64,000 nt of DNA from Maribacter algicola (lineage in GTDB: Bacteria > Bacteroidota > Bacteroidia > Flavobacteriales > Flavobacteriaceae). Numbering within the stretch: the first letter of the stretch is position 1; every line of letters begins with the position of its first letter. The notes under the pieces were generated by a model. The model was not told the origin of the DNA. It searched no databases and worked only from the letters and a program-made list of their open reading frames with translations. A program made the position numbers and the translations under genes. Of this stretch, positions 1 to 64,000 are shown one piece after another. The stretch is from contig NZ_QUSX01000002.1 in NCBI RefSeq assembly GCF_003933245.1, positions 620,001-684,000 on the forward strand. The letters are read 5' to 3'.

Positions 1-501
1 CAAATAACTCTTCTCCATTTTAAGCCGGCCGACTTGTGAAACAAAGGCGTTGATTTCGATTCCCTTTAAAAATTGTTTGGCAATGGCTCCGGCCACTACC
101 CTACTGGCGGTCTCACGGGCAGAACTCCTACCACCGCCCCTGTAGTCCCTAAACCCATACTTCTGATCGTAGACATAGTCTGCATGTGAAGGCCTATAAG
201 AATCCTTAATATGGCCATAATCCTGGGATTTCTGGTTGGTATTGTGAATAGCGAAACCTATGGGAGTACCTGTAGTCTCGCCCTCGAATACGCCGGAATA
301 AAACTCGACCGAATCCGGTTCCTTTCGTTGCGTCACAATAGCGGATTGGCCAGGTTTTCGCCTGTCCAAGTCCTTTTGTATCAATGCCAAGTCCAACGTA
401 ATACCGGCTGGACAACCGTCCAGAACCCCACCAATGGCCTTACCGTGAGATTCACCAAAGGTCGTTACCCTAAAAATATTTCCAAAGGAATTGCCAGCCA
501 T
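1..501 (-). CDS. aroC: Chorismate synthase, C-terminal part cut by window edge
   Basis: Converts 5-enolpyruvylshikimate-3-phosphate to chorismate, the last step of the shikimate pathway, in the cytoplasm. The 167 visible residues are the N-terminal half of the family. The start [20 protein letters not shown] matches the conserved chorismate synthase N-terminus. Also visible are the GxPxG-type region ([10 protein letters not shown]), the RRKPGQS flavin/substrate region and the [12 protein letters not shown] signature near residues 130-142. The ATG is at 499-501 (complement) and a TAnnTTTG box lies 26 bases upstream. The C-terminal half lies outside the window. The assignment is firm; completeness cannot be judged. 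Confidence 0.95.
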
Positions 502-526
502 AATCGTTTTTGATAATTGATACCTG

Positions 527-534
527 CAAATGTA
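527..534 (-). promoter_or_regulatory. Putative -7 box (TACATTTG) for aroC
   Basis: The minus strand reads TACATTTG, an exact match to the Bacteroidota -7 consensus TAnnTTTG. It implies a start near 523 and a leader of about 21 bases before the aroC ATG. No clear -33 TTG is seen, so this is a moderate call. Confidence 0.4.
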
Positions 535-785
535 AATTTTAAATGCTTTACGGAAAAATATACGACTTCCTTAAACTTAAATTAACCTATTTTTTTGGCA
601 GATAATGATAATTTAACGGTATCCTCATCAATTGATGATACAACGGTTAGTCATCCTATATACCATTAGGTTTAATTTTGTGGTAGTTTATGGAAAGAGA
701 CTCCCAGAAGTATTTTGTATTGAATTCTAAATATTCTAGACTTGGAAGTGATTGAGTATTGGAATATTGAGCTAAATCTAAATTT

Positions 786-1640
786 GTGAAAAAAAGAAAG
801 TTGGAAATTGCCGTTATTTCGGACGTGCATCTAGGTACGTATGATACCTATGCCGATGAACTTCTGGCCTACTTGTGCAGTATCCAGCCCAAAATTCTTA
901 TACTTAACGGTGACATCATCGATATCTGGCAGTTTAAGAAAAGTTACTTTCCCACCTCCCATTTGAACGTTATCAATAGAATTGTTTCCATGGCCTCCAA
1001 GGGCACTGAGGTCCATTATATTAAAGGAAACCACGATGTTGCACCCAAAACCCTTGCCAATATATCCTTGGGAAACATAAAATTCTCACGCAAGCTGGTC
1101 TTGAACTTGGACGGCAAAAGAACCTGGTTTTTTCATGGTGATGTTTTTGATATTCCATGGATCGATGGCAAAAAGGTAGCAAAGCTTGGGAGTTTTGGTT
1201 TCAGTGTGTTGATAAATCTCAACAGACTGAATAACTGGTTCTTAAAAAAACTGCGTAAGGAAAAGTATTCGTTGGTGAAAAAAATCAAGCAGGACGAGAA
1301 AAAGTCCGAAAGGTATATTTCAAACTTTGAGAAAACTGTCATCAATGTAGCCATGCACCATCGATTCGACGCTGTCGTTTGTGGTCATATACACACACCC
1401 AAAAAAGAGCTAATTGAAAAGCGTAACGCCAGGGTAACCTATCTCAACTCCGGCGATTGGGTGGAAAACCTTACAGCCTTGGAATACTCTTTAAAGCGCT
1501 GGAAAATGTACCATTACAAAAACGATAAGCTGTCCCCTTTTTTTATGGACGAAGCTTTAAAGGAGATGAACCTCGATCAGCTTATCGCTTCCATTGAGCT
1601 AAAGGAAGAGCAAAAAAAGATTTCACCCCCACAAGCCTGA
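786..1640 (+). CDS. UDP-2,3-diacylglucosamine diphosphatase-like metallophosphoesterase
   Basis: Calcineurin-like metallophosphoesterase of the LpxH type, which removes UMP from UDP-2,3-diacylglucosamine in lipid A synthesis at the inner membrane face. Metal ligands are visible in order: DVH (13-15), GD (42-43), GNHD (81-84), HGD (117-119) and GHIH (200-203). Length 284 aa fits the LpxH-like group found in Bacteroidota, which is longer than E. coli LpxH (about 240). The start is GTG at 786, with MKKRK then the first beta strand. The gene is convergent with the next one, with no bases between the stop codons. The fold is certain. The exact substrate is inferred; other UDP-sugar or phosphodiester substrates are possible. 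Confidence 0.8.
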   Translation: MKKRKLEIAVISDVHLGTYDTYADELLAYLCSIQPKILILNGDIIDIWQFKKSYFPTSHLNVINRIVSMASKGTEVHYIKGNHDVAPKTLANISLGNIKFSRKLVLNLDGKRTWFFHGDVFDIPWIDGKKVAKLGSFGFSVLINLNRLNNWFLKKLRKEKYSLVKKIKQDEKKSERYISNFEKTVINVAMHHRFDAVVCGHIHTPKKELIEKRNARVTYLNSGDWVENLTALEYSLKRWKMYHYKNDKLSPFFMDEALKEMNLDQLIASIELKEEQKKISPPQA

Positions 1641-4547
1641 TTATTTTAGGGCCTTCGCCAGTATGCTTACCGGGTGTTGGGCTATTCTTTTTGTACCATC
1701 GAATATTTGATGCCTGCAACTGGTACCGTTTGCTGCGATAATGGTGTCCGGTGCCGAATTGTTTATGGCAGGAAACAGTTTCAATCCCCCTACTTTCATA
1801 CTGGTCTCGTAATGCTCCTCCTCGTAACCAAAGGAACCTGCCATACCACAGCAACCAGAAGGTATTATGGTAACCTTGTAATTTTTTGGCAGATTGAGGA
1901 TGTCAAAAGTCACTTTTTGGTTGCTCAACGCCTTTTGATGACAATGGTTATGAATTTTGACATCGGCGGAATCCTCTGTAAACATAGATGCATCTAGTCT
2001 CCCTTCTTGAATCTCCCTGGCCAAAAATTCCTCTATTAATAAACTATTGTTTGCAACACTTTCTGATACTTCCCGATTTTTGCTGAGACGCTTGTACTCA
2101 TCCCTAAAAGACAAAATGGCCGACGGTTCCAAACCAAGTACGGGCCATCCTCGCGAAGCAAAATCAAACAACTTTTCGGAATTCTTTTCTGCCAATTTTT
2201 TGGCCTGTTTCAAAAAACCCTTGGATAGGAAGGTCCTACCGCTTTCCGCGTAAAAGAGCTCCACTTCATAACCAAGGCCAACCAAAAGATCAATGGCATC
2301 CCTACCTACCTCTATATCCAAAAACTTAGTAAATTCATCTATATATAGTACTACTTTCTTATAATTCCTATTCTTTTGTTTATTAGCGCTTTGTAAGTAT
2401 TTATTGAAATTAAAGCTATACACTTTTGGTAACTGTCTTTCCTGGGCAACCCCTGATACCTTTTTGAGGATTCCGCCTAGAAATTTTGACTTATATACCG
2501 CATTGGTCAATCCGGGTACCGCACTGCCCAATTCATTCAAACGGGTATTGTAGGCAAACAGTTTTCCACGTATAGGGTATCCGTTAGATTCTTGATACTG
2601 ATACAAAAACTCTGCTTTCAAGGTAGCTACATCAACATTGCTAGGGCACTCGCTGGCACAGGCCTTACAGCTAAGGCACAAATCGAATACCTCTTTGAGT
2701 TCTTTGCTGTCAAAAGCGTTGGCTTTGTTAGGGTTCGTTAAAAATTCCCGCAGGGCGTTGGCCCTCCCCCTTGTCGTGTCCTTTTCATTTTTAGTTACGT
2801 GATAACTGGGACACATGGCACCATTCATGACATGTGTTTTTCTGCAATCCCCGCTACCATTGCATTTTTCGGCAGCTTTTAATATGCCCTCACTATCCGA
2901 AAAATCCATCAAAGTCTTGATTTCGGGTTCTACCCTGTCAATCTCATACCGAAAGGATTCATCCATAGGATAGGCGTCCACGATCTTCCCCGGGTTGAAA
3001 ATGTTATGCGGGTCAAAATAGGATTTAATTCGTTTTAGCAGTTCGTAATTCTTTTCCCCGATCATGAGTGGCAAAAATTCCGCCCGTACAATTCCATCAC
3101 CATGCTCTCCACTAAAGGAGCCTTTGTATTTCTTTGTGAGTTTGGCGACATCCGTGGTGATTTGCCTAAAAAGGGCCACATCAGGCGATTTTTTAAGATT
3201 GAGAATAGGTCTTAAATGTAGTTCCCCTGCCCCCGCATGGGCATAATAAACGGCACTTTGTCCGTACCCTTTCATAATTTGCGTGAATTCACCAATGAAG
3301 TCCTTTAAATCTTCTACGGCAACCGCGGTATCCTCGATACAGGCCACTGCTTTCATATCCCCCACAATATTACCCAACAGCCCCAAACCGGCTTTACGGA
3401 GTTCTATGGCCTTGTTAATATTTTCACCGAACAATACAGGGCTGGCGTAGCTTAAGCCCGATGATTCAATGGTCGCCATTAGTTTATTGACTTCTGTATC
3501 TAAGGCTTTTTCATCATCGGCACTAACCTGCAACATCAATAGGGCGGCGGGGTCTCCTTCTACAAAGAATCTATTGGCCAATTGTGACCTATTGTTTTTG
3601 GTACAATCCAAAATGACTTTGTCCATCATTTCACACAGTTGCAAGGAGTGTCCCATGACAGGAACGACATCCATTAAGCAGTCCTCCAAGGTATGATAAT
3701 GGGTCACGATCATTGCCGATAGTTTGGGGGGTAAATCATCTAGTTGCAAGGTGATTTCCGTGGTGAATGCAAGGGTGCCCTCGCTGCCACAAAGCAGTTC
3801 ACCCAAATTCAATGTGGGTTTTTCTCCTCCGCATATTTTGGATTTTAAAAGTTCGTCAACCGCGTATCCCGTATTTCTTCTATGGATGGAAGGCTTCGGA
3901 AATTCTTTAATAATCTCGTTACTTATATCATTATTTACCAGTTCTTTAGTTATGTTCTTATAAATAAAAGCTTCAAGTGAGTTCAATTGCTCGATTTCTG
4001 ATATTTCTGAAGTTGTCCTTGCCTTAAATTCCGCCTCACTCCCATCCGAAAGAATCGTTTTTAGGGAAACAATTTTGTCCCTGGTAACCCCATATTGAAT
4101 GGATGTGGTACCCGATGAATTGTTGCCTACCATCCCGCCTATCATACATCGGTTTGAGGTGGAGGTATTGGGACCAAAGAAAAGACCGAACGGTTTTAAA
4201 TAAAGGTTCAGCTCGTCCCTAATGACTCCGGGCTGTACGGTGACCTGTTTTTTGTCCTGATCCAATTGTATTATTTCCGTGAAATATCGTGACACATCCA
4301 CTACAATACCATCTCCTACACATTGACCGGCGAGCGAGGTGCCGGCGGTTCTGGGAATAAGCCCAATTTTATGCTCCGTGGCAAACGTGATTAATTTTTT
4401 GATATCGTCCTTAGACCGGGGAAATGCTACGGCCAACGGGATTTTGCGATAAACCGAGGCATCCGTGGCGTACAAGGTTTTGTACAGATCATCTATTTGG
4501 AGTTCTCCTTCCAACTCCTTTTGTAAATGGGATAATAATAAATTCAA
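1641..4547 (-). CDS. FAD-binding oxidase / 4Fe-4S dehydrogenase fusion (D-lactate or 2-hydroxyacid dehydrogenase-like, YdiJ/GlpC type)
   Basis: A 968-residue two-part flavin/iron-sulfur oxidoreductase. The N-terminal PCMH-type FAD domain has PRTAGTSLAGQ at 65-75 and is followed by a FAD-oxidase C-terminal domain ending near residue 540. Two ferredoxin-like Cys clusters follow, CNGSGDC (about 560) and CLSCKACASECP (about 627), each completed by a later Cys-Pro. The C-terminus has a CCG-type domain with HCHQK (about 869) and GCCGMAG (about 898). This order is that of YdiJ/Dld-like enzymes that oxidise D-2-hydroxyacids and pass electrons to the respiratory chain, probably at the inner membrane. 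The substrate cannot be read from sequence. Convergent with the LpxH-like gene; the start is ATG at 4547. Confidence 0.85.
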   Translation of the reverse strand: MNLLLSHLQKELEGELQIDDLYKTLYATDASVYRKIPLAVAFPRSKDDIKKLITFATEHKIGLIPRTAGTSLAGQCVGDGIVVDVSRYFTEIIQLDQDKKQVTVQPGVIRDELNLYLKPFGLFFGPNTSTSNRCMIGGMVGNNSSGTTSIQYGVTRDKIVSLKTILSDGSEAEFKARTTSEISEIEQLNSLEAFIYKNITKELVNNDISNEIIKEFPKPSIHRRNTGYAVDELLKSKICGGEKPTLNLGELLCGSEGTLAFTTEITLQLDDLPPKLSAMIVTHYHTLEDCLMDVVPVMGHSLQLCEMMDKVILDCTKNNRSQLANRFFVEGDPAALLMLQVSADDEKALDTEVNKLMATIESSGLSYASPVLFGENINKAIELRKAGLGLLGNIVGDMKAVACIEDTAVAVEDLKDFIGEFTQIMKGYGQSAVYYAHAGAGELHLRPILNLKKSPDVALFRQITTDVAKLTKKYKGSFSGEHGDGIVRAEFLPLMIGEKNYELLKRIKSYFDPHNIFNPGKIVDAYPMDESFRYEIDRVEPEIKTLMDFSDSEGILKAAEKCNGSGDCRKTHVMNGAMCPSYHVTKNEKDTTRGRANALREFLTNPNKANAFDSKELKEVFDLCLSCKACASECPSNVDVATLKAEFLYQYQESNGYPIRGKLFAYNTRLNELGSAVPGLTNAVYKSKFLGGILKKVSGVAQERQLPKVYSFNFNKYLQSANKQKNRNYKKVVLYIDEFTKFLDIEVGRDAIDLLVGLGYEVELFYAESGRTFLSKGFLKQAKKLAEKNSEKLFDFASRGWPVLGLEPSAILSFRDEYKRLSKNREVSESVANNSLLIEEFLAREIQEGRLDASMFTEDSADVKIHNHCHQKALSNQKVTFDILNLPKNYKVTIIPSGCCGMAGSFGYEEEHYETSMKVGGLKLFPAINNSAPDTIIAANGTSCRHQIFDGTKRIAQHPVSILAKALK

Positions 4548-4572
4548 GGTAGCACAATTTTGACAGCTAAAT

Positions 4573-4617
4573 TAAGTTTTATTGTGTGAGCAACATACAC
4601 AAGAATGTTGCTTTTTG
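4573..4617 (+). promoter_or_regulatory. Leader region with stem-loop upstream of the beta-barrel gene
   Basis: A near-match -7 box (TAAGTTTT, one mismatch) at 4573-4580 is followed by an 8-bp inverted repeat, AGCAACAT (4589-4596) and ATGTTGCT (4605-4612), then TTTTG. The hairpin lies in the inferred 5' leader of the gene at 4643. It resembles a weak intrinsic terminator or attenuator, but could simply stabilise the mRNA. Confidence 0.35.
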
Positions 4618-4642
4618 TTATTAATCAAAAAATCTAGAATAC

Positions 4643-5137
4643 ATGAAAGTCTTAAAAATTTTATTCTTTTTCTCATTAGTTGGAACCGTTTCAATGAACG
4701 CTCAAGAAATTTCTGAACACGCCCTTGGATTGCGCTTGGGTGATAGTGATGGTTTTGGGGCTGAAATTTCTTATCAGAAATCCATCGGCAGAAGCAACCG
4801 TGTGGAGTTTGACCTGGGTTGGAGAGATAGTAGAACCTATGATGCTTTTAAATTGGCCGCACTTTACCAATGGGTAAGACCTATTGAAGGTGGGTTTAAT
4901 TGGTATTATGGTGTAGGTGGCGGTTTAGGAAGTGTGGACTTTCCCAATATCCCCGGCTTTGATGATGAAGGCGGACTCTTCGTTTTTGCCGCTGGTGATA
5001 TAGGTGTGGAGTATAAATTTGATATTCCTTTGTTGTTATCATTGGATTTTAGGCCGGAAATTGGCGTAATTGGATACGATGGTTTCTCCGATAATTTTGA
5101 TTTCGATATTGGGCTTGGTGTACGCTACACCTTTTAA
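4643..5137 (+). CDS. Small outer-membrane beta-barrel-like protein
   Basis: A 164-residue protein with a Sec signal peptide (residues 1 to about 20, ending near SMNAQ). The mature part alternates aromatic and polar residues in short strands (for example VEFDLGWRDS, FNWYYGVGGGLG) and ends in a terminal aromatic, GVRYTF, as outer-membrane beta-barrels do. It probably forms a small barrel of about eight strands. No known function is recognised. It is transcribed alone and followed by a strong intrinsic terminator. The ATG start is supported by the signal peptide. Confidence 0.7.
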   Translation: MKVLKILFFFSLVGTVSMNAQEISEHALGLRLGDSDGFGAEISYQKSIGRSNRVEFDLGWRDSRTYDAFKLAALYQWVRPIEGGFNWYYGVGGGLGSVDFPNIPGFDDEGGLFVFAAGDIGVEYKFDIPLLLSLDFRPEIGVIGYDGFSDNFDFDIGLGVRYTF

Positions 5138-5160
5138 AGGCAAAACCTCGAATAATTTAA

Positions 5161-5197
5161 AAAGGCCCTTCAAGATATTTTTGAAGGGCCTTTTTTT
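5161..5197 (+). terminator. Intrinsic terminator
   Basis: Thirteen-bp perfect stem (5161-5173 with 5181-5193), a 7-base loop, and a run of seven T at 5191-5197. It ends the beta-barrel gene. Confidence 0.9.
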
Positions 5198-5214
5198 ATC
5201 CTATGGGATAATAG

Positions 5215-5222
5215 TACATTTG
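5215..5222 (+). promoter_or_regulatory. Putative -7 box (TACATTTG) for the TlpA-like gene
   Basis: TACATTTG matches TAnnTTTG exactly and lies 20 bases before the ATG at 5243. The -33 position falls in the T tract of the preceding terminator. Confidence 0.45.
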
Positions 5223-5242
5223 TTTTTTACTAAAAATAGAAT

Positions 5243-6376
5243 ATGAGAAGTTTATTGTTTTTTTCGCTATGTGCCATGGCACTAAGTAGTTGTAACCAAG
5301 CAAAGGATGGCTACACCATCAATGGGTCCTTACGGGGAGATTTGGAAGATGGAACTCAAGTTTTTTTAAAGACCATAGGTGAGGGAAATCAACCTGTAGA
5401 AGTGGACACCACTACCATTACGCAGGGTAAATTTGAATTTTCTGGGATAGCGGAGAAACCGGAGCTATATTACATTTTTGTGGATAAGGTCAAAGGCTAT
5501 ACCGCCGTGATTCTTGAAAATGGCGATATTGATTTTGAGGCTTCCATTGATAGCCTTGGCTTTGCAGAAATTGGAGGAACGCCACAAAATGACTCCTTCT
5601 CTAATTACATGGAAGAATCCCGAAAAATTTCACTTCGGCAGAAGTCTATTCAAGAGGACTTGCAACGAGCCACAACCTCGGGGGGAAGTCCTGAAAGCAT
5701 CGCAGCATTAAGAGACGAAATGCAGGAACTCATTGAGGAATACCAAGGGTTTGAAACGAAATTTGTTTCGGAGAATCCCAATGCCTTGATTTCCGCATTG
5801 CTTTTGGAGCGGTCCATAAGTACAAAGACCATTGAATCATCCAAAGCACAGGAACTATATGATGCTTTTTCGGCTGAAATCAAGGATTCCAAACCGGGAC
5901 AACGAATTTTGGATTTGTTGGAACGGCTTAAAGCATCCGAAGAAGCCGATAAGAATACCTCCATTGGTGCAACGGCACCCAATTTCTCAGGTCCAAATCC
6001 CAATGGGGAAACCTTGGAGCTCAAAAATTTATTGGGAAAGGCTACCTTGGTGGATTTTTGGGCCGCTTGGTGCCGACCTTGCAGGGCCGAAAACCCAAAT
6101 ATTGTTTCGGTTTATAAAAAATACCATGATAAGGGCTTGAACATCGTTGGAGTTTCTTTGGATAGAACAGCAGATGCTTGGAAAAAAGCCATTGAGGACG
6201 ACGGATTGGATTGGAACCATATCTCCAATATAGCCTATTTTGACGATGAGATAGCCAAGCTATACAATGTTGACGCCATTCCGGCGGCATTTCTGTTGGA
6301 TGAAAATGGTGTTATCGTTGCCAAAAATTTACGTGGCCCTGCCTTGGAACAGAAGGTGGCTGAACTACTGAACTAA
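5243..6376 (+). CDS. DUF4369 / TlpA-like thioredoxin lipoprotein
   Basis: A 377-residue envelope lipoprotein: signal peptide with the lipobox-like ALSSC (Cys 16), a DUF4369-like beta domain (about 25-120), a helical linker (about 120-235) and a C-terminal TlpA/AhpC-type thioredoxin domain (about 240-377). The active site WAAWCRPC near residue 275 keeps the CxxC redox pair. Such proteins reduce or rearrange disulfides in the periplasm, anchored to a membrane. A cis-Pro equivalent is seen in DAIPAAFL. It stands alone between two terminators. The specific partner is unknown. Confidence 0.85.
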   Translation: MRSLLFFSLCAMALSSCNQAKDGYTINGSLRGDLEDGTQVFLKTIGEGNQPVEVDTTTITQGKFEFSGIAEKPELYYIFVDKVKGYTAVILENGDIDFEASIDSLGFAEIGGTPQNDSFSNYMEESRKISLRQKSIQEDLQRATTSGGSPESIAALRDEMQELIEEYQGFETKFVSENPNALISALLLERSISTKTIESSKAQELYDAFSAEIKDSKPGQRILDLLERLKASEEADKNTSIGATAPNFSGPNPNGETLELKNLLGKATLVDFWAAWCRPCRAENPNIVSVYKKYHDKGLNIVGVSLDRTADAWKKAIEDDGLDWNHISNIAYFDDEIAKLYNVDAIPAAFLLDENGVIVAKNLRGPALEQKVAELLN

Positions 6377-6397
6377 AGAATTTTTTATACAAATAAG

Positions 6398-6429
6398 AAA
6401 GGCCAAACAATGATGTTTGGCCTTTTTTT
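6398..6429 (+). terminator. Intrinsic terminator
   Basis: Twelve-bp stem (6398-6409 with 6414-6425), 4-base loop ATGA and seven T. It lies between convergent genes. The minus-strand side is also fairly T-rich, so it may serve both. Confidence 0.85.
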
Positions 6430-6446
6430 ATTTTCTGGTTTTGTTT

Positions 6447-8099
6447 TTAAAACTTGTCCTTGACATCCAAAAACGTGCCAGTTACGGTCGTTTCACCAGT
6501 TCTGTTTACGGTACCAAAGATGTTCACTGCGTTGTTTTCGCCAATGAATTCGATAGATGCTCCATCTTCCAAATTCAAATCCCCGTAAATGGTAAGGTTA
6601 CCCTCTATTCTAAGAGTAGCACCTGATTTTACGGTTACATCACCTCTTCTAGAGTTTCTGGCCACAGCCAGATGTCCGTTCATCTCAAATAGCGCATTTT
6701 CGTGTATCACCAGTTGATTTCTTACTGTCCATGAACCACACAGTAAAAGTTCACCATAAACATCAAAATCAAAAAAACGTTTTGAGCCTCTATAGCTTTC
6801 GATAGATCCTGGGCCAACATTCAAATTTGAACTGCCCGAGTATCCACTTAAGTTGGAGCATCTAGCCACCAAACTTTCATCAGGTCTATTCAATTTGATG
6901 ATCTGCAACCCCTCTAAGCCCGAGGCGGCGAAAATATAATCGTCTTTGGAAGTCACAAAGTTGATGGAGCCTTCCAATTGGATGATACCCACCAAACTGG
7001 TATCGGCATTTTCCTTGTCTTCGGATAGGCAAAGTCCCGCACCACCATTTGCCATTAATAATACATTTTCATTGGTGGCCACCGCGTTTGTAACGACATC
7101 TGCATCGTCCACGGTTTCAGGGTTTAATAAAATAGGAATGTATTCCACAAAGTCACCCGTACTTCCATTATACACTCCCGCTCCTTTCGAACCTTCGGAA
7201 ACAATAACGTTCTCTCCGTAAAAATCAAGTGTTCTTTTGGTATTTACTCCAAAATCGGAATCTATCGAAATGTCCTTGATAGTGTTCAGGCTCTGGTCCA
7301 AAATGGAAACACCGGCACTTGCGTCCAACACGGCAATATTGGATTCGTTTGCTGCTACGGCCCTTAAATCGGCATACGGAGCTTCTACAACCGTACTTAA
7401 ATCTGATTTGTTATATACCCTAACAAATCCCTCTTGGCCACTAGTAACGATTACTTTATCTGATACTACTTCAACATCCGTAGCATTGTAGCCATCTTGG
7501 AATCCATAGGTTATGCCTGCATCCAAATCAAAACGACCATCCGGTGCGTAGATTTTGGCCACAAAGGAATTAGCTGTTGCCGTAACCGAAAGCTCGGAAT
7601 CTACACCCCCCGCCAAATATACATAGCCATTATCATAAGCAATGGCGTTTAGGTCGGCATTCGTATAGTACAATCTAGATGTAACCCTTGGGTTTCTTGG
7701 GTTTTTTACATTGATGATATCCACGGCCCCCACAAAACTGGCATCCACCGTGTTATAGGATACATAGGCATAGTCCCCATCTACTACTACATGGGATGCT
7801 GTTAGGTTCTCGCCTCCCTGAAAGGAAGGGACATCTACCTGCGCCACCAAGGTCAAGGGATAGTCGCCTGCAGGCTGTGCTTTTGCGCTGGAGGCGTATT
7901 TACCTGTAATGGTAGCTTCGTCCAAGATATCGAGTACGCCGGCTTTGTCATATATAACACTATTCTCTAAAAGTGTTTCGTTGGACTCCAACCTTAAATT
8001 GTCCTTATTATTGGGATCTTCATATACGGTTGTTTCATCGCTACAGGAAAAGAACAGTGCAGTTATTGCAGTGATTAAAATGGGGAATCTTCTTAACAT
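6447..8099 (-). CDS. LVIVD-type beta-propeller lipoprotein
   Basis: A 550-residue surface or periplasmic lipoprotein with signal peptide and lipobox (FFSCSDE, Cys 19). Residues of about 80 to 420 are repeated units of the LVIVD type (DYAYVSYN, GAVDIINVKNPRNP, GYVYLAGG, LEGLQIIKLN), which fold as a beta-propeller. The last 130 residues change character: short regular repeats such as GDVTVKSGATLRIEG and GDLNLEDGASIEFIG suggest a small right-handed beta-helix. There is no typical type IX sorting tail. Function unknown; a role in binding or display at the cell surface is a guess. Confidence 0.75.
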   Translation of the reverse strand: MLRRFPILITAITALFFSCSDETTVYEDPNNKDNLRLESNETLLENSVIYDKAGVLDILDEATITGKYASSAKAQPAGDYPLTLVAQVDVPSFQGGENLTASHVVVDGDYAYVSYNTVDASFVGAVDIINVKNPRNPRVTSRLYYTNADLNAIAYDNGYVYLAGGVDSELSVTATANSFVAKIYAPDGRFDLDAGITYGFQDGYNATDVEVVSDKVIVTSGQEGFVRVYNKSDLSTVVEAPYADLRAVAANESNIAVLDASAGVSILDQSLNTIKDISIDSDFGVNTKRTLDFYGENVIVSEGSKGAGVYNGSTGDFVEYIPILLNPETVDDADVVTNAVATNENVLLMANGGAGLCLSEDKENADTSLVGIIQLEGSINFVTSKDDYIFAASGLEGLQIIKLNRPDESLVARCSNLSGYSGSSNLNVGPGSIESYRGSKRFFDFDVYGELLLCGSWTVRNQLVIHENALFEMNGHLAVARNSRRGDVTVKSGATLRIEGNLTIYGDLNLEDGASIEFIGENNAVNIFGTVNRTGETTVTGTFLDVKDKF

Positions 8100-8232
8100 C
8101 GGTAAAGGATTTGGTTTTTATTCAGTCCCTTAACAACGAACCGACCCCCTTTTCCTTATGATTTCACTGTGTTTTTCGATAAACTGCAAGAAAAAAACTA
8201 TAAAAAGAAATTTATTGTAGGAATAATATTAC

Positions 8233-8886
8233 TTAATTCAATTTTCCCAATTTAGCCAGCACAAAAAGTAGAATAATGGGTATTGCCAATAATATGACCA
8301 TAAGCGTATCTGTTCCCAGAAGACTGGGCATGAAAATGAGCGTAATCAAATAACCACCTACCGCACCACCAAAGTGAGCAGTATGCCCAATATTGCCCAA
8401 ACGGCTTTTCATACCATAGATGGAATACAACAAATACCCAATGCCCAGCACATAGGCCGGAATAGGTATGGGAATGAACATGAGGTAAAGACTATCATTT
8501 GGTTGCAGCAGTATAGCCGAGTAGAGAATTCCAGTTACGGCACCACTGGCTCCAACAGCACTGTAGTAAGGTTCGTCCTTATGGAACAACAAGGCTAAAA
8601 GACTACCTGCCAAAAGGCTTATAAAGTAAATGATAATGAATTTACCCTGACCAAACCAACCAATGACCACATCGGCAAAAAAATACAAGGTGAACATATT
8701 GAAAAATAAATGGGCAATGTCCACATGTAAAAAGCCCGATGTAAGCATTCTTTCCTTTTGACCACTTTTTATGGCGCCAATACTGAATTTATATCGGTCA
8801 AAAAAATAAGTATCATTAAAGCCTTTGAGGGAAACCATGATGTTCGCCGCAATAACGGCTATGGTGGCGATGTCCAGGTTGTACAT
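8233..8886 (-). CDS. Rhomboid family intramembrane serine protease
   Basis: A 217-residue polytopic membrane protein with about six hydrophobic helices. The catalytic dyad is visible: Ser in GASG (about residue 113) and His in HFGGAVGG (about residue 170). An early HxxxN-like segment (HLFFNM) matches the oxyanion-hole helix of the family. It cleaves transmembrane segments of substrate proteins; the substrates are unknown. It is transcribed divergently from the acyltransferase gene across a short spacer that carries a palindromic promoter. Confidence 0.9.
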   Translation of the reverse strand: MYNLDIATIAVIAANIMVSLKGFNDTYFFDRYKFSIGAIKSGQKERMLTSGFLHVDIAHLFFNMFTLYFFADVVIGWFGQGKFIIIYFISLLAGSLLALLFHKDEPYYSAVGASGAVTGILYSAILLQPNDSLYLMFIPIPIPAYVLGIGYLLYSIYGMKSRLGNIGHTAHFGGAVGGYLITLIFMPSLLGTDTLMVILLAIPIILLFVLAKLGKLN

Positions 8887-8908
8887 ATAAATTCATTATT
8901 AATGCTTT

Positions 8909-8926
8909 CAAATATAGCTATATTTG
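8909..8926. promoter_or_regulatory. Palindromic divergent promoter with back-to-back -7 boxes
   Basis: The 18-bp perfect palindrome CAAATATAGCTATATTTG holds one TATATTTG -7 box on each strand, two bases apart. The plus-strand box predicts a start near 8930, 15 bases before the ATG at 8945. The minus-strand box predicts a start near 8905, 19 bases before the rhomboid ATG at 8886. It also excludes the TTG at 8924 as a start, because that lies inside the box. Confidence 0.55.
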
Positions 8927-8944
8927 CCCAGTATAATAGAAGGC

Positions 8945-9841
8945 ATGCAACTACTGGTTTTTATTTTGACATATCCCTTTTTATGGATAATCTCCGTATT
9001 GCCGCACCGACTTTTCTATGGTTTTTCCGATGTTGTGTTCTTTCTGGTCTATAAGGTCATAGGTTATAGGCGTAGGGTTGTACAAGATAATCTCAATTTG
9101 GTATTTCCTGACAAAGACCCTGAAGAAATTCACAGAATAGAAAAGGAATTCTACAGACATATGTGCGATATGTTCTTGGAAATGATAAAGTACATGAATC
9201 TAAGCAAGGAACAGATCAAAAGGAAATACAATGTACTTAACATTGAAGTAATCAATGAAATTGAGAAAAAGCGAAGCATCCTGGTAGTCTGCTCGCACTA
9301 TGCCAATTGGGAATGGAACGTTAGCATGAACAATTATGTAAAGGCAAAAGGCTACGCCGTCTATCAAAAAATTGGGAATAAGTATTTTGACAGATTCATC
9401 AAAAAAGTACGGAGTCGTTGGAACACGACCTTGATTACGCAGCAACAAACGGTTAAAACGGTGGTCAAGGATAAGCGAGATGGCATTATAGGAATTTTTG
9501 GTATGGTCAGCGACCAATCCCCTCAGGCCCACAGGGCACAATATTGGTCGGAATTTATGGGGATTAAAGTCCCCATTTTTAACGGAGCTGAAACAATGGC
9601 CCGAAAGTTAGGACTTGCAGTTGTTTTTCTGAAGGTCAGTAAAGTGAAACGGGGCTACTACCAGGCGGAATTTATCCCCATTACCGAAAACGGCAAGTAT
9701 ACCGAGGAAAACGAGATTACCGAAGCCTTCCTTAGATTGACGGAAAAACAGATAAACGAAAGGCCGGAACACTATTTATGGACCCACAAAAGATGGAAAC
9801 ACAGAGGCAAAACTCCCGCGTCTTTTGCCAAGGTCTCTTAA
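8945..9841 (+). CDS. Lysophospholipid / lipid A acyltransferase family protein (HtrB/LpxL-like)
   Basis: An LpxL/LpxM-like acyltransferase of 298 residues that would add a secondary acyl chain to lipid A or a related lipid at the inner membrane. An N-terminal membrane helix (residues 1 to about 22) is followed by the family motif HYANWE (about residue 118, the H(x4)D/E catalytic pair) and DQSPQ further on. The reading frame stays open back to a TTG at 8924, but that codon is inside a -7 promoter box, so the ATG at 8945 is chosen. The ACP donor and lipid acceptor are inferred from family. Confidence 0.85.
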   Translation: MQLLVFILTYPFLWIISVLPHRLFYGFSDVVFFLVYKVIGYRRRVVQDNLNLVFPDKDPEEIHRIEKEFYRHMCDMFLEMIKYMNLSKEQIKRKYNVLNIEVINEIEKKRSILVVCSHYANWEWNVSMNNYVKAKGYAVYQKIGNKYFDRFIKKVRSRWNTTLITQQQTVKTVVKDKRDGIIGIFGMVSDQSPQAHRAQYWSEFMGIKVPIFNGAETMARKLGLAVVFLKVSKVKRGYYQAEFIPITENGKYTEENEITEAFLRLTEKQINERPEHYLWTHKRWKHRGKTPASFAKVS

Positions 9842-9931
9842 CTATCCTCACTTCTCCGGATACAACCATCTACATTTCAGTATTTTATATTTTAATATTT
9901 ATTGATACTTTAGTTGAAATACTAAAATTGC

Positions 9932-10921
9932 ATGGAGGTATTAGATACGCTTTACAATGAAATCATTGGATTTTTAGGCATTTCCCAAGCTTGGGAAATT
10001 ATTAAAACAGGTGATTATAGTTCCTTTAGAACTTTTGAGGGCATACAAAGCCTTATTTTTCCAATTATACCTTTGTTGGTATTGTTGGAGTTCATTCTGG
10101 GGCTGGTTTATAAAAAGCCACAGACCAAGGTCTATAAGGTAAATTTTCTTATTTATGTTTTTAACCGATTCGTCGGTAGGTTTATCGCCATTGCTATGGT
10201 TACCCTTTGTATTGGATGGTTTGAACCCTATGCCTTGATCAATACGGGCCCTACTTGGTATTGGTTTATCTATGCCTATATTGTTTGGGAATTCGGACAC
10301 TTTATCTATCACTTTTTAGGTCATAAAGTCCGATTGTTTTGGTGCCTTCATGCCACGCATCATACCCCTTAGGACATGAATCTTTCCGTAACCTATGCCC
10401 ATTTTTTTCTGGAAGCGCCCTATGCGGATGTCATTAGAACCACGGTTTGTCTGCTTTTAGGCGTGGAACCTGTCATGTTGTTCCTGATTATGTTCATTGA
10501 CGGAACCTACGGTGCTTTTATTCATGTGGGCGAAAATATGATTAAGGACGCTAGATTCGGGTTTTTGAACAAAATCATGCTAACGCCCTCCCACCATAGG
10601 GTGCATCATGCCCGAAACCCGCTATATATGGACACCAATTTCTGTAATCTATTAAATATCTGGGACCGGGTTTTTGGTACTTACCAAGAAGAACAACCTG
10701 ATACCAAGCCTGAGTATGGCATTACCCGAAAAGTAAACAGCGGTAGTTTTATAGATGTATATTTTGGAGAAATCATTGCCTTGGCCAAGGACGTTTTTCA
10801 CGCACCAGGAATAAAGAACAAATTGGCCTATATTTTTATGCCCCCTGGATGGAGCCACACAGGGGAACATAAAACCTCAAAAATTGTCCGTGCGAATTAT
10901 TTGGCGAATAAGTCGGCCTAA
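9932..10921 (+). pseudogene. Fatty acid hydroxylase / sterol desaturase family gene interrupted by an in-frame TAG
   Basis: Two same-frame pieces, 9932-10372 (146 aa) and 10376-10921, are separated by one TAG (10370-10372) and a GAC codon. Read through, they form one 329-residue membrane di-iron hydroxylase. The first piece has four or so membrane helices plus the His boxes HFIYH (HxxxH) and HATHH (HxxHH). The second has further helices and SHHRVHH (HxxHH). The TAG falls three residues after HATHH, so the first piece lacks the third His box. No reading frame changes, so one base change (for example GAG to TAG) is enough. It could be a real nonsense mutation or a sequencing error. The 3' end overlaps the next gene's stop by four bases. 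Confidence 0.8.
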
Positions 10922-12306
10922 ATACCAGCGATTTCCTTGATTTCTAGTATGATGCTATCAGCAAGGGAATCCGCATCATCCTGACTTTTCGCTTCGGTAT
11001 AAATTCTAATGATGGGTTCCGTATTCGATTTTCTCAGGTGCACCCAATTTTCAGGAAAGTCGATTTTTACACCATCAATAGTGGAAATTTCTTCATTTTT
11101 ATATTTGTCGGCCATCTCACGTAAGATTCCATCTACATCAAGTCCTGGCGTAAGCTCAATTTTCTTTTTGCTCATAAAATAGCTGGGGTAGCTGGCCCTC
11201 AATTCTGCGACTGTTCCACCTTTTTCGGCCATCAACATCAGAAACAAAGCGGTGCCTACCAAAGCATCACGTCCATAATGACTATCTGGGTAAATGATAC
11301 CACCGTTTCCTTCCCCGCCAATAATGGCATTATTCGCTTTCATTTTTGTCACTACGTTTACTTCGCCCACAGCTGCCGCTTCATATGTGCCTCCATGTTT
11401 TTCGGTAATATCCCTTAAAGCTCTGGAGGACGAGAGATTAGAAACCGTATTTCCTTTGGTTTTGCCCAAAACATAATCGGCACAGGCCACTAAGGTATAC
11501 TCTTCCCCAAACATCTCCCCGTCATTGCTTATAAACGCCAATCGGTCAACATCAGGATCTACAACAATACCAAAATCGGCTTTTTCCTCCACGACCTTTT
11601 TACAGATATCGCCTAAATGCTCTTTTAAAGGCTCTGGATTATGGGGAAAATGGCCGGTTGGGTCACAATACAATTTCACCACTTCAACCCCCAATTCATG
11701 CAACAGTTTGGGAATGGCAATGCCTCCCGTGGAATTGACACCATCGACCACGACCTTAAATTTTGCTTTCTTAATAACATCTGCATCCACCAAGGATAGA
11801 TTTAATACTTCGTCAATATGTATGTCTATATAACTATCATTTTTAATGATCTCCCCTAAATCGTCTACTTCGGAAAAATCGAAATCTTCCCGTTCGGCAA
11901 TTTCCAAAATTTTGGCACCTTGGGCAGCATCCAAAAATTCGCCCCGCTCGTTCAGTAATTTAAGGGCGTTCCATTGTTTTGGATTGTGGCTTGCGGTAAG
12001 GATAATACCGCCATCTGCATTTTCCAAAGGCACGGCTATTTCAACCGTAGGGGTTGTGGAAAGATCTAGGTCAATGACATCGATGCCAAGTCCCACAAGG
12101 GTTGAAACGACCAAATTCTGTATCATTTCCCCAGATAGCCGGGCATCCCTGCCTATAACTACCTTCAATTTTTCCTTTTTGGAGTAGTCCTTTAGCCATA
12201 TGCCATAGGATGCCGCAAATTTTACCGCATCAATGGGTGTTAGGTTATCTCCTGGTTTTCCTCCTATGGTGCCTCGTATTCCTGAAATCGATTTGATTAG
12301 TGTCAT
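10918..12306 (-). CDS. glmM: Phosphoglucosamine mutase / phosphomannomutase (alpha-D-phosphohexomutase)
   Basis: A 462-residue phosphohexomutase. Visible motifs are SGIRGTIGG at the N-terminus, the catalytic phosphoserine loop TASHNPKQWNA (Ser about residue 103), the metal loop DPDVDRL, the sugar loop GEGNGGI and the C-terminal phosphate loop RKSNTEPIIRIY. It isomerises a hexose or hexosamine 6-phosphate to the 1-phosphate for cell wall or glycan precursors. GlmM activity is likely but ManB-like substrates cannot be excluded. The frame opens at 12327, but MTLIKSISGIRG at 12306 is the family start and has a TATATTTG box upstream. Confidence 0.85.
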   Translation of the reverse strand: MTLIKSISGIRGTIGGKPGDNLTPIDAVKFAASYGIWLKDYSKKEKLKVVIGRDARLSGEMIQNLVVSTLVGLGIDVIDLDLSTTPTVEIAVPLENADGGIILTASHNPKQWNALKLLNERGEFLDAAQGAKILEIAEREDFDFSEVDDLGEIIKNDSYIDIHIDEVLNLSLVDADVIKKAKFKVVVDGVNSTGGIAIPKLLHELGVEVVKLYCDPTGHFPHNPEPLKEHLGDICKKVVEEKADFGIVVDPDVDRLAFISNDGEMFGEEYTLVACADYVLGKTKGNTVSNLSSSRALRDITEKHGGTYEAAAVGEVNVVTKMKANNAIIGGEGNGGIIYPDSHYGRDALVGTALFLMLMAEKGGTVAELRASYPSYFMSKKKIELTPGLDVDGILREMADKYKNEEISTIDGVKIDFPENWVHLRKSNTEPIIRIYTEAKSQDDADSLADSIILEIKEIAGI

Positions 12307-12324
12307 ATTTGAAGTAAGTTTTTG

Positions 12325-12332
12325 CAAATATA
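12325..12332 (-). promoter_or_regulatory. Putative -7 box (TATATTTG) for glmM
   Basis: The minus strand reads TATATTTG, 18 bases before the ATG at 12306. It matches TAnnTTTG exactly and overlaps the longer reading frame at 12327, which supports the shorter start. Confidence 0.45.
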
Positions 12333-12399
12333 AAGGGTTAGGGTTATTTGAAAGTTCTTCAATTCGTAAATTCGACTTTTATAGAAAAATATCGGCCCA

Positions 12400-13005
12400 T
12401 TGAACTTTTTAGCACATATTTACCTTTCATTTAACGATAAAGATATTACCATTGGCAATTTTATTGCGGATAGTATACGGGGCAATAAATACAAACACCT
12501 ACCCCCTCGAATTCAACAAGGTATTTTGTTGCACAGGGCAATAGATACTTTTACGGATGCCCACAATATACCCAAAATTAGCAGCAAACGGCTCCACAAG
12601 AATTATAGCCATTACAGCCGGGTAATCGTGGATATATTTTACGACCATTTTTTGGCAAAGAATTGGTCCGTATATTCTGATGTGCCCCTTGAATTGTTCG
12701 TTGACAATTTTTATGATTCCTTGGAAGAATACTATCATTTCCTACCGGATAGCACAAAGCATATGATGCCGTATATGATTGCCGACAATTGGTTGCTCAA
12801 TTACTCCAACATGGAAGGAATAGCCAAAGTACTGACAGGCATGAACCGAAGGACCCAAAATAAATCCAAGATGAATTTTGCCATTCTGGACCTGGAACAA
12901 AACTATGATGATTTTGAAGAAGAGTTTACCCAATTTTTTGAGGAATTGGTTATCTTTTCCAAACAGAAATACATCTCCTTAAAACTTGTAAAAAACCAGC
13001 TTTAA
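12400..13005 (+). CDS. acpH: Acyl carrier protein phosphodiesterase (AcpH-like)
   Basis: A 201-residue protein that resembles ACP phosphodiesterases, which remove the 4'-phosphopantetheine arm from holo-ACP. The start MNFLAHIYLSF and GNFIADSIRG (about 22-31) match the family, as do LHRAID and the FYDHFLAKNW segment, an HD-like helical metal-binding fold. The start is TTG at 12400; no ATG fits the conserved N-terminus. It ends 10 bases before ggt on the same strand, so the two may be co-transcribed. A near-match -7 box, TAAATTCG, lies about 25 bases upstream. Confidence 0.8.
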   Translation: MNFLAHIYLSFNDKDITIGNFIADSIRGNKYKHLPPRIQQGILLHRAIDTFTDAHNIPKISSKRLHKNYSHYSRVIVDIFYDHFLAKNWSVYSDVPLELFVDNFYDSLEEYYHFLPDSTKHMMPYMIADNWLLNYSNMEGIAKVLTGMNRRTQNKSKMNFAILDLEQNYDDFEEEFTQFFEELVIFSKQKYISLKLVKNQL

Positions 13006-13015
13006 ACCAGAACAC

Positions 13016-14701
13016 ATGAAAAAATATTTCTTACTTCTATTCGCTTTTATTGTATTCGTTCACTGTAAAAAGGCTTCAGTAGTACCTACAGGATTGGTCA
13101 CTGAAAAAGCCATGGTGGTTTCCGCGCGGGAAGAGGCCTCTAAAATTGGGGTGGAAATTATGAAGAAGGGAGGTAATGCCTTTGATGCTATGGTAGCCAC
13201 AGAAATGGCCTTGGTTGTGGCCTATCCTTTTGCCGGTAATCTGGGCGGTGGCGGATTTATGGTTTATAGAAAGGCCAACGGCGATGTTGGTGGCTTGGAT
13301 TATAGGGAAAAAGCTCCCCTTGCGGGCCATAAGGATATGTATTTGGATTCTTTGGGCAATGTCATCCCCAATATGAGCACGGTGGGTGCCACAGCTGTTG
13401 GGGTGCCTGGTACCGTGGCCGGGATTATTGAGGTGCATAAAAAATTTGGGTCATTACCGTTAGAAGAAATATTCGAACCCGTTATCGCATTGGCGGAAAA
13501 AGGGGTATCGGTAACGGTAAATCAGGAAAAAAGATTGGCAAGCCAGCGTGACAAGTTTATTGAAGTAAATGGTGACAGTACAAAGTTTGCCCAAGTATTC
13601 AAGGAAGGCGATATCATACAATACCCGGCCTTGGCCAATACCATGCGCCGAATTGCAAAAAACGGGAGGGACGGCTTTTACAAAGGGGAAACCGCCCAAA
13701 AACTGGCGGCCTTTATCCAAGAAAAAGGAGGTTTTATTACTGAGGAAGACTTGGAAAAATATGAGGCGGTATGGAGACAACCCATTGTATTCAAATATAA
13801 GGACCTTCGGATAGTTTCCATGAGCCCACCTAGCAGCGGAGGGGTTACCATCAATCAAATCTTTAAAATGATAGAGCCTTATGAGCTGTCGGATTTTGGA
13901 CATAACTCGGCAAAGACCATTCAGTTGTTTACCGAAGCTTCAAGAAGGGCCTATGCGGACCGGAATTATTATTTGGGTGATCCGGATTTTGTGGACATTC
14001 CGTTGGATGTATTGTTGAGCGATTCCTATTTAAAGGAGCGTATGCAGAATTTCTCCTTTGACAAGGCCACCAAATCCTCCGAAGTTGAAAGAGGCAATGT
14101 TGAAATCGTAGAAAGTATGGAAACAACGCACTATTCCATCGTAGATGCAGAAGGTAATGCCGTCTCCGTAACCACAACCTTAAATGGAGCTTACGGCTCC
14201 AAGCTGTATTCGGACGAATTGGGCTTTTTTCTAAATAACGAAATGGACGACTTTAGTGCGAAACCAGGAGTTCCCAATATGTTTGGACTCATCGGTGCCG
14301 AAGCAAATAGCATAGCCCCTGAAAAACGCATGTTGAGCAGTATGACCCCTACGATTGTGGAAAAGGACGGAAAACTTTGGATGGTAGTCGGTACACCAGG
14401 CGGTTCCACAATTATTACGGCCGTGGCCCAAACGATCCTAAACGCCTATGAGTTTGATATGAGCATGCAGGACGCAGTAAATGCCCCACGTTTTCACCAT
14501 CAATGGTTGCCAGATATGGTCATTTTTGAGCCGGACGGTTTTCCCGATACCTTAAAGGAAGAAATGAAAGCAAAAGGGTATATTATCAATGAAGACCGTA
14601 CGCCGATTATAGGCAAGGTTGATGCCATTAAGGTATTGCCCGATGGCAAATTGGAAGGTGGTGCCGATAAACGTGGAGATGACGCTGCAGTAGGGTTTTA
14701 A
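13016..14701 (+). CDS. ggt: Gamma-glutamyltransferase (glutathione hydrolase)
   Basis: A 561-residue N-terminal nucleophile hydrolase that transfers or hydrolyses gamma-glutamyl groups outside the cytoplasm. A lipoprotein-like signal (FVHCKK, Cys 18) suggests membrane anchoring. The autocleavage site is METTHYS, with the nucleophile Thr at about residue 370 that becomes the N-terminus of the small subunit. Downstream are NAVSVTTTLN and the oxyanion/lid region LSSMTPT. GTPGGSTI is also present. The large-subunit Arg is in LDYREKAP. Full length and apparently intact. It follows acpH by 10 bases. Confidence 0.93.
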   Translation: MKKYFLLLFAFIVFVHCKKASVVPTGLVTEKAMVVSAREEASKIGVEIMKKGGNAFDAMVATEMALVVAYPFAGNLGGGGFMVYRKANGDVGGLDYREKAPLAGHKDMYLDSLGNVIPNMSTVGATAVGVPGTVAGIIEVHKKFGSLPLEEIFEPVIALAEKGVSVTVNQEKRLASQRDKFIEVNGDSTKFAQVFKEGDIIQYPALANTMRRIAKNGRDGFYKGETAQKLAAFIQEKGGFITEEDLEKYEAVWRQPIVFKYKDLRIVSMSPPSSGGVTINQIFKMIEPYELSDFGHNSAKTIQLFTEASRRAYADRNYYLGDPDFVDIPLDVLLSDSYLKERMQNFSFDKATKSSEVERGNVEIVESMETTHYSIVDAEGNAVSVTTTLNGAYGSKLYSDELGFFLNNEMDDFSAKPGVPNMFGLIGAEANSIAPEKRMLSSMTPTIVEKDGKLWMVVGTPGGSTIITAVAQTILNAYEFDMSMQDAVNAPRFHHQWLPDMVIFEPDGFPDTLKEEMKAKGYIINEDRTPIIGKVDAIKVLPDGKLEGGADKRGDDAAVGF

Positions 14702-14910
14702 ACTCAAGTTCAAGCACAAGTTCAAGTTCAAATTTCAATCTCAAGATGTATTAAGTAACAAGTGCAAAGTGAAAAGTTAGAATGTAGAACTGATAATTTT
14801 AGATGTTATAATTGATTAGAACCTGAAACCTGAAACTTTTAAAATAGTCAACAACCAACTACCAAAATGAACAACCAACAGCTAACAGCTAACAGCGAAA
14901 AATAAAAAGT
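14702..14910. repeat. Low-complexity repeat spacer (copy 1)
   Basis: About 200 bp with no gene. It is made of short direct repeats: AAGTTCAAG/CAAGTTCAAG units, GTGAAAAGT, GAACCTGAAACCTGAAAC, CAACAACCAACTACC and AACAGCTAACAGCTAACAGC. The same modules in the same order recur in shorter form at 15619-15720, on the other side of the next gene. No promoter or terminator could be picked out. Confidence 0.55.
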
Positions 14911-15618
14911 ATGCTTAAAAAATTATTGAAAATTCTGGGGATTATCGTTTTGGTACTTGTCATCGCCTTTGGAGTTCTTTACGCCATTTACAACGAGCCG
15001 TTGCCTGAGGGGCGGTCGGGTCCGGATGCGGATGCCTTGGCTGAAAAAATGCTCACTTCCTTGAACCATGAGTTGTATAAAAATACGCGGTTTCTCGAAT
15101 GGTCTTTTAGAAACGAGTCCCATTTTTATAAATGGGACCGCCAATTGAGAAAAGCCGAGGTACAGTGGGATGCCTACCGCGTAGAATTGGATTTGATCAA
15201 TACCAGTTCGAGTATTGCGTTTAAAAATGGGGAACGGCTAAATGCAAATGAAAATGAAGATTTTGTAGCCGATGCCATAGCCATGTTCAATAATGATTCC
15301 TTTTGGTTGGTAGCACCTTATAAGGTTTTTGATTCCGGGACCCAAAGACAGGTCGTTACTTTAGAGGATGGCTCGGATGGTCTCTTGGTGACCTACAATA
15401 GTGGTGGTACAACACCAGGTGATTCTTATTTATGGGTGTTACAACCCAGTGGTTTCCCAAAAAGTTTAAAAATGTGGGTCAAGATCATTCCTATTGGTGG
15501 TGTGGAGGCCACGTGGGATGAATGGTTGGTCACCGAAAGTGGCGCTTTTCTCCCCAAGTCCCATGTAATGGGTCCGCTGGAACTTTCCATGGGGAATGTA
15601 AGAGGGTATAATCGATAA
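14911..15618 (+). CDS. Hypothetical membrane-anchored protein
   Basis: A 235-residue protein of unknown function. An N-terminal hydrophobic helix (about 5-27, LLKILGIIVLVLVIAFGVLY) would anchor it in the membrane. The rest is a soluble beta-rich domain with several Trp (WSF, WDAY, FWLVAPY, WVLQPSGFP, WDEWLVTESG). It looks like a lipocalin/LolA-like envelope fold as seen in DUF6503-type proteins, but that is a weak visual impression. Both flanks are junk-like repeat spacers, so it is probably a single gene. Confidence 0.65.
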   Translation: MLKKLLKILGIIVLVLVIAFGVLYAIYNEPLPEGRSGPDADALAEKMLTSLNHELYKNTRFLEWSFRNESHFYKWDRQLRKAEVQWDAYRVELDLINTSSSIAFKNGERLNANENEDFVADAIAMFNNDSFWLVAPYKVFDSGTQRQVVTLEDGSDGLLVTYNSGGTTPGDSYLWVLQPSGFPKSLKMWVKIIPIGGVEATWDEWLVTESGAFLPKSHVMGPLELSMGNVRGYNR

Positions 15619-15720
15619 TTAAAGTACAAATTTAAGTTCAAGATAGTTTGAGTCCATAGTGAAAAGTGGAAAATGTAGATTTTACCAACAACCAAGAACA
15701 AACATCCAATAGCCAAAACA
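15619..15720. repeat. Low-complexity repeat spacer (copy 2)
   Basis: Contains AAGTTCAAG, GTGAAAAGT, AATGTAGA and CAACAACCAAGAACAA in the same order as the spacer at 14702-14910, but shortened. There is no coding potential. Confidence 0.5.
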
Positions 15721-16149
15721 ATGGAAATAAAACTCCTATCTAAGAACGACGTAACTGAAAGCCTACAAGAACAACTTTCAATATTATACCTGCAACTCAA
15801 TTCCGAAATACGACAACTTTCCTTGGAAAATATTCTTAAGGAAGAGGAATATATAGATGTTGCGGTGTGCTTGGAGAATAAAGAACTTATCGGGATTGCA
15901 ATGATGGCGAATTATAAGGTGGTATCGGGGTATAAAGGAATGATAGAGGATGTGATCGTTTCCGACAACCATCGGGGAAAGGGAATCGGTAGGAAATTAA
16001 TGGAAACACTTTTGCAACAGGCCGAAAAAAGACAACTGAATGATGTGCTCCTTTTCAGCGGGCATCATAGAAAGGCCGCTATCGGTCTATATAAAAGTCT
16101 AGGTTTTACCTTAAAGAACAGCGGGCTATACATTAAGAAATACCACTAG
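15721..16149 (+). CDS. GNAT family N-acetyltransferase
   Basis: A 142-residue GCN5-related acetyltransferase that moves an acetyl group from acetyl-CoA to an unknown amine. The acetyl-CoA loop is visible as HRGKGIGRKL (about 84-93, R/QxxGxG/A), preceded by the beta-4 strand IEDVIVSD and followed by AAIGLYKSLGF, the typical C-terminal motif. It starts at ATG 15721 right after the repeat spacer and ends two bases before the stop of the convergent repressor gene. The substrate cannot be predicted. Confidence 0.88.
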   Translation: MEIKLLSKNDVTESLQEQLSILYLQLNSEIRQLSLENILKEEEYIDVAVCLENKELIGIAMMANYKVVSGYKGMIEDVIVSDNHRGKGIGRKLMETLLQQAEKRQLNDVLLFSGHHRKAAIGLYKSLGFTLKNSGLYIKKYH

Positions 16150-16151
16150 GC

Positions 16152-16916
16152 TTACACTTTTTTAACGTGCTGTAATTGGTCTTTAAGCTCCTGCATGGAT
16201 TCCTGCAGCTGTTTGAGCAGTCCATTATCCGTAGTGGCGTCTACATTGAAGGTAATTTTACTGCTCACTTCCCAAATTTCCTGGATCAAAAAAGGTTTGA
16301 TATCATAAGGTGGATACGATTCGTTCAAGGAAACCAAGGTAATGTTATTGGAATTGGGCCTTTTCTCGATTTTCTTAACCATCACGGAATCTTGCAAGAC
16401 CACCACATACATTTTATTGGCGCTCACATGGTCAATATGCTCTATGGCCCTTGCCAACACCCATTCGCCTGGACGCAAATTGGGTAACATACTATCCCCT
16501 TCTACCTGAAATCCACGATAGGTGGCATTCCGGAACTCCGGTATGGGCAAATCGAATGCCGGCAATTGCTGGTACCAACTCGTATCTGAAATATTTTGGG
16601 GATAACCCGCCGCGGCCTTCGCGTTCACCAGTACCATATTGTCTCTATCCGCACTATCCACGGTAACCACTTTTGGAATGACACTCGTTTGGGAGGTTTC
16701 CAAATATTGATTATCGCTTTCCCCGAACAACCACAGTGGATTGATCTTAAACTGTTTAAGAAGTTCAGAAACCACCTTTCCGGATAATTTCGTCCTTCCC
16801 CGTTCAATATCGGCAGTGGTGTTCTTTACACCGAGTATCTCTGCAAACTCGGCCTGGGTGTAGCCTAATTCCCTCCGAACATCGGTAAATCTTTTGAGTG
16901 TCAATTCATTTTCCAT
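16152..16916 (-). CDS. XRE-HTH / S24 peptidase-domain repressor (LexA/CI-like)
   Basis: A 254-residue transcription regulator. An N-terminal XRE helix-turn-helix (about 6-62, FTDVRRELGYTQAEFAEILG) binds DNA. A C-terminal S24 domain has the Ser of VEGDSM (about 142) and the Lys of VMVKKIEK (about 181), the self-cleavage dyad of LexA and CI. AKAAAGY (about 97-103) provides an Ala-Gly cleavage-type site in the linker. The last 20 residues form an amphipathic helix. It is divergent from the radical SAM DNA-repair pair, with a repeated operator between them. Self-cleavage in response to DNA damage is inferred. The ATG at 16916 is preferred over a TTG at 16922, which lies in the promoter box. Confidence 0.87.
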   Translation of the reverse strand: MENELTLKRFTDVRRELGYTQAEFAEILGVKNTTADIERGRTKLSGKVVSELLKQFKINPLWLFGESDNQYLETSQTSVIPKVVTVDSADRDNMVLVNAKAAAGYPQNISDTSWYQQLPAFDLPIPEFRNATYRGFQVEGDSMLPNLRPGEWVLARAIEHIDHVSANKMYVVVLQDSVMVKKIEKRPNSNNITLVSLNESYPPYDIKPFLIQEIWEVSSKITFNVDATTDNGLLKQLQESMQELKDQLQHVKKV

Positions 16917-16919
16917 ATC

Positions 16920-16949
16920 CAAATATAGTCAATATGGATTATTTCCAAA
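16920..16949 (-). promoter_or_regulatory. Promoter of the S24 repressor gene, predicted leaderless
   Basis: On the minus strand TTTG at 16949-16946 and TATATTTG at 16927-16920 match the Bacteroidota -33 and -7 boxes with 18 bases between. If the -7 box is placed at -11 to -4, the A of the ATG at 16916 is +1 and TTTG covers -33 to -30. The repressor mRNA would then have no leader. One GGATTATTTCC operator copy fills the spacer. Confidence 0.55.
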
Positions 16950-17007
16950 ATAAAATATGGATTATTTCCATAATTAGGATTATTTCCATAATTTTGGAAT
17001 AATTACC
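16936..17007. promoter_or_regulatory. Operator array: three exact GGATTATTTCC copies plus a related fourth site
   Basis: Exact copies lie at 16936-16946, 16959-16969 and 16977-16987. Each is a GGA-N5-TCC palindrome. A fourth, inverted-looking site (GGAATAATTACC) is at 16996-17007 and sits within TTTGG/CCAAA arms (16993-17010). Copy-to-copy steps are 23, 18 and 19 bases. Copy 1 is in the spacer of the repressor promoter and copy 3 in the spacer of the radical SAM promoter. The likely ligand is the neighbouring S24 repressor, controlling both directions. Confidence 0.6.
16989..16996 (+). promoter_or_regulatory. Putative -7 box (TAATTTTG) for the radical SAM operon
   Basis: TAATTTTG matches TAnnTTTG and lies 20 bases before the ATG at 17016. 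It is directly after operator copy 3 and overlaps copy 4. No good -33 TTG is present, which would fit a tightly repressed promoter. Confidence 0.42.
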
Positions 17008-17015
17008 AAATTGCT

Positions 17016-18275
17016 ATGGATTTTAATCGAATCAAGGAAAAATTAAATATTCTGGCCGATGCCGCCAAGTATGATGTTTCCTGCTCCAGTAGCGGAAGCA
17101 ATCGGAAAAACACGAATAAGGGACTAGGAAATGCCAGTAACGGAATTTGCCATAGTTATTCTGAGGACGGACGCTGCATTTCTCTTTTGAAAATCCTGCT
17201 TACCAACCACTGCATTTACGATTGCGCCTATTGCGTTACCCGTAAAAGCAACGATATAAAAAGGGCAGCCTTTAAAATCCAGGAAGTGGTGGACCTTACC
17301 ATCAACTTTTACAGGAGGAACTACATAGAAGGGCTTTTTTTGAGTTCCGGAATTTTTAAGGATCCGGATTATACCATGGAACGTTTGATCGCCGTGGCTA
17401 AGAAACTGCGTTTGGAGGAGAATTTCAACGGCTATATTCATTTAAAGTCGATTCCCGGGGCCAGTGACGAACTTATGTATGAGGCCGGATTGTATGCTGA
17501 CCGATTGTCGGTCAATATTGAAATCCCCACAGTATCCGGCCTTAAACTATTGGCACCGGATAAAAAGCACGAGGATTTTGCCAAACCGATGCTAAAGGTC
17601 AAAAATGAAATTATCCGATTTAAAGAAGAACGTAAACTCCTAAAAAGTACTCCTAAATATGCTCCTGCGGGACAGAGCACCCAAATGATCGTAGGCGCTA
17701 CGGGAGAATCGGATAAGGATGTGATGTACTCCGCAACGCATTTTTACAAGAACTTTCACATGAAAAGGGTCTACTATTCAGGTTATGTGCCGGTAAGCAA
17801 TGATAGCCGACTTCCCTCCATAGGTACGCAGGTGCCCATGCTCAGGGAAAATAGGCTGTACCAGACCGATTGGCTATTGCGGTTTTATGGTTTCTCCGTG
17901 CAGGAACTGCTCAATGCAGAGTATCCCAATCTGGATATGGATGTGGACCCAAAATTAAGCTGGGCCTTACGGAATCTGCAACACTTTCCAGTAGATGTTA
18001 ACAAGGCGGAAATGTCTGTTTTGGCACGTATTCCAGGAGTGGGAATGACCTCGGTCCATAAAATTATGAAGGCCCGTAAATTCCGAAAATTGGATTGGGA
18101 CCATCTTAAAAAAATGGGGGTGGCCCTCAACAGGGCAAAGTATTTTATCCTGTGTGATTCCCGCCATTGGGAGCGTAGGGATTTGGACCCGCAACGTATT
18201 AAAGGATTGATTTTAAGTACATCCTACGGAAAATATAGACCTCAGTATTCCAATCAATTATCACTTTTCAATTAA
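17016..18275 (+). CDS. Putative DNA modification/repair radical SAM protein (TIGR03916-like)
   Basis: A 419-residue radical SAM protein. The cluster motif is CIYDCAYC (Cys 66, 70, 73), followed by LSSGIF, the usual SAM-binding strand. A helix-hairpin-helix DNA-binding motif (LARIPGVGMTSVHKI, about 333-347) lies near the C-terminus. This combination and the neighbouring partner gene match the family that is genetically linked to uracil-DNA glycosylase-like proteins. Its reaction is not known; a role in DNA base repair or modification is inferred. It is the first gene of a two-gene operon (12 bases to the next) under the S24 operator array. Confidence 0.88.
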   Translation: MDFNRIKEKLNILADAAKYDVSCSSSGSNRKNTNKGLGNASNGICHSYSEDGRCISLLKILLTNHCIYDCAYCVTRKSNDIKRAAFKIQEVVDLTINFYRRNYIEGLFLSSGIFKDPDYTMERLIAVAKKLRLEENFNGYIHLKSIPGASDELMYEAGLYADRLSVNIEIPTVSGLKLLAPDKKHEDFAKPMLKVKNEIIRFKEERKLLKSTPKYAPAGQSTQMIVGATGESDKDVMYSATHFYKNFHMKRVYYSGYVPVSNDSRLPSIGTQVPMLRENRLYQTDWLLRFYGFSVQELLNAEYPNLDMDVDPKLSWALRNLQHFPVDVNKAEMSVLARIPGVGMTSVHKIMKARKFRKLDWDHLKKMGVALNRAKYFILCDSRHWERRDLDPQRIKGLILSTSYGKYRPQYSNQLSLFN

Positions 18276-18287
18276 AAGAGTAGCCTC

Positions 18288-19061
18288 ATGACAACAACAA
18301 AAACATTTATTTATGATGGTAGCTTTAACGGTTTTTTGACCGCCGTATTCGCAGGGTTCGAACAAAAATTGCCTTTTGCCGATATCCAAAAGGAACGTTT
18401 GGCGCAGAACGGACTTTTCTCCGAAACGGAGACCATTTTCACCAATATCGAATTGGCCAAAAGGGTTTGGAACGGTATAAAAAACCGAAGTAATATAGCC
18501 ATCAAGAACATTTACTTTTCCTTTCTAAGTGGGGAAAGGAATATGGAGCCCCTACTCTATCAATACATCCGAAAAATAATGGGTTCCAAATACGTTGCAT
18601 CCGACTTCTCCGATGCCTGCATTTTAAAAATCAGTCAGACGGCCCAAAAGGTACATAGGGAAAAGCACCGTATGGAGGCATTTGTTCGGTTTCAATTGAC
18701 AAAGGACGGTATTTATTTTGCCAATATTGAACCTGATTTTGATGTACTCCCTTTGATTTCCAAACACTTTAAGGAGCGCTATGCGGACCAACCCTGGATT
18801 ATTTATGACCTAAAGCGCAACTATGGTCTGTATTACGATCTTCATGGCGTTGAAATCATTACAATGGACCTTTCCAACGGTTTTGGCAACAGTATCCAAA
18901 AAAGTGCCGCAATGACGAACGAAGAGTATGACTATCAAGATTTGTGGAACAATTATTTCAAGAGTACCAATATCAAATCCCGTATCAACAAAAAACTACA
19001 TACCCAACATATACCTAAGCGATACTGGAAATATTTGAGTGAAAAGAAGGAGGCGGTATAG
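18288..19061 (+). CDS. TIGR03915-family partner of the radical SAM protein (probable DNA metabolism protein)
   Basis: A 257-residue protein that matches, from memory, the family always found beside TIGR03916 radical SAM proteins and sometimes fused to a uracil-DNA glycosylase-like domain. Typical features are the start FIYDGSFNGFLTAVF, the RVWNGIKN region, KVHREKHRMEAFVRF (about 123-137) and the C-terminal DYQDLWNNYFKSTNIKSRIN with a KRYWKYL tail. No glycosylase domain is fused here. It starts 12 bases after the radical SAM gene, so the two are one operon. The biochemical role is unknown. Confidence 0.87.
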   Translation: MTTTKTFIYDGSFNGFLTAVFAGFEQKLPFADIQKERLAQNGLFSETETIFTNIELAKRVWNGIKNRSNIAIKNIYFSFLSGERNMEPLLYQYIRKIMGSKYVASDFSDACILKISQTAQKVHREKHRMEAFVRFQLTKDGIYFANIEPDFDVLPLISKHFKERYADQPWIIYDLKRNYGLYYDLHGVEIITMDLSNGFGNSIQKSAAMTNEEYDYQDLWNNYFKSTNIKSRINKKLHTQHIPKRYWKYLSEKKEAV

Positions 19062-19070
19062 TATGATTTA

Positions 19071-19598
19071 TTAGTTGGATTTTTCGCCCACAAATTGGTC
19101 GCTCTTATTTTTGAACAGCACGTTAAAAGTCGTTAAACTACCATAGATGCGGGTAATATATTGTTGCAGATCTACTTTTTCCTGATCGTCCAGATTTTTA
19201 CTGGCATTTATTTTTTGTTCCATGACCCGTATACGGTCACGCACCATCACTATTTTGTGAAAAAAGGTGTCAATTGGTATTTCCTTATTGCTCAAACTGG
19301 AATCACTTGGTTCCAAAACTAGGTTGCCACCTTTCCATTTATCGGCAATGGCTACCTGTTCGGTAACATCGCTCCATCTTTTTAAAATCGACATCAATGA
19401 GGTCTCCACTTCTAAAAAGCTTACCGTATCCACGTCGTTTTCCAGTGCCTCGATTACTTCAAAATCATCATTGATTTCGATGGTCTCCAAGCCTTTGTCC
19501 ATAAAAGTTACCCAATAGTGTTTTGAAGAGATGTTGGTTACCACCCCCATTCCAAATTCCGCGTGCTTAATGCGCGACCCAATTCCTAATAATTGCAT
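19071..19598 (-). CDS. Hypothetical protein with UvrD-tail/KOW-like N-terminus
   Basis: A 175-residue soluble protein. Residues 1-50 (GIGSRIKHAEFGMGVVTNISS...YWVTFMDKG) resemble the small Tudor/KOW-like domain at the C-terminus of UvrD/PcrA helicases (VxHxxFGxGxV). The rest is helical (about 55-165). The stop lies nine bases from the TIGR03915 gene stop, in convergent orientation. Such proteins are, by impression, conserved and unannotated in Flavobacteriaceae. Nucleic acid or RNA polymerase binding is only a guess from the N-terminal motif. Confidence 0.65.
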   Translation of the reverse strand: MQLLGIGSRIKHAEFGMGVVTNISSKHYWVTFMDKGLETIEINDDFEVIEALENDVDTVSFLEVETSLMSILKRWSDVTEQVAIADKWKGGNLVLEPSDSSLSNKEIPIDTFFHKIVMVRDRIRVMEQKINASKNLDDQEKVDLQQYITRIYGSLTTFNVLFKNKSDQFVGEKSN

Positions 19599-19752
19599 AT
19601 GTATTGTTTGATTTAAAAGCTAAGGTAGTACCTCTATTAATTTTCGCCAAGTAAAAAATTGGGCGATGACACTAGTATATAGACCGAAAGCACTTCTGTT
19701 GTGAATATGAAGAACTTCCATTACTTTTAAGCTCAACACAACCTAATAGATC

Positions 19753-20805
19753 ATGAAACGATTATTTTTCCCTATGTTGATTGCTTTCTTGGCATTCGCA
19801 TGTAAGCAAGAAGCTAAACAAAACGAAACTATTGAGGAAATGGCCCCTACTAAATTAAAAGCCTTGATTTTGGATGGGCAGAACAATCATTATGTCTGGC
19901 CTAAGACCACCATGATGATGAAGGATTACCTAGAGGAAACCAATCTTTTTGAAGTGGACATCCATCGGATGGATTCCGTTTGGTTGGGTATAAAGTACAA
20001 TGAATCCCGACCTGAACCCTACACTTCCTTTATCGAAAAATACCCTTTGGATTCTACCAAATACGGCGTTTCCCATCAGCCGATACAATCATCTCACTTC
20101 TCTTTCGATTTTGAAAAATACGATGTCATAATTTCCAATTTAGGTGCGGATTCCCCGCTATGGCCGGAAACTACAAGAACCAATTTTGAAAAGTACATCG
20201 CCAACGGTGGTGGTTTGGTCGTTGTGCATGCCGCCAATAATGCTTGGGGCGAATGGAACGAATTCAATAAAATGATTGCACTGGGGGCTTGGGGCGGTCG
20301 TAATGAAAGTACAGGTCCATACGTCTATTATAATAAGTCAGGAGAATTAGTGCACGATGAAGCTGAAGGTGTTTGCGGCTCCCATGGACCCGAATATGAA
20401 TTCCCTGTTACGACACGTGCACCGGAACATCCCATAATGAAGGGCCTTCCTACCACATGGATGCATACTCAGGATGAATTGTACGAACGCATGCGCGGCC
20501 CTTTTGAGAATGCCACCATTCTAGCAACCGCTTTCGCCGATGTTGAACGAAATGCCCCGCCTTGGAATCCAAAGGTAAAAGGTCTGGGCCAAAATGTGCC
20601 GATGTTAATGGCTATTGACTATGGTAAAGGCAGGGTTTTTCACACTACTTTGGGACATTTTGATTATTCGATGGAATGTGTCGGGTTTATAACCACTCTG
20701 CAACGAGGTACAGAATGGGCGGCAACAGGTGGGGTGACTCAGGAAATACCAGCAGATTTCCCTACGGAGAATAGTACTTCAGCTAGAAAATGGAGGATTG
20801 ATTAA
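19753..20805 (+). CDS. ThuA-like domain lipoprotein
   Basis: A 350-residue ThuA-family protein, a class I glutamine amidotransferase-like fold linked to sugar metabolism in other bacteria. The signal peptide ends in a lipobox (LAFACKQE, Cys 17). Typical features are LILDGQNNHYVWPKT at the first strand (about 38-52), YDVIISNLGAD, GGGLVVVHAANNAW (about 155-168), PIMKGLP and RVFHTTLGHFDYS near the end. The function of ThuA domains is not firmly known; trehalose or other sugar handling is the usual suggestion. It is transcribed alone. Confidence 0.85.
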   Translation: MKRLFFPMLIAFLAFACKQEAKQNETIEEMAPTKLKALILDGQNNHYVWPKTTMMMKDYLEETNLFEVDIHRMDSVWLGIKYNESRPEPYTSFIEKYPLDSTKYGVSHQPIQSSHFSFDFEKYDVIISNLGADSPLWPETTRTNFEKYIANGGGLVVVHAANNAWGEWNEFNKMIALGAWGGRNESTGPYVYYNKSGELVHDEAEGVCGSHGPEYEFPVTTRAPEHPIMKGLPTTWMHTQDELYERMRGPFENATILATAFADVERNAPPWNPKVKGLGQNVPMLMAIDYGKGRVFHTTLGHFDYSMECVGFITTLQRGTEWAATGGVTQEIPADFPTENSTSARKWRID

Positions 20806-20822
20806 AACGGATGTAGGATGAA

Positions 20823-21290
20823 TTAGTTTGTCTGGCCTTCACAGCCTTCCCTTCTTCGGGTATCTATCAAATAAATAATCTTCCAAGCTCCATCAAGTTT
20901 CACCATCTGAAAGGAATTGACTCCGCAATGGCTAAAGGAATCGTTTACCCAAAATTCGTAAGGCGTCCACGCATTTGCCATGGCCCCGTCCACTTGAATG
21001 GAATAATCCAAAAGTTTTTCGTTGAACGCAACGGAATCCGGAATGCTTATTATGGACTTAACCAGGTCGCTGTAATTTTCCCTCCTAAGAATGGTTTCGC
21101 CCTTCTTTCCTGTGCCAATGGTCTGCAGCACAATATCAGGAGTGACCAAGGTTTTCAATCCTACAGAATCCTGGGCATGGAAAGCGGTAAAGAATTTATC
21201 TACGGTCGCTTTCACCGCCTCGGCTTCCGAGGTTTGTGCCAAGGAAAATAAGGAGGTAAAAATCAAAAAAGTTGTTATAGTGCTTTTCAA
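20823..21290 (-). CDS. Secreted NTF2-like (SnoaL/DUF4440-type) protein
   Basis: A 155-residue protein with an N-terminal signal peptide (TTFLIFTSLFSLAQT, cleaved near residue 20). The mature part has the alpha+beta cone pattern of NTF2-like proteins: AVKATVDKFFTAFHAQD, LVTPDIVLQTI, ANAWTPYEFWVND, FQMVKLDGAWKIIYLIDTRR. The last strand with KxxGxWKI is typical. It probably binds a small ligand or acts as an accessory subunit in the periplasm. No catalytic residues can be named. Convergent with the ThuA gene. Confidence 0.75.
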   Translation of the reverse strand: MKSTITTFLIFTSLFSLAQTSEAEAVKATVDKFFTAFHAQDSVGLKTLVTPDIVLQTIGTGKKGETILRRENYSDLVKSIISIPDSVAFNEKLLDYSIQVDGAMANAWTPYEFWVNDSFSHCGVNSFQMVKLDGAWKIIYLIDTRRREGCEGQTN

Positions 21291-21389
21291 GATGGAGTGG
21301 TTTAATGAAATCTAAAAATAGCGATATATTCGAAAATCCTTGATTTTTTTTTGAAAATCCTCCAAAAGTTTAATCTCGGCAAAACTCAT

Positions 21390-21397
21390 TACTTTTG
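21390..21397 (+). promoter_or_regulatory. Putative -7 box (TACTTTTG) for panB-lspA-rluA
   Basis: TACTTTTG matches TAnnTTTG and lies 20 bases before the panB ATG at 21418, giving a leader of about 17 bases. A TTT is near the expected -33 position. Confidence 0.42.
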
Positions 21398-21417
21398 CTG
21401 GGACTAAATAAAATTAT

Positions 21418-22236
21418 ATGTCTACTGCAAAAAAGGAATACAAAAGGATAACGGTAAAATCGCTGGTCGAAATGAAAAGCAATGGGGAAAAAATATCTAT
21501 GCTTACGGCCTACGACTACTCCATGGCAAAAATAGTGGATGCGGCCATGGTCGACGTTATTCTGGTGGGCGATTCCGCTAGCAATGTCATGGCGGGACAT
21601 GAAACTACCTTGCCCATTACCTTGGACCAAATGATATATCATGCTTCATCGGTTATCCGGGCAGTAGAAAGGGCTTTGGTGGTTGTGGACCTGCCTTTTG
21701 GTAGTTATCAAAGTGACCCAAAAGAAGCCTTGCGCTCTGCCATAAGAATCATGAAGGAAAGTGGTGCCCATGCCGTAAAAGTGGAAGGCGGATTGGAAAT
21801 AAAGGAATCCGTAAAGCGTATTTTGGCAGCAGGAATCCCGGTCATGGGCCATTTAGGACTTACACCGCAGTCCATTTATAAATTTGGGACATACACGGTA
21901 AGGGCCAAAGAAGAAGAGGAGGCCCAAAAGTTGATGGAGGATGCCGCCATGTTGGAAAAACTGGGTTGTTTTAGTATTGTATTGGAAAAAATTCCGGCCA
22001 ATCTGACCAAAAAAGTTTCGGAACAATTGACCATCCCCACCATTGGTATTGGTGGCGGGAAATATGCCGATGGACAAGTGTTGGTCGTACATGACCTTTT
22101 AGGTATGACCCACGAGTTTAATCCAAGGTTTTTAAGACGTTATATGAACCTTTACGAGGAAATGGGCAATGCCATTTCAAATTACGTACAGGACGTCAAA
22201 AGCATGGATTTTCCAAACGACGACGAACAATACTGA
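21418..22236 (+). CDS. panB: 3-methyl-2-oxobutanoate hydroxymethyltransferase
   Basis: Makes ketopantoate from 2-oxoisovalerate and methylene-tetrahydrofolate in pantothenate/CoA synthesis. The 272 residues carry all family blocks: [13 protein letters not shown] (about 26-38), [19 protein letters not shown] (about 51-69), [21 protein letters not shown] (about 142-152), ESI-like FSIVLEKIP and [20 protein letters not shown]. The Mg2+ ligands Asp (VGDS) and Glu are present. It is the first gene of a tight run with lspA (5 bases) and rluA. Confidence 0.96.
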
Positions 22237-22241
22237 TTTTG

Positions 22242-22745
22242 ATGAAACCAAGTAGAAAAATACTTTTTAGTCGGTTTTTAATTATAACGTTAGTCCTACT
22301 CAATATAGGTTGTGACCAAGTCTCCAAAAAGGTGGTACGTGAAAATATTTCATATCAGGAATATATACCTTTGATAAAAGATCATTTTATCCTTACCAAT
22401 GTGGAGAATACCGGGGCCATGTTGGGATTTGGGGCGAACTTCCCTCCTGTCCTAAAACGTATTTTGTTTCAAGCACTCCCGTTAATCGTACTTCTGATCT
22501 TATTATACAGGATGCTGACTAAAATCCACACCAACAAATGGATGAGCTTGGCTTTTGCCTTTGTAATTGGAGGAGGTATTGGAAACCTAATCGATAGGAT
22601 TGCCCTGGGATCGGTAACGGATTTCTTCCAAATTAGGTTGGGCTTTTTTAAAACAGGTATTTTCAACATGGCCGATGTGGCCGTAACTACAGGGGTTCTT
22701 CTTATCTTGTTTTTAGGTCTTTTTGGTAAAAGAATTACCATTTAA
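22242..22745 (+). CDS. lspA: Lipoprotein signal peptidase II
   Basis: Inner-membrane aspartic protease that cleaves the signal peptide of prolipoproteins, of which this window encodes many. Length is 167 aa with four membrane helices. Catalytic region residues are visible in GGGIGNLIDRI (Asp, about residue 121) and FNMADVAVTTG (Asp, about 144), plus the NTGAMLGFG loop (about 46-54). An upstream TTG at 22239 is in frame but the ATG at 22242 is preferred. It starts 5 bases after panB and ends 5 bases before the pseudouridine synthase. Confidence 0.94.
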   Translation: MKPSRKILFSRFLIITLVLLNIGCDQVSKKVVRENISYQEYIPLIKDHFILTNVENTGAMLGFGANFPPVLKRILFQALPLIVLLILLYRMLTKIHTNKWMSLAFAFVIGGGIGNLIDRIALGSVTDFFQIRLGFFKTGIFNMADVAVTTGVLLILFLGLFGKRITI

Positions 22746-22750
22746 GGCGT

Positions 22751-23455
22751 ATGGGCTCTTCTGAAAAGATATTGTCAACCCCCAAAAACCTACAAGTTTT
22801 ATTTGAGGACAATCACCTTATCATTATCAACAAAAGACCCGGAGATATCGTTCAAGGGGATAAAACAGGAGATAAGCCCCTGAGCGAAGTGGTAAAGGAA
22901 TACCTGAAGGAGAAATATAATAAACCCGGCAATGTTTATTTAGGGGTCGTACATCGGTTGGATAGGCCAACATCGGGATTAGTGGTTTTTGCAAAAACAT
23001 CCAAGGCACTGCCAAGATTGAATAAAATATTTGCCGAGAAGAATGTTAAAAAGACCTATTGGGCCGTAGTAAAGGAAGTACCCCCTAAAAAGGAGGATAC
23101 CTTGGTGCATTGGCTCAAAAGGAATCCGAAGCAAAACAAATCCTTCGCCTACGAGAAGGAAATTCCCGATAGTAAAAAAGCGATTCTCGATTACCGGATA
23201 CTTAAGGAACTTAACACTTTTTTTCTTTTGGAAATCGATTTGAAAACCGGTCGGCACCATCAAATTCGCTCGCAATTGGCTGCCATTAACTGCCCCATAA
23301 AAGGGGATTTGAAATATGGTTTTCCCCGAAGTAATAAAGATGCAAGCATACATTTACATGCACGTAGACTTGAAATTGTCCATCCCGTAAAAAACGAAAC
23401 TTTAACTATTTTAGCTCCTTTGCCTACAGATCCAGTTTGGGATGCCTGTTCATAA
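22751..23455 (+). CDS. RluA family pseudouridine synthase
   Basis: A 234-residue RNA pseudouridine synthase that isomerises specific uridines in rRNA or tRNA. The catalytic motif HRLDRPTSGL (Asp about residue 67) is intact, and the RluA box KTGRHHQIR (about 164-172) follows. There is no S4 domain, so it is a short single-domain member of the RluA/TruC group. It is third in the panB-lspA-rluA run. The target base cannot be read from sequence. Confidence 0.92.
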   Translation: MGSSEKILSTPKNLQVLFEDNHLIIINKRPGDIVQGDKTGDKPLSEVVKEYLKEKYNKPGNVYLGVVHRLDRPTSGLVVFAKTSKALPRLNKIFAEKNVKKTYWAVVKEVPPKKEDTLVHWLKRNPKQNKSFAYEKEIPDSKKAILDYRILKELNTFFLLEIDLKTGRHHQIRSQLAAINCPIKGDLKYGFPRSNKDASIHLHARRLEIVHPVKNETLTILAPLPTDPVWDACS

Positions 23456-23489
23456 TTTTTGTACATTCGATTTTCTAAACACCATAACC

Positions 23490-24011
23490 ATGTACAAGAA
23501 AATCAGTATACTTTTCTGCTTTGCCCTATTTTATAATTGTGGCACCTACAACTCCATAGACACGTTTTATAATGCCCATAAAAACGATGCCCAAGTAACG
23601 GCGGTAAGGGTACCCCAATTTATGTTGAAATTGATAAGTGGTATTTCCCCAGAAATGCAGTCCCTTATTGGAAACACGAGGGATTTGAGATATATGAAGT
23701 TTCCCAGTACAACGCCCGCTAGAACCCAATTTTTAAATCAGCAAATGAACGGGATTACCGGTAATTCCTTTATTGAGGTTTATAGAAAAAACGACGATTT
23801 AAAACGTAACGTGGTATCCATTCGTGAAAAAAGGAACAGTGTCAAGGAGATCCTCATTTATAATAACAACGCCGAATCGGGCTCTTTTTTGTATTTTAAT
23901 GGGGATTTCGACCCAATAAAAGTTCGTGAGATGGCCCAGAACAATGAGTTTGAAACGTTGGGTAACAACGTAATCAATGAATTTGCCCCGGGCATCAATC
24001 CAGAGAATTGA
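23490..24011 (+). CDS. DUF4252-like lipoprotein
   Basis: A 173-residue protein with a lipoprotein signal (FYNCGTYN, Cys 15). The mature part fits the DUF4252 pattern seen in Bacteroidota: a helical FYNAHK start, VTAVRVPQFMLKLISG, NTRDLRYMKF, ending in a predicted alpha/beta domain. Its function is unknown. The open frame extends upstream to 23442, but ATG at 23490 gives the proper signal peptide. Its last 17 bases overlap the convergent transporter gene. Confidence 0.75.
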   Translation: MYKKISILFCFALFYNCGTYNSIDTFYNAHKNDAQVTAVRVPQFMLKLISGISPEMQSLIGNTRDLRYMKFPSTTPARTQFLNQQMNGITGNSFIEVYRKNDDLKRNVVSIREKRNSVKEILIYNNNAESGSFLYFNGDFDPIKVREMAQNNEFETLGNNVINEFAPGINPEN

Positions 24012-24873
24012 CCTCTTGCTTCGTGGAGGCTCGAAAACTTTCTATAACAACGGAACTTAATATCAGCGCTCCCCCAAAAAGGGTCGTAGCCTTTGGGATT
24101 TCATTCAAAAATAGGGCTCCGATTAGAATCCCATAAATAGGCTGGACACTGCTTAAAATGCTTACGGTTGTGATACTGAAATGTTTGAATGTCATGAGAA
24201 AGAGACTATGGCCAATGGCCGTGGTTAGGACCCCTAGGGCCAAAAGCCCTTCCCACTGACCCAAGATTTCCTTTGGAGTGGTAAAAAACAAAGCTGGTAA
24301 CATCAAAATCGTAATCGTCCCCGTTTGATAGACCATTAAAGTGGTACCCTGGTATTTTTCCACCTTCAGTTTTAATATAATATTCCGTAAGGCATAGGAT
24401 ACGGCCGAGACCAAACCCATTAAAATGGCCAGCGTATTGGAATCCCGTAAATTGAAATTGGGGCTTAGAAAATAAATGCCCAACAGAACCAGCCCACCAA
24501 GAAGTAGGTGCATTTTTTGTAGTCTGGATTTCAACAAAATCGGCTCCAAAAAGGCAGTAATGACAGGATATGTAAATAATGACAACATGCCAATGGCAAC
24601 ATTGGACCATTGCAGGGCATAAAAGTAAAACAACCAATGGGCGGCCATCAATACACCGGTCACGAGTATCAATGGGATGTCCCCATTTTTGACCTTCAAC
24701 GAGATATTTCGCCACCTACAGAAAAGAATCAACAGGAGGAAAGCAATAATTCCCCGTACTCCTGTAATGACGGGAACTGGTAAATCCACAAACCTTCCCA
24801 ATGGTCCCGAAGTGGCAATAAAGAGCATTGCCAGATTGATTTCCAATAAATGGGAAGCATGTGAACGGTTCAT
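23995..24873 (-). CDS. EamA/DMT family transporter
   Basis: A 292-residue inner-membrane protein with ten predicted helices in two EamA repeats (about 8-135 and 150-282). Family signs include GPLGRF after the first helix, AAHWLFYFYAL and the second-repeat segments AVSYALRNI and SSVQPIYGILIGALFLNE. Such drug/metabolite transporters usually export small metabolites such as amino acids or nucleosides. The substrate is unknown. The start is six bases from the stop of the gene upstream on the same strand (24880), so the two are likely co-transcribed. Confidence 0.9.
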   Translation of the reverse strand: MNRSHASHLLEINLAMLFIATSGPLGRFVDLPVPVITGVRGIIAFLLLILFCRWRNISLKVKNGDIPLILVTGVLMAAHWLFYFYALQWSNVAIGMLSLFTYPVITAFLEPILLKSRLQKMHLLLGGLVLLGIYFLSPNFNLRDSNTLAILMGLVSAVSYALRNIILKLKVEKYQGTTLMVYQTGTITILMLPALFFTTPKEILGQWEGLLALGVLTTAIGHSLFLMTFKHFSITTVSILSSVQPIYGILIGALFLNEIPKATTLFGGALILSSVVIESFRASTKQEVNSLD

Positions 24874-24879
24874 CTGGGC

Positions 24880-26424
24880 TTACCTTGTCTGTTTTAGGGC
24901 TTTTTCCCGAATGATTTCGGAAACAGGCTTGTTTTCCAGATGACTTTCTAGCCAAGAAATAATATCCAAATAAAGGAATGACCGCTTTTCATAAGGATGG
25001 TCCTCATACTTTTTAAGTTCCGTATGTAATTTTTCGAACTCTCCCCTTAGTTCATTGGGGTAGATATTACCCAGGTTCCTTAAAAACTTGATCATTTCTT
25101 TTTGAACGGCATGCATATCGTTCATCTTAAGTAAAAACTTATAGGTACTTTTTAATTGGACTTCCAAATGATAGTCCATGCCTGCTTCATAATGTGCCAC
25201 CAAACTCAACACCCTGGCAAAGCACATAAGGTCTTCGCGCATCTTTAGGTTTTTGTTGTTGATGATTTTTTTTAGGTATACAATACATGTTTTATTGTCT
25301 CCAATTCCAAAATATAGACATGCAATCTTGTAGTACAAAACCATTACATGGTGGGCATCTATTCTATCCTTGTGCTTGGTAATGCCATATTCTATAATTT
25401 TTACCAGGTACATTCCCTTTTCAAAAGTACCTTCGAGAAAATGAAGATTCAGCTTATTGGCATTTAGATACAAAAAGGCCAAGGAATTGATGTTATCGTT
25501 CTGTGGAAAGTCCTTCTCTTGTAAAACCACTTCCATTTTTTGTAGCGTTTCCTTGAATTGGGAACTATACTTTACATAGAACAAGGATTCCAGCAGGTAA
25601 TGGTTTCCTTTTAAGAAGAAAACCGGGTTTAAATAGATCATTTCCTTGTAATCATAGAAAAGATCCACCCACTTGCTGGCGTATTTGTAGGATGATAGGA
25701 AATCCTGGGTAAGGAAACTATACCATAAATGTGCCTTGTATAACCATAATTTCTCCCTAAAACCTAAGGTTTCAACATCGACTTTGGGTAACTGTTTTGA
25801 AAAATAATGCTTTACTTTTTGGAGGTCCTCATCACTACGAACGTAACCAACTTTTAGCATCATGCTATATAGCTGCAAGGATAAGTTGGAAAGCTTACTG
25901 GTAATGACGTTCTGGCCAGATAAATCCTTTGCTTGGATGGCAAGCTCATCCGCACGATCCGGAATACTACGCGTAATGTACTGCGTCTCGATGATTTTTT
26001 CAAATTCGACAATTTCATAGGCGATATTCTTCTCCTCATTCTCTATCGCCGTTGATTTTGCTTTGTCCAGAATTTTAAGACTCTGCTTGTACAATCCCTT
26101 TTGATATAGAATGGTAGCAAAATCCAGTTGCTCCCGTATTTGAATCCTAATGTTTTGATTGACGGGATTGAGGCGAAGGCTTACAAGAATTTGCTTATAC
26201 AAATGAGCTTTAAGATTGGAAAGCTGTGCCTTTTTAACTATTCCGCTGGAAAGTATTACCTTTTCATCATAACGCTTAATTTTGTCAAGTAGATTGAATA
26301 GTGCTAGGAACTTTGCGTCGGTATTTACGCCCAAACGGCCTACATATAGTTTAAATTGTCGCTTTTCCGATTTGGAAAGCGATTTTACCAAAACGAACAA
26401 CGCATCTTTATGAGCATTTGTCAT
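24880..26424 (-). CDS. Hypothetical helical repeat protein
   Basis: A 514-residue soluble protein without signal peptide. It is almost wholly alpha-helical, with TPR-like pairs such as LDFATILYQKGLYKQSLKILDKA and IACLYFGIGDNKTCIVYLKKI. The N-terminus KSLSKSEKRQFKLYVGR, with NTDAKFLALFNLLDKIKRYDE, is distinctive. It looks like a family seen in Flavobacteriaceae without assigned role. It is divergent from leuA and six bases upstream of the EamA transporter gene. A scaffold or regulatory role is possible, but nothing shows it directly. Confidence 0.65.
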   Translation of the reverse strand: MTNAHKDALFVLVKSLSKSEKRQFKLYVGRLGVNTDAKFLALFNLLDKIKRYDEKVILSSGIVKKAQLSNLKAHLYKQILVSLRLNPVNQNIRIQIREQLDFATILYQKGLYKQSLKILDKAKSTAIENEEKNIAYEIVEFEKIIETQYITRSIPDRADELAIQAKDLSGQNVITSKLSNLSLQLYSMMLKVGYVRSDEDLQKVKHYFSKQLPKVDVETLGFREKLWLYKAHLWYSFLTQDFLSSYKYASKWVDLFYDYKEMIYLNPVFFLKGNHYLLESLFYVKYSSQFKETLQKMEVVLQEKDFPQNDNINSLAFLYLNANKLNLHFLEGTFEKGMYLVKIIEYGITKHKDRIDAHHVMVLYYKIACLYFGIGDNKTCIVYLKKIINNKNLKMREDLMCFARVLSLVAHYEAGMDYHLEVQLKSTYKFLLKMNDMHAVQKEMIKFLRNLGNIYPNELRGEFEKLHTELKKYEDHPYEKRSFLYLDIISWLESHLENKPVSEIIREKALKQTR

Positions 26425-26509
26425 CGTAATAATATATATTTAAATTATTGTAAATCAATAGCTTGATATTATCGAAAAGTATATTAACGTTGTAAATGTC
26501 CTAACAAAA

Positions 26510-26542
26510 TTTGCTTTTTTCGTTATCGGCGTTATATATTCG
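26510..26542 (+). promoter_or_regulatory. Putative leuA promoter
   Basis: TTTG at 26510-26513 and TATATTCG at 26535-26542 (one mismatch to TAnnTTTG) are 21 bases apart. The implied start is near 26546, with a leader of about 25 bases. The leader has no room for a Leu-rich leader peptide or an obvious attenuator. Confidence 0.4.
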
Positions 26543-26570
26543 TTTAACTTGCTAAAACTACATAAATATA

Positions 26571-27743
26571 ATGAGCAAAGATATAGTACAAATTTTTGAT
26601 ACTACACTTAGGGATGGAGAGCAGGTTCCAGGTTGCAAATTGGACATGGAGCAAAAGTTAGTGATAGCTGAAAGGTTGGATGAACTTGGTGTAAATATTA
26701 TAGAGGCAGGATTTCCAATTTCTAGTCCGGGTGATTTCAAATCGGTTGAAAGCATTGCAAAATTAGTCAAGAACGCTACGGTCTGTGGTCTTACCAGGGC
26801 AGTCAAAAAAGATATTGAAGTAGCTGCGGAAGCCCTTAAATATGCAAAAAAACCAAGGATACATACGGGAATAGGCACATCGGATTCCCACATAAAACAT
26901 AAATTTAATTCCAATAGGGATGCCATAATTGAAAGAGCGGTCGAGGCCGTTGGCTATGCAAAGAAGTTTGTGGAGGATATTGAGTTTTATGCCGAGGATG
27001 CCGGTAGAACGGACAATGAATTCTTGGCGAGGGTCTGCGAAGCGGTTATTAAGGCCGGGGCAACTGTGCTAAACATTCCAGATACCACGGGGTACTGCCT
27101 TCCAGAGGAATATGGTGCCAAAATGAAATATTTAAAGGAAAACGTAAAAGGTATAGAGAAGGCCATTCTTTCCTGCCATTGCCACAACGATCTTGGTTTG
27201 GCTACGGCCAATTCCATAGCTGGGGTAATCAATGGAGCTAGACAAATAGAGTGTACTATCAATGGAATTGGAGAACGTGCAGGCAACACTTCTTTAGAGG
27301 AAGTTGTAATGATAATGAGGCAACACCCTAGCCTAAACCTGGACACCACCATCAATAGCCAGTTGCTTTATGATACCAGTAAAATGGTTTCAAACAAAAT
27401 GGGAATGGTGGTCCAACCCAATAAGGCCATTGTTGGAGCCAACGCCTTTGCCCATAGCTCAGGAATTCACCAAGACGGCGTTATAAAAAACAGGGAAACC
27501 TATGAAATTATTGATCCTGCGGAGGTTGGTGTCACGGAATCTTCCATTGTTCTGACCGCTAGAAGTGGCAGGGCCGCCCTAGCCTATCGTGCAAAACTGG
27601 TAGGTTACGAATTGACCAAAACCCAATTGGATAAGGTATATGACCAATTCCTAAATTTTGCGGATAGGAAAAAGGAAATTCTTGATGCCGATATCCATGA
27701 TATTATCGAGGCAAGCAACGTAAACCTTCAAAGTATACCGTAA
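26571..27743 (+). CDS. leuA: 2-isopropylmalate synthase (short form without regulatory domain)
   Basis: Condenses acetyl-CoA with 2-oxoisovalerate, the first committed step of leucine synthesis. The HMGL-like barrel has [10 protein letters not shown] (about 10-19), EAGFP (about 45-49), the metal motif CHCHNDLG (about 202-209) and NGIGERAGN (about 233-241). Subdomains I/II follow (SSGIHQDG, about 300). Only 390 residues are present, so the C-terminal leucine-sensing LeuA domain of the roughly 510-residue form is missing. Citramalate or homocitrate synthase is less likely because leuB follows after 2 bases. Confidence 0.92.
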
Positions 27744-27745
27744 GC

Positions 27746-28864
27746 ATGCATTTGGAAATAGCCGTACTGGGAGGCGATGGTATTGGCCCGGAAGTCGTAG
27801 CCCAATCCCTGAAGTGTTTACGTTCTGTTGAAGAAACTTTTGGACATACCTTCAAATTTAAAAAAGCGCTCATTGGTGCTGAAGCTATTGATAAAAAGGG
27901 CAAACCTCTTCCGGAGGACACCTTAAAGATTTGTAAAAATTCAGATGCTATCTTATTTGGAGCCATTGGAATGCCAAAATATGATGGCAACCCAGATTCT
28001 AAAATTTGGCCAGAACAAGGTCTATTGAAGCTGCGAAAGGAATTAGATCTTTTTGCGAATATTAGGCCAGTGAAAGTATTTCCTGCATTAATAAAGCAAT
28101 CCCCTTTGAACAAAAAGTTGATTAAAGATACGGACCTTGTCATCTACAGGGAATTATCCGGAGGCATTTATTATGGAAACAAATCAATGGATTCAGGTAC
28201 CAATATTGCTACGGATACCTGTTCCTATTCAGAGGATGAAATCAGTAGAATAACCCATTTGGCTTTTAAAGCGGCCAAAAATAGAAGAAAGAAGGTTACT
28301 TTGGTAGATAAGGCCAACGTACTTGAAACTTCCCGTTTGTGGAGAAGGGTGGTCACTTCCATTGCAAAGAGTTATCCTGAAATTGAACTGGAAACACTTT
28401 TTATAGACAACGCGGCGGTCCAAATGATTCTCAATCCCTCACAGTTCGATGTAATCCTAACCGACAATATGTTTGGGGATATTTTATCCGATCAAGGAAG
28501 TGTCCTTGCAGGTTCCATTGGCTTGCTTCCCTCAGCTTCCGTGGGCGCCGAATATGCCATGTTCGAACCTATTCACGGTTCCTATCCAGATGCCAAGGAT
28601 AAGAACATAGCGAATCCTGTAGCGGCCATTCTAAGTGCCGGAATGTTGTTACAGCACTTTAAGCTCAATGAAGAGGCCGATGCATTGGTAGCAGCGGTGC
28701 TAAAATCGTTCTCTAAAAAAATCGTTACCCCAGATATTATGGGAAGTAGTAAATACGGTACCAATTATGTGGGCGACTTTATTGCGGACAATATAATGGA
28801 AATGGACGATAACTTCAATATGAACGATGAGAATATTGACTTGGGCAAATCTACCATCATTTAA
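27746..28864 (+). CDS. leuB: 3-isopropylmalate dehydrogenase
   Basis: NAD-dependent oxidative decarboxylation of 3-isopropylmalate in leucine synthesis. The 372 residues contain GGDGIGPEVV (about 9-18), the Arg-rich substrate loop LRKELDLFANIRPVK (about 95-109), YRELSGGIYYG, the catalytic Lys in LVDKANVLE and the metal Asp in DNMFGDILSDQGSVL (about 238-252). The HGSYPDAKDKN region binds NAD. It is co-transcribed with leuA (2-base gap). leuC and leuD are not in the window. Confidence 0.95.
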   Translation: MHLEIAVLGGDGIGPEVVAQSLKCLRSVEETFGHTFKFKKALIGAEAIDKKGKPLPEDTLKICKNSDAILFGAIGMPKYDGNPDSKIWPEQGLLKLRKELDLFANIRPVKVFPALIKQSPLNKKLIKDTDLVIYRELSGGIYYGNKSMDSGTNIATDTCSYSEDEISRITHLAFKAAKNRRKKVTLVDKANVLETSRLWRRVVTSIAKSYPEIELETLFIDNAAVQMILNPSQFDVILTDNMFGDILSDQGSVLAGSIGLLPSASVGAEYAMFEPIHGSYPDAKDKNIANPVAAILSAGMLLQHFKLNEEADALVAAVLKSFSKKIVTPDIMGSSKYGTNYVGDFIADNIMEMDDNFNMNDENIDLGKSTII

Positions 28865-28877
28865 TTCCAAACCTGCC

Positions 28878-30101
28878 CTATTCGGTCAATAATTCTTGTA
28901 GAAAGCTATTGAATTCCGTTTTAAATTCCTCGTATTTATTTCCCGTTGCGGGACCATTGAATCCCGTGTGTATTTTCCGCACTGCCCCTTTTTTATCCAC
29001 GAAAATGGTTGTTGGATAGGAAAGTACATGGTTCAACATAGGCAATTTCTGCTGGGCCTTTTCCTTGTCATAGCTTCCGTATTGTGCCAATAAGATTGGG
29101 TAGGATATGCCAATTTTATCCTTAAGCCTTTGAATACTCTGCAAAGCGCGTTCTTTTGTTTTCGCCTGCTCAAATGCGAGTGCGATAATTGCCAAATCCT
29201 CATTTTTATGGTTTTGTAGATAGTCGACAAGGAATTTTGATTCATCTAGACAGTTGGGGCACCATGAACCCATTAGCTGCACAATGACAACCTTATTTTG
29301 AAAAGCGGGGTCTGACAGGGATATTTCTTCCCCATCCAAATTGGGAAAGGAAAAATCGAAACGATCATATCCCTCTTTTATAAACGTCAGGGAATCCGGA
29401 CTAGGGAGTTCATAGTTTTCGTTTCTCAAGGCAACAAAAAGTTCCTTGAAATGATTTCCCGAATAAAAAGTTCCGTTCATGGAACTGTCAGTAACCTTTG
29501 CCTGAAACAGGAAAGCGTGCGCCCCATCAAAGGCGGATATCTTTAAGGAATCCTTGTCCATGACACCTTCTAAATATCGATAGTCCCCTGTGGTCGTTCT
29601 AAAGGTTCCAGAAACGATTCCATCCTTTTGGGTAAAGATGCCCTTACCCATATAACTATCCTCAGTTACTGGACTGAATTCGGTTTCCCAAATACCGCTA
29701 ACATCTGTAAGGCTAGTCTCTACATTGGAAAATCGTTGTTCGATTCCAAACTCGGCTTCAAAGGGAACCATTCTTTCCAAACTCTCTATCACAAACACGC
29801 CTTGCATCGATTCATTAGTCAGCTTGGCGGCAATATAACCCTCAAATACCGGTGCCTTGATCAGTATGGAGTCTCCTTCAATGGTAATTTCATCCACCAA
29901 TATAGTTTCCTCCCCGTTTAATATTTTTATTTGGTGTGTGTCACTTCCGGTCTTTTTCAATTCAAAATTAAAGGGCAATATTTGATTATCCTTCACAGTC
30001 AGTCTGGCTTGCCAAACACCTTCTTTGGGCTGGTTCATTTTGTCTTTTGGCACACAAGCAAAAAACAGCAACATTAAAATGGGAATAAAGGCTTTTCTCA
30101 T
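28878..30101 (-). CDS. TlpA-like thioredoxin lipoprotein
   Basis: A 407-residue envelope lipoprotein: signal peptide with lipobox LLFFACVP (Cys 16), a long beta-rich middle (about 25-255) and a C-terminal TlpA/redoxin domain (about 262-405). The active site GSWCPNCLDE (about 286) has the CxxC pair, and a cis-Pro is in LSYPTTIFVDKKG. It likely acts in periplasmic disulfide reduction. The middle part, with SGIWETEFSPV and DYRYLEGVMD, is not a DUF4369. It is convergent with leuB, 13 bases away. Confidence 0.82.
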   Translation of the reverse strand: MRKAFIPILMLLFFACVPKDKMNQPKEGVWQARLTVKDNQILPFNFELKKTGSDTHQIKILNGEETILVDEITIEGDSILIKAPVFEGYIAAKLTNESMQGVFVIESLERMVPFEAEFGIEQRFSNVETSLTDVSGIWETEFSPVTEDSYMGKGIFTQKDGIVSGTFRTTTGDYRYLEGVMDKDSLKISAFDGAHAFLFQAKVTDSSMNGTFYSGNHFKELFVALRNENYELPSPDSLTFIKEGYDRFDFSFPNLDGEEISLSDPAFQNKVVIVQLMGSWCPNCLDESKFLVDYLQNHKNEDLAIIALAFEQAKTKERALQSIQRLKDKIGISYPILLAQYGSYDKEKAQQKLPMLNHVLSYPTTIFVDKKGAVRKIHTGFNGPATGNKYEEFKTEFNSFLQELLTE

Positions 30102-30177
30102 AATTTCTGGATTCTTATACGAATTAACAACTTAAATATTTCATTTTAAAATTAAGGAGAAAACAAACCGCCCGCTG

Positions 30178-30208
30178 TTGAATGTCTTGGGGCATTGTTT
30201 TATCTTTG
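30178..30208 (+). promoter_or_regulatory. Putative pheT promoter
   Basis: TTG at 30178-30180 and TATCTTTG at 30201-30208 match the -33 and -7 boxes with 20 bases between. The start would be near 30212 and the leader about 15 bases, too short for a T-box or attenuator. Confidence 0.5.
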
Positions 30209-30226
30209 GCTGCTTAAAATAGACTG

Positions 30227-32659
30227 ATGAAAATTTCTTACAACTGGCTTAAACAGTTTATCAATATAGATTGGAGCTCCCAAAAAACGGGAGAGCTTTT
30301 AACAGATTTAGGACTGGAAGTTGAGGGTATTGAACCTTTTGAATCCGTGAAGGGAGGACTGGAAGGTGTTGTTGTTGGACATGTACTTAGCTGTGAACAA
30401 CATCCCAATGCAGACCGTCTAAAGGTTACCACGGTCGATTTGGGTAACGGAGCTCCAGTACAAATCGTGTGTGGAGCCCCCAATGTAGCAAAGGGACAAA
30501 AAGTGCCCGTAGCTACTATTGGTACTACGCTCTATACCAAGGAAGGAGAAGCTTGGAAGATAAAAAAAGGAAAAATTCGGGGCGAGGAAAGCCATGGAAT
30601 GATTTGTGCCGAGGACGAATTGGGACTTGGTGAGAGTCATGATGGTATAATGGTTTTGGAGGCCAGCTTAAAACCGGGCACGCTTGTATCTGAGTTGTTC
30701 AACGTAGAGCGTGATGAAGTTTTTGAGATTGGGCTTACGCCAAACAGGGCGGATGCCATGAGTCATTTTGGCGTGGCAAGAGATCTCAAGGCAGGGTTGA
30801 AGCAAAAGGAAATCAATAAGGAATTGATAACACCTCCCGTGAGCCATTTTAATGTTTCCAACAGATCTCTGAAAATTGATGTTGACGTAAAGAACAATAG
30901 CTTGGCACCTAGATATTGTGGTGTTACCATTAGCAATATTATTGTGCAACCCTCACCAGATTGGCTTAAAAATAGGTTAAGGGCCATTGGTCTAACCCCC
31001 AAGAACAATGTGGTGGATGCTACTAACTATGTTTTACACGAATTGGGTCAGCCCTTACATGCCTTTGATGCCAATAAAATCAAAGGGGGGAAAATAGAGG
31101 TGAAAACCTTGCCAAGAGGAACAAAATTCACGACCCTAGATGGTGTTGAGAGGGAATTGCACGAGGAGGACCTAATGATTTGCGATACCGAAAAGCCCAT
31201 GTGCATTGCAGGGGTTTTTGGTGGAATACATTCCGGTGTGACGGAACACACCACCGCAATATTTTTGGAAAGTGCCTATTTTAATCCGGTATCCATTAGA
31301 AAAACAGCCAAAAGGCACGGACTTAATACAGATGCTTCCTTTAGGTTCGAAAGAGGAATAGACATCGAAAACGTTGAGTACAGTCTAAAGCGTGCCGCGT
31401 TGTTGATAAAGGAAATTGCGGGAGGCGATATCACCTCTGACATTGTCGATCTTTATTCCAAAAAACATAAGGATTTTGAAGTGTTTCTGGCTTTCGAAAA
31501 AATTAATAAGTTAATTGGACAAAATATATCACAGGATACCATTAAGTCTATTTTGACCTCTCTGGATATTAAGGTAAGGAATGTCACGGAGGCCGGTATG
31601 GGACTTACGGTTCCTTCCTATCGGGTAGACGTACAGCGACAAGTAGATGTAATTGAAGAAATTCTACGAGTCTATGGATACAACAATATTGACTACAGTG
31701 AAAAATTAAATGCATCGGTAGCATCCACAACTCCCTTTGAAGATTATAAGATTCAACATATCATTGGTGACTTGTTGGCATCCAGGGGGTATTTTGAAAC
31801 ACTTACCAATAGTTTGACATCTCCAACCTTCGATAAGCTTTTGGAAGGGGAAATAAGGACCAAAAAACATGTTACCATACTGAACCCGTTAAGTGGGGAA
31901 CTTTCGGTTTTAAGAAAATCATCCCTATTTACTGCATTGGAAGCGGCCTGTTTCAATATTAATAGGAAACGTCAGAACTTGAAGTTGTTCGAGTTTGGCA
32001 AAACCTATTATGAAGAAAATGACCACCGTATTGAAGAAAAATATCTTGGCGTCTTATTGAGCGGGGAAGCCAACGAGAATACTTGGACGGAACCTTCTAA
32101 AGGCACGGATTTCTTTCAATTAAAATCCATGGTGGATACCATACTGGAACGTTTGGGTATTTTAGACATTACTAGTGCACCGGATGAATCCCTATTATTT
32201 TCTGAGGGTATATCCTATAAAAAAAATGGAGGGGATGTATTGGTCTCCTTTGGAATTGTAAAAAAGGATTTCACCAAACACTTTGACATTAAACAACAGG
32301 TTTTCTATGCCGATTTTAAATGGGACGCTATTTTATATAGTTTGAACAAAAACGGGATTATTTTCAAGGAAATTTCCAAATACCCTGAAGTTAAAAGAGA
32401 TTTTGCATTATTACTGGATAATTTTATCACCTTCAAGGAAGTCTATGACCTAGGTTTTAGAACGGAGCGAAAATTTTTGACGCACATAAATTTATTCGAT
32501 GTGTACCAAGGTAAAAACTTACCGGAGGGTAAAAAATCATACGCCGTAAGCTTTACACTAAAAGATAGAAATGGTACCTTGACGGACACGCAAATCGACA
32601 AAATTATGTCGAAACTCCAAAGTAGCTACGAAAAGGAATTGCTGGCAGAACTTAGATAA
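30227..32659 (+). CDS. pheT: Phenylalanine--tRNA ligase beta subunit
   Basis: Beta chain of the alpha2-beta2 enzyme that charges tRNA-Phe. At 810 aa it is full length. Domains in order are the N-terminal B1 part, the EMAP/OB tRNA-binding domain (about 40-155, QHPNADRLKV), B3/B4 with the editing site (about 210-400, VVDATNYVLHELGQPLHAFD), B5 (about 405-480), the catalytic-like core (about 490-700) and the C-terminal FDX-ACB anticodon-binding domain (about 715-810, KYPEVKRDFALLL). pheS is not adjacent. Transcribed alone. Confidence 0.96.
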   Translation: MKISYNWLKQFINIDWSSQKTGELLTDLGLEVEGIEPFESVKGGLEGVVVGHVLSCEQHPNADRLKVTTVDLGNGAPVQIVCGAPNVAKGQKVPVATIGTTLYTKEGEAWKIKKGKIRGEESHGMICAEDELGLGESHDGIMVLEASLKPGTLVSELFNVERDEVFEIGLTPNRADAMSHFGVARDLKAGLKQKEINKELITPPVSHFNVSNRSLKIDVDVKNNSLAPRYCGVTISNIIVQPSPDWLKNRLRAIGLTPKNNVVDATNYVLHELGQPLHAFDANKIKGGKIEVKTLPRGTKFTTLDGVERELHEEDLMICDTEKPMCIAGVFGGIHSGVTEHTTAIFLESAYFNPVSIRKTAKRHGLNTDASFRFERGIDIENVEYSLKRAALLIKEIAGGDITSDIVDLYSKKHKDFEVFLAFEKINKLIGQNISQDTIKSILTSLDIKVRNVTEAGMGLTVPSYRVDVQRQVDVIEEILRVYGYNNIDYSEKLNASVASTTPFEDYKIQHIIGDLLASRGYFETLTNSLTSPTFDKLLEGEIRTKKHVTILNPLSGELSVLRKSSLFTALEAACFNINRKRQNLKLFEFGKTYYEENDHRIEEKYLGVLLSGEANENTWTEPSKGTDFFQLKSMVDTILERLGILDITSAPDESLLFSEGISYKKNGGDVLVSFGIVKKDFTKHFDIKQQVFYADFKWDAILYSLNKNGIIFKEISKYPEVKRDFALLLDNFITFKEVYDLGFRTERKFLTHINLFDVYQGKNLPEGKKSYAVSFTLKDRNGTLTDTQIDKIMSKLQSSYEKELLAELR

Positions 32660-32662
32660 TGA

Positions 32663-33235
32663 TTAAAATAAGCTGAGAGGGAAAAATACACTGTCTATTT
32701 CATGTATTACCCCATTGAGCTGCTTTGAATCGGCATTTACAATTTTTGCCTGATTCCCTTTAGGGTCCGTAAGTACGATATCAATGCCGTTCATGGTAGC
32801 TGTAATTTTTTCGCCTAAAATGGTAGTAAAGGAAGCTTCCCCATTACCACGGCACATTGCCCTTAACATTTTGCTGGCAGAGATATTGCCCGCAATAATA
32901 TGATAGGACATAATGGCCTTTAACTTCTCTTTATTATCGGGATTTATTAGCCATTCATTCGTAACTTCTGATAGTTTCTCAAAAGCTGCATTGGAGGGTG
33001 CAAAGACCGTAAATTGACCATCATAATCCAAAAGGCAATCCAAATCAGAAGCTTTTAAAATAGATAGCAACATGCTGTGGCTTTCCGTCTTTTCAGTACT
33101 ATGTAATATGGAATTTAGTTTTGGACTTACATTGGATATCAGGTTGTCATGCGCATCTGATTGAGACTTTTGAGCGGTACATAAAAGTGAAAATAGCACT
33201 ACTGCGAAAGACACGGGGGATGTCCAATTTTTCAT
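32663..33235 (-). CDS. Fasciclin (FAS1) domain protein, secreted
   Basis: A 190-residue exported protein with signal peptide (WTSPVSFAVVLFSLLCTAQ) and one FAS1 domain (about 55-188). The FAS1 H1 and H2 boxes are visible as FTVFAPSNAAFEKL and NGVIHEIDSVFFPL. The YH motif (MSYHIIAG) is present. FAS1 proteins act in adhesion or matrix contact; the partner is unknown. The frame opens at 33298, but only the ATG at 33235 puts the signal peptide at the N-terminus. The stop lies four bases from the pheT stop. Confidence 0.85.
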   Translation of the reverse strand: MKNWTSPVSFAVVLFSLLCTAQKSQSDAHDNLISNVSPKLNSILHSTEKTESHSMLLSILKASDLDCLLDYDGQFTVFAPSNAAFEKLSEVTNEWLINPDNKEKLKAIMSYHIIAGNISASKMLRAMCRGNGEASFTTILGEKITATMNGIDIVLTDPKGNQAKIVNADSKQLNGVIHEIDSVFFPLSLF

Positions 33236-33411
33236 ATTCAAGGTTCTTCGGTTTGGGGTAATTTCGTTAATCGATGAATGGTCAACATTCAGTGACAATA
33301 TACAATCTTGATGCTAATTGAATCCTATTTAAAATATGACAAATATTATATTTAACAAATATTTAACAAATAACTAAATTTACAAGCTTTACATAAAATT
33401 TAATTATTGTC

Positions 33412-33419
33412 TAACTTTG
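33412..33419 (+). promoter_or_regulatory. Putative -7 box (TAACTTTG)
   Basis: TAACTTTG matches TAnnTTTG, 24 bases before the ATG at 33443. It overlaps the upstream TTG of the frame at 33407, so that TTG would be outside the mRNA. Two tandem ATTTAACAAAT units (33350-33360, 33361-33371) lie about 50 bases upstream. Confidence 0.45.
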
Positions 33420-33442
33420 AAAGAGTTGCTAAAAAAGAAAAT

Positions 33443-34168
33443 ATGCTATTTAAAAAAACAAATCTCCTGGACAAGTTACACCTGGAAAAGGACAGACACC
33501 TAAGAAATGGTGATAATGTACTTGAAGAAGTAAAGAATATTTTTGCCGAGCTCGATAAAAATTATTCTAGAATTGATAAAAATCTTGCGGAGTCCTCTGA
33601 AAAACCAAGGGTAAATATATTTAATTTCGACAAATTGGATACAGAAAGAATTTTTCATATAGATCAAATTAAAAAGGTCTGTATCGATTACCGACTTAGG
33701 TTTTTGGATACCAAATACTTTAAGAGCGAAATTCCCGTAGAGGCCTTTTCCAAGATTGGAAAACTGGAAAAGGAGCACAATACCGAATTAAAAGGTTTTA
33801 AAATTATTGCACCCTCCAAGCTTTTTAAGTTGGAGGATAAGGACGACCCAATTTTGTTCGCTCCTATGGGCAATGGGTATTATTATTTGATTCACAAATG
33901 GGGCAAGGATTTACATCCGTTAAGGAAACTAATGATGTGGCCTTTTAAGAATGTAGGTAACCTTATTTTCGTTATCGTTTTGCTAAGCTATTTGACAACA
34001 TTGCTAATTCCCAACGGACTTTTTTCAAAATCGAGTTCCATAGCACAATTTGGTATTCTGTTTTTCTTTATTTTCAAAAGTATCGTAGCGGTTACCATAT
34101 TTTATGGCTTTGCCTTGGGTAAAAATTTTAGCCCTGCTATTTGGAACAGCAAATATTATAACGCTTAG
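33443..34168 (+). CDS. Hypothetical protein with two C-terminal membrane helices
   Basis: A 241-residue protein of unknown function. The N-terminal part (about 1-80) is charged and helical (LEKDRHLRNGDNVLEEVKNIF). The middle is alpha/beta (about 80-165). Two membrane helices follow: VGNLIFVIVLLSYLTTLLI (about 174-192) and IAQFGILFFFIFKSIVAVTIF (about 204-224). The C-terminus, LGKNFSPAIWNSKYYNA, is short. The ATG at 33443 is chosen because the TAACTTTG box excludes the TTG at 33407. No family is recognised. Confidence 0.65.
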   Translation: MLFKKTNLLDKLHLEKDRHLRNGDNVLEEVKNIFAELDKNYSRIDKNLAESSEKPRVNIFNFDKLDTERIFHIDQIKKVCIDYRLRFLDTKYFKSEIPVEAFSKIGKLEKEHNTELKGFKIIAPSKLFKLEDKDDPILFAPMGNGYYYLIHKWGKDLHPLRKLMMWPFKNVGNLIFVIVLLSYLTTLLIPNGLFSKSSSIAQFGILFFFIFKSIVAVTIFYGFALGKNFSPAIWNSKYYNA

Positions 34169-34173
34169 TTCGG

Positions 34174-35298
34174 TTATTGAACAAGGATTGCCATTGGGAT
34201 ACCATACAATTCTATAGCATCTATATATGCAAAATCTGGTGACGGGTTCAATCGTAATATCCCTCCAGAATTGCTGTCACGCTTTTTGTACCCTACTAGA
34301 ATGAATCGGTTCTTTTCGTCATACCCTATGGCCGTTGCAGTTTGTATATTTAGTTCTGATGTCAGTTCCGTCTCGGATAAAAAGTTTTCGAAATAGTACA
34401 ACGTAGCCAAATTGGATTGAAAATCGTACACAGCGGGAATTTCGTCATTTGATTCGTCCTCTGTACCCAATATATAATACATTTTTCCACTGGAGTCGAA
34501 AATGTTGTAAGTGGCCGAATAGAGACTTGGACGGAGCGTTTCTCCATATTGGGTATAAACTCCCTCAAAGGACATACTGTTTAACGAGGTGTGAAGTTCC
34601 GGGTAGCTTATGACGATATTACCCTCTGGATTCTTAAAAATTTTCTTTGCATTAAATCCTATAAGTTTCTCATAAATTATAGATTGCCCATCAATATCAA
34701 TAACACTTATCCCATTTTCATCCGATATTTCATCATCATTCGTAAGTACAAATAGTCTCCCGTTACTTGGAACAACAGAAATTGGTTTTAGGCCTATTTC
34801 TATATCCACAGGACTTTCAACATCGGTTATATTGATGATCCTAACATAATGGGAATCCGATTTGCCCACTTCACTTTTAATAAAGCTTAGGAAAACATGG
34901 GTATTATCGTGTGCGATGGCCGTAATATTTAAATCACATGCATTGGGATTCAAAAAAGTTTCTATCAATTGATACATACCGCTATCAAAGTTGAACCTTA
35001 AAATCCGTCCCTTACAGTCCGATGTGACTTCAAAAAAACTAAATGAATTTGCATCGGCATACGAAATATTCGTAGAAGGAAATGGAGGAAAATCCAAATC
35101 ATTGTTTTTTGGAACCATTCCATTCTCTGAGGTCTGGAGACTTTGCGTGGTCAAAACACCGTTTTGATCCATCAAAAGGGTATAATCTGCTTTAATAGAT
35201 ATTGGGGGCTCATTCTCTTGGGGCTCCTTGTCGGATTTACTGCATGCGACCAAGAAAGCCATCAGCAATATTCCGACCTTGTAGGTGTAGGTCTTCAT
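34174..35298 (-). CDS. Hypothetical lipoprotein, probable beta-propeller
   Basis: A 374-residue lipoprotein (signal with FLVACSKSD, Cys 19). The mature part is beta-rich with repeated blade-like strands (FSFFEVTSDCKGRILRF, AIAHDNTHVFLSFI, YVRIINITDVESPVDIEIG, ISVVPSNGRLFVLTN, GNIVISY). INITDVESPVDIEIG recalls LVIVD units. Its last residues (PDFAYIDAIELYGIPMAILVQ) have no sorting signal. Its function is unknown. It is convergent with the gene ending at 34168, and its start is 27 bases from the ABC-F stop on the same strand. Confidence 0.7.
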   Translation of the reverse strand: MKTYTYKVGILLMAFLVACSKSDKEPQENEPPISIKADYTLLMDQNGVLTTQSLQTSENGMVPKNNDLDFPPFPSTNISYADANSFSFFEVTSDCKGRILRFNFDSGMYQLIETFLNPNACDLNITAIAHDNTHVFLSFIKSEVGKSDSHYVRIINITDVESPVDIEIGLKPISVVPSNGRLFVLTNDDEISDENGISVIDIDGQSIIYEKLIGFNAKKIFKNPEGNIVISYPELHTSLNSMSFEGVYTQYGETLRPSLYSATYNIFDSSGKMYYILGTEDESNDEIPAVYDFQSNLATLYYFENFLSETELTSELNIQTATAIGYDEKNRFILVGYKKRDSNSGGILRLNPSPDFAYIDAIELYGIPMAILVQ

Positions 35299-35324
35299 GA
35301 TGTATGGATTTGGGTTATACTTCC

Positions 35325-36953
35325 TTACACAGGAACAGCATACATCTTGCCCCTCTGTTCCTTTAATGCCTTATCTGACATATACTCATCAAACGTGGAA
35401 TACCGGTCAATGTTGCCTTTGGGTGTCAATTCTATAATCCTGTTGGCCACGGTCTGCGCAAATTCGTGGTCATGAGTAGTAAAAAGTACCGTTCCTTTAA
35501 AATTCTTTAGGGAATTATTGAATGCCGTAATACTTTCCAGATCTAAATGGTTCGTAGGTTCATCCAACATGAGTACATTGGCTCGTAGCATCATCATCCT
35601 ACTTAACATACACCTAACTTTTTCACCCCCGGAAAGTACGGTACACTTTTTTAGGGCTTCCTCGCCGCTGAACAACATTTTACCCAAAAAGCCCCTAATG
35701 TATACCTCTTCGCGCTCTTCCTCTGTCTTTGCCCATTGTCTCAACCAATCCACGAGGTTTATATTTTGGGTGAAAAAACTGGAATTGTCCGCAGGTAAAT
35801 ATGATTGTGTGGTAGTGACTCCCCAATTGTAATTACCATCATCCGCTTTTTTATTTCCGTTGATGATTTCATAAAAGGCGGTGGTTGCCCTAGAATCCCT
35901 TGAAATAACGGCTATTTTATCTCCTTTTGCCAGATTGATATTAACATTGTCAAACAACAGTTCACCTTCCTCTGTAGTGGCTTTTAGCCGCTCCACATTC
36001 AATATTTGGTCACCGGCCTCACGTTCCCTTTCAAAAATAATGGCAGGGTATCTTCTACTTGATGGTTTAATATCATCAACTTTAAGTTTGGAAAGCATTT
36101 TCTTCCTTGAAGTTGCCTGTTTGCTCTTTGCAACGTTCGCACTAAAACGCATAATAAATTCTTGCAATTCCTTGGCCTTCTCTTCTGCCTTCTTATTTTG
36201 TTGGGCCCTTTGTCTTGCAGCAAGTTGGCTACTTTCATACCAGAAGGTGTAGTTACCTGAATATAGGTTCAATTTGCCAAAATCAATATCCCCAATGTGG
36301 GTACATACCGTGTCCAGGAAGTGGCGGTCATGCGATACCACTATGACCGTATTTTCATAATCGGCCAAAAAGTTCTCTAGCCAATTGATGGTTTCGTAAT
36401 CCAAATCGTTGGTAGGCTCATCCATAATCAGTACATCAGGGGAACCAAAAAGTGCTTGGGCCAAAAGGACCCTTACCTTTAGTTTGGAATCTAAATCTGA
36501 CATCAAAGTAAAGTGCAAATCTTCACCAATGCCCAAGTTGGACAACAAGGCGGCCGCGTCACTATCAGCATTCCATCCGTTCATTTCTTCGAACTGCACC
36601 TGTAACTCCCCTATCCTATCGGCATTCTTATCATTGTAATCCGCATACAAGGCATCGATTTCCTTCTTAATCTGATACAAAGGTTTGTTTCCCTTAACCA
36701 CTGTCTCCAATACGGTAAATTCATCGGAAGCATTGTGATCCTGTTCTAAAATAGACATACGCTTTCCCGGTTCCAAATGCACGTGACCCGATGTAGGATC
36801 TAGTTGACCTGAGAGTATTTTCAAGAAGGTGGACTTTCCCGCCCCGTTGGCCCCAATAATACCGTAGCAGTTGCCTTCTGTAAAAGTCACGTTTACTTCA
36901 TCAAACAAAACCCTTTTGCCAAATTGTACTGATAGATTGGATACAGATAACAT
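35325..36953 (-). CDS. ABC-F family ATPase (YbiT-like)
   Basis: A 542-residue soluble protein with two ABC ATPase domains and no membrane part, of the ABC-F group that acts on ribosomes. Walker A sites are GANGAGKST (about 36) in domain 1 and a degenerate SRDSRATTAF in domain 2. Signature motifs are a degenerate LDSKLKVR in domain 1 and an intact LSGGEKVR in domain 2. Walker B regions are LIMDEPTNDLD and LMLDEPTNHLD. The interdomain linker KSKQATSRKKMLSK is YbiT-like. The role is probably translation regulation, not transport. Of the frame start at 37025, ATG 36962 and ATG 36953, the last fits the family. Confidence 0.88.
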   Translation of the reverse strand: MLSVSNLSVQFGKRVLFDEVNVTFTEGNCYGIIGANGAGKSTFLKILSGQLDPTSGHVHLEPGKRMSILEQDHNASDEFTVLETVVKGNKPLYQIKKEIDALYADYNDKNADRIGELQVQFEEMNGWNADSDAAALLSNLGIGEDLHFTLMSDLDSKLKVRVLLAQALFGSPDVLIMDEPTNDLDYETINWLENFLADYENTVIVVSHDRHFLDTVCTHIGDIDFGKLNLYSGNYTFWYESSQLAARQRAQQNKKAEEKAKELQEFIMRFSANVAKSKQATSRKKMLSKLKVDDIKPSSRRYPAIIFEREREAGDQILNVERLKATTEEGELLFDNVNINLAKGDKIAVISRDSRATTAFYEIINGNKKADDGNYNWGVTTTQSYLPADNSSFFTQNINLVDWLRQWAKTEEEREEVYIRGFLGKMLFSGEEALKKCTVLSGGEKVRCMLSRMMMLRANVLMLDEPTNHLDLESITAFNNSLKNFKGTVLFTTHDHEFAQTVANRIIELTPKGNIDRYSTFDEYMSDKALKEQRGKMYAVPV

Positions 36954-36976
36954 AATGCTCATTTTAAAAATCCGTG

Positions 36977-37008
36977 CAAAAATACTGAAATTAATAGGCG
37001 AAAACCAA
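36977..37008 (-). promoter_or_regulatory. Putative promoter of the ABC-F gene
   Basis: Minus-strand TTG at 37008-37006 and TATTTTTG at 36984-36977 fit the -33 and -7 boxes with about 21 bases between. The start near 36973 lies downstream of the frame start at 37025, ruling it out. Confidence 0.45.
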
Positions 37009-37100
37009 CAAACATTGAACATCATCCCAGATTATGTTCCGTATAACCTAAACCATTAATTTTTAACTAGCTATTAACAGATATCGAATAGGCGTATCCT

Positions 37101-37108
37101 TATTTTTG
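37101..37108 (+). promoter_or_regulatory. Putative -7 box (TATTTTTG) for the DUF4369-like lipoprotein gene
   Basis: TATTTTTG matches TAnnTTTG and gives a leader of about 22 bases before the ATG at 37134. Confidence 0.4.
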
Positions 37109-37133
37109 ATCTTAAATGTTGCCCATTTTGTGT

Positions 37134-38519
37134 ATGGATAAACTTTTACCTATTGCACTTTCTTTAGCTCTAGTAGCTTGTAATTCCCCCGTAAATACAG
37201 ACAAAGGTGTGTTTTTTGCCGGGGAAATTGTAAATCCTACCAGTGAATACGTAGTATTGTATAAAGGTAGTAGCGCATTGGACTCCGCCAAATTGGATGA
37301 AAATAATCGATTTTCCTTCCAATTGGACAAAGTCGATGATGGACTTTATCATTTCAACCATAATCCAGAACAACAATATGTGTATTTGGAAAAAGGGGAC
37401 AGTGTCTGGATCCGACTGAATACCCTATATTTTGATGAGTCCTTGGTTTTCTCGGGAACCAATGAAGAATTGAACAATTTTTTATTGGAAATCTTCCTTG
37501 AGGATGAAGAGGTGGAACAACTGATGTATTCCGATCTTTTTCAATTGGAAATTGATGATTTCTCGGCAAAAGTTGAAGACCTTAGAAAGGAAAAACTTGA
37601 GGAACTTGAAGAACTAAACAAGGAATCCAAATTAACGGATACTGCCTTTGAAATTGCCAAGGCCAGTATTAATTATACGTTTTATAAATTTAAAGAAGTC
37701 TATCCTTTTAAGCACAGGGGAACCTTAAAGGAACAAGAACTACATGAATTTCCGAAATCTTTTTATGCTTACAGAGATGGAATTGACTACAATAACAAAA
37801 ACTTGATTTATCTGAGACCCTATTATGATTTTATGAAATCCCACCTTGGCAATCTTTCTTACATGACCTGTTCCAATTCTTGTGGTAAGGAGAACGGTAT
37901 TGCCCACAACCAGTTGCATTTTAACCAACACAAGTTAGCTTTGATTGATAGCTTGGTTGGTGAAAAAGAACTTAGGGACAACCTTTTTAGAAATGTTGCC
38001 TTTAATTATCTTTTACGTGAACACGATGTGGATAGTAATAGGGTATTTATAAATGAATTTCAAAGAATATCGGGAAACAATAGGCATATAGAGGAAATTC
38101 AGCGATTGTATGAGGGTATCAGCAATATCCAGCCCAATAGTCCAGTACCAAATATCGAGGTGATATCCATGTCTGATTCCTTGATTTCGCTCCCTTCTCT
38201 TAGTAAAAACAAAAAGGCAGTCTTTTATTTTTGGTCCGGTACGGATAAAAATCATTACGAAAGCATTTTTAGTCGCGTAAAGGAATTAAAAAGTGAAAAA
38301 CCGGAGTACGAATACATCGGTATAAATTTTAAAACCGAACCCAATAATTGGAAGACGATAGTCAATAAATTTGAATTCGATGCCCACAGTCAATTTCGAA
38401 CGGATGATTATCACAAACTCACAGAAACGTTCATTCTCTACCCTATGAACAAATGTGTCATTACAAATGATGCATTAATAGTAGATGCTTTCTCCAATAT
38501 ATATTGGAACAATCATTAA
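37134..38519 (+). CDS. DUF4369-like lipoprotein with thioredoxin-like fold lacking CxxC
   Basis: A 461-residue lipoprotein (signal with LVACNS, Cys 16 or so). An N-terminal DUF4369-like beta domain (about 25-110) is followed by a long acidic helical region (about 115-330, with EELEELNKESK) and a C-terminal thioredoxin-like domain (about 335-461). Where active TlpA proteins have WCxxC, this one has FYFWSGTDKNHYES, so both redox Cys are missing. It may bind or scaffold in place of redox work. The remaining Cys (TCSNSCGKEN, about 255) lie elsewhere. The frame start at 37116 (TTG) was not used because ATG 37134 gives a clean signal peptide. Confidence 0.72.
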   Translation: MDKLLPIALSLALVACNSPVNTDKGVFFAGEIVNPTSEYVVLYKGSSALDSAKLDENNRFSFQLDKVDDGLYHFNHNPEQQYVYLEKGDSVWIRLNTLYFDESLVFSGTNEELNNFLLEIFLEDEEVEQLMYSDLFQLEIDDFSAKVEDLRKEKLEELEELNKESKLTDTAFEIAKASINYTFYKFKEVYPFKHRGTLKEQELHEFPKSFYAYRDGIDYNNKNLIYLRPYYDFMKSHLGNLSYMTCSNSCGKENGIAHNQLHFNQHKLALIDSLVGEKELRDNLFRNVAFNYLLREHDVDSNRVFINEFQRISGNNRHIEEIQRLYEGISNIQPNSPVPNIEVISMSDSLISLPSLSKNKKAVFYFWSGTDKNHYESIFSRVKELKSEKPEYEYIGINFKTEPNNWKTIVNKFEFDAHSQFRTDDYHKLTETFILYPMNKCVITNDALIVDAFSNIYWNNH

Positions 38520-38544
38520 AAAAATTAATCTTTATTTTATATCC

Positions 38545-39354
38545 TTAATTTTTGCTATGATTCATGAGTAGCTTCTCGAACCAGGTATCCGGAAGGATAC
38601 TTTTCAAAGTTGTGGATACTTTTTGCATAAATGCCCCCACCTTATAGTGAACTTTTGGCTTTTTGGTATTTATTATCTCCAAAATTTTTTTGGCCACATC
38701 TTCAGGGTCTCCTCCCATATCAACATCTTGATTTATTGAATTGAGTATTTTTTCGTAGGGTATCCTATAGGGAGAGTTCTCGTTTATGGGCGCATGGTAA
38801 CGACCTGCGGCAATATTGGTGGCAAAATCTCCCGGAGCCAAGCAGGTGCATTCAACCCCAAAATCTTTGGTTTCCATCCTAAGACTTTCCGTGATTAATT
38901 CAAGTGCTCCTTTGGTGGCGGAGTAAATACCACGATAGGGCAATCCCATATAACCCGCTATGGAGGTTATATTGATGATCAAACCTGATTTTTGCTTGCG
39001 CATCTGAGGCAACGAAGCCTTGATCAAATTAAGTGGCCCCATGAAATTGGTTTCAAGGGCATTCGATATTTCATTATTGGGGGTTTCCTCTAAAGGTCCG
39101 GTAATTCCAACTCCAGCATTATTGATCAGGATGTCCAATCTACCTACTTTTTTTAATAATTCATCTATGGCATTGTTTACGGATTCAGGGTTTCTAACAT
39201 CCATTTCCAATAATTCGAACCCCTCAAAATTCGGATATTTTTTTAAATCTCTAGTTGTGCCATAGACCTTAAACCCATATTTGGTTAAATAGTTTCCTAT
39301 GGACTTTCCAATTCCGGATGAGCCTCCACTGATTAGTACGATTTTTGAATTCAT
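38545..39354 (-). CDS. Short-chain dehydrogenase/reductase (SDR) family protein
   Basis: A 269-residue NAD(P)-dependent oxidoreductase. The Rossmann glycine motif is GGSSGIGKSIG (about 9-19), NNAGVG follows at about 78-83, then the catalytic Ser (NITSIAGY) and YSATKGALE (Tyr about 145, Lys about 149). It is a classical SDR with retinol/17-beta-hydroxysteroid dehydrogenase-like layout (VYGTTRD after strand 2). The substrate is unknown. A TACTTTTG box ends five bases before the ATG, which suggests a leaderless or nearly leaderless mRNA. Confidence 0.92.
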   Translation of the reverse strand: MNSKIVLISGGSSGIGKSIGNYLTKYGFKVYGTTRDLKKYPNFEGFELLEMDVRNPESVNNAIDELLKKVGRLDILINNAGVGITGPLEETPNNEISNALETNFMGPLNLIKASLPQMRKQKSGLIINITSIAGYMGLPYRGIYSATKGALELITESLRMETKDFGVECTCLAPGDFATNIAAGRYHAPINENSPYRIPYEKILNSINQDVDMGGDPEDVAKKILEIINTKKPKVHYKVGAFMQKVSTTLKSILPDTWFEKLLMNHSKN

Positions 39355-39358
39355 GTTC

Positions 39359-39366
39359 CAAAAGTA
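39359..39366 (-). promoter_or_regulatory. Putative -7 box (TACTTTTG) of the SDR gene
   Basis: Minus-strand TACTTTTG lies four bases from the ATG (39354). Using the usual offset, transcription starts at or next to the A of the ATG. No clear -33 TTG is seen, only a TTTT. Confidence 0.35.
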
Positions 39367-39531
39367 AGCGATGGAAATCGTATTTTAAAAATCTAATGAC
39401 GTATATATTTGGAATGGCATTCGAATTCTCCCGATACGATAAGCGGTATTTGAATGATTCAAAACTTGCTTTGAAATCAAAACTGACTTCTTCCGAATGC
39501 ATCTAGGTAATGGCCAAAGTTTAAAAACTAT

Positions 39532-39641
39532 AAGGCACAAAAAAAGGCAAGCTACCTACATCGCACCGCTACGACCGTATACCCTTGCTGCGTTCCCACC
39601 CTGGGGGATTCTACAGGAGCTGGTCGTGTAGGACTTGCCAG
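39532..39641 (-). ncRNA. ffs: Signal recognition particle RNA (bacterial small SRP RNA)
   Basis: Minus-strand RNA of about 105-110 nt that binds Ffh and targets membrane proteins. The conserved core GGGTGGGAACGCAGCAAGG is plainly visible (complement of about 39586-39604), with the paired arms CGACCAGC and its partner. The outer stem is GGCAAG at the 5' end with CTTGCC at the 3' end, followed by seven T (complement of 39539-39545), which serve as terminator. A strong TTG/TATATTTG promoter precedes it. Exact ends are estimated. Confidence 0.93.
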
Positions 39642-39643
39642 CG

Positions 39644-39673
39644 CAAATATACAACCTTTTAAATGTTTGGCAA
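39644..39673 (-). promoter_or_regulatory. Promoter of the SRP RNA gene
   Basis: Minus-strand TTG at 39673-39671 (-33) and TATATTTG at 39651-39644 (-7) with 19 bases between. The start is predicted near 39640, which matches the 5' end of the SRP RNA stem. This is the best internal calibration of the promoter model in this window. Confidence 0.6.
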
Positions 39674-39753
39674 TCCTTTTTAGATTCTAAATTTTATGGA
39701 TTAACTTGCCGACTACCTAAATTAGCTATCAAATTTTTAGCATGTTATTTCAA

Positions 39754-40809
39754 ATGAAGATTTTTAGAATTCCCTTGGCCTTCGTGGTTCTTATGTTATT
39801 TTTTTCATGTGGAAGCGGCAACCAAAAGCCCTCTTCACTTTTTAGTATTGAACTAGCCGATAATGCCAAACAAGTAAACCAAAATGATAAATTGGGTGTT
39901 TCCTTGAAAAACATCAAAAACAAGGAAATTGAAAGTGTGACATATAGTATTGATGGTCAAGAGCTAGTACTAGTGAACGATGAATTGGATTTTTCAATTC
40001 CCAAGTTGGGCAACAAAGTCTTGAAGGCAAGCATTACCTATGAGGGAAATACTGTTGAGGTAACAAGAAATATAAAAGTATTGGCTTCCCGTGCCCCGGA
40101 TATTTATACCTATACCATTCTAAACGAATATCCCCATGACCCAAATGCATATACACAAGGATTGGAGTTTCATAAGGACACCTTATATGAAGGTACTGGA
40201 AAAAACGGACGCTCTTTTTTGAGGAAATTCGATTACAGAACTGGCAAGGTGTATCAACAGATCGATTTGGACGAAACCTATTTTGGGGAGGGCATTACAA
40301 TTTTAGGGGATAAAATCTACCAACTTACGTGGCGAAGCGGGATGGGCTTTATTTACGACCTAAAAAACATGAAAAAACTGGATAACTTTCAATATGGTAA
40401 AAGTAAGGAAGGCTGGGGACTTGCGAACGATGGGGAAAAACTCTATAAAAGTGACGGAACGGACAAAATTTGGATTTTAAATCCAGAAACCTTGGTAGAA
40501 GAAGACCATATAGAAATTGCTACGAACAAATCGCTCTTTGCGGATACTAATGAATTGGAATATGTAGATGGTAAAATTTATGCCAATGTGTACCAAAAAC
40601 CAGGTGTAATGATTATCAACGCTAAAAGTGGGGCCATTGAGGGCGTTATCAATTTTGGTGGTTTAAGTGAAAAAGTGGCCAAGACCGAAAACTGGGTTGA
40701 CACCGAGAATGTACTAAACGGCATTGCCTATCATCCTGAACGTAAGTCCTTTTTTGTAACTGGGAAGGATTGGGACAAAATTTTCGAGGTCCAAATTCAA
40801 AAAAAATAA
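39754..40809 (+). CDS. Glutaminyl-peptide cyclotransferase (plant/bacterial type)
   Basis: A 351-residue lipoprotein (lipobox LFFSCGSG, Cys near 16) of the five-bladed propeller glutaminyl cyclase type that turns N-terminal Gln into pyroglutamate. Family signs: YPHDPNAYTQGLEF (about 125-138), YEGTGKNGRSFLRKFD, YFGEGITILGDKIYQLTWRS (about 175-194), GWGLANDGEKLYKSDGT and NELEYVDGKIYANVY. An extra N-terminal beta domain (about 20-110) precedes it. The ATG at 39742 is also in frame; 39754 gives a more typical signal peptide. The next gene starts two bases after the stop. Confidence 0.9.
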   Translation: MKIFRIPLAFVVLMLFFSCGSGNQKPSSLFSIELADNAKQVNQNDKLGVSLKNIKNKEIESVTYSIDGQELVLVNDELDFSIPKLGNKVLKASITYEGNTVEVTRNIKVLASRAPDIYTYTILNEYPHDPNAYTQGLEFHKDTLYEGTGKNGRSFLRKFDYRTGKVYQQIDLDETYFGEGITILGDKIYQLTWRSGMGFIYDLKNMKKLDNFQYGKSKEGWGLANDGEKLYKSDGTDKIWILNPETLVEEDHIEIATNKSLFADTNELEYVDGKIYANVYQKPGVMIINAKSGAIEGVINFGGLSEKVAKTENWVDTENVLNGIAYHPERKSFFVTGKDWDKIFEVQIQKK

Positions 40810-40810
40810 A

Positions 40811-41197
40811 ATGTCCTATACCAAACAAATCGAGGTTACCTTAGAGGATTTGGATGATCTTAATCATGTAAACAATGTAAGGTATGTGCAATGGATACAG
40901 GATATTTCCAAGGAGCATTGGAAAAAAAATGCTCCTATCGAGATTCAAGAACAAGTTATTTGGGTAGTTTTAAAACACACCATTGAGTATAAGTCACCTG
41001 CCTTCCTTAAAGATCCAATTCATATTTCTACCTATATTGAAAAAAGTAAGGGTGCTATTTCTACGCGCATTGTAGAAATATTCCATAAAATAACAAATAC
41101 GCTTCTTGTACGTTCAAATACTGAATGGTGTCTTTTAAATAAGGATACAAAAAAGCCTATGCGGATTTCAGAGGATATTCAGAAGCTGTTTTCTTAA
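40811..41197 (+). CDS. Acyl-CoA thioesterase (4HBT hot-dog fold)
   Basis: A 128-residue single hot-dog protein of the YbgC/FatB-like type. DDLNHVNNVRYVQWIQDI (about 15-32) contains the Asp/Asn-His pair and the first helix of the 4HBT fold. A helix with KHTIEYKSPAFLKDPI and a strand ending TNTLLVRSNTEWCLLN complete it. It hydrolyses a fatty acyl or aromatic acyl-CoA; the substrate is unknown. It starts two bases after the glutaminyl cyclase gene, so they form an operon. Confidence 0.87.
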   Translation: MSYTKQIEVTLEDLDDLNHVNNVRYVQWIQDISKEHWKKNAPIEIQEQVIWVVLKHTIEYKSPAFLKDPIHISTYIEKSKGAISTRIVEIFHKITNTLLVRSNTEWCLLNKDTKKPMRISEDIQKLFS

Positions 41198-41310
41198 ATC
41201 TTGATAAAAGTATTGAATATCAAATCATTAGGGTGACCTTTTAATGTAAGTGAATAGACCCATTTATGGTAGAAAGGTTAAACACCAACCAGTTTACATA
41301 ATTTGATTGC

Positions 41311-42852
41311 ATGAAATTAAAATTTTCCCTTACATCCATTTTAATCATTTTGGTGCTTTGGGGAAGCTCGTGCAGAAAGGATTTTGAATTTGCCAATAGT
41401 GCAGGCCACCTGTCCTTTTCAAAGGACACCGTTTACTTGGATACGGTTTTTAGCAGTATTGGAAGCAGTACCTATTCCCTTAAGGTTTATAATACTACCA
41501 AGGATGATGTCCTAATACCATCCATACGGCTTAGAAATGGCCAAGAAAGTTATTATCGATTGAATGTCGATGGTAAGGCAGGCAATATTTTTGAGGACAT
41601 TCCCTTATACGCGGAAGACAGTTTATTCATTTTTGTTGAAACCAATATTACGCTATTACCGGACGAACCATCCCAATTGCTCTATACAGACGCCATTCAA
41701 TTCGATAATGACATTTATTTACAGGAGGTGGAACTTGTTACCTTGGTCAAGGATGCCGTTTTTCTGTACCCATCTAAGGATGCCAACGGAAAAATGGAAA
41801 ATGTCTTATTGTATACCAGAGAGGATGGTTCCGAAGTATTTGTGGAAGGTTTCGATTTAAAGGATGACCAACTCCATTTTGACAACCAGAGACCATACGT
41901 GATATATGGTTATGCCTCGGTACCTCATAATGCAAAACTAACTATAGATGCCGGTGCCAGGGTTCATTTTCATCGTAATTCCGGACTCTTGGTGAAACCC
42001 AATGCCTCCTTACTAGTGAACGGAAACTTTAGCAATGACCAAGAAGCATTGGAAGGTGAGGTCATATTCGAAGGCGATAGACTTGAACCAAGCTTTTCCA
42101 ATATCCCAGGACAGTGGGGAGCCTTGTTCGTTGCAAAGGGAAGTACCGGCAATAGTGTAAACCACCTCACCATCAAAAATGCGGAAATAGGTCTTTATGT
42201 TGAAGGGGACATGGAAGCGGAAACCACTACTTTGGAGATTGCCAACAGTCAGATACATAATAGTGCCATCCATAATTTATGGGCCAAATCGGCTACTCTA
42301 AATGCCCAAAATCTTCTCCTGGGAAGCTCAGGGAGCTCTTCCTTCTATGGGGAATTAGGTGGCAGGTATGAGTTCACACATACAACCATAGCCAATTATT
42401 GGACCAATGGCTTTAGAAATGGTAGGGCATTAAATTTGCGCAATTTTGGAAAATTTGGTGCAGACGAAGGCGTTGATTTGGTAAAGGCAGATTTTAAAAA
42501 TTGTATTATCGGCGGCAACTCCATGTCAGAACTCATGCTTTTATCGAATCAAAACAACATTTTTAACTATAGCTTTCAGAATTGCCTTATCAAATACAGT
42601 GCGTCTGGGTCGGAATCGTCCAGTAATGCTTTATATGATTTCGATGGGCCAGCTTTCGAAAACATTTTATTAAACGGTGACCCTGATTTTTTTGATCCGA
42701 AGCAAAATGATTTTAGGATTGGGCTTGATTCCGATGCAATCAATAAAGGTAGTATCCCATTTGCCCGACAAGTGCCTTTTGATTTACTGAATAGGGAAAG
42801 GATTTCCGCTCCGGATTTGGGCGTTTATCAAGCCACGCCTAAGTTGGAGTAG
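41311..42852 (+). CDS. Lipoprotein with right-handed beta-helix
   Basis: A 513-residue lipoprotein (signal with GSSCRKDF, Cys 21). Residues of about 30 to 140 are a beta-sandwich (DTVYLDTVFSSIGSSTYSLKVYN). Residues of about 185 to 480 show parallel beta-helix turns of about 22-25 residues (DAGARVHFHRNSGLLVKPN, GSTGNSVNHLTIKNAEIGLYVEG, NSQIHNSAIHNLWAKSA). It likely sits on the outer membrane and may bind glycans; there is no catalytic motif to name. Its ATG follows a TAATTTG box by 5 bases. It precedes the LytTR gene in the same direction. Confidence 0.75.
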   Translation: MKLKFSLTSILIILVLWGSSCRKDFEFANSAGHLSFSKDTVYLDTVFSSIGSSTYSLKVYNTTKDDVLIPSIRLRNGQESYYRLNVDGKAGNIFEDIPLYAEDSLFIFVETNITLLPDEPSQLLYTDAIQFDNDIYLQEVELVTLVKDAVFLYPSKDANGKMENVLLYTREDGSEVFVEGFDLKDDQLHFDNQRPYVIYGYASVPHNAKLTIDAGARVHFHRNSGLLVKPNASLLVNGNFSNDQEALEGEVIFEGDRLEPSFSNIPGQWGALFVAKGSTGNSVNHLTIKNAEIGLYVEGDMEAETTTLEIANSQIHNSAIHNLWAKSATLNAQNLLLGSSGSSSFYGELGGRYEFTHTTIANYWTNGFRNGRALNLRNFGKFGADEGVDLVKADFKNCIIGGNSMSELMLLSNQNNIFNYSFQNCLIKYSASGSESSSNALYDFDGPAFENILLNGDPDFFDPKQNDFRIGLDSDAINKGSIPFARQVPFDLLNRERISAPDLGVYQATPKLE

Positions 42853-42920
42853 TATATATCTTATATTAATCTCAGAAATATCTTTCAAAATCAATTAATT
42901 AGAAAAAAATAATATAATAA

Positions 42921-42946
42921 CCTCCATTTTTATAAGGTTTTCCTAG
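42921..42946 (+). promoter_or_regulatory. 26-bp shared element, copy A (upstream of LytTR gene)
   Basis: CCTCCA-N7-AAGGTTTTCCTAG, identical in 19 defined bases and in spacing to the copy at 47091-47116. Its end is 49 bases before the LytTR start. A weak -7 box (TAAATTGC, 42970-42977) places the AAGGTTTTCCTAG half at -47 to -35. CCT repeats 21 bases apart fit a direct-repeat activator site such as LytTR proteins use. Confidence 0.55.
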
Positions 42947-42995
42947 TTCAAAGACTTTTAGCGTATTAGTAAATTGCGACAGAACTCTATGGATT

Positions 42996-43727
42996 TTGGA
43001 ATATTCGTACGTAATTATCGATTCTGATGCTGTTTCCAACTTACAATTAACCACGTTTTTGGAAGCATATGGTGACTTTACGTGTTCGGGATTTGCTAAA
43101 AATCCTGATGACGGACTGAACCATATTCTTAAATACACTCCAGATTTGGTTTTTATCAATTTGGACCAAAAAGCACAACCTCTTTTCCAAATGGTGGTTG
43201 AAATGCACCAATATCTCTTGGAAATCCCCATGGTCATAGGCATTTCTAAATCCAAGAAATATGCCTACGATGCTATTAAAAATGGATTTTTTGATTACTG
43301 GTTATTGCCGTTTAATGAGTTCGACATAAGAAAGTCCTTGTTAAAACTAAGGAAAAGAAATCCAAAGGTCAAGGAACCTACTACTATCTGCCTAAAGTCC
43401 TACAATGATTTTCAGTATTTGAATACAGCGGATATTCTTTACCTGCAGGCCGACAATAATACCACAGAATTTTTTATGAGGGATGGAACCGTAGTGAACG
43501 CATTCAAGACCTTAAAAACTTTTGAAAACAAATTGCCCCAAAACTTTATTCGCATCCACCAAAGCTACATCGTCAACACGGACTATGTATCAAGAATCAA
43601 TTTTGGCAAAAATATCTGTGCCTTAAAAGAAATTGAGAAAAACCTGCCCTTCTCAAAATCCTACAAGGATAAAATGGATCAACTAAAGAAAATCCTTTCC
43701 AAAAACAGTGTATCCTCCCTAAATTGA
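42996..43727 (+). CDS. LytTR transcription regulator with degenerate receiver domain
   Basis: A 243-residue protein with an N-terminal receiver-like domain (about 1-120) and a C-terminal LytTR DNA-binding domain (about 135-238; ADILYLQADNNTTEFF, FIRIHQSYIVNTDYV). In the receiver, the acidic pair DSD is kept, but the phosphoacceptor position reads VFINLD, with Asn 55 in place of Asp. The KPF motif reads LLPFN, so the conserved Lys is missing. Phosphorylation is thus unlikely. The start is TTG at 42996, as no ATG opens this frame before residue 65. It is likely autoregulated through the element at 42921. Confidence 0.85.
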   Translation: MEYSYVIIDSDAVSNLQLTTFLEAYGDFTCSGFAKNPDDGLNHILKYTPDLVFINLDQKAQPLFQMVVEMHQYLLEIPMVIGISKSKKYAYDAIKNGFFDYWLLPFNEFDIRKSLLKLRKRNPKVKEPTTICLKSYNDFQYLNTADILYLQADNNTTEFFMRDGTVVNAFKTLKTFENKLPQNFIRIHQSYIVNTDYVSRINFGKNICALKEIEKNLPFSKSYKDKMDQLKKILSKNSVSSLN

Positions 43728-43873
43728 CCAAATTCTCTCAAAACCTGTTCAAATACTCACAGAATAGGGCAATCCACTAACTACTAGCAAATCAGGGTTT
43801 TAATTTCTCTTAAGTCTATTACTTTGGTAACGTAATAAAAAAAGAAACACCATAAATTTAAAACCTTACAAAA

Positions 43874-44050
43874 ATGAAGAAAATAGTTAGTATTGCCGCA
43901 GTAGCCATCATGGCATTAGGATTAACCACCTATGTAGTTGAAAACACTGCAAATGAGTTTGACTTTATGAAAGATTTCAGTACTATGTTGGCCTGTGATG
44001 GTTGTTCTTCCCAAGAGGATAGAAGGGATCCTCCTTACGGGAAAGCTTAA
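43874..44050 (+). CDS. Small secreted peptide precursor, 58 aa (NVEALA-like layout)
   Basis: A 58-residue ORF: MKK start, hydrophobic signal-like helix (about 4-22, IVSIAAVAIMALGLTTYVV), then NTANEFDFMKDF, STMLACDGCSS with a CxxC, and a charged tail QEDRRDPPYGKA. The layout (short basic start, one hydrophobic segment, a small Leu-Ala-Cys motif and a Cys-rich end) resembles NVEALA-type peptides of Bacteroidota. A possible promoter box (TACTTTG, 43820-43826) is upstream and a terminator at 44092 follows. It sits between the LytTR gene and the sensor kinase. A signal or exported peptide role is inferred. Confidence 0.7.
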   Translation: MKKIVSIAAVAIMALGLTTYVVENTANEFDFMKDFSTMLACDGCSSQEDRRDPPYGKA

Positions 44051-44091
44051 TTCAATTTACCTATTTACATACAATTACTATAAATATTTGG

Positions 44092-44123
44092 GACGCCCTG
44101 CAATAAATGTTAGGGCGTTTTGT
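44092..44123 (+). terminator. Probable intrinsic terminator after the small peptide gene
   Basis: Seven-bp stem ACGCCCT (44093-44099) with AGGGCGT (44112-44118), a 12-base loop and the T-rich tract TTTTGTT. The stem is short but G/C rich. Confidence 0.65.
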
Positions 44124-44164
44124 TATCTTGTAAGTATTCAGTTACAAAGCGAAAATTATAAGGA

Positions 44165-46240
44165 TTGAAAAAGTATTTAATTTTAATCATCCTTTGCGGT
44201 ACTCCTTTTTCTTCATTAAGATCGCAATTGGTCCCAAAAGAAGATATTGCACTTCAAAAAGAAGTGGAGGCGAAAATAAAAAGTGCTATTAATGATTCCT
44301 TAAGTTATCTACAAAAGAAAGCCGACCTCCAAAACGCTTTTGATTTACTTAGTACAATCAAAAGCGATAGTCTCCAGCTTCGGTTGTTATCCAATCTTTC
44401 TTACTACATCGAGCCGCAAGATTCTGCTTTTTTTAGAGAAGTCAATGCAACTACAAGGCACCTTGCTATAAAAAGCAAAGATTCCTTAGCATTGGCCAAC
44501 GCTTATTGGGATTTAGGTTTTCATTATAGCAGAAACTCTAGTAAGGATAGTTCATTTTACAGTTATTCCGAAGCACAAAAAATTTATGAGGAATTGGGAA
44601 ATAAATTTTTATCAGCACGGATGTATTATAATATGGCAAGACATCAACAGGAAATTCGAGACTATGTAGGAAGTGAAGCAAATACTATAGCCGCCATTGA
44701 AAGACTAAAACCTTTAAAGAAATACAGGGAACTTTATAATTCCTATAATACTTTGGCTATTAATTCCCAAGCTCTCGGCGAATATGACCAAGCAATTAAA
44801 TACTATGATCAAGCTTTATTTTTTTTACAAAAAATTGAAGACCATGATTATTATTTAATACTAGAAAATATAAACAATAGAGGTATGGTCTACATTGATT
44901 TGGGCGACTATCATAAAGCATTGGAAAATTTCGAAGATAATTTAAACCAAAGAAATATTTTATCAGAGAATACCACTCTATATGCCAAAACCTTAAATAA
45001 TATAGCCACTACCAAAATAAAGCTAAATGACACTTTGGGTGTAAACAAGCTTATAGAAGAATCCATTTTGTTAAGGGATAGTATTCAGGATAAAAGAGGC
45101 TTGGCATCCTCCTATTTTGCCAAAGCGGAATATCATTTGTTCAATAAAGATACCCTAAAAGCAATTGGAAGTGCTGAGAGGGCTATTGCATTGGCAAAGG
45201 AAAGTTTAAGCAATGAGCGTCTCTTGGAAACCTATACCTTTTTGGCCAAAATTGACAATAAGAATGCTTCCAAATATGCTCAAAAGTACATTGCCCTAAA
45301 CGATAGCATTGTCATGGAAGAACGTCAGGCACGTAATAAATTTGCCCGTATTCGTTTTGAAACGGATGAATTTATCGCCCAAAATGAACAACTGGAGGAA
45401 GAGACGGCTATTCTGGCCAAGCAGAAGCAGATTTGGTCAGGAGTGGCATTGGGCTTTTTCCTTTTGGGAATATCGGTCTATACCATTATAAACCAAAGGG
45501 CCAAAAACCAAAAACTTATGTTTGCCCAACAACAACAAGCAAACAACCAAGAGATCTTTAACCTTATGCTAACCCAAAAACAAAAAGTGGACGAGGTGAA
45601 AAGGTTGGAGCAAAAAAGGATTTCAGAGGAGCTCCATGACGGCGTTCTTGGAAAAATGTTGGGGGCTAGAATGGTATTGACAGGTCTCAACAAAAAAACG
45701 GGGCAGGAAGCCATTGAGGCCAGAATGGAGGCCATAAAGGCACTAAAAAATGTGGAAGAGGAAGTAAGGTCCATATCCCATGAACTAAGCCATAGTGCCT
45801 ATCAGAAAATTAACAACTTTATCAATTCCGTAGAAGATTTGTTGGGTTCTGCCAAGGAAAATTCCAAATTAATTACTACATTCAATTATGACGAGGATGA
45901 GGATTATGACGCACTTAAAGGTGAAATCAAGATCAATCTATATCGTATGATACAGGAATGTCTTCAAAATGCGATAAAACATTCCCATGGGAAGAATTTC
46001 TTTGTTGATTTTCAGAGATTTGATAATACCCTCAAGGTGGCGATGGGAGATGATGGAATGGGATTTGATATGGAAAGGGAACGAAAGGGAATTGGAATGC
46101 GAAATATAAGTTCACGGATAGAAAAACTGAACGGGACTTGGCAAATGCAATCAGAACCTCAAGGAGGAACTACCATAACCCTGGAAATTCCGTTGCATTT
46201 TATGGATTCCAACACCAATACCGCCTTGCAACGTGTGTAA
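44165..46240 (+). CDS. TPR-containing sensor histidine kinase (HisKA_3/NarL type)
   Basis: A 691-residue sensor. A signal peptide (about 1-20) exports the N-terminal half, with TPR units of about 34 residues (about 80-370; YEELGNKFLSARMYYNMARH, YNTLAINSQALGEYDQAIKYYDQAL). A membrane helix (about 422-443) and a coiled stretch lead to the HisKA_3 H-box EQKRISEELHDGVLGKML (His about 490), then HATPase_c (about 560-688; N box QECLQNAIKHS, GDDGMGFD, GIGMRN). It likely autophosphorylates and passes phosphate to the response regulator encoded at 46349. The start is TTG at 44165. The TPR region may sense a periplasmic peptide; this is inferred. Confidence 0.9.
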   Translation: MKKYLILIILCGTPFSSLRSQLVPKEDIALQKEVEAKIKSAINDSLSYLQKKADLQNAFDLLSTIKSDSLQLRLLSNLSYYIEPQDSAFFREVNATTRHLAIKSKDSLALANAYWDLGFHYSRNSSKDSSFYSYSEAQKIYEELGNKFLSARMYYNMARHQQEIRDYVGSEANTIAAIERLKPLKKYRELYNSYNTLAINSQALGEYDQAIKYYDQALFFLQKIEDHDYYLILENINNRGMVYIDLGDYHKALENFEDNLNQRNILSENTTLYAKTLNNIATTKIKLNDTLGVNKLIEESILLRDSIQDKRGLASSYFAKAEYHLFNKDTLKAIGSAERAIALAKESLSNERLLETYTFLAKIDNKNASKYAQKYIALNDSIVMEERQARNKFARIRFETDEFIAQNEQLEEETAILAKQKQIWSGVALGFFLLGISVYTIINQRAKNQKLMFAQQQQANNQEIFNLMLTQKQKVDEVKRLEQKRISEELHDGVLGKMLGARMVLTGLNKKTGQEAIEARMEAIKALKNVEEEVRSISHELSHSAYQKINNFINSVEDLLGSAKENSKLITTFNYDEDEDYDALKGEIKINLYRMIQECLQNAIKHSHGKNFFVDFQRFDNTLKVAMGDDGMGFDMERERKGIGMRNISSRIEKLNGTWQMQSEPQGGTTITLEIPLHFMDSNTNTALQRV

Positions 46241-46284
46241 ACCAAAATCCCGGATAAGAAGGTTAGTATTTGGCACATAATATA

Positions 46285-46292
46285 TAATTTTG
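46285..46292 (+). promoter_or_regulatory. Putative -7 box (TAATTTTG) for the response regulator gene
   Basis: TAATTTTG matches TAnnTTTG and predicts a start near 46296, a leader of about 52 bases. The response regulator may therefore have its own promoter besides any read-through from the kinase gene. Confidence 0.38.
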
Positions 46293-46348
46293 CCTTACAG
46301 GAAAATGAATGGCCATCCTGTCTATGAAATAATGTAAATAACAAGCAA

Positions 46349-47017
46349 ATGAAGACGGTTAGGATATTAGCGGTGGATGATCATGAAATGACGACCTTGG
46401 GATATAAATATATCCTTGAGGATGCCGATTTTGAGGATTTTTCAGTGAAAGTGGAAATAGCGAAAAGCTATGACAAGGGAAAGGAAAAAATTGAATACTC
46501 GGCGCGAAGCTTAGCTTTTGATATTATCCTATTGGATATCCAACTATTTCCCGCCGAATCCAAAGATCCAAGATCTGGCGTGGATTTAGGTAAATTGGCC
46601 AGGGAAATTGTTCCAGACTCAAAGATTGTTTTTATGTCCTCTTTCAGTGACAGTTACCGTATCAACAATATTTTTAAGGCCGTAAACCCTGACGGTTATA
46701 TGGTAAAGTCGGAAATTGATGAAATGTCGCTTAGAACGATGGTTGATACCGTAGTTAAAAAACCTCCCTATTATACCGCCAGTGCTTTGGGTGCCGTTCG
46801 CAGGAGAATGGCCAGCAATATAGATATCGATGAACAGGACCAAAAGATTTTGTATTATCTGTCCTTAGGAACCAATACACGAGACATAGCACCTCTTATA
46901 GCTTCGGCCAATACGACCGTAGAGGCAAGAAAAAGGCAGTTAAAGGCAATTTTTGGTGTAAAGAATGGCAATGACCTAGCACTTATACAAGAAGCAAAGA
47001 AGAGAGGTTTCCTTTAA
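46349..47017 (+). CDS. LuxR/NarL-type response regulator
   Basis: A 222-residue response regulator. The receiver domain (about 1-130) has AVDDHEM at strand 1, the phosphoacceptor Asp in ILLDIQLF (about 63) and Lys in MVKSEID. The C-terminal HTH (about 155-222; IDEQDQKILYYLSLGTNTRD, VEARKRQLKAIFGVKN) is of the LuxR/NarL class. It sits 108 bases after the kinase and is its likely partner. The insert ESKDPRSG after the Asp is longer than in most receivers. Targets are unknown; the shared 26-bp element is one candidate. Confidence 0.9.
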   Translation: MKTVRILAVDDHEMTTLGYKYILEDADFEDFSVKVEIAKSYDKGKEKIEYSARSLAFDIILLDIQLFPAESKDPRSGVDLGKLAREIVPDSKIVFMSSFSDSYRINNIFKAVNPDGYMVKSEIDEMSLRTMVDTVVKKPPYYTASALGAVRRRMASNIDIDEQDQKILYYLSLGTNTRDIAPLIASANTTVEARKRQLKAIFGVKNGNDLALIQEAKKRGFL

Positions 47018-47090
47018 TCCAAAAATATTATTATTACAACTATTTAAAAATCAGTATTTTGTAAATTCTGTTTTTAAAATATAATAATAT

Positions 47091-47116
47091 CCTCCAAAAT
47101 TCTAAGGTTTTCCTAG
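47091..47116 (+). promoter_or_regulatory. 26-bp shared element, copy B (upstream of 47168 gene)
   Basis: CCTCCA-N7-AAGGTTTTCCTAG, same spacing and same defined bases as copy A. Its end is 51 bases before the ATG at 47168. A -7-like box (TATCTTTA, 47140-47147) places the AAGGTTTTCCTAG half at about -47 to -35, the same offset as in copy A. Confidence 0.55.
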
Positions 47117-47167
47117 GTCTTGTGAATTCCCATTAAGGCTATCTTTATAATAAAAGAATTGTAAGGA

Positions 47168-47830
47168 ATGCTTTTCAAATTTCACAATTACCAACCCATC
47201 GAACTAATAAACACAAAGTCAGAAGAGAAGATTTTTGGCTTAGATGATTTTAAGAAATCCCTTGAGTTGGGTTACTTTTCCAAAGTTACTATCAAAAATG
47301 CCAAGTATGGTAACCAAAAAATGGATTTGGTTTTGGAGCTCGACTGTCCATTAAACCTTATAGATGTTCTAGGACATTTTAATAAGGGACTTTGGGGTTC
47401 CACGGACATCAATGTTTCCACGCTTACAAAAAGTTTTGGTCTATTGACAACTCAAAATAGGACATTGGAAATTGATATTAATGAAATCACCCTGTATTTA
47501 AACGATACCAACATAATTATCAAAAACATTTACAGGAATAGTATCCCAGAACAATTCAATACTATCATGACTGAAATTGCAAGGCAATATGTTTCAATTA
47601 CCAAGGGATTGACAGAACAGCCCGAAGAAATCTTCGTCCCTGTTTTTGAAGACAATCTTAGCAGTGCGCATACTTTTCATGAAAATCAAAAATCCCCAAA
47701 TGCCTCCGCTTATAAGGAATATTGGGGAATTTATATGGAATCCGAAGTAGACGGATTGATTTTTGATGTTCAGAAGAATAAATTTATCCCTGCAAATCTC
47801 GATTACAATTTGTTTGACGAGAACAACTAG
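47168..47830 (+). CDS. Hypothetical soluble protein in the LytTR/kinase island
   Basis: A 220-residue protein without signal peptide or membrane helix. It has mixed alpha/beta character ([70 protein letters not shown]) and an acidic C-terminus. No family is recognised. Copy B of the 26-bp element stands at promoter position, so it is probably controlled by the same regulator as the LytTR gene. The last four bases (CTAG) are shared with the stop of glyA on the other strand. Confidence 0.7.
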
Positions 47831-49116
47831 GCCTTAACGGTCATTTCATTAAATATGGCCCTGTCTCCCATCATGGCGTTGACACTCTTCTTTACATCGG
47901 CAATTAGTTGAGAATCTTCAGGATTCGTCAATACTTTATCGATAAATTCCACCACGGTCTTCATATCCTCTTCCAATAATCCCCTTGTCGTAATCGCGGC
48001 GGTACCAAATCGAATGCCAGAAGTAACAAAAGGTGATTTGTCATCAAATGGAACCATGTTTTTGTTCGCCGTAATATCGGCCAGAACTAGCGCTTTTTCC
48101 GCATCTTTCCCTGTTATACCCTTGTTTCGTAGATCGATCAACATCATGTGGTTGTCCGTTCCTCCAGAAATGATATTATAGTCCTTGGCAACAAAAGCCT
48201 TGGCCATGGCATCAGCATTCTTCTTGACCTGTTGCATGTAAATCCCAAATTCTTCCGTAAGTGCTTCCCCAAAAGCAACCGCCTTCGCCGCAATAATATG
48301 CTCCAAGGGGCCTCCCTGATTTCCAGGGAAAACGGCCAAATCCAACAAGGCGGACATTTTTCTTAAGCTACCGTTTTTAAGTTTGATTCCGAAGGGATTG
48401 TCAAAATCCTTTCCCATCAAAATCAAACCTCCCCTTGGCCCTCTTAGGGTTTTATGGGTAGTGGTGGTCACAATATGGCAATGAGGAATAGGATCATTTA
48501 GCAATCCTTTGGCAATCAAACCGGCAGGATGCGAAATGTCGGCCAACAACAAGGCGTTTACACTATCCGCAATTTCCCGAAACCTTTTGAAATCCATATC
48601 GCGAGAATATGCAGAAGCCCCCGCTATTATAAGTTTTGGTCGCTCCTTAGTTGCTATTTCCTGAATTTTATCATAGTCCAGCGTTCCCGTTTTTTCATCT
48701 ACCCCATAAAAAACAGGATTGTACAATTTACCTGAAAAATTTACTGGTGATCCATGGGTAAGATGGCCACCATGGGCCAGGTCAAATCCCAAAATGGTGT
48801 CACCAGCCTCTAAGCAAGCATGGTATACGGATGCATTCGCCTGGGAACCTGAATGTGGTTGTACATTGGCATACTCCGCTCCAAAAAGTGCTTTGGCACG
48901 ATCAATGGCCAATTGTTCTACTTCGTCGACCACTTCGCATCCTCCATAATAACGCTTCCCTGGATAACCCTCGGCATATTTGTTCGTTAAAACAGAACCA
49001 GCAGCTTCCATTACCTGCGGACTTACAAAATTCTCGGAAGCTATCAATTCTATTCCGTTCGTCTGACGCCTTCTCTCCGCTTCTATGAGCTTAAATATTC
49101 GAGTATCCCTTTCCAT
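47827..49116 (-). CDS. glyA: Serine hydroxymethyltransferase
   Basis: PLP enzyme that interconverts serine and glycine and supplies methylene-tetrahydrofolate. The 429 residues show [12 protein letters not shown] (about 19-30), [32 protein letters not shown], the PLP Lys in [13 protein letters not shown] (about residue 222) and FPGNQGGP. The reading frame opens at 49152, but [14 protein letters not shown] at 49116 is the family start. The gene uses TAG and shares CTAG with the convergent neighbour. Confidence 0.96.
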
Positions 49117-49141
49117 GTATGTAATTAATTTAATTCTTTTG

Positions 49142-49149
49142 CAAAAGTA
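49142..49149 (-). promoter_or_regulatory. Putative -7 box (TACTTTTG) for glyA
   Basis: Minus-strand TACTTTTG matches TAnnTTTG and predicts a start near 49138 with a leader of about 22 bases. There is no clear -33 TTG. No riboswitch-like fold was seen in the short leader. Confidence 0.35.
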
Positions 49150-49330
49150 CAATTTGCCCTAATTCCTAGTACTATAAAATGACGGGTATCCAGATAATTT
49201 TATTAAACAAGCGTTAATAACTGTCAAGATTTTGTCTTTTTTTAAACACAAATATGGGACAAAAGTGTATTTCACCCTATTTACACTATTCTTCATCCTT
49301 TTCCGTTATGTAAGGGAATATTTCTGGCAT

Positions 49331-49346
49331 AGCTATTGGAATAGCT
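49331..49346. promoter_or_regulatory. 16-bp perfect palindrome (AGCTATT-GG-AATAGCT arms)
   Basis: Seven-bp inverted arms around GG, 27 bases before the ATG at 49374. It may be a dimer-binding operator or a short mRNA hairpin. The rest of the 49117-49373 spacer holds no gene and no other structure I can support. Confidence 0.3.
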
Positions 49347-49373
49347 CAAATGGAAACCCTTAAAGTTCTAGTT

Positions 49374-50558
49374 ATGAAAAAAATTCTACTTCTTGGCATC
49401 CTTGTGTTCATATACTCCTGTAGTGGCGTTAAAAGAACGCAAGAGGCATTGAATTCAGGGAATTATAATGCAGCCATAAACAAAGCAATCTTAAACATTG
49501 CGGAAAACAAAACCAAAAAAAGCAATCAGGCCTTTATCGTTCTTTTGGAGGAAGCCTACCAAAAAAATACGGAGAGAGAACTTCAAAATATTAAGTTTCT
49601 AAAAAAGGACGGTAATTCCGCAAATTATGAAACTATTTATGAATCGTATGTAACCTTGAAGGAAATCCAGCAAAGAATCCGACCCTTATTACCATTATAC
49701 ATAATGGATGAGGGAAGGGATGCACGGTTCAATTTCAATAATTATGATTCTGATATTATTGCCGCAAAGGAAAATCTATCGGAATTCCTTTATAATAATG
49801 CCTTGGGTCTTTTGCAAAATGCTCGTTATAAAAATGAATATAGGAGTGCCTATGATGATTTGAAGTATCTAGAGGAAATCAACCCAAACTATCGGGATAC
49901 CAAAAACAAAATGGACGAGGCCTATCAAAAAGGATTGGATTATGTAGTGGTTGAGATGGTCAACAATACGGATAAAGTAATACCAAAACGACTGGAAGAC
50001 GAGTTGTTGAACCTCAATACCTATGGATTGAACAATCTTTGGACCGAATACCATACCAACAGGTTGGCGAACATCGACTATGATTATTTAATGGAGGTTT
50101 CCTTTCAAAATATCAACATTTCCCCGGAACAGGTAAATGAAAAACAGATAATCAAGGAAAAACAGATCAAGGATGGCTATCAGTACGTAGAAGATCAGAA
50201 TGGTAACATTGTTAAGGACAGCCTGGGCAACAATATTAAAGTGGACAAGTTTAAAACCGTGCGATGCGATTTTTATCAATTCACACAGTTCAAGAGCGCT
50301 CAGGTAGTTGGAGTGGTTAATTTTACGGATCTAAGAAAGCAACAGCAAATTAATCAATATCCCTTGGCCAGTGAATTCGTTTTTGAGCACATATTCGCCA
50401 ATTACAATGGGGACAAACGTGCGTTGGACAATGATTTATTGCCTTTCTTGCAAGCTGCAAGGGTTCCCTTTCCAACGAATGAGCAAATGGTCTACGACGC
50501 GGGAGAGGATTTAAAGAACAATTTAAAAACCATTCTTACCAGACAAAACTTTAACTAA
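49374..50558 (+). CDS. Hypothetical lipoprotein with N-terminal TPR-like helices
   Basis: A 394-residue lipoprotein (signal peptide with IYSCSG, Cys 15). The N-terminal half is helical and TPR-like (EALNSGNYNAAINKAILNIAEN, YDDLKYLEEINPNYRDTKNKMDEAYQKG). The C-terminal half has a beta-rich domain (VDKFKTVRCDFYQFTQFKSAQVVGVVNFTD). No family name is recognised. The frame starts at 49350, but ATG 49374 begins the signal peptide. A palindrome is 27 bases upstream and a strong terminator follows. Confidence 0.72.
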   Translation: MKKILLLGILVFIYSCSGVKRTQEALNSGNYNAAINKAILNIAENKTKKSNQAFIVLLEEAYQKNTERELQNIKFLKKDGNSANYETIYESYVTLKEIQQRIRPLLPLYIMDEGRDARFNFNNYDSDIIAAKENLSEFLYNNALGLLQNARYKNEYRSAYDDLKYLEEINPNYRDTKNKMDEAYQKGLDYVVVEMVNNTDKVIPKRLEDELLNLNTYGLNNLWTEYHTNRLANIDYDYLMEVSFQNINISPEQVNEKQIIKEKQIKDGYQYVEDQNGNIVKDSLGNNIKVDKFKTVRCDFYQFTQFKSAQVVGVVNFTDLRKQQQINQYPLASEFVFEHIFANYNGDKRALDNDLLPFLQAARVPFPTNEQMVYDAGEDLKNNLKTILTRQNFN

Positions 50559-50563
50559 AAGAT

Positions 50564-50591
50564 AAACTCCGCAAATATGCGGAGTTTTTTT
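50564..50591 (+). terminator. Intrinsic terminator
   Basis: Ten-bp stem AAACTCCGCA (50564-50573) with TGCGGAGTTT (50578-50587), 4-base loop and T run to 50591. It overlaps the stop codon of the convergent ytxJ by two bases. Confidence 0.88.
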
Positions 50592-50991
50592 ATACATACC
50601 GCTCCAGTTTTATTTCCGATATGCCCCCATGGGAATCATGGGCTACCACTACCCCATTCTTAATAATCAATAGCTGGGGCGACTGATGCATCACTTGAAA
50701 TGCTTCGGCCACTTTATTGGATACCTCGCGGTGCGCATGCAAATCCAAAAAGTAAAAATCCATTTGGGAAAATTCAAGACCATAGGAAGAATTAAACATA
50801 TTTAAAACCATTCTACTCACGCCACATGTGGTGGAATGCTTGAATATGGCCTGTGGCCTTGTTTTTGAATTTTCTGCCAATACATCTAGCTGATCTTTAT
50901 TCTCAAGAGAAATCCACGGTATATCCTTACCACCTTCAGAATTTCCATTTCCATTCTCATTTTTACCAAAAAAATTACCAAATAATCCCAT
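50590..50991 (-). CDS. ytxJ: Bacillithiol-system redox protein YtxJ
   Basis: A 133-residue thioredoxin-fold protein of the YtxJ type, tied to bacillithiol-dependent redox control. The single active Cys is in STTCGVSRM (about residue 56), a monothiol version of CxxC. The helix/strand pattern (DLHAHREVSN, QSPQLLIIKNGVVVAHDSHGGI, with the cis-Pro) is typical. An unusual Asn/Gly-rich N-terminus (NENGNGNSEGG) precedes the fold. It suggests that this organism makes bacillithiol, but no synthesis genes are in the window. Confidence 0.88.
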   Translation of the reverse strand: MGLFGNFFGKNENGNGNSEGGKDIPWISLENKDQLDVLAENSKTRPQAIFKHSTTCGVSRMVLNMFNSSYGLEFSQMDFYFLDLHAHREVSNKVAEAFQVMHQSPQLLIIKNGVVVAHDSHGGISEIKLERYV

Positions 50992-51066
50992 ACTCCGCTA
51001 ACTTTAAATAACGCTATACATATTTTTCTAACACTGACTTAATGTCTTGAAAATATTGAACTTACC

Positions 51067-51079
51067 AGACATTTTGTCT
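51067..51079. promoter_or_regulatory. Palindrome AGACA-TTT-TGTCT upstream of clpB
   Basis: Five-bp perfect arms around TTT, 71 bases before the clpB ATG, with a related TGTCTTG half-site near 51043. It could be a stress operator for clpB or belong to the divergent ytxJ. No CIRCE (HrcA) element was found. Confidence 0.3.
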
Positions 51080-51149
51080 TGTTCATTCAATTGGTAGGAT
51101 TGTTGCCTATTTCCTTACAAAAGTAATATTCAAAATAAAAGTAATCCTT

Positions 51150-53750
51150 ATGAACTTTAATAATTTCACTATAAAATCACAGGAGGCCCTACAGCAGGCC
51201 CAGGTAATTGCCCAATCATTGGGACATCAGCAAATTGAGAACGAACACTTATTTAAAGCCATTGCAGAGGTCGAGGAAAACGTTGTTCCATTTATATTCA
51301 AAAAATTGGGACTCAATGCCAACCTTATTAAGCAGATTTTGGAAAAGGAACTCAATTCCTTTCCCAAGGTCCAAGGTGGAGACATCATGCTTTCCAGGGA
51401 GGCGGGTAAATCGGTAAACGAGGCCTCTATAATCGCAAAAAATATGGGCGATGAATATGTTTCCATAGAACACCTACTCTTGGCCATTTTTAAATCAAAA
51501 AGTAAAATCGCCCAAATCTTAAAAGATCAAGGGGTAACCGAGAAAAATCTTGTTGCCGCTATCAATGATCTGAGAAAAGGCTCCAATGTGACCTCCCAAA
51601 GTGCGGAGGAAACATATAATTCGTTGAATAAATATGCCAAAAATCTTAATGAATTGGCAGATAGCGGTAAACTGGACCCGGTTATAGGAAGGGATGAAGA
51701 GATTAGAAGGGTACTACAAATTCTATCCAGAAGAACCAAGAACAACCCCATGCTAGTAGGTGAACCAGGAGTTGGTAAAACCGCTATTGCTGAAGGTCTG
51801 GCCCACAGAATCGTTCAAGGCGACATCCCTGAAAACCTAAAGGACAAGGTTATTTATTCCTTGGATATGGGTGCCCTGATCGCAGGTGCCAAATACAAAG
51901 GGGAATTTGAGGAACGATTAAAGGCCGTTATTAAGGAAGTGACAAGTGCGGATGGTAATATCATATTGTTTATTGACGAAATCCATACATTAGTAGGAGC
52001 CGGCGGCGGTCAAGGCGCCATGGATGCCGCCAATATTTTAAAACCCGCTTTGGCGAGGGGCGAACTTAGGGCCATTGGAGCCACGACTTTGGATGAGTAT
52101 CAAAAATACTTTGAAAAGGACAAGGCCTTGGAACGTCGTTTTCAAAAGGTTGTAGTGGATCAGCCCGACACGGAAAGTGCCATTTCCATACTTAGGGGAA
52201 TCAAGGAGCGGTACGAGACCCATCATAAGGTGCGTATTAAGGATGAAGCGGTCATCGCTGCCGTGGAATTGTCCCAACGCTATATTACCAATAGGTTTTT
52301 ACCCGATAAAGCAATCGACCTCATGGACGAGGCTGCTGCCAAATTACGAATGGAGATTAATTCCAAACCCGAGGAGCTTGATGTTCTAGATCGTAAAATC
52401 ATGCAGTTGGAAATTGAAATTGAGGCGATAAAAAGGGAGAACGACCATTCCAAACTTAAGTCCCTAAATTTGGAATTGGCCAATGTGAAAGAAGAACGTA
52501 ACGAGATTTTTGCCAAATGGGAAACTGAAAAATCCGTGGTGGACAATATCCAAAAGACCAAAATGGATATCGAAAACTACAAGGCGGAAGCGGAACGAGC
52601 CGAGCGAAACGGGGATTATGGTAAAGTGGCGGAAATAAGATATGGTAAAATCAAGGATGCCCAAGAGAACTTGGCAAAACTACAGGAGGAACTGGCTCAG
52701 CAACAGGATGCCGGAACACTCATTAAAGAAGAGGTGACCAGCGAAGATATTGCGGAAGTAGTAGCAAAATGGACCGGAATACCTGTTACCAAAATGCTAC
52801 AAAGCGAAAGGGAAAAATTACTGAATCTAGAAAATGTATTGCACAAGAGGGTCGTTGGTCAGGATGAAGCTATCCAAGCGGTTTCAGATGCCATTAGAAG
52901 AAGTAGGGCAGGTTTGCAAGATATGAAAAAACCTATAGGTTCCTTTCTGTTCCTGGGTACCACGGGTGTTGGTAAAACTGAGTTGGCAAAAACCCTGGCT
53001 TCCTACTTGTTCGACGATGAAAATGCAATGACCCGTATAGATATGAGCGAGTATCAGGAAAGGCATTCCGTAAGTAGATTGGTTGGTGCCCCTCCAGGAT
53101 ATGTAGGTTATGACGAAGGAGGTCAACTGACCGAAGCCGTGAGAAGACGCCCCTACTCCGTTGTTTTGCTGGATGAAATTGAAAAGGCGCATCCAGATAC
53201 ATTCAATATTCTGCTACAGGTTTTGGATGAGGGAAGGTTGACGGATAATAAGGGACGTGTTGCCGATTTCAAGAACACCATTATCATTATGACCAGTAAT
53301 ATGGGTAGTCAGATCATACAGGAGAAGTTTGAAAATTCAACTGATATACACAGTGCATCGGAGGCGGCAAGGGTTGAAGTTTTGGGATTATTACATAAAA
53401 TGATTCGGCCTGAATTCTTGAACAGAATCGATGACATCATTATGTTCACCCCACTTACCAAAGATGATATCAGGGAAATTGTAAAACTACAATTGGCCGG
53501 ATTAAAGAAAATGCTGGATAAGCAAAACATTACCTTAGATGCTACCGATGAGGCAATAGACTTTTTGGCGAGACGAGGCTATGAACCACAGTTTGGGGCA
53601 AGGCCTGTAAAACGTACCATACAAAAGGAGGTATTGAACAACATGTCTAAGGAACTATTAAGTGGTAAAATCAAATCAGATAGCGTCATTCTCTTGGATG
53701 CTTTTGATGACGAATTGGTATTCAGAAACCAAAATGATTTGGTGGTATAA
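51150..53750 (+). CDS. clpB: ATP-dependent chaperone ClpB
   Basis: An 866-residue protein disaggregase that works with DnaK/DnaJ/GrpE on aggregated proteins. The N-domain (about 1-145) is followed by AAA+ 1 (Walker A GEPGVGKT about 204, Walker [10 protein letters not shown] about 272), the coiled M-domain (about 400-530) that marks ClpB against ClpA/C, and AAA+ 2 (Walker A GTTGVGKT about 603, Walker [10 protein letters not shown]). The C-terminal D2-small domain has [17 protein letters not shown]. It is followed by a strong terminator and transcribed alone. Confidence 0.97.
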
Positions 53751-53768
53751 ACGAACTGTTGCTTTGAG

Positions 53769-53801
53769 AAACGCCCTAAAAAATTTTTAGGGCGTTTTTT
53801 T
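53769..53801 (+). terminator. Intrinsic terminator of clpB
   Basis: Stem AACGCCCTAAAAA (53770-53782) with TTTTTAGGGCGTT, almost no loop, then seven T. It is strong. Confidence 0.9.
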
Positions 53802-53811
53802 ATCGACAAGA

Positions 53812-53827
53812 TATACCATACAGTATA
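53812..53827. promoter_or_regulatory. Putative operator of the TetR-family gene
   Basis: Inverted repeat TATAC-N6-GTATA, 16 bases long, 31 bases before the TetR-type ATG. It covers about -34 to -19 relative to a near-match -7 box (TATCTTCG, 53835-53842), a place that fits autorepression. Confidence 0.4.
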
Positions 53828-53858
53828 GTTTTTTTATCTTCGTATAAAATAGACTCAA

Positions 53859-54449
53859 ATGTCCACCAAAGCTGAAAAAACCACTGCCTACATCATTGAA
53901 ACGGTAGCTCCTGTATTCAACAAACACGGTTATATAGGTACCAGTATGAGCGACCTTACGGACGCTACGGGGTTAACAAAGGGGGCGATTTATGGTAATT
54001 TTGAAAATAAGGAAGCCTTAGCACTATCAGCTTTTGAACACAATAGCAAGCTATTGTTGCAGGCTTTGGACGATGCCCTAAACGTTTCTGGGTCTACCAT
54101 GGACAAACTAAAAAGTCTCATGGATTTCTATAAGAAATATGATGTATTTACACTTCCATTAGGGGGATGTCCGGTACTTAATGTAGGAATAGATTCGCAA
54201 CATAATAACAAGTTGCTGGCGGCGGCGGCAAAGGAGACCATAAAAGAAATTGAAGGAAAAATCGCCTTGGTCTTGGAAAATGGCGTCAATAAAGGTGAAA
54301 TAAAAATTCCTGTGTCTCCGCTACAGTTTGCCAAACAGTTGTTTACAATGATTCAGGGTGCCGTTGCCATGTCTACCATTACGATAGACCGGAAGTATTT
54401 ATTGAATACAATGACCTATCTGGAAGTATTGGTGAAGCGGGAACTATAG
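53859..54449 (+). CDS. TetR/AcrR family transcription regulator
   Basis: A 196-residue repressor with the N-terminal TetR helix-turn-helix (about 8-55; HGYIGTSMSDLTDATGLTKGAIYGNFENKEAL) and a helical ligand-binding domain (about 60-196). CPVLNVGIDSQ (about 103-113) is typical of the C-terminal TetR_C group seen in AcrR-like proteins. The effector and targets are unknown; no efflux gene is adjacent. The palindrome at 53812-53827 is a likely own operator. Confidence 0.9.
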   Translation: MSTKAEKTTAYIIETVAPVFNKHGYIGTSMSDLTDATGLTKGAIYGNFENKEALALSAFEHNSKLLLQALDDALNVSGSTMDKLKSLMDFYKKYDVFTLPLGGCPVLNVGIDSQHNNKLLAAAAKETIKEIEGKIALVLENGVNKGEIKIPVSPLQFAKQLFTMIQGAVAMSTITIDRKYLLNTMTYLEVLVKREL

Positions 54450-54506
54450 TATTCCATTGATAGCATACTTCCTTCCTGATTATAATACTTGCATCCCTTT
54501 TTTATA

Positions 54507-56108
54507 TTATTCTCCTACTACCCTAAAAATCCACGTTTTATCCAGATACTTTCCTCCAAAATTGGAATCTCGTGCTGCCCTTGCCTCGGAAATGGAATCA
54601 TATCTGGCCAAAAAGACATAGTTATATTTGTTCGTCTCTCTATAGAATGATCCAGGATTAAGTCCCTTCTTCTGTAAATCTGCCATAAAGGCATCAAAGT
54701 AGCGTTTTGTGCCGAAAACGTTGGCAATCAAATAATAACCGGGTTCCAAAGAACCTTGTTTGGACACTTCCTCATATCGCTCCCCTTTTTCAGGTGTAAC
54801 CACTTCTTTTCTGGCTGCTTCGACCTCGGCCAATTTTACCTGGGCCAAGGAATCTTGTTTCTTTTCTCGTTCCAATGCCAAGGCTTCCTCTATGGCCCTA
54901 TTAGCGGCATTGGTAGAATCGATTTTCCTTTGTCGTTCCCTAGCCTGTATCTCTGCCAAGGCTTCCCCTTGCCTCGCCTGCGCTAAAGAATCCCGTTTTC
55001 TTTGGGCTTCGTTTTTAGTGGCTTCCATGGCTAATTGCTCTAATCTGGATGCTTCTCGTATGGAATCCTTTTGTCTTTGACGTTCGACTTTGGCCAAACG
55101 CTCCTGTTCCTTTTCCGCTTCACGCTGCGCCAATTTTTCGGCCCGGCTCAATTCTTGTTCCATAGGCTCTTCAACAATAAGCTCCTCCTGCGGATATCGA
55201 TCTTCAGAAGACAACGGCCCCAATTTATAAGAGGTTACCAATTCAAATGTTGGATCTGTACCGTTAAGGTCATTTGACACACCAAATTCGACTAATGCAC
55301 CTAGAGAAAATCGTTTAAAAAAACGTCCTCCAGCACCTCCTGAAATTCCGTAGAAACTATTGTATCCTAGTTGGGTCCAAAACTTATTTGTACTTAACAA
55401 TGTTGAAATTCCTAATTGAGAATCAAAACCTGGTATGGATTTATAGTACAACGAGGGCCTTAATACGGAGTTCTCATCTGAAGTAAGGATACCAATTGGA
55501 AAATCATAACTGGCCAAGGCCAGGAAAATACGTCCATCTGAACTGGTGTTTCTTTCGTTGGTACTGATATTGTAATCCATTAGGTTCTCAGAAGAAAGTC
55601 CCAAACTAAATTTATCCAATCTAAAATTGATACCCGGTGCCATCTGTACGATGAAATCATCGGTTATTTCCGTTTGTATTGGATTGGGTATGAAAAAACG
55701 CTGATCTGCCAGTTTTTGCTGAAACCCTAAAATATTGACCCCCACACCAAGACTTGCGCGATCGCTCAATTGTATATTATAGGCATAGTTTAGAACAATC
55801 CCCGTGTTAATAAAGATTTCCGTATTCTGCTGAAAAAATCCCAGTCCAACGCTGGAAAGGTCGTTCAGTCTATGGGAATAATTAAAGAAAAGACTCGTAG
55901 GATCCGCGTCAAAGGTCTGCCATTGCCACCTGGACCAAAAGGCAACCGAGGAAGGGTTGTTCCTGTCCAGTGAAAATGCAGGATTGAGCAGACTGGAATT
56001 GTATTCCGTCAAGTTGTGTTGCCTGTAGTCGCTGGGAAGTTCAACATCCTGAGCCTTTACACTAACAACTACAAGTACAATAAGAAGTGCCCCACAAAAT
56101 TTATTCAT
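54507..56108 (-). CDS. PorP/SprF-type outer membrane protein fused to coiled coil and SPOR-like domain
   Basis: A 533-residue protein. The signal peptide (1 to about 20) is followed by the PorP/SprF region (about 21-295; DYRQHNLTEYNSSLLNPAF, GLGFFQQNTE, an outer-membrane barrel). Residues of about 310 to 440 are charged KRAE/Q-rich heptads, with KDSIREASRLEQL-like units repeated (a long coiled coil). The C-terminus (about 450-533, PGYYLIANVFGTKRYFDAFM) looks like a SPOR-type alpha/beta domain. PorP/SprF proteins serve type IX secretion or gliding. Here the tail may reach through the periplasm to peptidoglycan, an inference. TTG-M-H precedes ATG 56108. Confidence 0.85.
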   Translation of the reverse strand: MNKFCGALLIVLVVVSVKAQDVELPSDYRQHNLTEYNSSLLNPAFSLDRNNPSSVAFWSRWQWQTFDADPTSLFFNYSHRLNDLSSVGLGFFQQNTEIFINTGIVLNYAYNIQLSDRASLGVGVNILGFQQKLADQRFFIPNPIQTEITDDFIVQMAPGINFRLDKFSLGLSSENLMDYNISTNERNTSSDGRIFLALASYDFPIGILTSDENSVLRPSLYYKSIPGFDSQLGISTLLSTNKFWTQLGYNSFYGISGGAGGRFFKRFSLGALVEFGVSNDLNGTDPTFELVTSYKLGPLSSEDRYPQEELIVEEPMEQELSRAEKLAQREAEKEQERLAKVERQRQKDSIREASRLEQLAMEATKNEAQRKRDSLAQARQGEALAEIQARERQRKIDSTNAANRAIEEALALEREKKQDSLAQVKLAEVEAARKEVVTPEKGERYEEVSKQGSLEPGYYLIANVFGTKRYFDAFMADLQKKGLNPGSFYRETNKYNYVFLARYDSISEARAARDSNFGGKYLDKTWIFRVVGE

Positions 56109-56193
56109 ATGCAAAAAAACAAAAAATAGCGGTGTAACGTACTATTTTAAAGTAAATTTAGTTCTGTATTAAAGTAAAATGTATCGCTAAAGC

Positions 56194-56736
56194 ATGAAAC
56201 TACTAAAGATTTTCCCATTTTGTTTTATTCTATTCCTTCTTTCCTGTAAAGAGGAGAAACCGACCGAGATTTCAGGTGCCACCCCAGATATTTCAACTTT
56301 TTATTTTATACGGCATGCGGAAAAGGACAGGACAGATCCAGATGATCCAGACCCGGAACTCAACCAAAAAGGGCTTGGCAGGGCCATGCACTGGGCCGAA
56401 ATTTTAAACGAGGTTGATTTGGATGCCATTTATTCCACAAATTTCAACAGAACCTCCATGACGGCTGCACCAATATCGGTTAAAAAAAATATCGATGTGC
56501 AATATTATGACCCTAGAATCTTGGACCTAGAACAATTTAAAAAGGACAACCTTAATAAAAATGTCCTTGTTGTTGGGCATAGCAATACTACCCCAGAATT
56601 TGTCAACCTCTTGTTAGGTGAAGATACATATACTCAAATATCCGATGATGAAAACGGAACATTGTTCATTGTGAAAATCGTTAATGGGGTGGCAACAAGC
56701 ACTAGATTGGTGTTTAATTGTAATTGTCCCGATTAA
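56194..56736 (+). CDS. Histidine phosphatase family lipoprotein
   Basis: A 180-residue phosphoglycerate mutase-like phosphatase. The catalytic motif FIRHAEKD (His about residue 41) is at the N-terminus, and the second His is in VVGHSNTTPE (about 128). A lipoprotein signal (LLSCKEEK, Cys 18 or so) places it in the envelope, unlike cytoplasmic SixA. The short length (about 160 mature residues) fits a SixA-like core. The substrate is unknown. It overlaps the next gene tail to tail by 23 bases. Confidence 0.87.
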   Translation: MKLLKIFPFCFILFLLSCKEEKPTEISGATPDISTFYFIRHAEKDRTDPDDPDPELNQKGLGRAMHWAEILNEVDLDAIYSTNFNRTSMTAAPISVKKNIDVQYYDPRILDLEQFKKDNLNKNVLVVGHSNTTPEFVNLLLGEDTYTQISDDENGTLFIVKIVNGVATSTRLVFNCNCPD

Positions 56737-57463
56737 CCTGTACGTTTTTAAGTTCTATATTGGAAAGAAGTTCCAGTCCGTCGTTTACATATAGACTGTC
56801 GATTTTATAAATCGAACTATTTTCAATTTTTGGTTTGTAATTTTTATAATCCACGAAACGTATATCGCCCACATACCTTTCATTATATGCTTCCCGAAAG
56901 CGTTGTCCTCCCCCGTTTACATGAAATTCATACGCCAAATAATCAGGTTTAAACGTCTCAGTGTTGAACCAATACACGTAGACGTCGTCAAAATCATCTC
57001 CTCCGCCTTCCTCCCTAAAGGTAACCTTTACCTTGTAGTAAGTTTTATCTTTGATATCTACTATTTCCATGAATTCCTTTTGGACCGCACTGTCATTTAA
57101 ACCAAAGGGCAAGTAGGCAAAATAATGAACGGAATTTACGGAATTAGCATATTTATTCGCCGTGGTATCGGCCAATGCTATAAGACTATCGTTTACGAAT
57201 CGATTAAATCCTGATGGACCTTTTCTATCTAGGATAACTGCGGTATCGTTTCTAATGATTCGTTCCAGAACCTTGATGGAACCTTTTGATTTTGAGGTAT
57301 AATGGATATCCCTAAAATCGAAATCCACATTTGAATCCTTATAATTCTTGCCACCACTCACTTCAATGCTTCTGTTCACTATTTCTTGGACATTTGGTGC
57401 TTTTTCCTTTGACTCACAAGCGATTAGGATAATGAAAACAAGTATTATATAAATTCTTTGCAT
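56714..57463 (-). CDS. DUF6503-like lipoprotein
   Basis: A 249-residue lipoprotein (signal with LIACESK, Cys about 15). The mature part has NVQEIVNRSIEVSGGKNY and beta-rich segments with aromatic pairs (DFDFRDIHYTSKSKG, FAYLPFGLND, YKVKVTFREEGGGDDFDDVYVYWFNTET). It looks like the LolA-like/DUF6503 type seen in Bacteroidota. Its function is unknown. The frame opens at 57562, but ATG 57463 gives a signal peptide. It overlaps the phosphatase gene by 23 bases. Confidence 0.72.
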   Translation of the reverse strand: MQRIYIILVFIILIACESKEKAPNVQEIVNRSIEVSGGKNYKDSNVDFDFRDIHYTSKSKGSIKVLERIIRNDTAVILDRKGPSGFNRFVNDSLIALADTTANKYANSVNSVHYFAYLPFGLNDSAVQKEFMEIVDIKDKTYYKVKVTFREEGGGDDFDDVYVYWFNTETFKPDYLAYEFHVNGGGQRFREAYNERYVGDIRFVDYKNYKPKIENSSIYKIDSLYVNDGLELLSNIELKNVQVNRDNYN

Positions 57464-57547
57464 GGAATACTTTCTTTGTTTAATCGTTAGTACATGGGAA
57501 TCATTACAAAATAAATGCTTTAAATCATTATATCCCTTAAATGTGTT

Positions 57548-57555
57548 TATTTTTG
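57548..57555 (+). promoter_or_regulatory. Putative -7 box (TATTTTTG) for smpB
   Basis: TATTTTTG matches TAnnTTTG. It predicts a start near 57559, three bases before the ATG at 57562, and excludes the in-frame ATG at 57541, which would precede the promoter. Confidence 0.45.
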
Positions 57556-57561
57556 TCACCA

Positions 57562-58023
57562 ATGCAGAAGAACATCAACATTAAGAATAAAAGGGCTCGT
57601 TTTGAGTACGAGCTGTTGGAAACCTTTACGGCAGGACTCGTGCTTGCCGGCACGGAAATTAAATCCATTAGATATGGAAAGGCTTCTATTTCAGAAAGCT
57701 TTTGCGAGTTTAACGATCGTGATGAGCTTTTTGTAATCAACATGCAAATTGACGAATATTCGCATGCTTCCCACTTTAACCATAAACCAAAAGCGGAACG
57801 TAAACTGTTATTGAACAAAAGGGAATTAAGAAAATTACACAAAGAGGTAAAGACAACGGGACTCACCATCGTTCCCCTAACACTGTTCATCAACGACCGC
57901 GGATTGGCCAAAATGCAAATAGCACTTGCCAAGGGTAAAAAACTTTATGATAAGAGAGAAACCATAAAGGATAGGGATAATAAACGGAATCTAGACCGAA
58001 TCAAAAAAAGCTTTAACGCCTAA
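57562..58023 (+). CDS. smpB: SsrA-binding protein SmpB
   Basis: A 153-residue RNA-binding protein that brings tmRNA to stalled ribosomes. Family signs: [32 protein letters not shown] (about 4-35), the KASISESF strand, NINMQID-like NMQIDEY, and the tail [18 protein letters not shown] (about 125-142), with the basic C-terminal helix [12 protein letters not shown]. The ATG at 57541 is also in frame but is in the promoter box region. No ssrA RNA was seen in the window. Confidence 0.96.
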
Positions 58024-58027
58024 GGTT

Positions 58028-58669
58028 TTAGTTCTTATCCTCCAATAAGGGCACAAACCTAAAGGACCCATATTCCGTTTTCTTGAATTCCTTCTCAGAA
58101 GTCCTTTCAAAAAGCGTCATTATTTGCTCTTCAAAACCAACAGGTATTACCAACCTTCCTCCTACTTTCAATTGGGACATTAAGGCCTTAGGAACTTCAG
58201 GTGCTCCCGCGGTTACGATAATCCGGTCAAAGGGCGCTTCTTCGGGCAGACCTTTATAACCATCGCCAAAAATGAACTTCTTTGGTCTGTATCCCATTTT
58301 TTTAAAGAATAGACTCGTTTTTTTAAAAAGTTCCAACTGTCTTTCAATGGTAAAGACCTTCACCTTGCACTTTAACAAAACCGCCGTCTGGTAACCACTG
58401 CCGGTGCCTATTTCCAAAACACTAAGATTTGGTTCCAGTTGCAACAGCTCCGTTTGAAACGCAACGGTATAGGGCTGGGAAATGGTTTGGTCCGCAGCAA
58501 TGGGAAATGCCTTATCCTGATACGCGTGACCTTCAAAACTACTGTCCATAAAAAAATGTCTTGGCACCTCCCTAATGGCATCCAGGACGATTTTATTGGA
58601 AATGCCCTTTTCTATCAGCAACTCTGCCAATTGATTGCGCATGCCTCTGTGTTTATATGTGTCCTTCAA
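58028..58669 (-). CDS. pcm: Protein-L-isoaspartate(D-aspartate) O-methyltransferase
   Basis: Repairs damaged proteins by methylating L-isoaspartyl residues with S-adenosylmethionine. Motifs are the start KDTYKHRGMRNQL, the AFPIAADQTISQPYTVA region (about 50-66), EIGTGSGYQTAVLL (SAM motif I, about 84-97), GDGYKGLPEEAPFDRIIVTAGAPEVP (motif II) and the KVGGRLVIPVG strand. The TTG at 58669 gives 213 residues, the usual family length. The frame is open to an ATG at 58759, which would add a hydrophobic N-terminus (IFTFFVGFFSITLFY); that longer, membrane-anchored form is possible. Confidence 0.88.
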   Translation of the reverse strand: MKDTYKHRGMRNQLAELLIEKGISNKIVLDAIREVPRHFFMDSSFEGHAYQDKAFPIAADQTISQPYTVAFQTELLQLEPNLSVLEIGTGSGYQTAVLLKCKVKVFTIERQLELFKKTSLFFKKMGYRPKKFIFGDGYKGLPEEAPFDRIIVTAGAPEVPKALMSQLKVGGRLVIPVGFEEQIMTLFERTSEKEFKKTEYGSFRFVPLLEDKN

Positions 58670-58785
58670 TTCTAGATTGGTTTGGTTCCCAAATTTATAA
58701 AACAATGTTATAGAAAAGAAACCTACAAAAAAAGTAAATATGAAAATTGGAATTTGCATTCCTGCCTAAACTTATAAACTATGTG

Positions 58786-58793
58786 TATTTTTG
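58786..58793 (+). promoter_or_regulatory. Putative -7 box (TATTTTTG) for the Gfo/Idh/MocA gene
   Basis: TATTTTTG matches TAnnTTTG with a start near 58797 and a leader of about 13 bases before the ATG at 58810. Confidence 0.4.
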
Positions 58794-58809
58794 ATAAAAA
58801 AGGAATAGC

Positions 58810-59790
58810 ATGCTCAAAGTTGGGGTCTTAGGGGCCGGTCATTTAGGAAAAATTCATTTACGCTTGCTCAATCAGTCCGAAAAATATGAACTGATAGGTT
58901 TTTATGATGCCGATATCATAAACGGTAAAAAGGTGGCCGCTGAATTTGGATATACTTATTTTGACAATATCAATGATTTAATTGACGCCGTTGACGTTGT
59001 CGATATCGTAACGCCTACCCTATCCCATTATGAATGTGCCAAAAAGGCCATGGAAAAGGCCAGGCATGTCTTTATTGAAAAACCCATTACCAATACCTTG
59101 GAAGAAGCGGAAAACCTATTGATGTTAGAGCACAAATATAAGGTAAAGGGACAGGTTGGCCACGTAGAACGTTTTAATCCGGCTTTTACTGCAGTTAGGG
59201 AATCCATCAACCAGCCAATGTTCATCGAAACGCACCGATTGGCCGAATTCAATCCGCGCGGTACCGATGTACCCGTAGTTTTGGATTTGATGATACATGA
59301 CATTGATGCCATTTTGAGCGTTGTAAAATCAAAAGTAGTCGGTATAAAGGCAAGCGGGGTATCCGTTTTAAGCCAATCACCGGATATTGCCAATGCGCGA
59401 TTGGAATTTGAGAATGGCTGTGTGGCCAATCTTACCGCCAGTAGGATAAGTCTTAAAAACATGCGCAAATCACGATTCTTCCAAAAGGACGCCTACATTT
59501 CTGTCGATTTTTTGGAGAAAAAAGTGGAAGTCGTAAGGATGAAGGACGCCCCTGCAATAGCCGGTGATTTTGATATGATCCTTCAAAATGCGGAAGGTGT
59601 AAAAAAACAGATTTATTTTGAAAACCCTTCCATTACGGAAAACAATGCCATTTTGGACGAGTTGGAATCCTTCGCGGAGTCCATCCTTGAAGATAGCATA
59701 CCTATGGTTACGCTAGAACAAGGAACCGAGGCATTGAAAGTGGCTCTACAGATTATAGCCGCTTTTGAAAACAAATCGGTTTTAAATTAA
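58810..59790 (+). CDS. Gfo/Idh/MocA family oxidoreductase
   Basis: A 326-residue NAD(P)-dependent oxidoreductase. The Rossmann motif is GVLGAGHLGKIH (about 4-15), followed by the HVFIEKPIT motif (about 88-96, Lys of the EKP motif) and the C-terminal sheet domain with RLAEFNPRGTDVPVVLDLMIHDID (about 141-164), where HD is the catalytic pair. Members act on sugars, inositols or related cyclic polyols. The substrate is unknown. It has a -7 box upstream and starts a run with the next two genes (45 and -4 bases between). Confidence 0.9.
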   Translation: MLKVGVLGAGHLGKIHLRLLNQSEKYELIGFYDADIINGKKVAAEFGYTYFDNINDLIDAVDVVDIVTPTLSHYECAKKAMEKARHVFIEKPITNTLEEAENLLMLEHKYKVKGQVGHVERFNPAFTAVRESINQPMFIETHRLAEFNPRGTDVPVVLDLMIHDIDAILSVVKSKVVGIKASGVSVLSQSPDIANARLEFENGCVANLTASRISLKNMRKSRFFQKDAYISVDFLEKKVEVVRMKDAPAIAGDFDMILQNAEGVKKQIYFENPSITENNAILDELESFAESILEDSIPMVTLEQGTEALKVALQIIAAFENKSVLN

Positions 59791-59835
59791 ACAAGTGCCA
59801 TAAATATAATTTTTAATTTTTCATTACTCTTACAT

Positions 59836-60723
59836 ATGAAGAATATTGCGGTCATAGGAGCGGGAACCATGGGAAACGGTATTGCCCATGTATTTGCCCA
59901 AAACGGTTACTGGGTAAACCTTATAGACCTAAATGAAGATGCTCTAAAAAACGGGATTTCCAATATTTCCAAGAACCTGGACAGGATGATTTCCAAAGGT
60001 GCCATTCAGGAGGAGGACAAGAAGGCCACCCTGAATAACATAACGACATTCACCGATTTAAAAAATGGGGTTGGCGAGGTCGACCTAGTGGTGGAAGCTG
60101 CATCCGAAAACCTGAATATAAAGATGAATATCTTTAAGGATTTGGATGCGTTCTGTAAACCTTCAGTGATCTTGGCCACCAATACCTCCTCAATTTCTAT
60201 TACACAGATCGCTTCAGTGACTTCTAGACCTTCAAAGGTTATCGGGATGCATTTTATGAACCCCGTTCCCATTATGAAACTCGTGGAGATTATTCGTGGA
60301 TATAATACGTCTGACGAGACTACGAAAAAAATCATGGAACTCGCAAGAAAATTGGGTAAGACGGCAACGGAGGTCAACGACTACCCAGGATTTGTAGCCA
60401 ATAGAATCTTGATGCCCATGATCAACGAAGCAATCGAGACCTTGCATCACAGTGTAGCCGGTGTCCAGGAAATAGATACGGTCATGAAATTGGGAATGGC
60501 CCACCCCATGGGCCCCCTTCAGCTGGCAGATTTTATAGGTTTAGACGTTTGCCTATCCATTCTACAAGTTTTGTACGATGGTTTCAAAAATCCCAAATAC
60601 GCCCCCTCCCCGCTTCTTGTCAACATGGTTACGGCGGGAAAATTGGGTGTAAAGTCCGGGGAGGGATTTTATGATTATGCTGAAAGCAAAAAAGCCGAAA
60701 CCGTTTCTAACCAGTTTAAATGA
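59836..60723 (+). CDS. 3-hydroxybutyryl-CoA dehydrogenase
   Basis: A 295-residue NAD(P)-dependent dehydrogenase acting on 3-hydroxyacyl-CoA. The Rossmann motif AVIGAGTMGNGIAHVFAQNGY (about 5-25), the NTSSISIT loop (about 116-123), the catalytic His in GMHFMNPVP (about 137-145), and GFVANRILMPMINEAI (about 189-204) are present. LGVKSGEGFYDY is the usual C-terminal box. Fatty acid or butyryl metabolism is likely. The last four bases overlap the next gene (ATGA). Confidence 0.93.
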   Translation: MKNIAVIGAGTMGNGIAHVFAQNGYWVNLIDLNEDALKNGISNISKNLDRMISKGAIQEEDKKATLNNITTFTDLKNGVGEVDLVVEAASENLNIKMNIFKDLDAFCKPSVILATNTSSISITQIASVTSRPSKVIGMHFMNPVPIMKLVEIIRGYNTSDETTKKIMELARKLGKTATEVNDYPGFVANRILMPMINEAIETLHHSVAGVQEIDTVMKLGMAHPMGPLQLADFIGLDVCLSILQVLYDGFKNPKYAPSPLLVNMVTAGKLGVKSGEGFYDYAESKKAETVSNQFK

Positions 60724-61388
60724 ACCCTATGTCCATCGCGGAAAATCTCAAAGCAATTAAAAAAGAAATTCCTGAAAACATAACCTTGGTGGCCGTTTCC
60801 AAAACCAAGCCCGTGTCCGATATTATGGAAGCTTACAACATTGGGCAAAGGGTATTTGGGGAAAATAAGGTGCAGGAAATGACCGAAAAATGGGAAGAAA
60901 TGCCCAAGGATATCCAATGGCATATGATTGGACACCTGCAACGCAACAAGGTAAAGTACATGGCCGCATTTGTAGCCCTGATCCACGGTGTGGACAGTCT
61001 TAAATTGTTAAAGGAAATTGATAAGCAGGGAAAGAAAAACAATCGGGCAATTCCGTGCCTTTTGCAAGTGCATATAGCGGAGGAAGATACTAAATTTGGT
61101 TTCGATGCCCATGAACTAAAGGAACTAATCGACAATCCAGAGTTTAAGAAACTTGATAATGTATCCATAGAAGGACTAATGGGAATGGCCACTTTTACAG
61201 ATAATCAGGATCAAATAAGACGGGAATTTAAGAACTTGAATGGGCTATTCCAAGACCTTAAGAATAGCCTGCCACACCTTTCCGTTCTTTCCATGGGTAT
61301 GAGCGGTGACTATACAATTGCCATTGAGGAAGGCAGTACCATGGTGCGTATAGGAAGTAGTATCTTTGGAAAGCGGAATTATAACTAA
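60720..61388 (+). CDS. yggS: YggS family pyridoxal phosphate homeostasis protein
   Basis: A 222-residue PLP-binding protein of the alanine racemase N-terminal barrel type, thought to hold or pass PLP in the cell. The PLP Lys is in VAVSKTKPVSDI (Lys about 30), followed by FGENKVQE (about 47-54), WHMIGHLQRNKVK (about 67-79) and SMGMSGDYTIAIEEGSTMVRIGSSIFG. The start overlaps the dehydrogenase stop by four bases, so translation is coupled. The protein has no racemase partner domain. Confidence 0.93.
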   Translation: MNPMSIAENLKAIKKEIPENITLVAVSKTKPVSDIMEAYNIGQRVFGENKVQEMTEKWEEMPKDIQWHMIGHLQRNKVKYMAAFVALIHGVDSLKLLKEIDKQGKKNNRAIPCLLQVHIAEEDTKFGFDAHELKELIDNPEFKKLDNVSIEGLMGMATFTDNQDQIRREFKNLNGLFQDLKNSLPHLSVLSMGMSGDYTIAIEEGSTMVRIGSSIFGKRNYN

Positions 61389-61432
61389 AAACGGAATTTT
61401 GCCGCATTTTAAAATTAGATCGATAAAAATTT

Positions 61433-62794
61433 ATGTACGCTATACTTGATATAGAAACTACGGGTGGAAAATTTAATGAAGAGGGCATCACGGAAATTGC
61501 GATACATAAGTTCGATGGCCACCAAGTAGTTGATTCGTTTATCAGTCTTATAAATCCGGAAAAGGAAATACAACCTTTTGTCGTAAATCTTACGGGCATA
61601 AACAACAAAATGCTCCGCACGGCACCAAAATTTCATGAGGTAGCCAAAAGAATCGTCGAAATTACGCAAGACACCGTTCTTGTTGCCCATAACGCGCAGT
61701 TCGACTATAGGATTCTGCGGACGGAATTCAGAAGATTGGGCTATGATTTTGAAAGAAAGAGCCTTTGTACGGTAGATTTGTCCAAAGCGCTTTTGCCCGA
61801 TGCGGAATCTTACAGTTTAGGAAAATTGGTACGGTCATTGGGGATACCAGTGAGTGACCGCCATAGGGCCAATGGCGATGCTTTGGCTACCGTAAAACTG
61901 TTCAAACTATTATTGGCAAAGGATACTGAAAAAACCATAATTCAGGATGTCATAAGGAAGGAGGGACATGGTGAACTTTCAGAGAAACAACTGGACATCG
62001 TGCAAAGTATGCCTAACGAAACCGGGGTCTTTTATATGCATAACAAGGATGGGGACGTCATTTATCTAAGTAAAAGCACGGATATCAAAAAAAAGGTGAA
62101 CCAATTGTTTACCAAATCCGGGGACCGCGCCAGAAAGCTGACCAAAGAGACAAGGAAGGTCACCTATGAGAAAACGGGAAGTGAGCTGGTGGCACTTTTA
62201 AAGGAGCATCAGGAACTTTTAAAAAACAGGCCCAAATACAGTCCCGTCCCTAGAAAAAGAATGTTCTCCCATTCATTATGTCTTTCAAAAAATGAATTTG
62301 GATACTTGGAACTAAAACCGACTATCCTAAGCAAGTGTTCCGATCCTTGGGGATATTTCAACGGGGAATTCAGTGCGAAAAACCATTTGTATAAAATTAC
62401 CCGTGAATTCCTATTATGTGATAAGGTCAACGGCATTAGCGAGGCAAGGGGGAATTGTTCCAACTATAAAGAGGGCAATTGCAATGGGGCATGCATACAA
62501 AAGGAAACAACAGGGAATTATAATGAACGGGTCATGGAGGCCTTGCAAAAATATAGCCTAAAGAACAAGGATGTCCTATTGGTTGATAAAGGCCGCGAAT
62601 TGGGCGAAAATTCAGTAATACTTATCAGGAAAGGATCTCTGGTAGGGGTAGGTTATTATGATCTAAACCATCAAATAAATAATATTCATATATTAGAAAC
62701 CTTGATTACCCCTATGAACGCCACCCATAATGCCAACTTTATTATAGAATCCTATCTTAGAAAGAAAAAAATAAATAAAACCATTGCGTTGTAA
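61433..62794 (+). CDS. DEDD exonuclease / GIY-YIG (UvrC N-domain-like) fusion
   Basis: A 453-residue protein. The N-terminal DnaQ-like exonuclease (about 1-165) has LDIETTGG (Asp-Glu), HNAQFDYRIL and DRHRANGDA (His/Asp), all catalytic residues of the DEDDh type. The C-terminal part (about 195-280) is a GIY-YIG-like domain with GVFYMHNKDGDVIYLSKS. Usual members read IYIGKS, so the Gly is Ser here. RARKLTKETRKVTYEKTGSELVALLKEH keeps the Arg/Glu. The last 170 residues hold Cys-rich CxNYKEGNCNGAC. It may act in repair as a Cho-like nuclease, with GIY-YIG activity uncertain. Confidence 0.83.
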   Translation: MYAILDIETTGGKFNEEGITEIAIHKFDGHQVVDSFISLINPEKEIQPFVVNLTGINNKMLRTAPKFHEVAKRIVEITQDTVLVAHNAQFDYRILRTEFRRLGYDFERKSLCTVDLSKALLPDAESYSLGKLVRSLGIPVSDRHRANGDALATVKLFKLLLAKDTEKTIIQDVIRKEGHGELSEKQLDIVQSMPNETGVFYMHNKDGDVIYLSKSTDIKKKVNQLFTKSGDRARKLTKETRKVTYEKTGSELVALLKEHQELLKNRPKYSPVPRKRMFSHSLCLSKNEFGYLELKPTILSKCSDPWGYFNGEFSAKNHLYKITREFLLCDKVNGISEARGNCSNYKEGNCNGACIQKETTGNYNERVMEALQKYSLKNKDVLLVDKGRELGENSVILIRKGSLVGVGYYDLNHQINNIHILETLITPMNATHNANFIIESYLRKKKINKTIAL

Positions 62795-62800
62795 ATAGCA

Positions 62801-63661
62801 TTGAGCAAGGAGCAAAAAAATACAAGTTGGAAACATAAGCTACATGAGATAATTTATGAAGCAGATACCCCAATGGGTAAGTGGTTCGATATTATTCTGA
62901 TTATCCTTATACTTTTCAGTGTACTTCTCATTATGTTGGAAAGTGTGAAAAGTATTGATACGGAATATCATTTGACACTTTTGACCCTTGAGTGGATCAT
63001 AACCATTTTCTTTACCATAGAATATATTGCAAGAATTATATGTATTCAAAAACCTAGTAAGTATATCTTTAGTTTTTATGGGATTATAGATTTTTTATCC
63101 ACCATTCCCTTGTATCTCTCCTATATTTTGGCAGGCTCCCAAGTATTGCTTGCGGTGCGAGCGTTCAGGTTGTTACGGGTTTTTAGGATTTTGAAACTGG
63201 TTCAGTTTTTAGGGGAAGCCTCACAATTGAAAAGTGCCTTGAAGGCAAGTAGTGCCAAGATAACTGTATTTTTATTTGCAGTGCTGATACTGTCCGTAAT
63301 GTTGGGTACCTTGATGTATCTTGTAGAGGGAGATGAGGCAGGTTTCACCAGTATACCCATGAGTATTTACTGGACCATTGTAACCCTGACTACCGTGGGT
63401 TATGGTGACATTGCCCCAATAACGCCTCAGGGTCAATTCATTGCAACCATAATAATGCTATTGGGTTATGGTGTTATTGCTGTACCCACTGGAATGGTCA
63501 CCGTGGAATTTGGGAAACGATTCAAGGCCTTAAAAACAGGCGAAGAGCATGTAGAGAAATTCGTCCATGTGAATACCCAGGCCTGTCCGGTTTGTGCCAA
63601 GGAAGGTCACAGGGACGATGCCAGTCATTGCTATAACTGTGGAAGTTTGCTAAATGTGTAG
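62801..63661 (+). CDS. Voltage-gated-like potassium channel with C-terminal zinc ribbon
   Basis: A 286-residue ion transporter. Six membrane helices form a voltage-sensor-like part (about 25-160; S4-like VRAFRLLRVFRILKLVQ, about 124-140) and a pore with the selectivity filter TVGYGD (about 197-202). GYGVIAVPTGMVTVEF ends S6. The C-terminus has CPVC...CYNC (about 261-264 and 277-280), a small zinc ribbon not usual for this channel family. The start is TTG at 62801. Potassium selectivity is inferred from GYG. The gene overlaps miaA by eight bases. Confidence 0.88.
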   Translation: MSKEQKNTSWKHKLHEIIYEADTPMGKWFDIILIILILFSVLLIMLESVKSIDTEYHLTLLTLEWIITIFFTIEYIARIICIQKPSKYIFSFYGIIDFLSTIPLYLSYILAGSQVLLAVRAFRLLRVFRILKLVQFLGEASQLKSALKASSAKITVFLFAVLILSVMLGTLMYLVEGDEAGFTSIPMSIYWTIVTLTTVGYGDIAPITPQGQFIATIIMLLGYGVIAVPTGMVTVEFGKRFKALKTGEEHVEKFVHVNTQACPVCAKEGHRDDASHCYNCGSLLNV

Positions 63662-64000
63662 TAAAGTCCTTATTTCCATAATCGGACCCACAGCCATAGG
63701 AAAAACAAAACTGGCCATACTTTTGGCAAATCATTTCAAGACGGAAATTATTTCTGCAGACTCAAGACAGTTTTTCAAAGAAATGGCGATTGGTACGGCA
63801 GTACCATCCACATGGGAACTTTCACGTGCAGTGCATCATTTCATACAACACAAAAGTATCCACGAACCCTATTCTGTGGGCGATTTTGAAAAAGATGCCC
63901 TCAACACATTGGAAGGGTTGTTTCAAAACCATAACATAGTCGTTATGGTTGGTGGTAGTGGCCTCTATGTTGACGCCGTTACAACAGGACTGGATTCCTT
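63654..64000 (+). CDS. miaA: tRNA dimethylallyltransferase, N-terminal part cut by window edge
   Basis: Adds a dimethylallyl group to adenosine 37 of tRNAs reading UNN codons. The visible 115 residues begin MCSKVLISIIGPTAIGKTKLA with the P-loop GPTAIGKT (about 10-17), then SADSRQFFKEMAIGTAVP (about 35-52) and VMVGGSGLYVDAV (about 97-109), all family blocks. The ATG at 63654 overlaps the channel gene by eight bases. The rest lies beyond the window. Confidence 0.94.
   Translation, partial: MCSKVLISIIGPTAIGKTKLAILLANHFKTEIISADSRQFFKEMAIGTAVPSTWELSRAVHHFIQHKSIHEPYSVGDFEKDALNTLEGLFQNHNIVVMVGGSGLYVDAVTTGLDS

Follow-up and report, generated by a model that had tools for sequence, protein, structure and literature searches.

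What does a tandem array of palindromes do in the short gap between a repressor gene and a divergent pair of radical SAM and partner genes in Maribacter algicola? Initial annotation of this DNA (the window, by which we mean the whole 64,000-nucleotide stretch analyzed) had proposed a LexA/CI-like, damage-inducible switch for a DNA repair or modification route of uncharacterised reaction. Does the array control the pair at all, is the regulator private to it, and what might the pair do? The features on which the answers turn are as follows (window positions).

16152 to 16916, minus strand: repressor, very probably of the non-canonical (Bacteroidetes) LexA type, 254 aa, HTH_3 plus S24 peptidase domains, ATG at 16916
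16920 to 16927, minus strand: repressor promoter, putative -7 box TATATTTG; the -33 box, 18 bp away, would be TTTG at 16946-16949
16936 to 16946, no strand: predicted operator 1, GGATTATTTCC, inside the repressor promoter between the -33 and -7 boxes and having one base in common with the -33 box
16959 to 16969, no strand: predicted operator 2, GGATTATTTCC, 23 bp from operator 1
16977 to 16987, no strand: predicted operator 3, GGATTATTTCC, 18 bp from operator 2, with the putative radical SAM -7 box one base further on
16989 to 16996, plus strand: radical SAM promoter, putative -7 box TAATTTTG, placed by sequence
16996 to 17006, no strand: fourth site, degenerate, GGA-ATAAT-TAC, with a single dyad mismatch relative to GGA-N5-TCC, 19 bp past site 3, read by eye
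17016 to 18275, plus strand: radical SAM protein, TIGR03916, 419 aa, CX3CX2C motif at C66/C70/C73, ATG at 17016
18288 to 19061, plus strand: partner protein, TIGR03915/DUF4130 by profile matches, 257 aa

The operator array and its conservation

The gap between the repressor and radical SAM genes is 99 bp long, and the three exact copies of GGATTATTTCC and the related site that had been noted in it lie at the coordinates given above. In 20,000 dinucleotide shuffles of the gap, three GGA-N5-TCC sites never arose and two arose six times. The signal is the tandem arrangement, as single copies are uninformative: one-mismatch matches to GGATTATTTCC number six in the whole window against 2.91 expected, a count reached in 6 of 100 shuffles, and exact copies occur 11 times in the genome, compared with four times for a reversed control. 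Exact single copies were accordingly rejected as a marker of the regulon; eight of them are outside the window, and both of the two that we inspected lie inside ORFs.

Promoter boxes were called from the Bacteroidetes promoter consensus of -33 and -7 elements. For the radical SAM promoter, we saw no clear TTTG -33 box upstream of TAATTTTG. Among related loci with the divergent layout, the reverse-strand form of the repressor -7 box (CAAAnnTA) occurs within the first 140 gap bases in 76 of 78, and TAnnTTTG within the last 80 gap bases likewise in 76 of 78, neither at a fixed position.

The divergent layout itself was found in 78 of 80 related loci, spread over several genera (the Maribacter-Flagellimonas-Zobellia group), although these loci are close relatives and such counts therefore overstate the independent evidence. 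Site spacing was 23/18 or 23/18/23 in 64 of the 78, and the gap carries four GGA-N5-TCC sites in 31, the additional one being on the radical SAM side in 30. Outside this clade, 14 other Bacteroidia genomes carry a radical SAM gene scoring over the cut-off. In none of them was the repressor found near that gene (8-8.5 kb searched in each) or a GGA-N5-TCC site within 300 bp upstream of it; five of the 14 have CTAA-N5-TTAG in the same 300 bp. Among these 14 genomes, then, the coupling of repressor to pair is absent beyond the Maribacter-Flagellimonas-Zobellia clade.

A radical SAM pair without a glycosylase domain

Both members of the pair score well over curated cut-offs (667.7 bits against 343.5 for TIGR03916; 266.4 against 112.25 for TIGR03915 in the adjacent gene), so the original assignment of the pair to this type holds. 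Its reading as a repair or modification route of uncharacterised reaction also stands. The radical SAM protein has a below-cut-off helix-hairpin-helix match near residues 325-356. Spore photoproduct lyase (SplB) is a radical SAM protein with a DNA repair context, and no SplB chain was among the solved structures retrieved with our protein by sequence search, which gave only weak RuvA, ComEA and HydG-type matches. The structure model of the radical SAM protein had a pLDDT of only 39.0, the alignment comprising 36 sequences of which the others were 79-96% identical to the query, and we found no solved relative of the partner. A literature search returned no paper on TIGR03915/TIGR03916 and none joining UdgX with radical SAM. 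Relatives of the radical SAM protein number 10 in phage records; in viral contigs, 40 stretches fit a pattern and none was confirmed.

Could the pair serve base excision repair by removing uracil, the role described for the COG1573-COG4277 operon by Sanchez-Osuna et al. (2021; PMC8565304)? The Phaeobacter counterpart of the partner is consistent with this, being a 481-aa fusion of TIGR03915 with a UdgX-type uracil-DNA glycosylase (UDG) domain. However, a profile search of the window's partner matched only DUF4130/TIGR03915 and no UDG domain, which makes “UDG operon” a misnomer for this pair. In all 14 other Bacteroidia loci the partner frame, counted from the first matched residue, is 250-275 residues long, too short for a UDG fusion of the Phaeobacter kind. 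The two UDG-domain matches in the Maribacter genome lie away from the pair.

The partner also appears to decay when the radical SAM gene is absent. In a genome with no radical SAM match (G006), the partner is changed at 15 of the 45 positions invariant in A1, compared with no changes in 71 of 79 other partners, one in seven, and nine changed or lost in L115. This control is partly circular because A1 contains proteins like those tested, but a repeat in which the invariant positions came solely from the window and 36 distant sequences gave 17 of 54 for G006, 13 for L115 and 0-6 for 78 others. The L115 frame is 241 aa, with five of its nine losses at or past the end of the translated stretch, and L061 was left out as it is cut at a contig end. 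In another genome (G013), where about 38 kb separate pair and array, the radical SAM frame contains a TAG and the partner frame is shortened to 241 aa, so that both genes look damaged. The co-decay evidence comes from two genomes, and in a third (G005) a pair that is set apart from its array is still close in sequence to that of the window. Together with the sharing of a promoter region and the lack of a glycosylase domain, the co-decay speaks against the published base-excision label; we consider uracil excision an unlikely function for the pair.

What, then, would the two proteins do? We tentatively suggest, as one possibility among several and with far less confidence than for the switch, that the two proteins work as a unit, the radical SAM enzyme carrying out the chemistry on damaged DNA and the DUF4130 protein keeping hold of the nucleic acid substrate. 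The predicted fold of the partner weakly resembles DHH/RecJ/Cdc45 proteins, a structure-only lead. Profile comparison of the partner with RecJ and NrnA-type proteins by hhalign gave 0.12 and 0.16 percent, within the 0.05 to 0.53 of control pairs, the alignments being shallow, and neither DHH nor DH[HNQ] occurs in any of 66 partner sequences. A more specific and more doubtful version of the idea is that TIGR03915/DUF4130 is a catalytically dead DHH-fold protein that would hold single-stranded or nicked DNA for the radical SAM enzyme, for which Cdc45 relative to RecJ offers a parallel. If it were true, the SOS response would include a radical-based direct-reversal repair machine, and the UDG domain of other bacteria would be an optional add-on and not the core of the system.

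Does the array serve the pair or only lexA?

The array could instead exist only for autoregulation of lexA, with the radical SAM pair a bystander transcribed away from the shared gap. Three genomes with an incomplete or displaced pair fit such a scheme, as the array stays next to lexA in G006, in G013, and in G005, where about 480 bp including an assembly gap separate it from a pair 98.6% and 96.5% identical to that of the window. Conversely, at one locus (L100) a four-site array adjoins the radical SAM gene, and lexA lies beyond a 184-aa ORF on the other side of it. The single base between operator 3 and the radical SAM TAnnTTTG box, the extra site on the radical SAM side in 30 of 78 relatives, and the damaged look of the displaced pair in G013 likewise point to a role in expression of the pair, and the COG1573-COG4277 operon was independently predicted as a regulon member in PMC8565304. 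Taken together, these observations make the bystander scheme improbable and favor an array that acts on both genes.

The repressor and its predicted regulon

The repressor matches PF01381 (HTH_3) at 34.4 bits (cut-off 23) and PF00717 (Peptidase_S24) at 49.5 bits (cut-off 23.3). A103-G104 is the candidate scissile bond by sequence, with S142 and either K181 or K182 as the candidate dyad, and all 79 aligned repressors, including one (L105) cut at a contig end, have these residues, both lysines among them; the Ser/Lys dyad and Ala-Gly site reported for the repressor at the outset are thus retained throughout as candidates. From its sequence, the protein is presumably a RecA-cleavable, LexA/CI-like repressor acting on the array. 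It is the only S24 match in the whole genome, and besides it we found no S24 protein there able to serve as UmuD. RecA is encoded in the genome, and no GGA-N5-TCC site was found at recA in the 3.5-kb stretch examined.

Which other genes might it control? A search for tandem GGA-W5-TCC sites, limited to 5-14 bp between sites and A/T spacers so that other targets may be missed, gave five pairs at four loci in this genome and none in the reversed control; in 23 genomes of the genus (this one included) it gave 2-6 pairs each, and the control gave none in 22. A genome-wide array search had been proposed as the way to the regulon, and it did yield three further loci, which precede DinB-DnaE, SRAP and PA0069 radical SAM genes. 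The two sites upstream of SRAP also fall within a mechanically called 108-aa ORF on the opposite strand. The looser pattern TGGA-W5-TCC had at least 101 matches genome-wide against 45 for the reversed control, and in the 20 regions that we chose among the matches listed, most of the lone sites lie inside ORFs. Lone intergenic sites were seen at L159, upstream of the ribosomal protein L21 gene, and at L172.

These targets match members of a published regulon. According to PMC8565304, a “non-canonical LexA” of Bacteroidetes binds GGA-N5-TCC, is induced by mitomycin C, and has a predicted regulon with COG1573-COG4277, SplB, DinB-DnaE and SRAP genes; for the regulator of another flavobacterium, Salegentibacter agarivorans, GGA-N5-TCC binding was shown and predicted target genes were mitomycin C-induced, and recA was not. 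Binding, induction and cleavage in Maribacter may be expected by homology with the S. agarivorans regulator, to which we liken the Maribacter repressor by the published description of that protein only. The proposal of a damage-inducible LexA/CI-like switch is therefore supported by a published regulator of the same type, but it requires amendment in two respects: the system type has been in print since 2021, and, given that no fewer than three more operons are predicted targets, the repressor is probably the SOS repressor of the genome and not a private switch of one pair. A prophage-type CI switch in place of a chromosomal SOS regulator, which the CI-like HTH_3 plus S24 layout and the DicA-, UmuD- and phage-repressor-like NCBIfam matches (all below cut-off) might suggest, is hardly credible when the divergent layout is kept across several genera, the five window proteins scanned include no phage gene, and the genome's other arrays precede SOS-type genes.

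Proposed mechanism

We consider it very probable that the repressor is the genome's non-canonical Bacteroidetes LexA, which represses itself and the pair via the array and is released by RecA-triggered cleavage on damage. In undamaged cells, LexA dimers would occupy the three GGA-N5-TCC operators and, as these lie on or beside both divergent promoters, would repress lexA itself and the radical SAM/DUF4130 pair. Upon DNA damage, RecA filaments would induce the Ser/Lys dyad to cut the Ala103-Gly104 bond, and the emptied array would allow expression of the pair together with lexA and the DinB-DnaE, SRAP and PA0069 radical SAM genes. Across the Maribacter-Flagellimonas-Zobellia group, 78 of 80 loci have the pair on the promoter region of the repressor itself, which suggests that the pair serves a core SOS function there.

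Comparison with known systems

Canonical LexA of Escherichia coli is an SOS repressor that regulates its own gene, is damage-inducible and carries an S24 domain capable of self-cleavage. The Maribacter repressor probably has these properties in common with it, but it has an HTH_3 domain and not the LexA winged helix, and its operator differs. The resemblance to the non-canonical LexA of that source is far closer, extending to the HTH_3 plus S24 layout, the Ala-Gly bond, the Ser/Lys candidates, GGA-N5-TCC sites in its own promoter, and a predicted regulon containing DinB-DnaE, a SplB-type radical SAM gene, SRAP and the COG1573-COG4277 pair. The type of switch is already published, and the Maribacter locus is a clear and well conserved further example. 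What sets it apart is a single promoter region from which lexA and the pair diverge, containing three sites, or four in some relatives, at nearly constant distances; the terms Maribacter, Zobellia and “divergently” are absent from the main text of PMC8565304. With the Phaeobacter (Alphaproteobacteria) operon the pair has in common that a TIGR03915 protein comes after a TIGR03916 radical SAM gene, whereas the UdgX-type UDG domain (TIGR03914) fused to the latter in Phaeobacter is absent from the Maribacter partner. A conserved pair on the lexA promoter region offers a testable route, in culturable marine bacteria, to the reaction that these two proteins perform.

The operator array and the divergent locus

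The gap that separates the repressor from the radical SAM gene is 99 bp long (22% G+C) and, as the initial annotation had described, carries three exact copies of GGATTATTTCC and a related site between the two divergent genes. The layout is as follows.

16152-16916, minus strand: repressor gene
16927-16920: putative repressor -7 box, TATATTTG, 18 bp from the TTTG, a consensus match
16949-16946: putative repressor -33 TTTG, a match to the Bacteroidetes consensus
Starts 16936, 16959 and 16977, within the gap: operators 1-3, exact GGATTATTTCC
16989-16996: putative radical SAM -7 box, TAATTTTG, a consensus match
Start 16996: related fourth site, GGAATAATTAC, 19 bp past the third, with one dyad mismatch (read by eye)
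17016-18275, plus strand: radical SAM gene

Shuffling the gap 20,000 times at constant dinucleotide composition never produced three GGA-N5-TCC sites. The repressor matches the HTH_3 and S24 profiles. The 79 repressors that were aligned, a fragment from locus L105 among them, all share N98, A101-A103, G104, Y105, P106, G140, D141, S142, V180, K181 and K182. The candidates for the Ala-Gly site and the Ser/Lys dyad noted earlier are, as judged from the alignment, A103-G104, S142 and K181/K182.

With the radical SAM protein as query, 179 relatives were found in a scan of genomes; the best 80 were considered, and they belong to Maribacter, Flagellimonas/Allomuricauda, Zobellia, Pricia, Cellulophaga and their kin; the nearest named locus is that of Maribacter flavus, whose radical SAM protein is 99% identical to the window's. 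The two genes are divergent in 78 of these 80 loci, the exceptions being L051, at a contig end, and L115. Three GGA-N5-TCC sites were counted in 44 of the 78 gaps, four in 31 and two in three, with a spacing of 23/18 in 37 and 23/18/23 in 27, most others being near variants; the 78 loci are akin to each other, and these counts therefore do not represent independent events. One site counted in locus L116 resembles a chance match. In L100 (3285-4000) lexA is separated from its four-site array by a 184-aa ORF read in the direction of lexA; the array still adjoins the radical SAM gene.

The Bacteroidetes promoter consensus is TTTG/TAnnTTTG. Operator 1 sits between the -33 and -7 boxes of the putative repressor promoter and operator 3 ends one base ahead of the putative radical SAM -7 box, for which no clear -33 TTTG was found in the gap. 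Sought anywhere within the respective portion of the gap, TAnnTTTG occurs in 76/78 relatives on the repressor side and likewise in 76/78 on the radical SAM side. The natural reading of this layout is that the repressor would occlude both divergent promoters. Only three bases lie between the putative repressor -7 box (16920-16927) and the ATG, and because of this the repressor mRNA may be leaderless in the window, which would not be so in relatives with longer gaps.

The predicted regulon in the genome and the genus

The window repressor is the only S24 match in its own genome, which also encodes RecA. Tandem GGA-W5-TCC sites separated by 5-14 bp were sought: this genome has five such pairs, spread over four loci, and the reversed control gave zero. 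The genome-wide search for arrays that had been proposed earlier yielded three loci beyond the window.

C1:704094: tandem pair shortly upstream of a DinB-type polymerase gene, then a DnaE-type polymerase gene
C1:1014794: tandem pair shortly upstream of an SRAP gene
C1:1089487: tandem pair shortly upstream of a PA0069 radical SAM gene

The spacing in these three pairs is 19 bp (L155, L157 and L158), as against 23/18 at lexA. The SRAP-gene sites also lie within a 108-aa ORF, called mechanically, of the opposite strand, and no GGA-N5-TCC was found in the stretch examined around recA. Across 23 genomes of the genus, this one counted, there are 2-6 tandem pairs per genome, while the reversed control gave none in 22 and one in genome G006; a tandem pair was present in 1/14 other genomes of the order. 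At L192 (G048:C4:22590), in another family of the order, a tandem pair consists of GGATTATTTCC and its mirror GGAAATAATCC.

The radical SAM protein scored over the cut-off in 15 of 198 genomes of the class, the window's counted. In the other 14, neither the repressor (in the 8-8.5 kb fetched around the radical SAM gene) nor GGA-N5-TCC (within 300 bp upstream of it) was found, and because of this we regard divergent lexA coupling as a trait of one clade. The other SOS motif, CTAA-N5-TTAG, recurs within the same 300 bp in 5/14, and PMC8565304 predicts likewise.

Natural disruptions of the locus

Does the pair depend on remaining under lexA? In G006 (L217, G006:C3:368000-376500) the lexA array and the DUF4130 partner are kept, no match to the radical SAM gene was found anywhere in the genome, and the partner is altered at 15 of the 45 positions invariant in the partner alignment A1. 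Among the other 79 partners, 71 are unaltered, seven have one change and that of L115, in genome G013, has nine positions changed or lost. Because A1 holds proteins similar to those tested, a second count used a reference set restricted to the window's partner and 36 distant sequences; of its 54 invariant positions, 17 are altered in G006, 13 in L115 and 0-6 in the other 78. In G013 (L218 and L219 on C72; L115) about 38 kb separates the lexA array from the pair. Its radical SAM frame is interrupted by an internal stop, while that of the partner is only 241 aa long and altered at its C-terminal end. These cases, two only, are consistent with a unit of two proteins that is in use only as long as it remains under lexA. 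A possible counter-example is Maribacter flavus (G005; L039, L221), in which the pair is well kept with about 480 bp between array and radical SAM gene, including an assembly gap of 99 Ns flanked by direct repeats.

The pair and known systems

The two genes after the gap score far over the cut-offs of TIGR03916 and TIGR03915, which bears out the pair type first proposed; the TIGR03916 family we take to be COG4277. According to PMC8565304, COG1573-COG4277 is a system for base excision repair based on UDG. An earlier paper, PMC3765255, describes DUF4130 as an enzyme predicted to be mutagenesis-related and to be associated with UDGs and SplB-like radical SAM proteins. Profile searches found no UDG domain in the window partner, and partner frames in all 14 other Bacteroidia loci are 250-275 residues, counted from the first matched residue, and therefore too short to hold one; the genome's own two UDG-domain matches are located away from the pair. 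In Phaeobacter, by contrast, the partner carries a fused UdgX domain. A 175-aa protein (19071-19598) adjoining the pair in the window and read toward it had no Pfam/NCBIfam match at E 0.01.

PMC8565304 reports Bacteroidetes S24 repressors with a CI-like HTH and two motifs, GGA-N5-TCC chiefly in Flavobacteriaceae and CTAA-N5-TTAG widespread, with EMSA of the S. agarivorans protein, dyad mutants included, and RT-qPCR induction by mitomycin, recA being the exception. The GGA-N5-TCC regulon predicted there comprises the repressor itself along with DinB-DnaE, SplB (COG1533), COG1573-COG4277 and SRAP (COG2135). The main text of the paper mentions neither Maribacter nor Zobellia, nor does it use the word "divergently". 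The switch type is therefore already known, and the window adds a new instance of it, sharing with the Bacteroidetes LexA system an S24 and HTH repressor, GGA-N5-TCC sites, and DinB-DnaE and SRAP as predicted targets.
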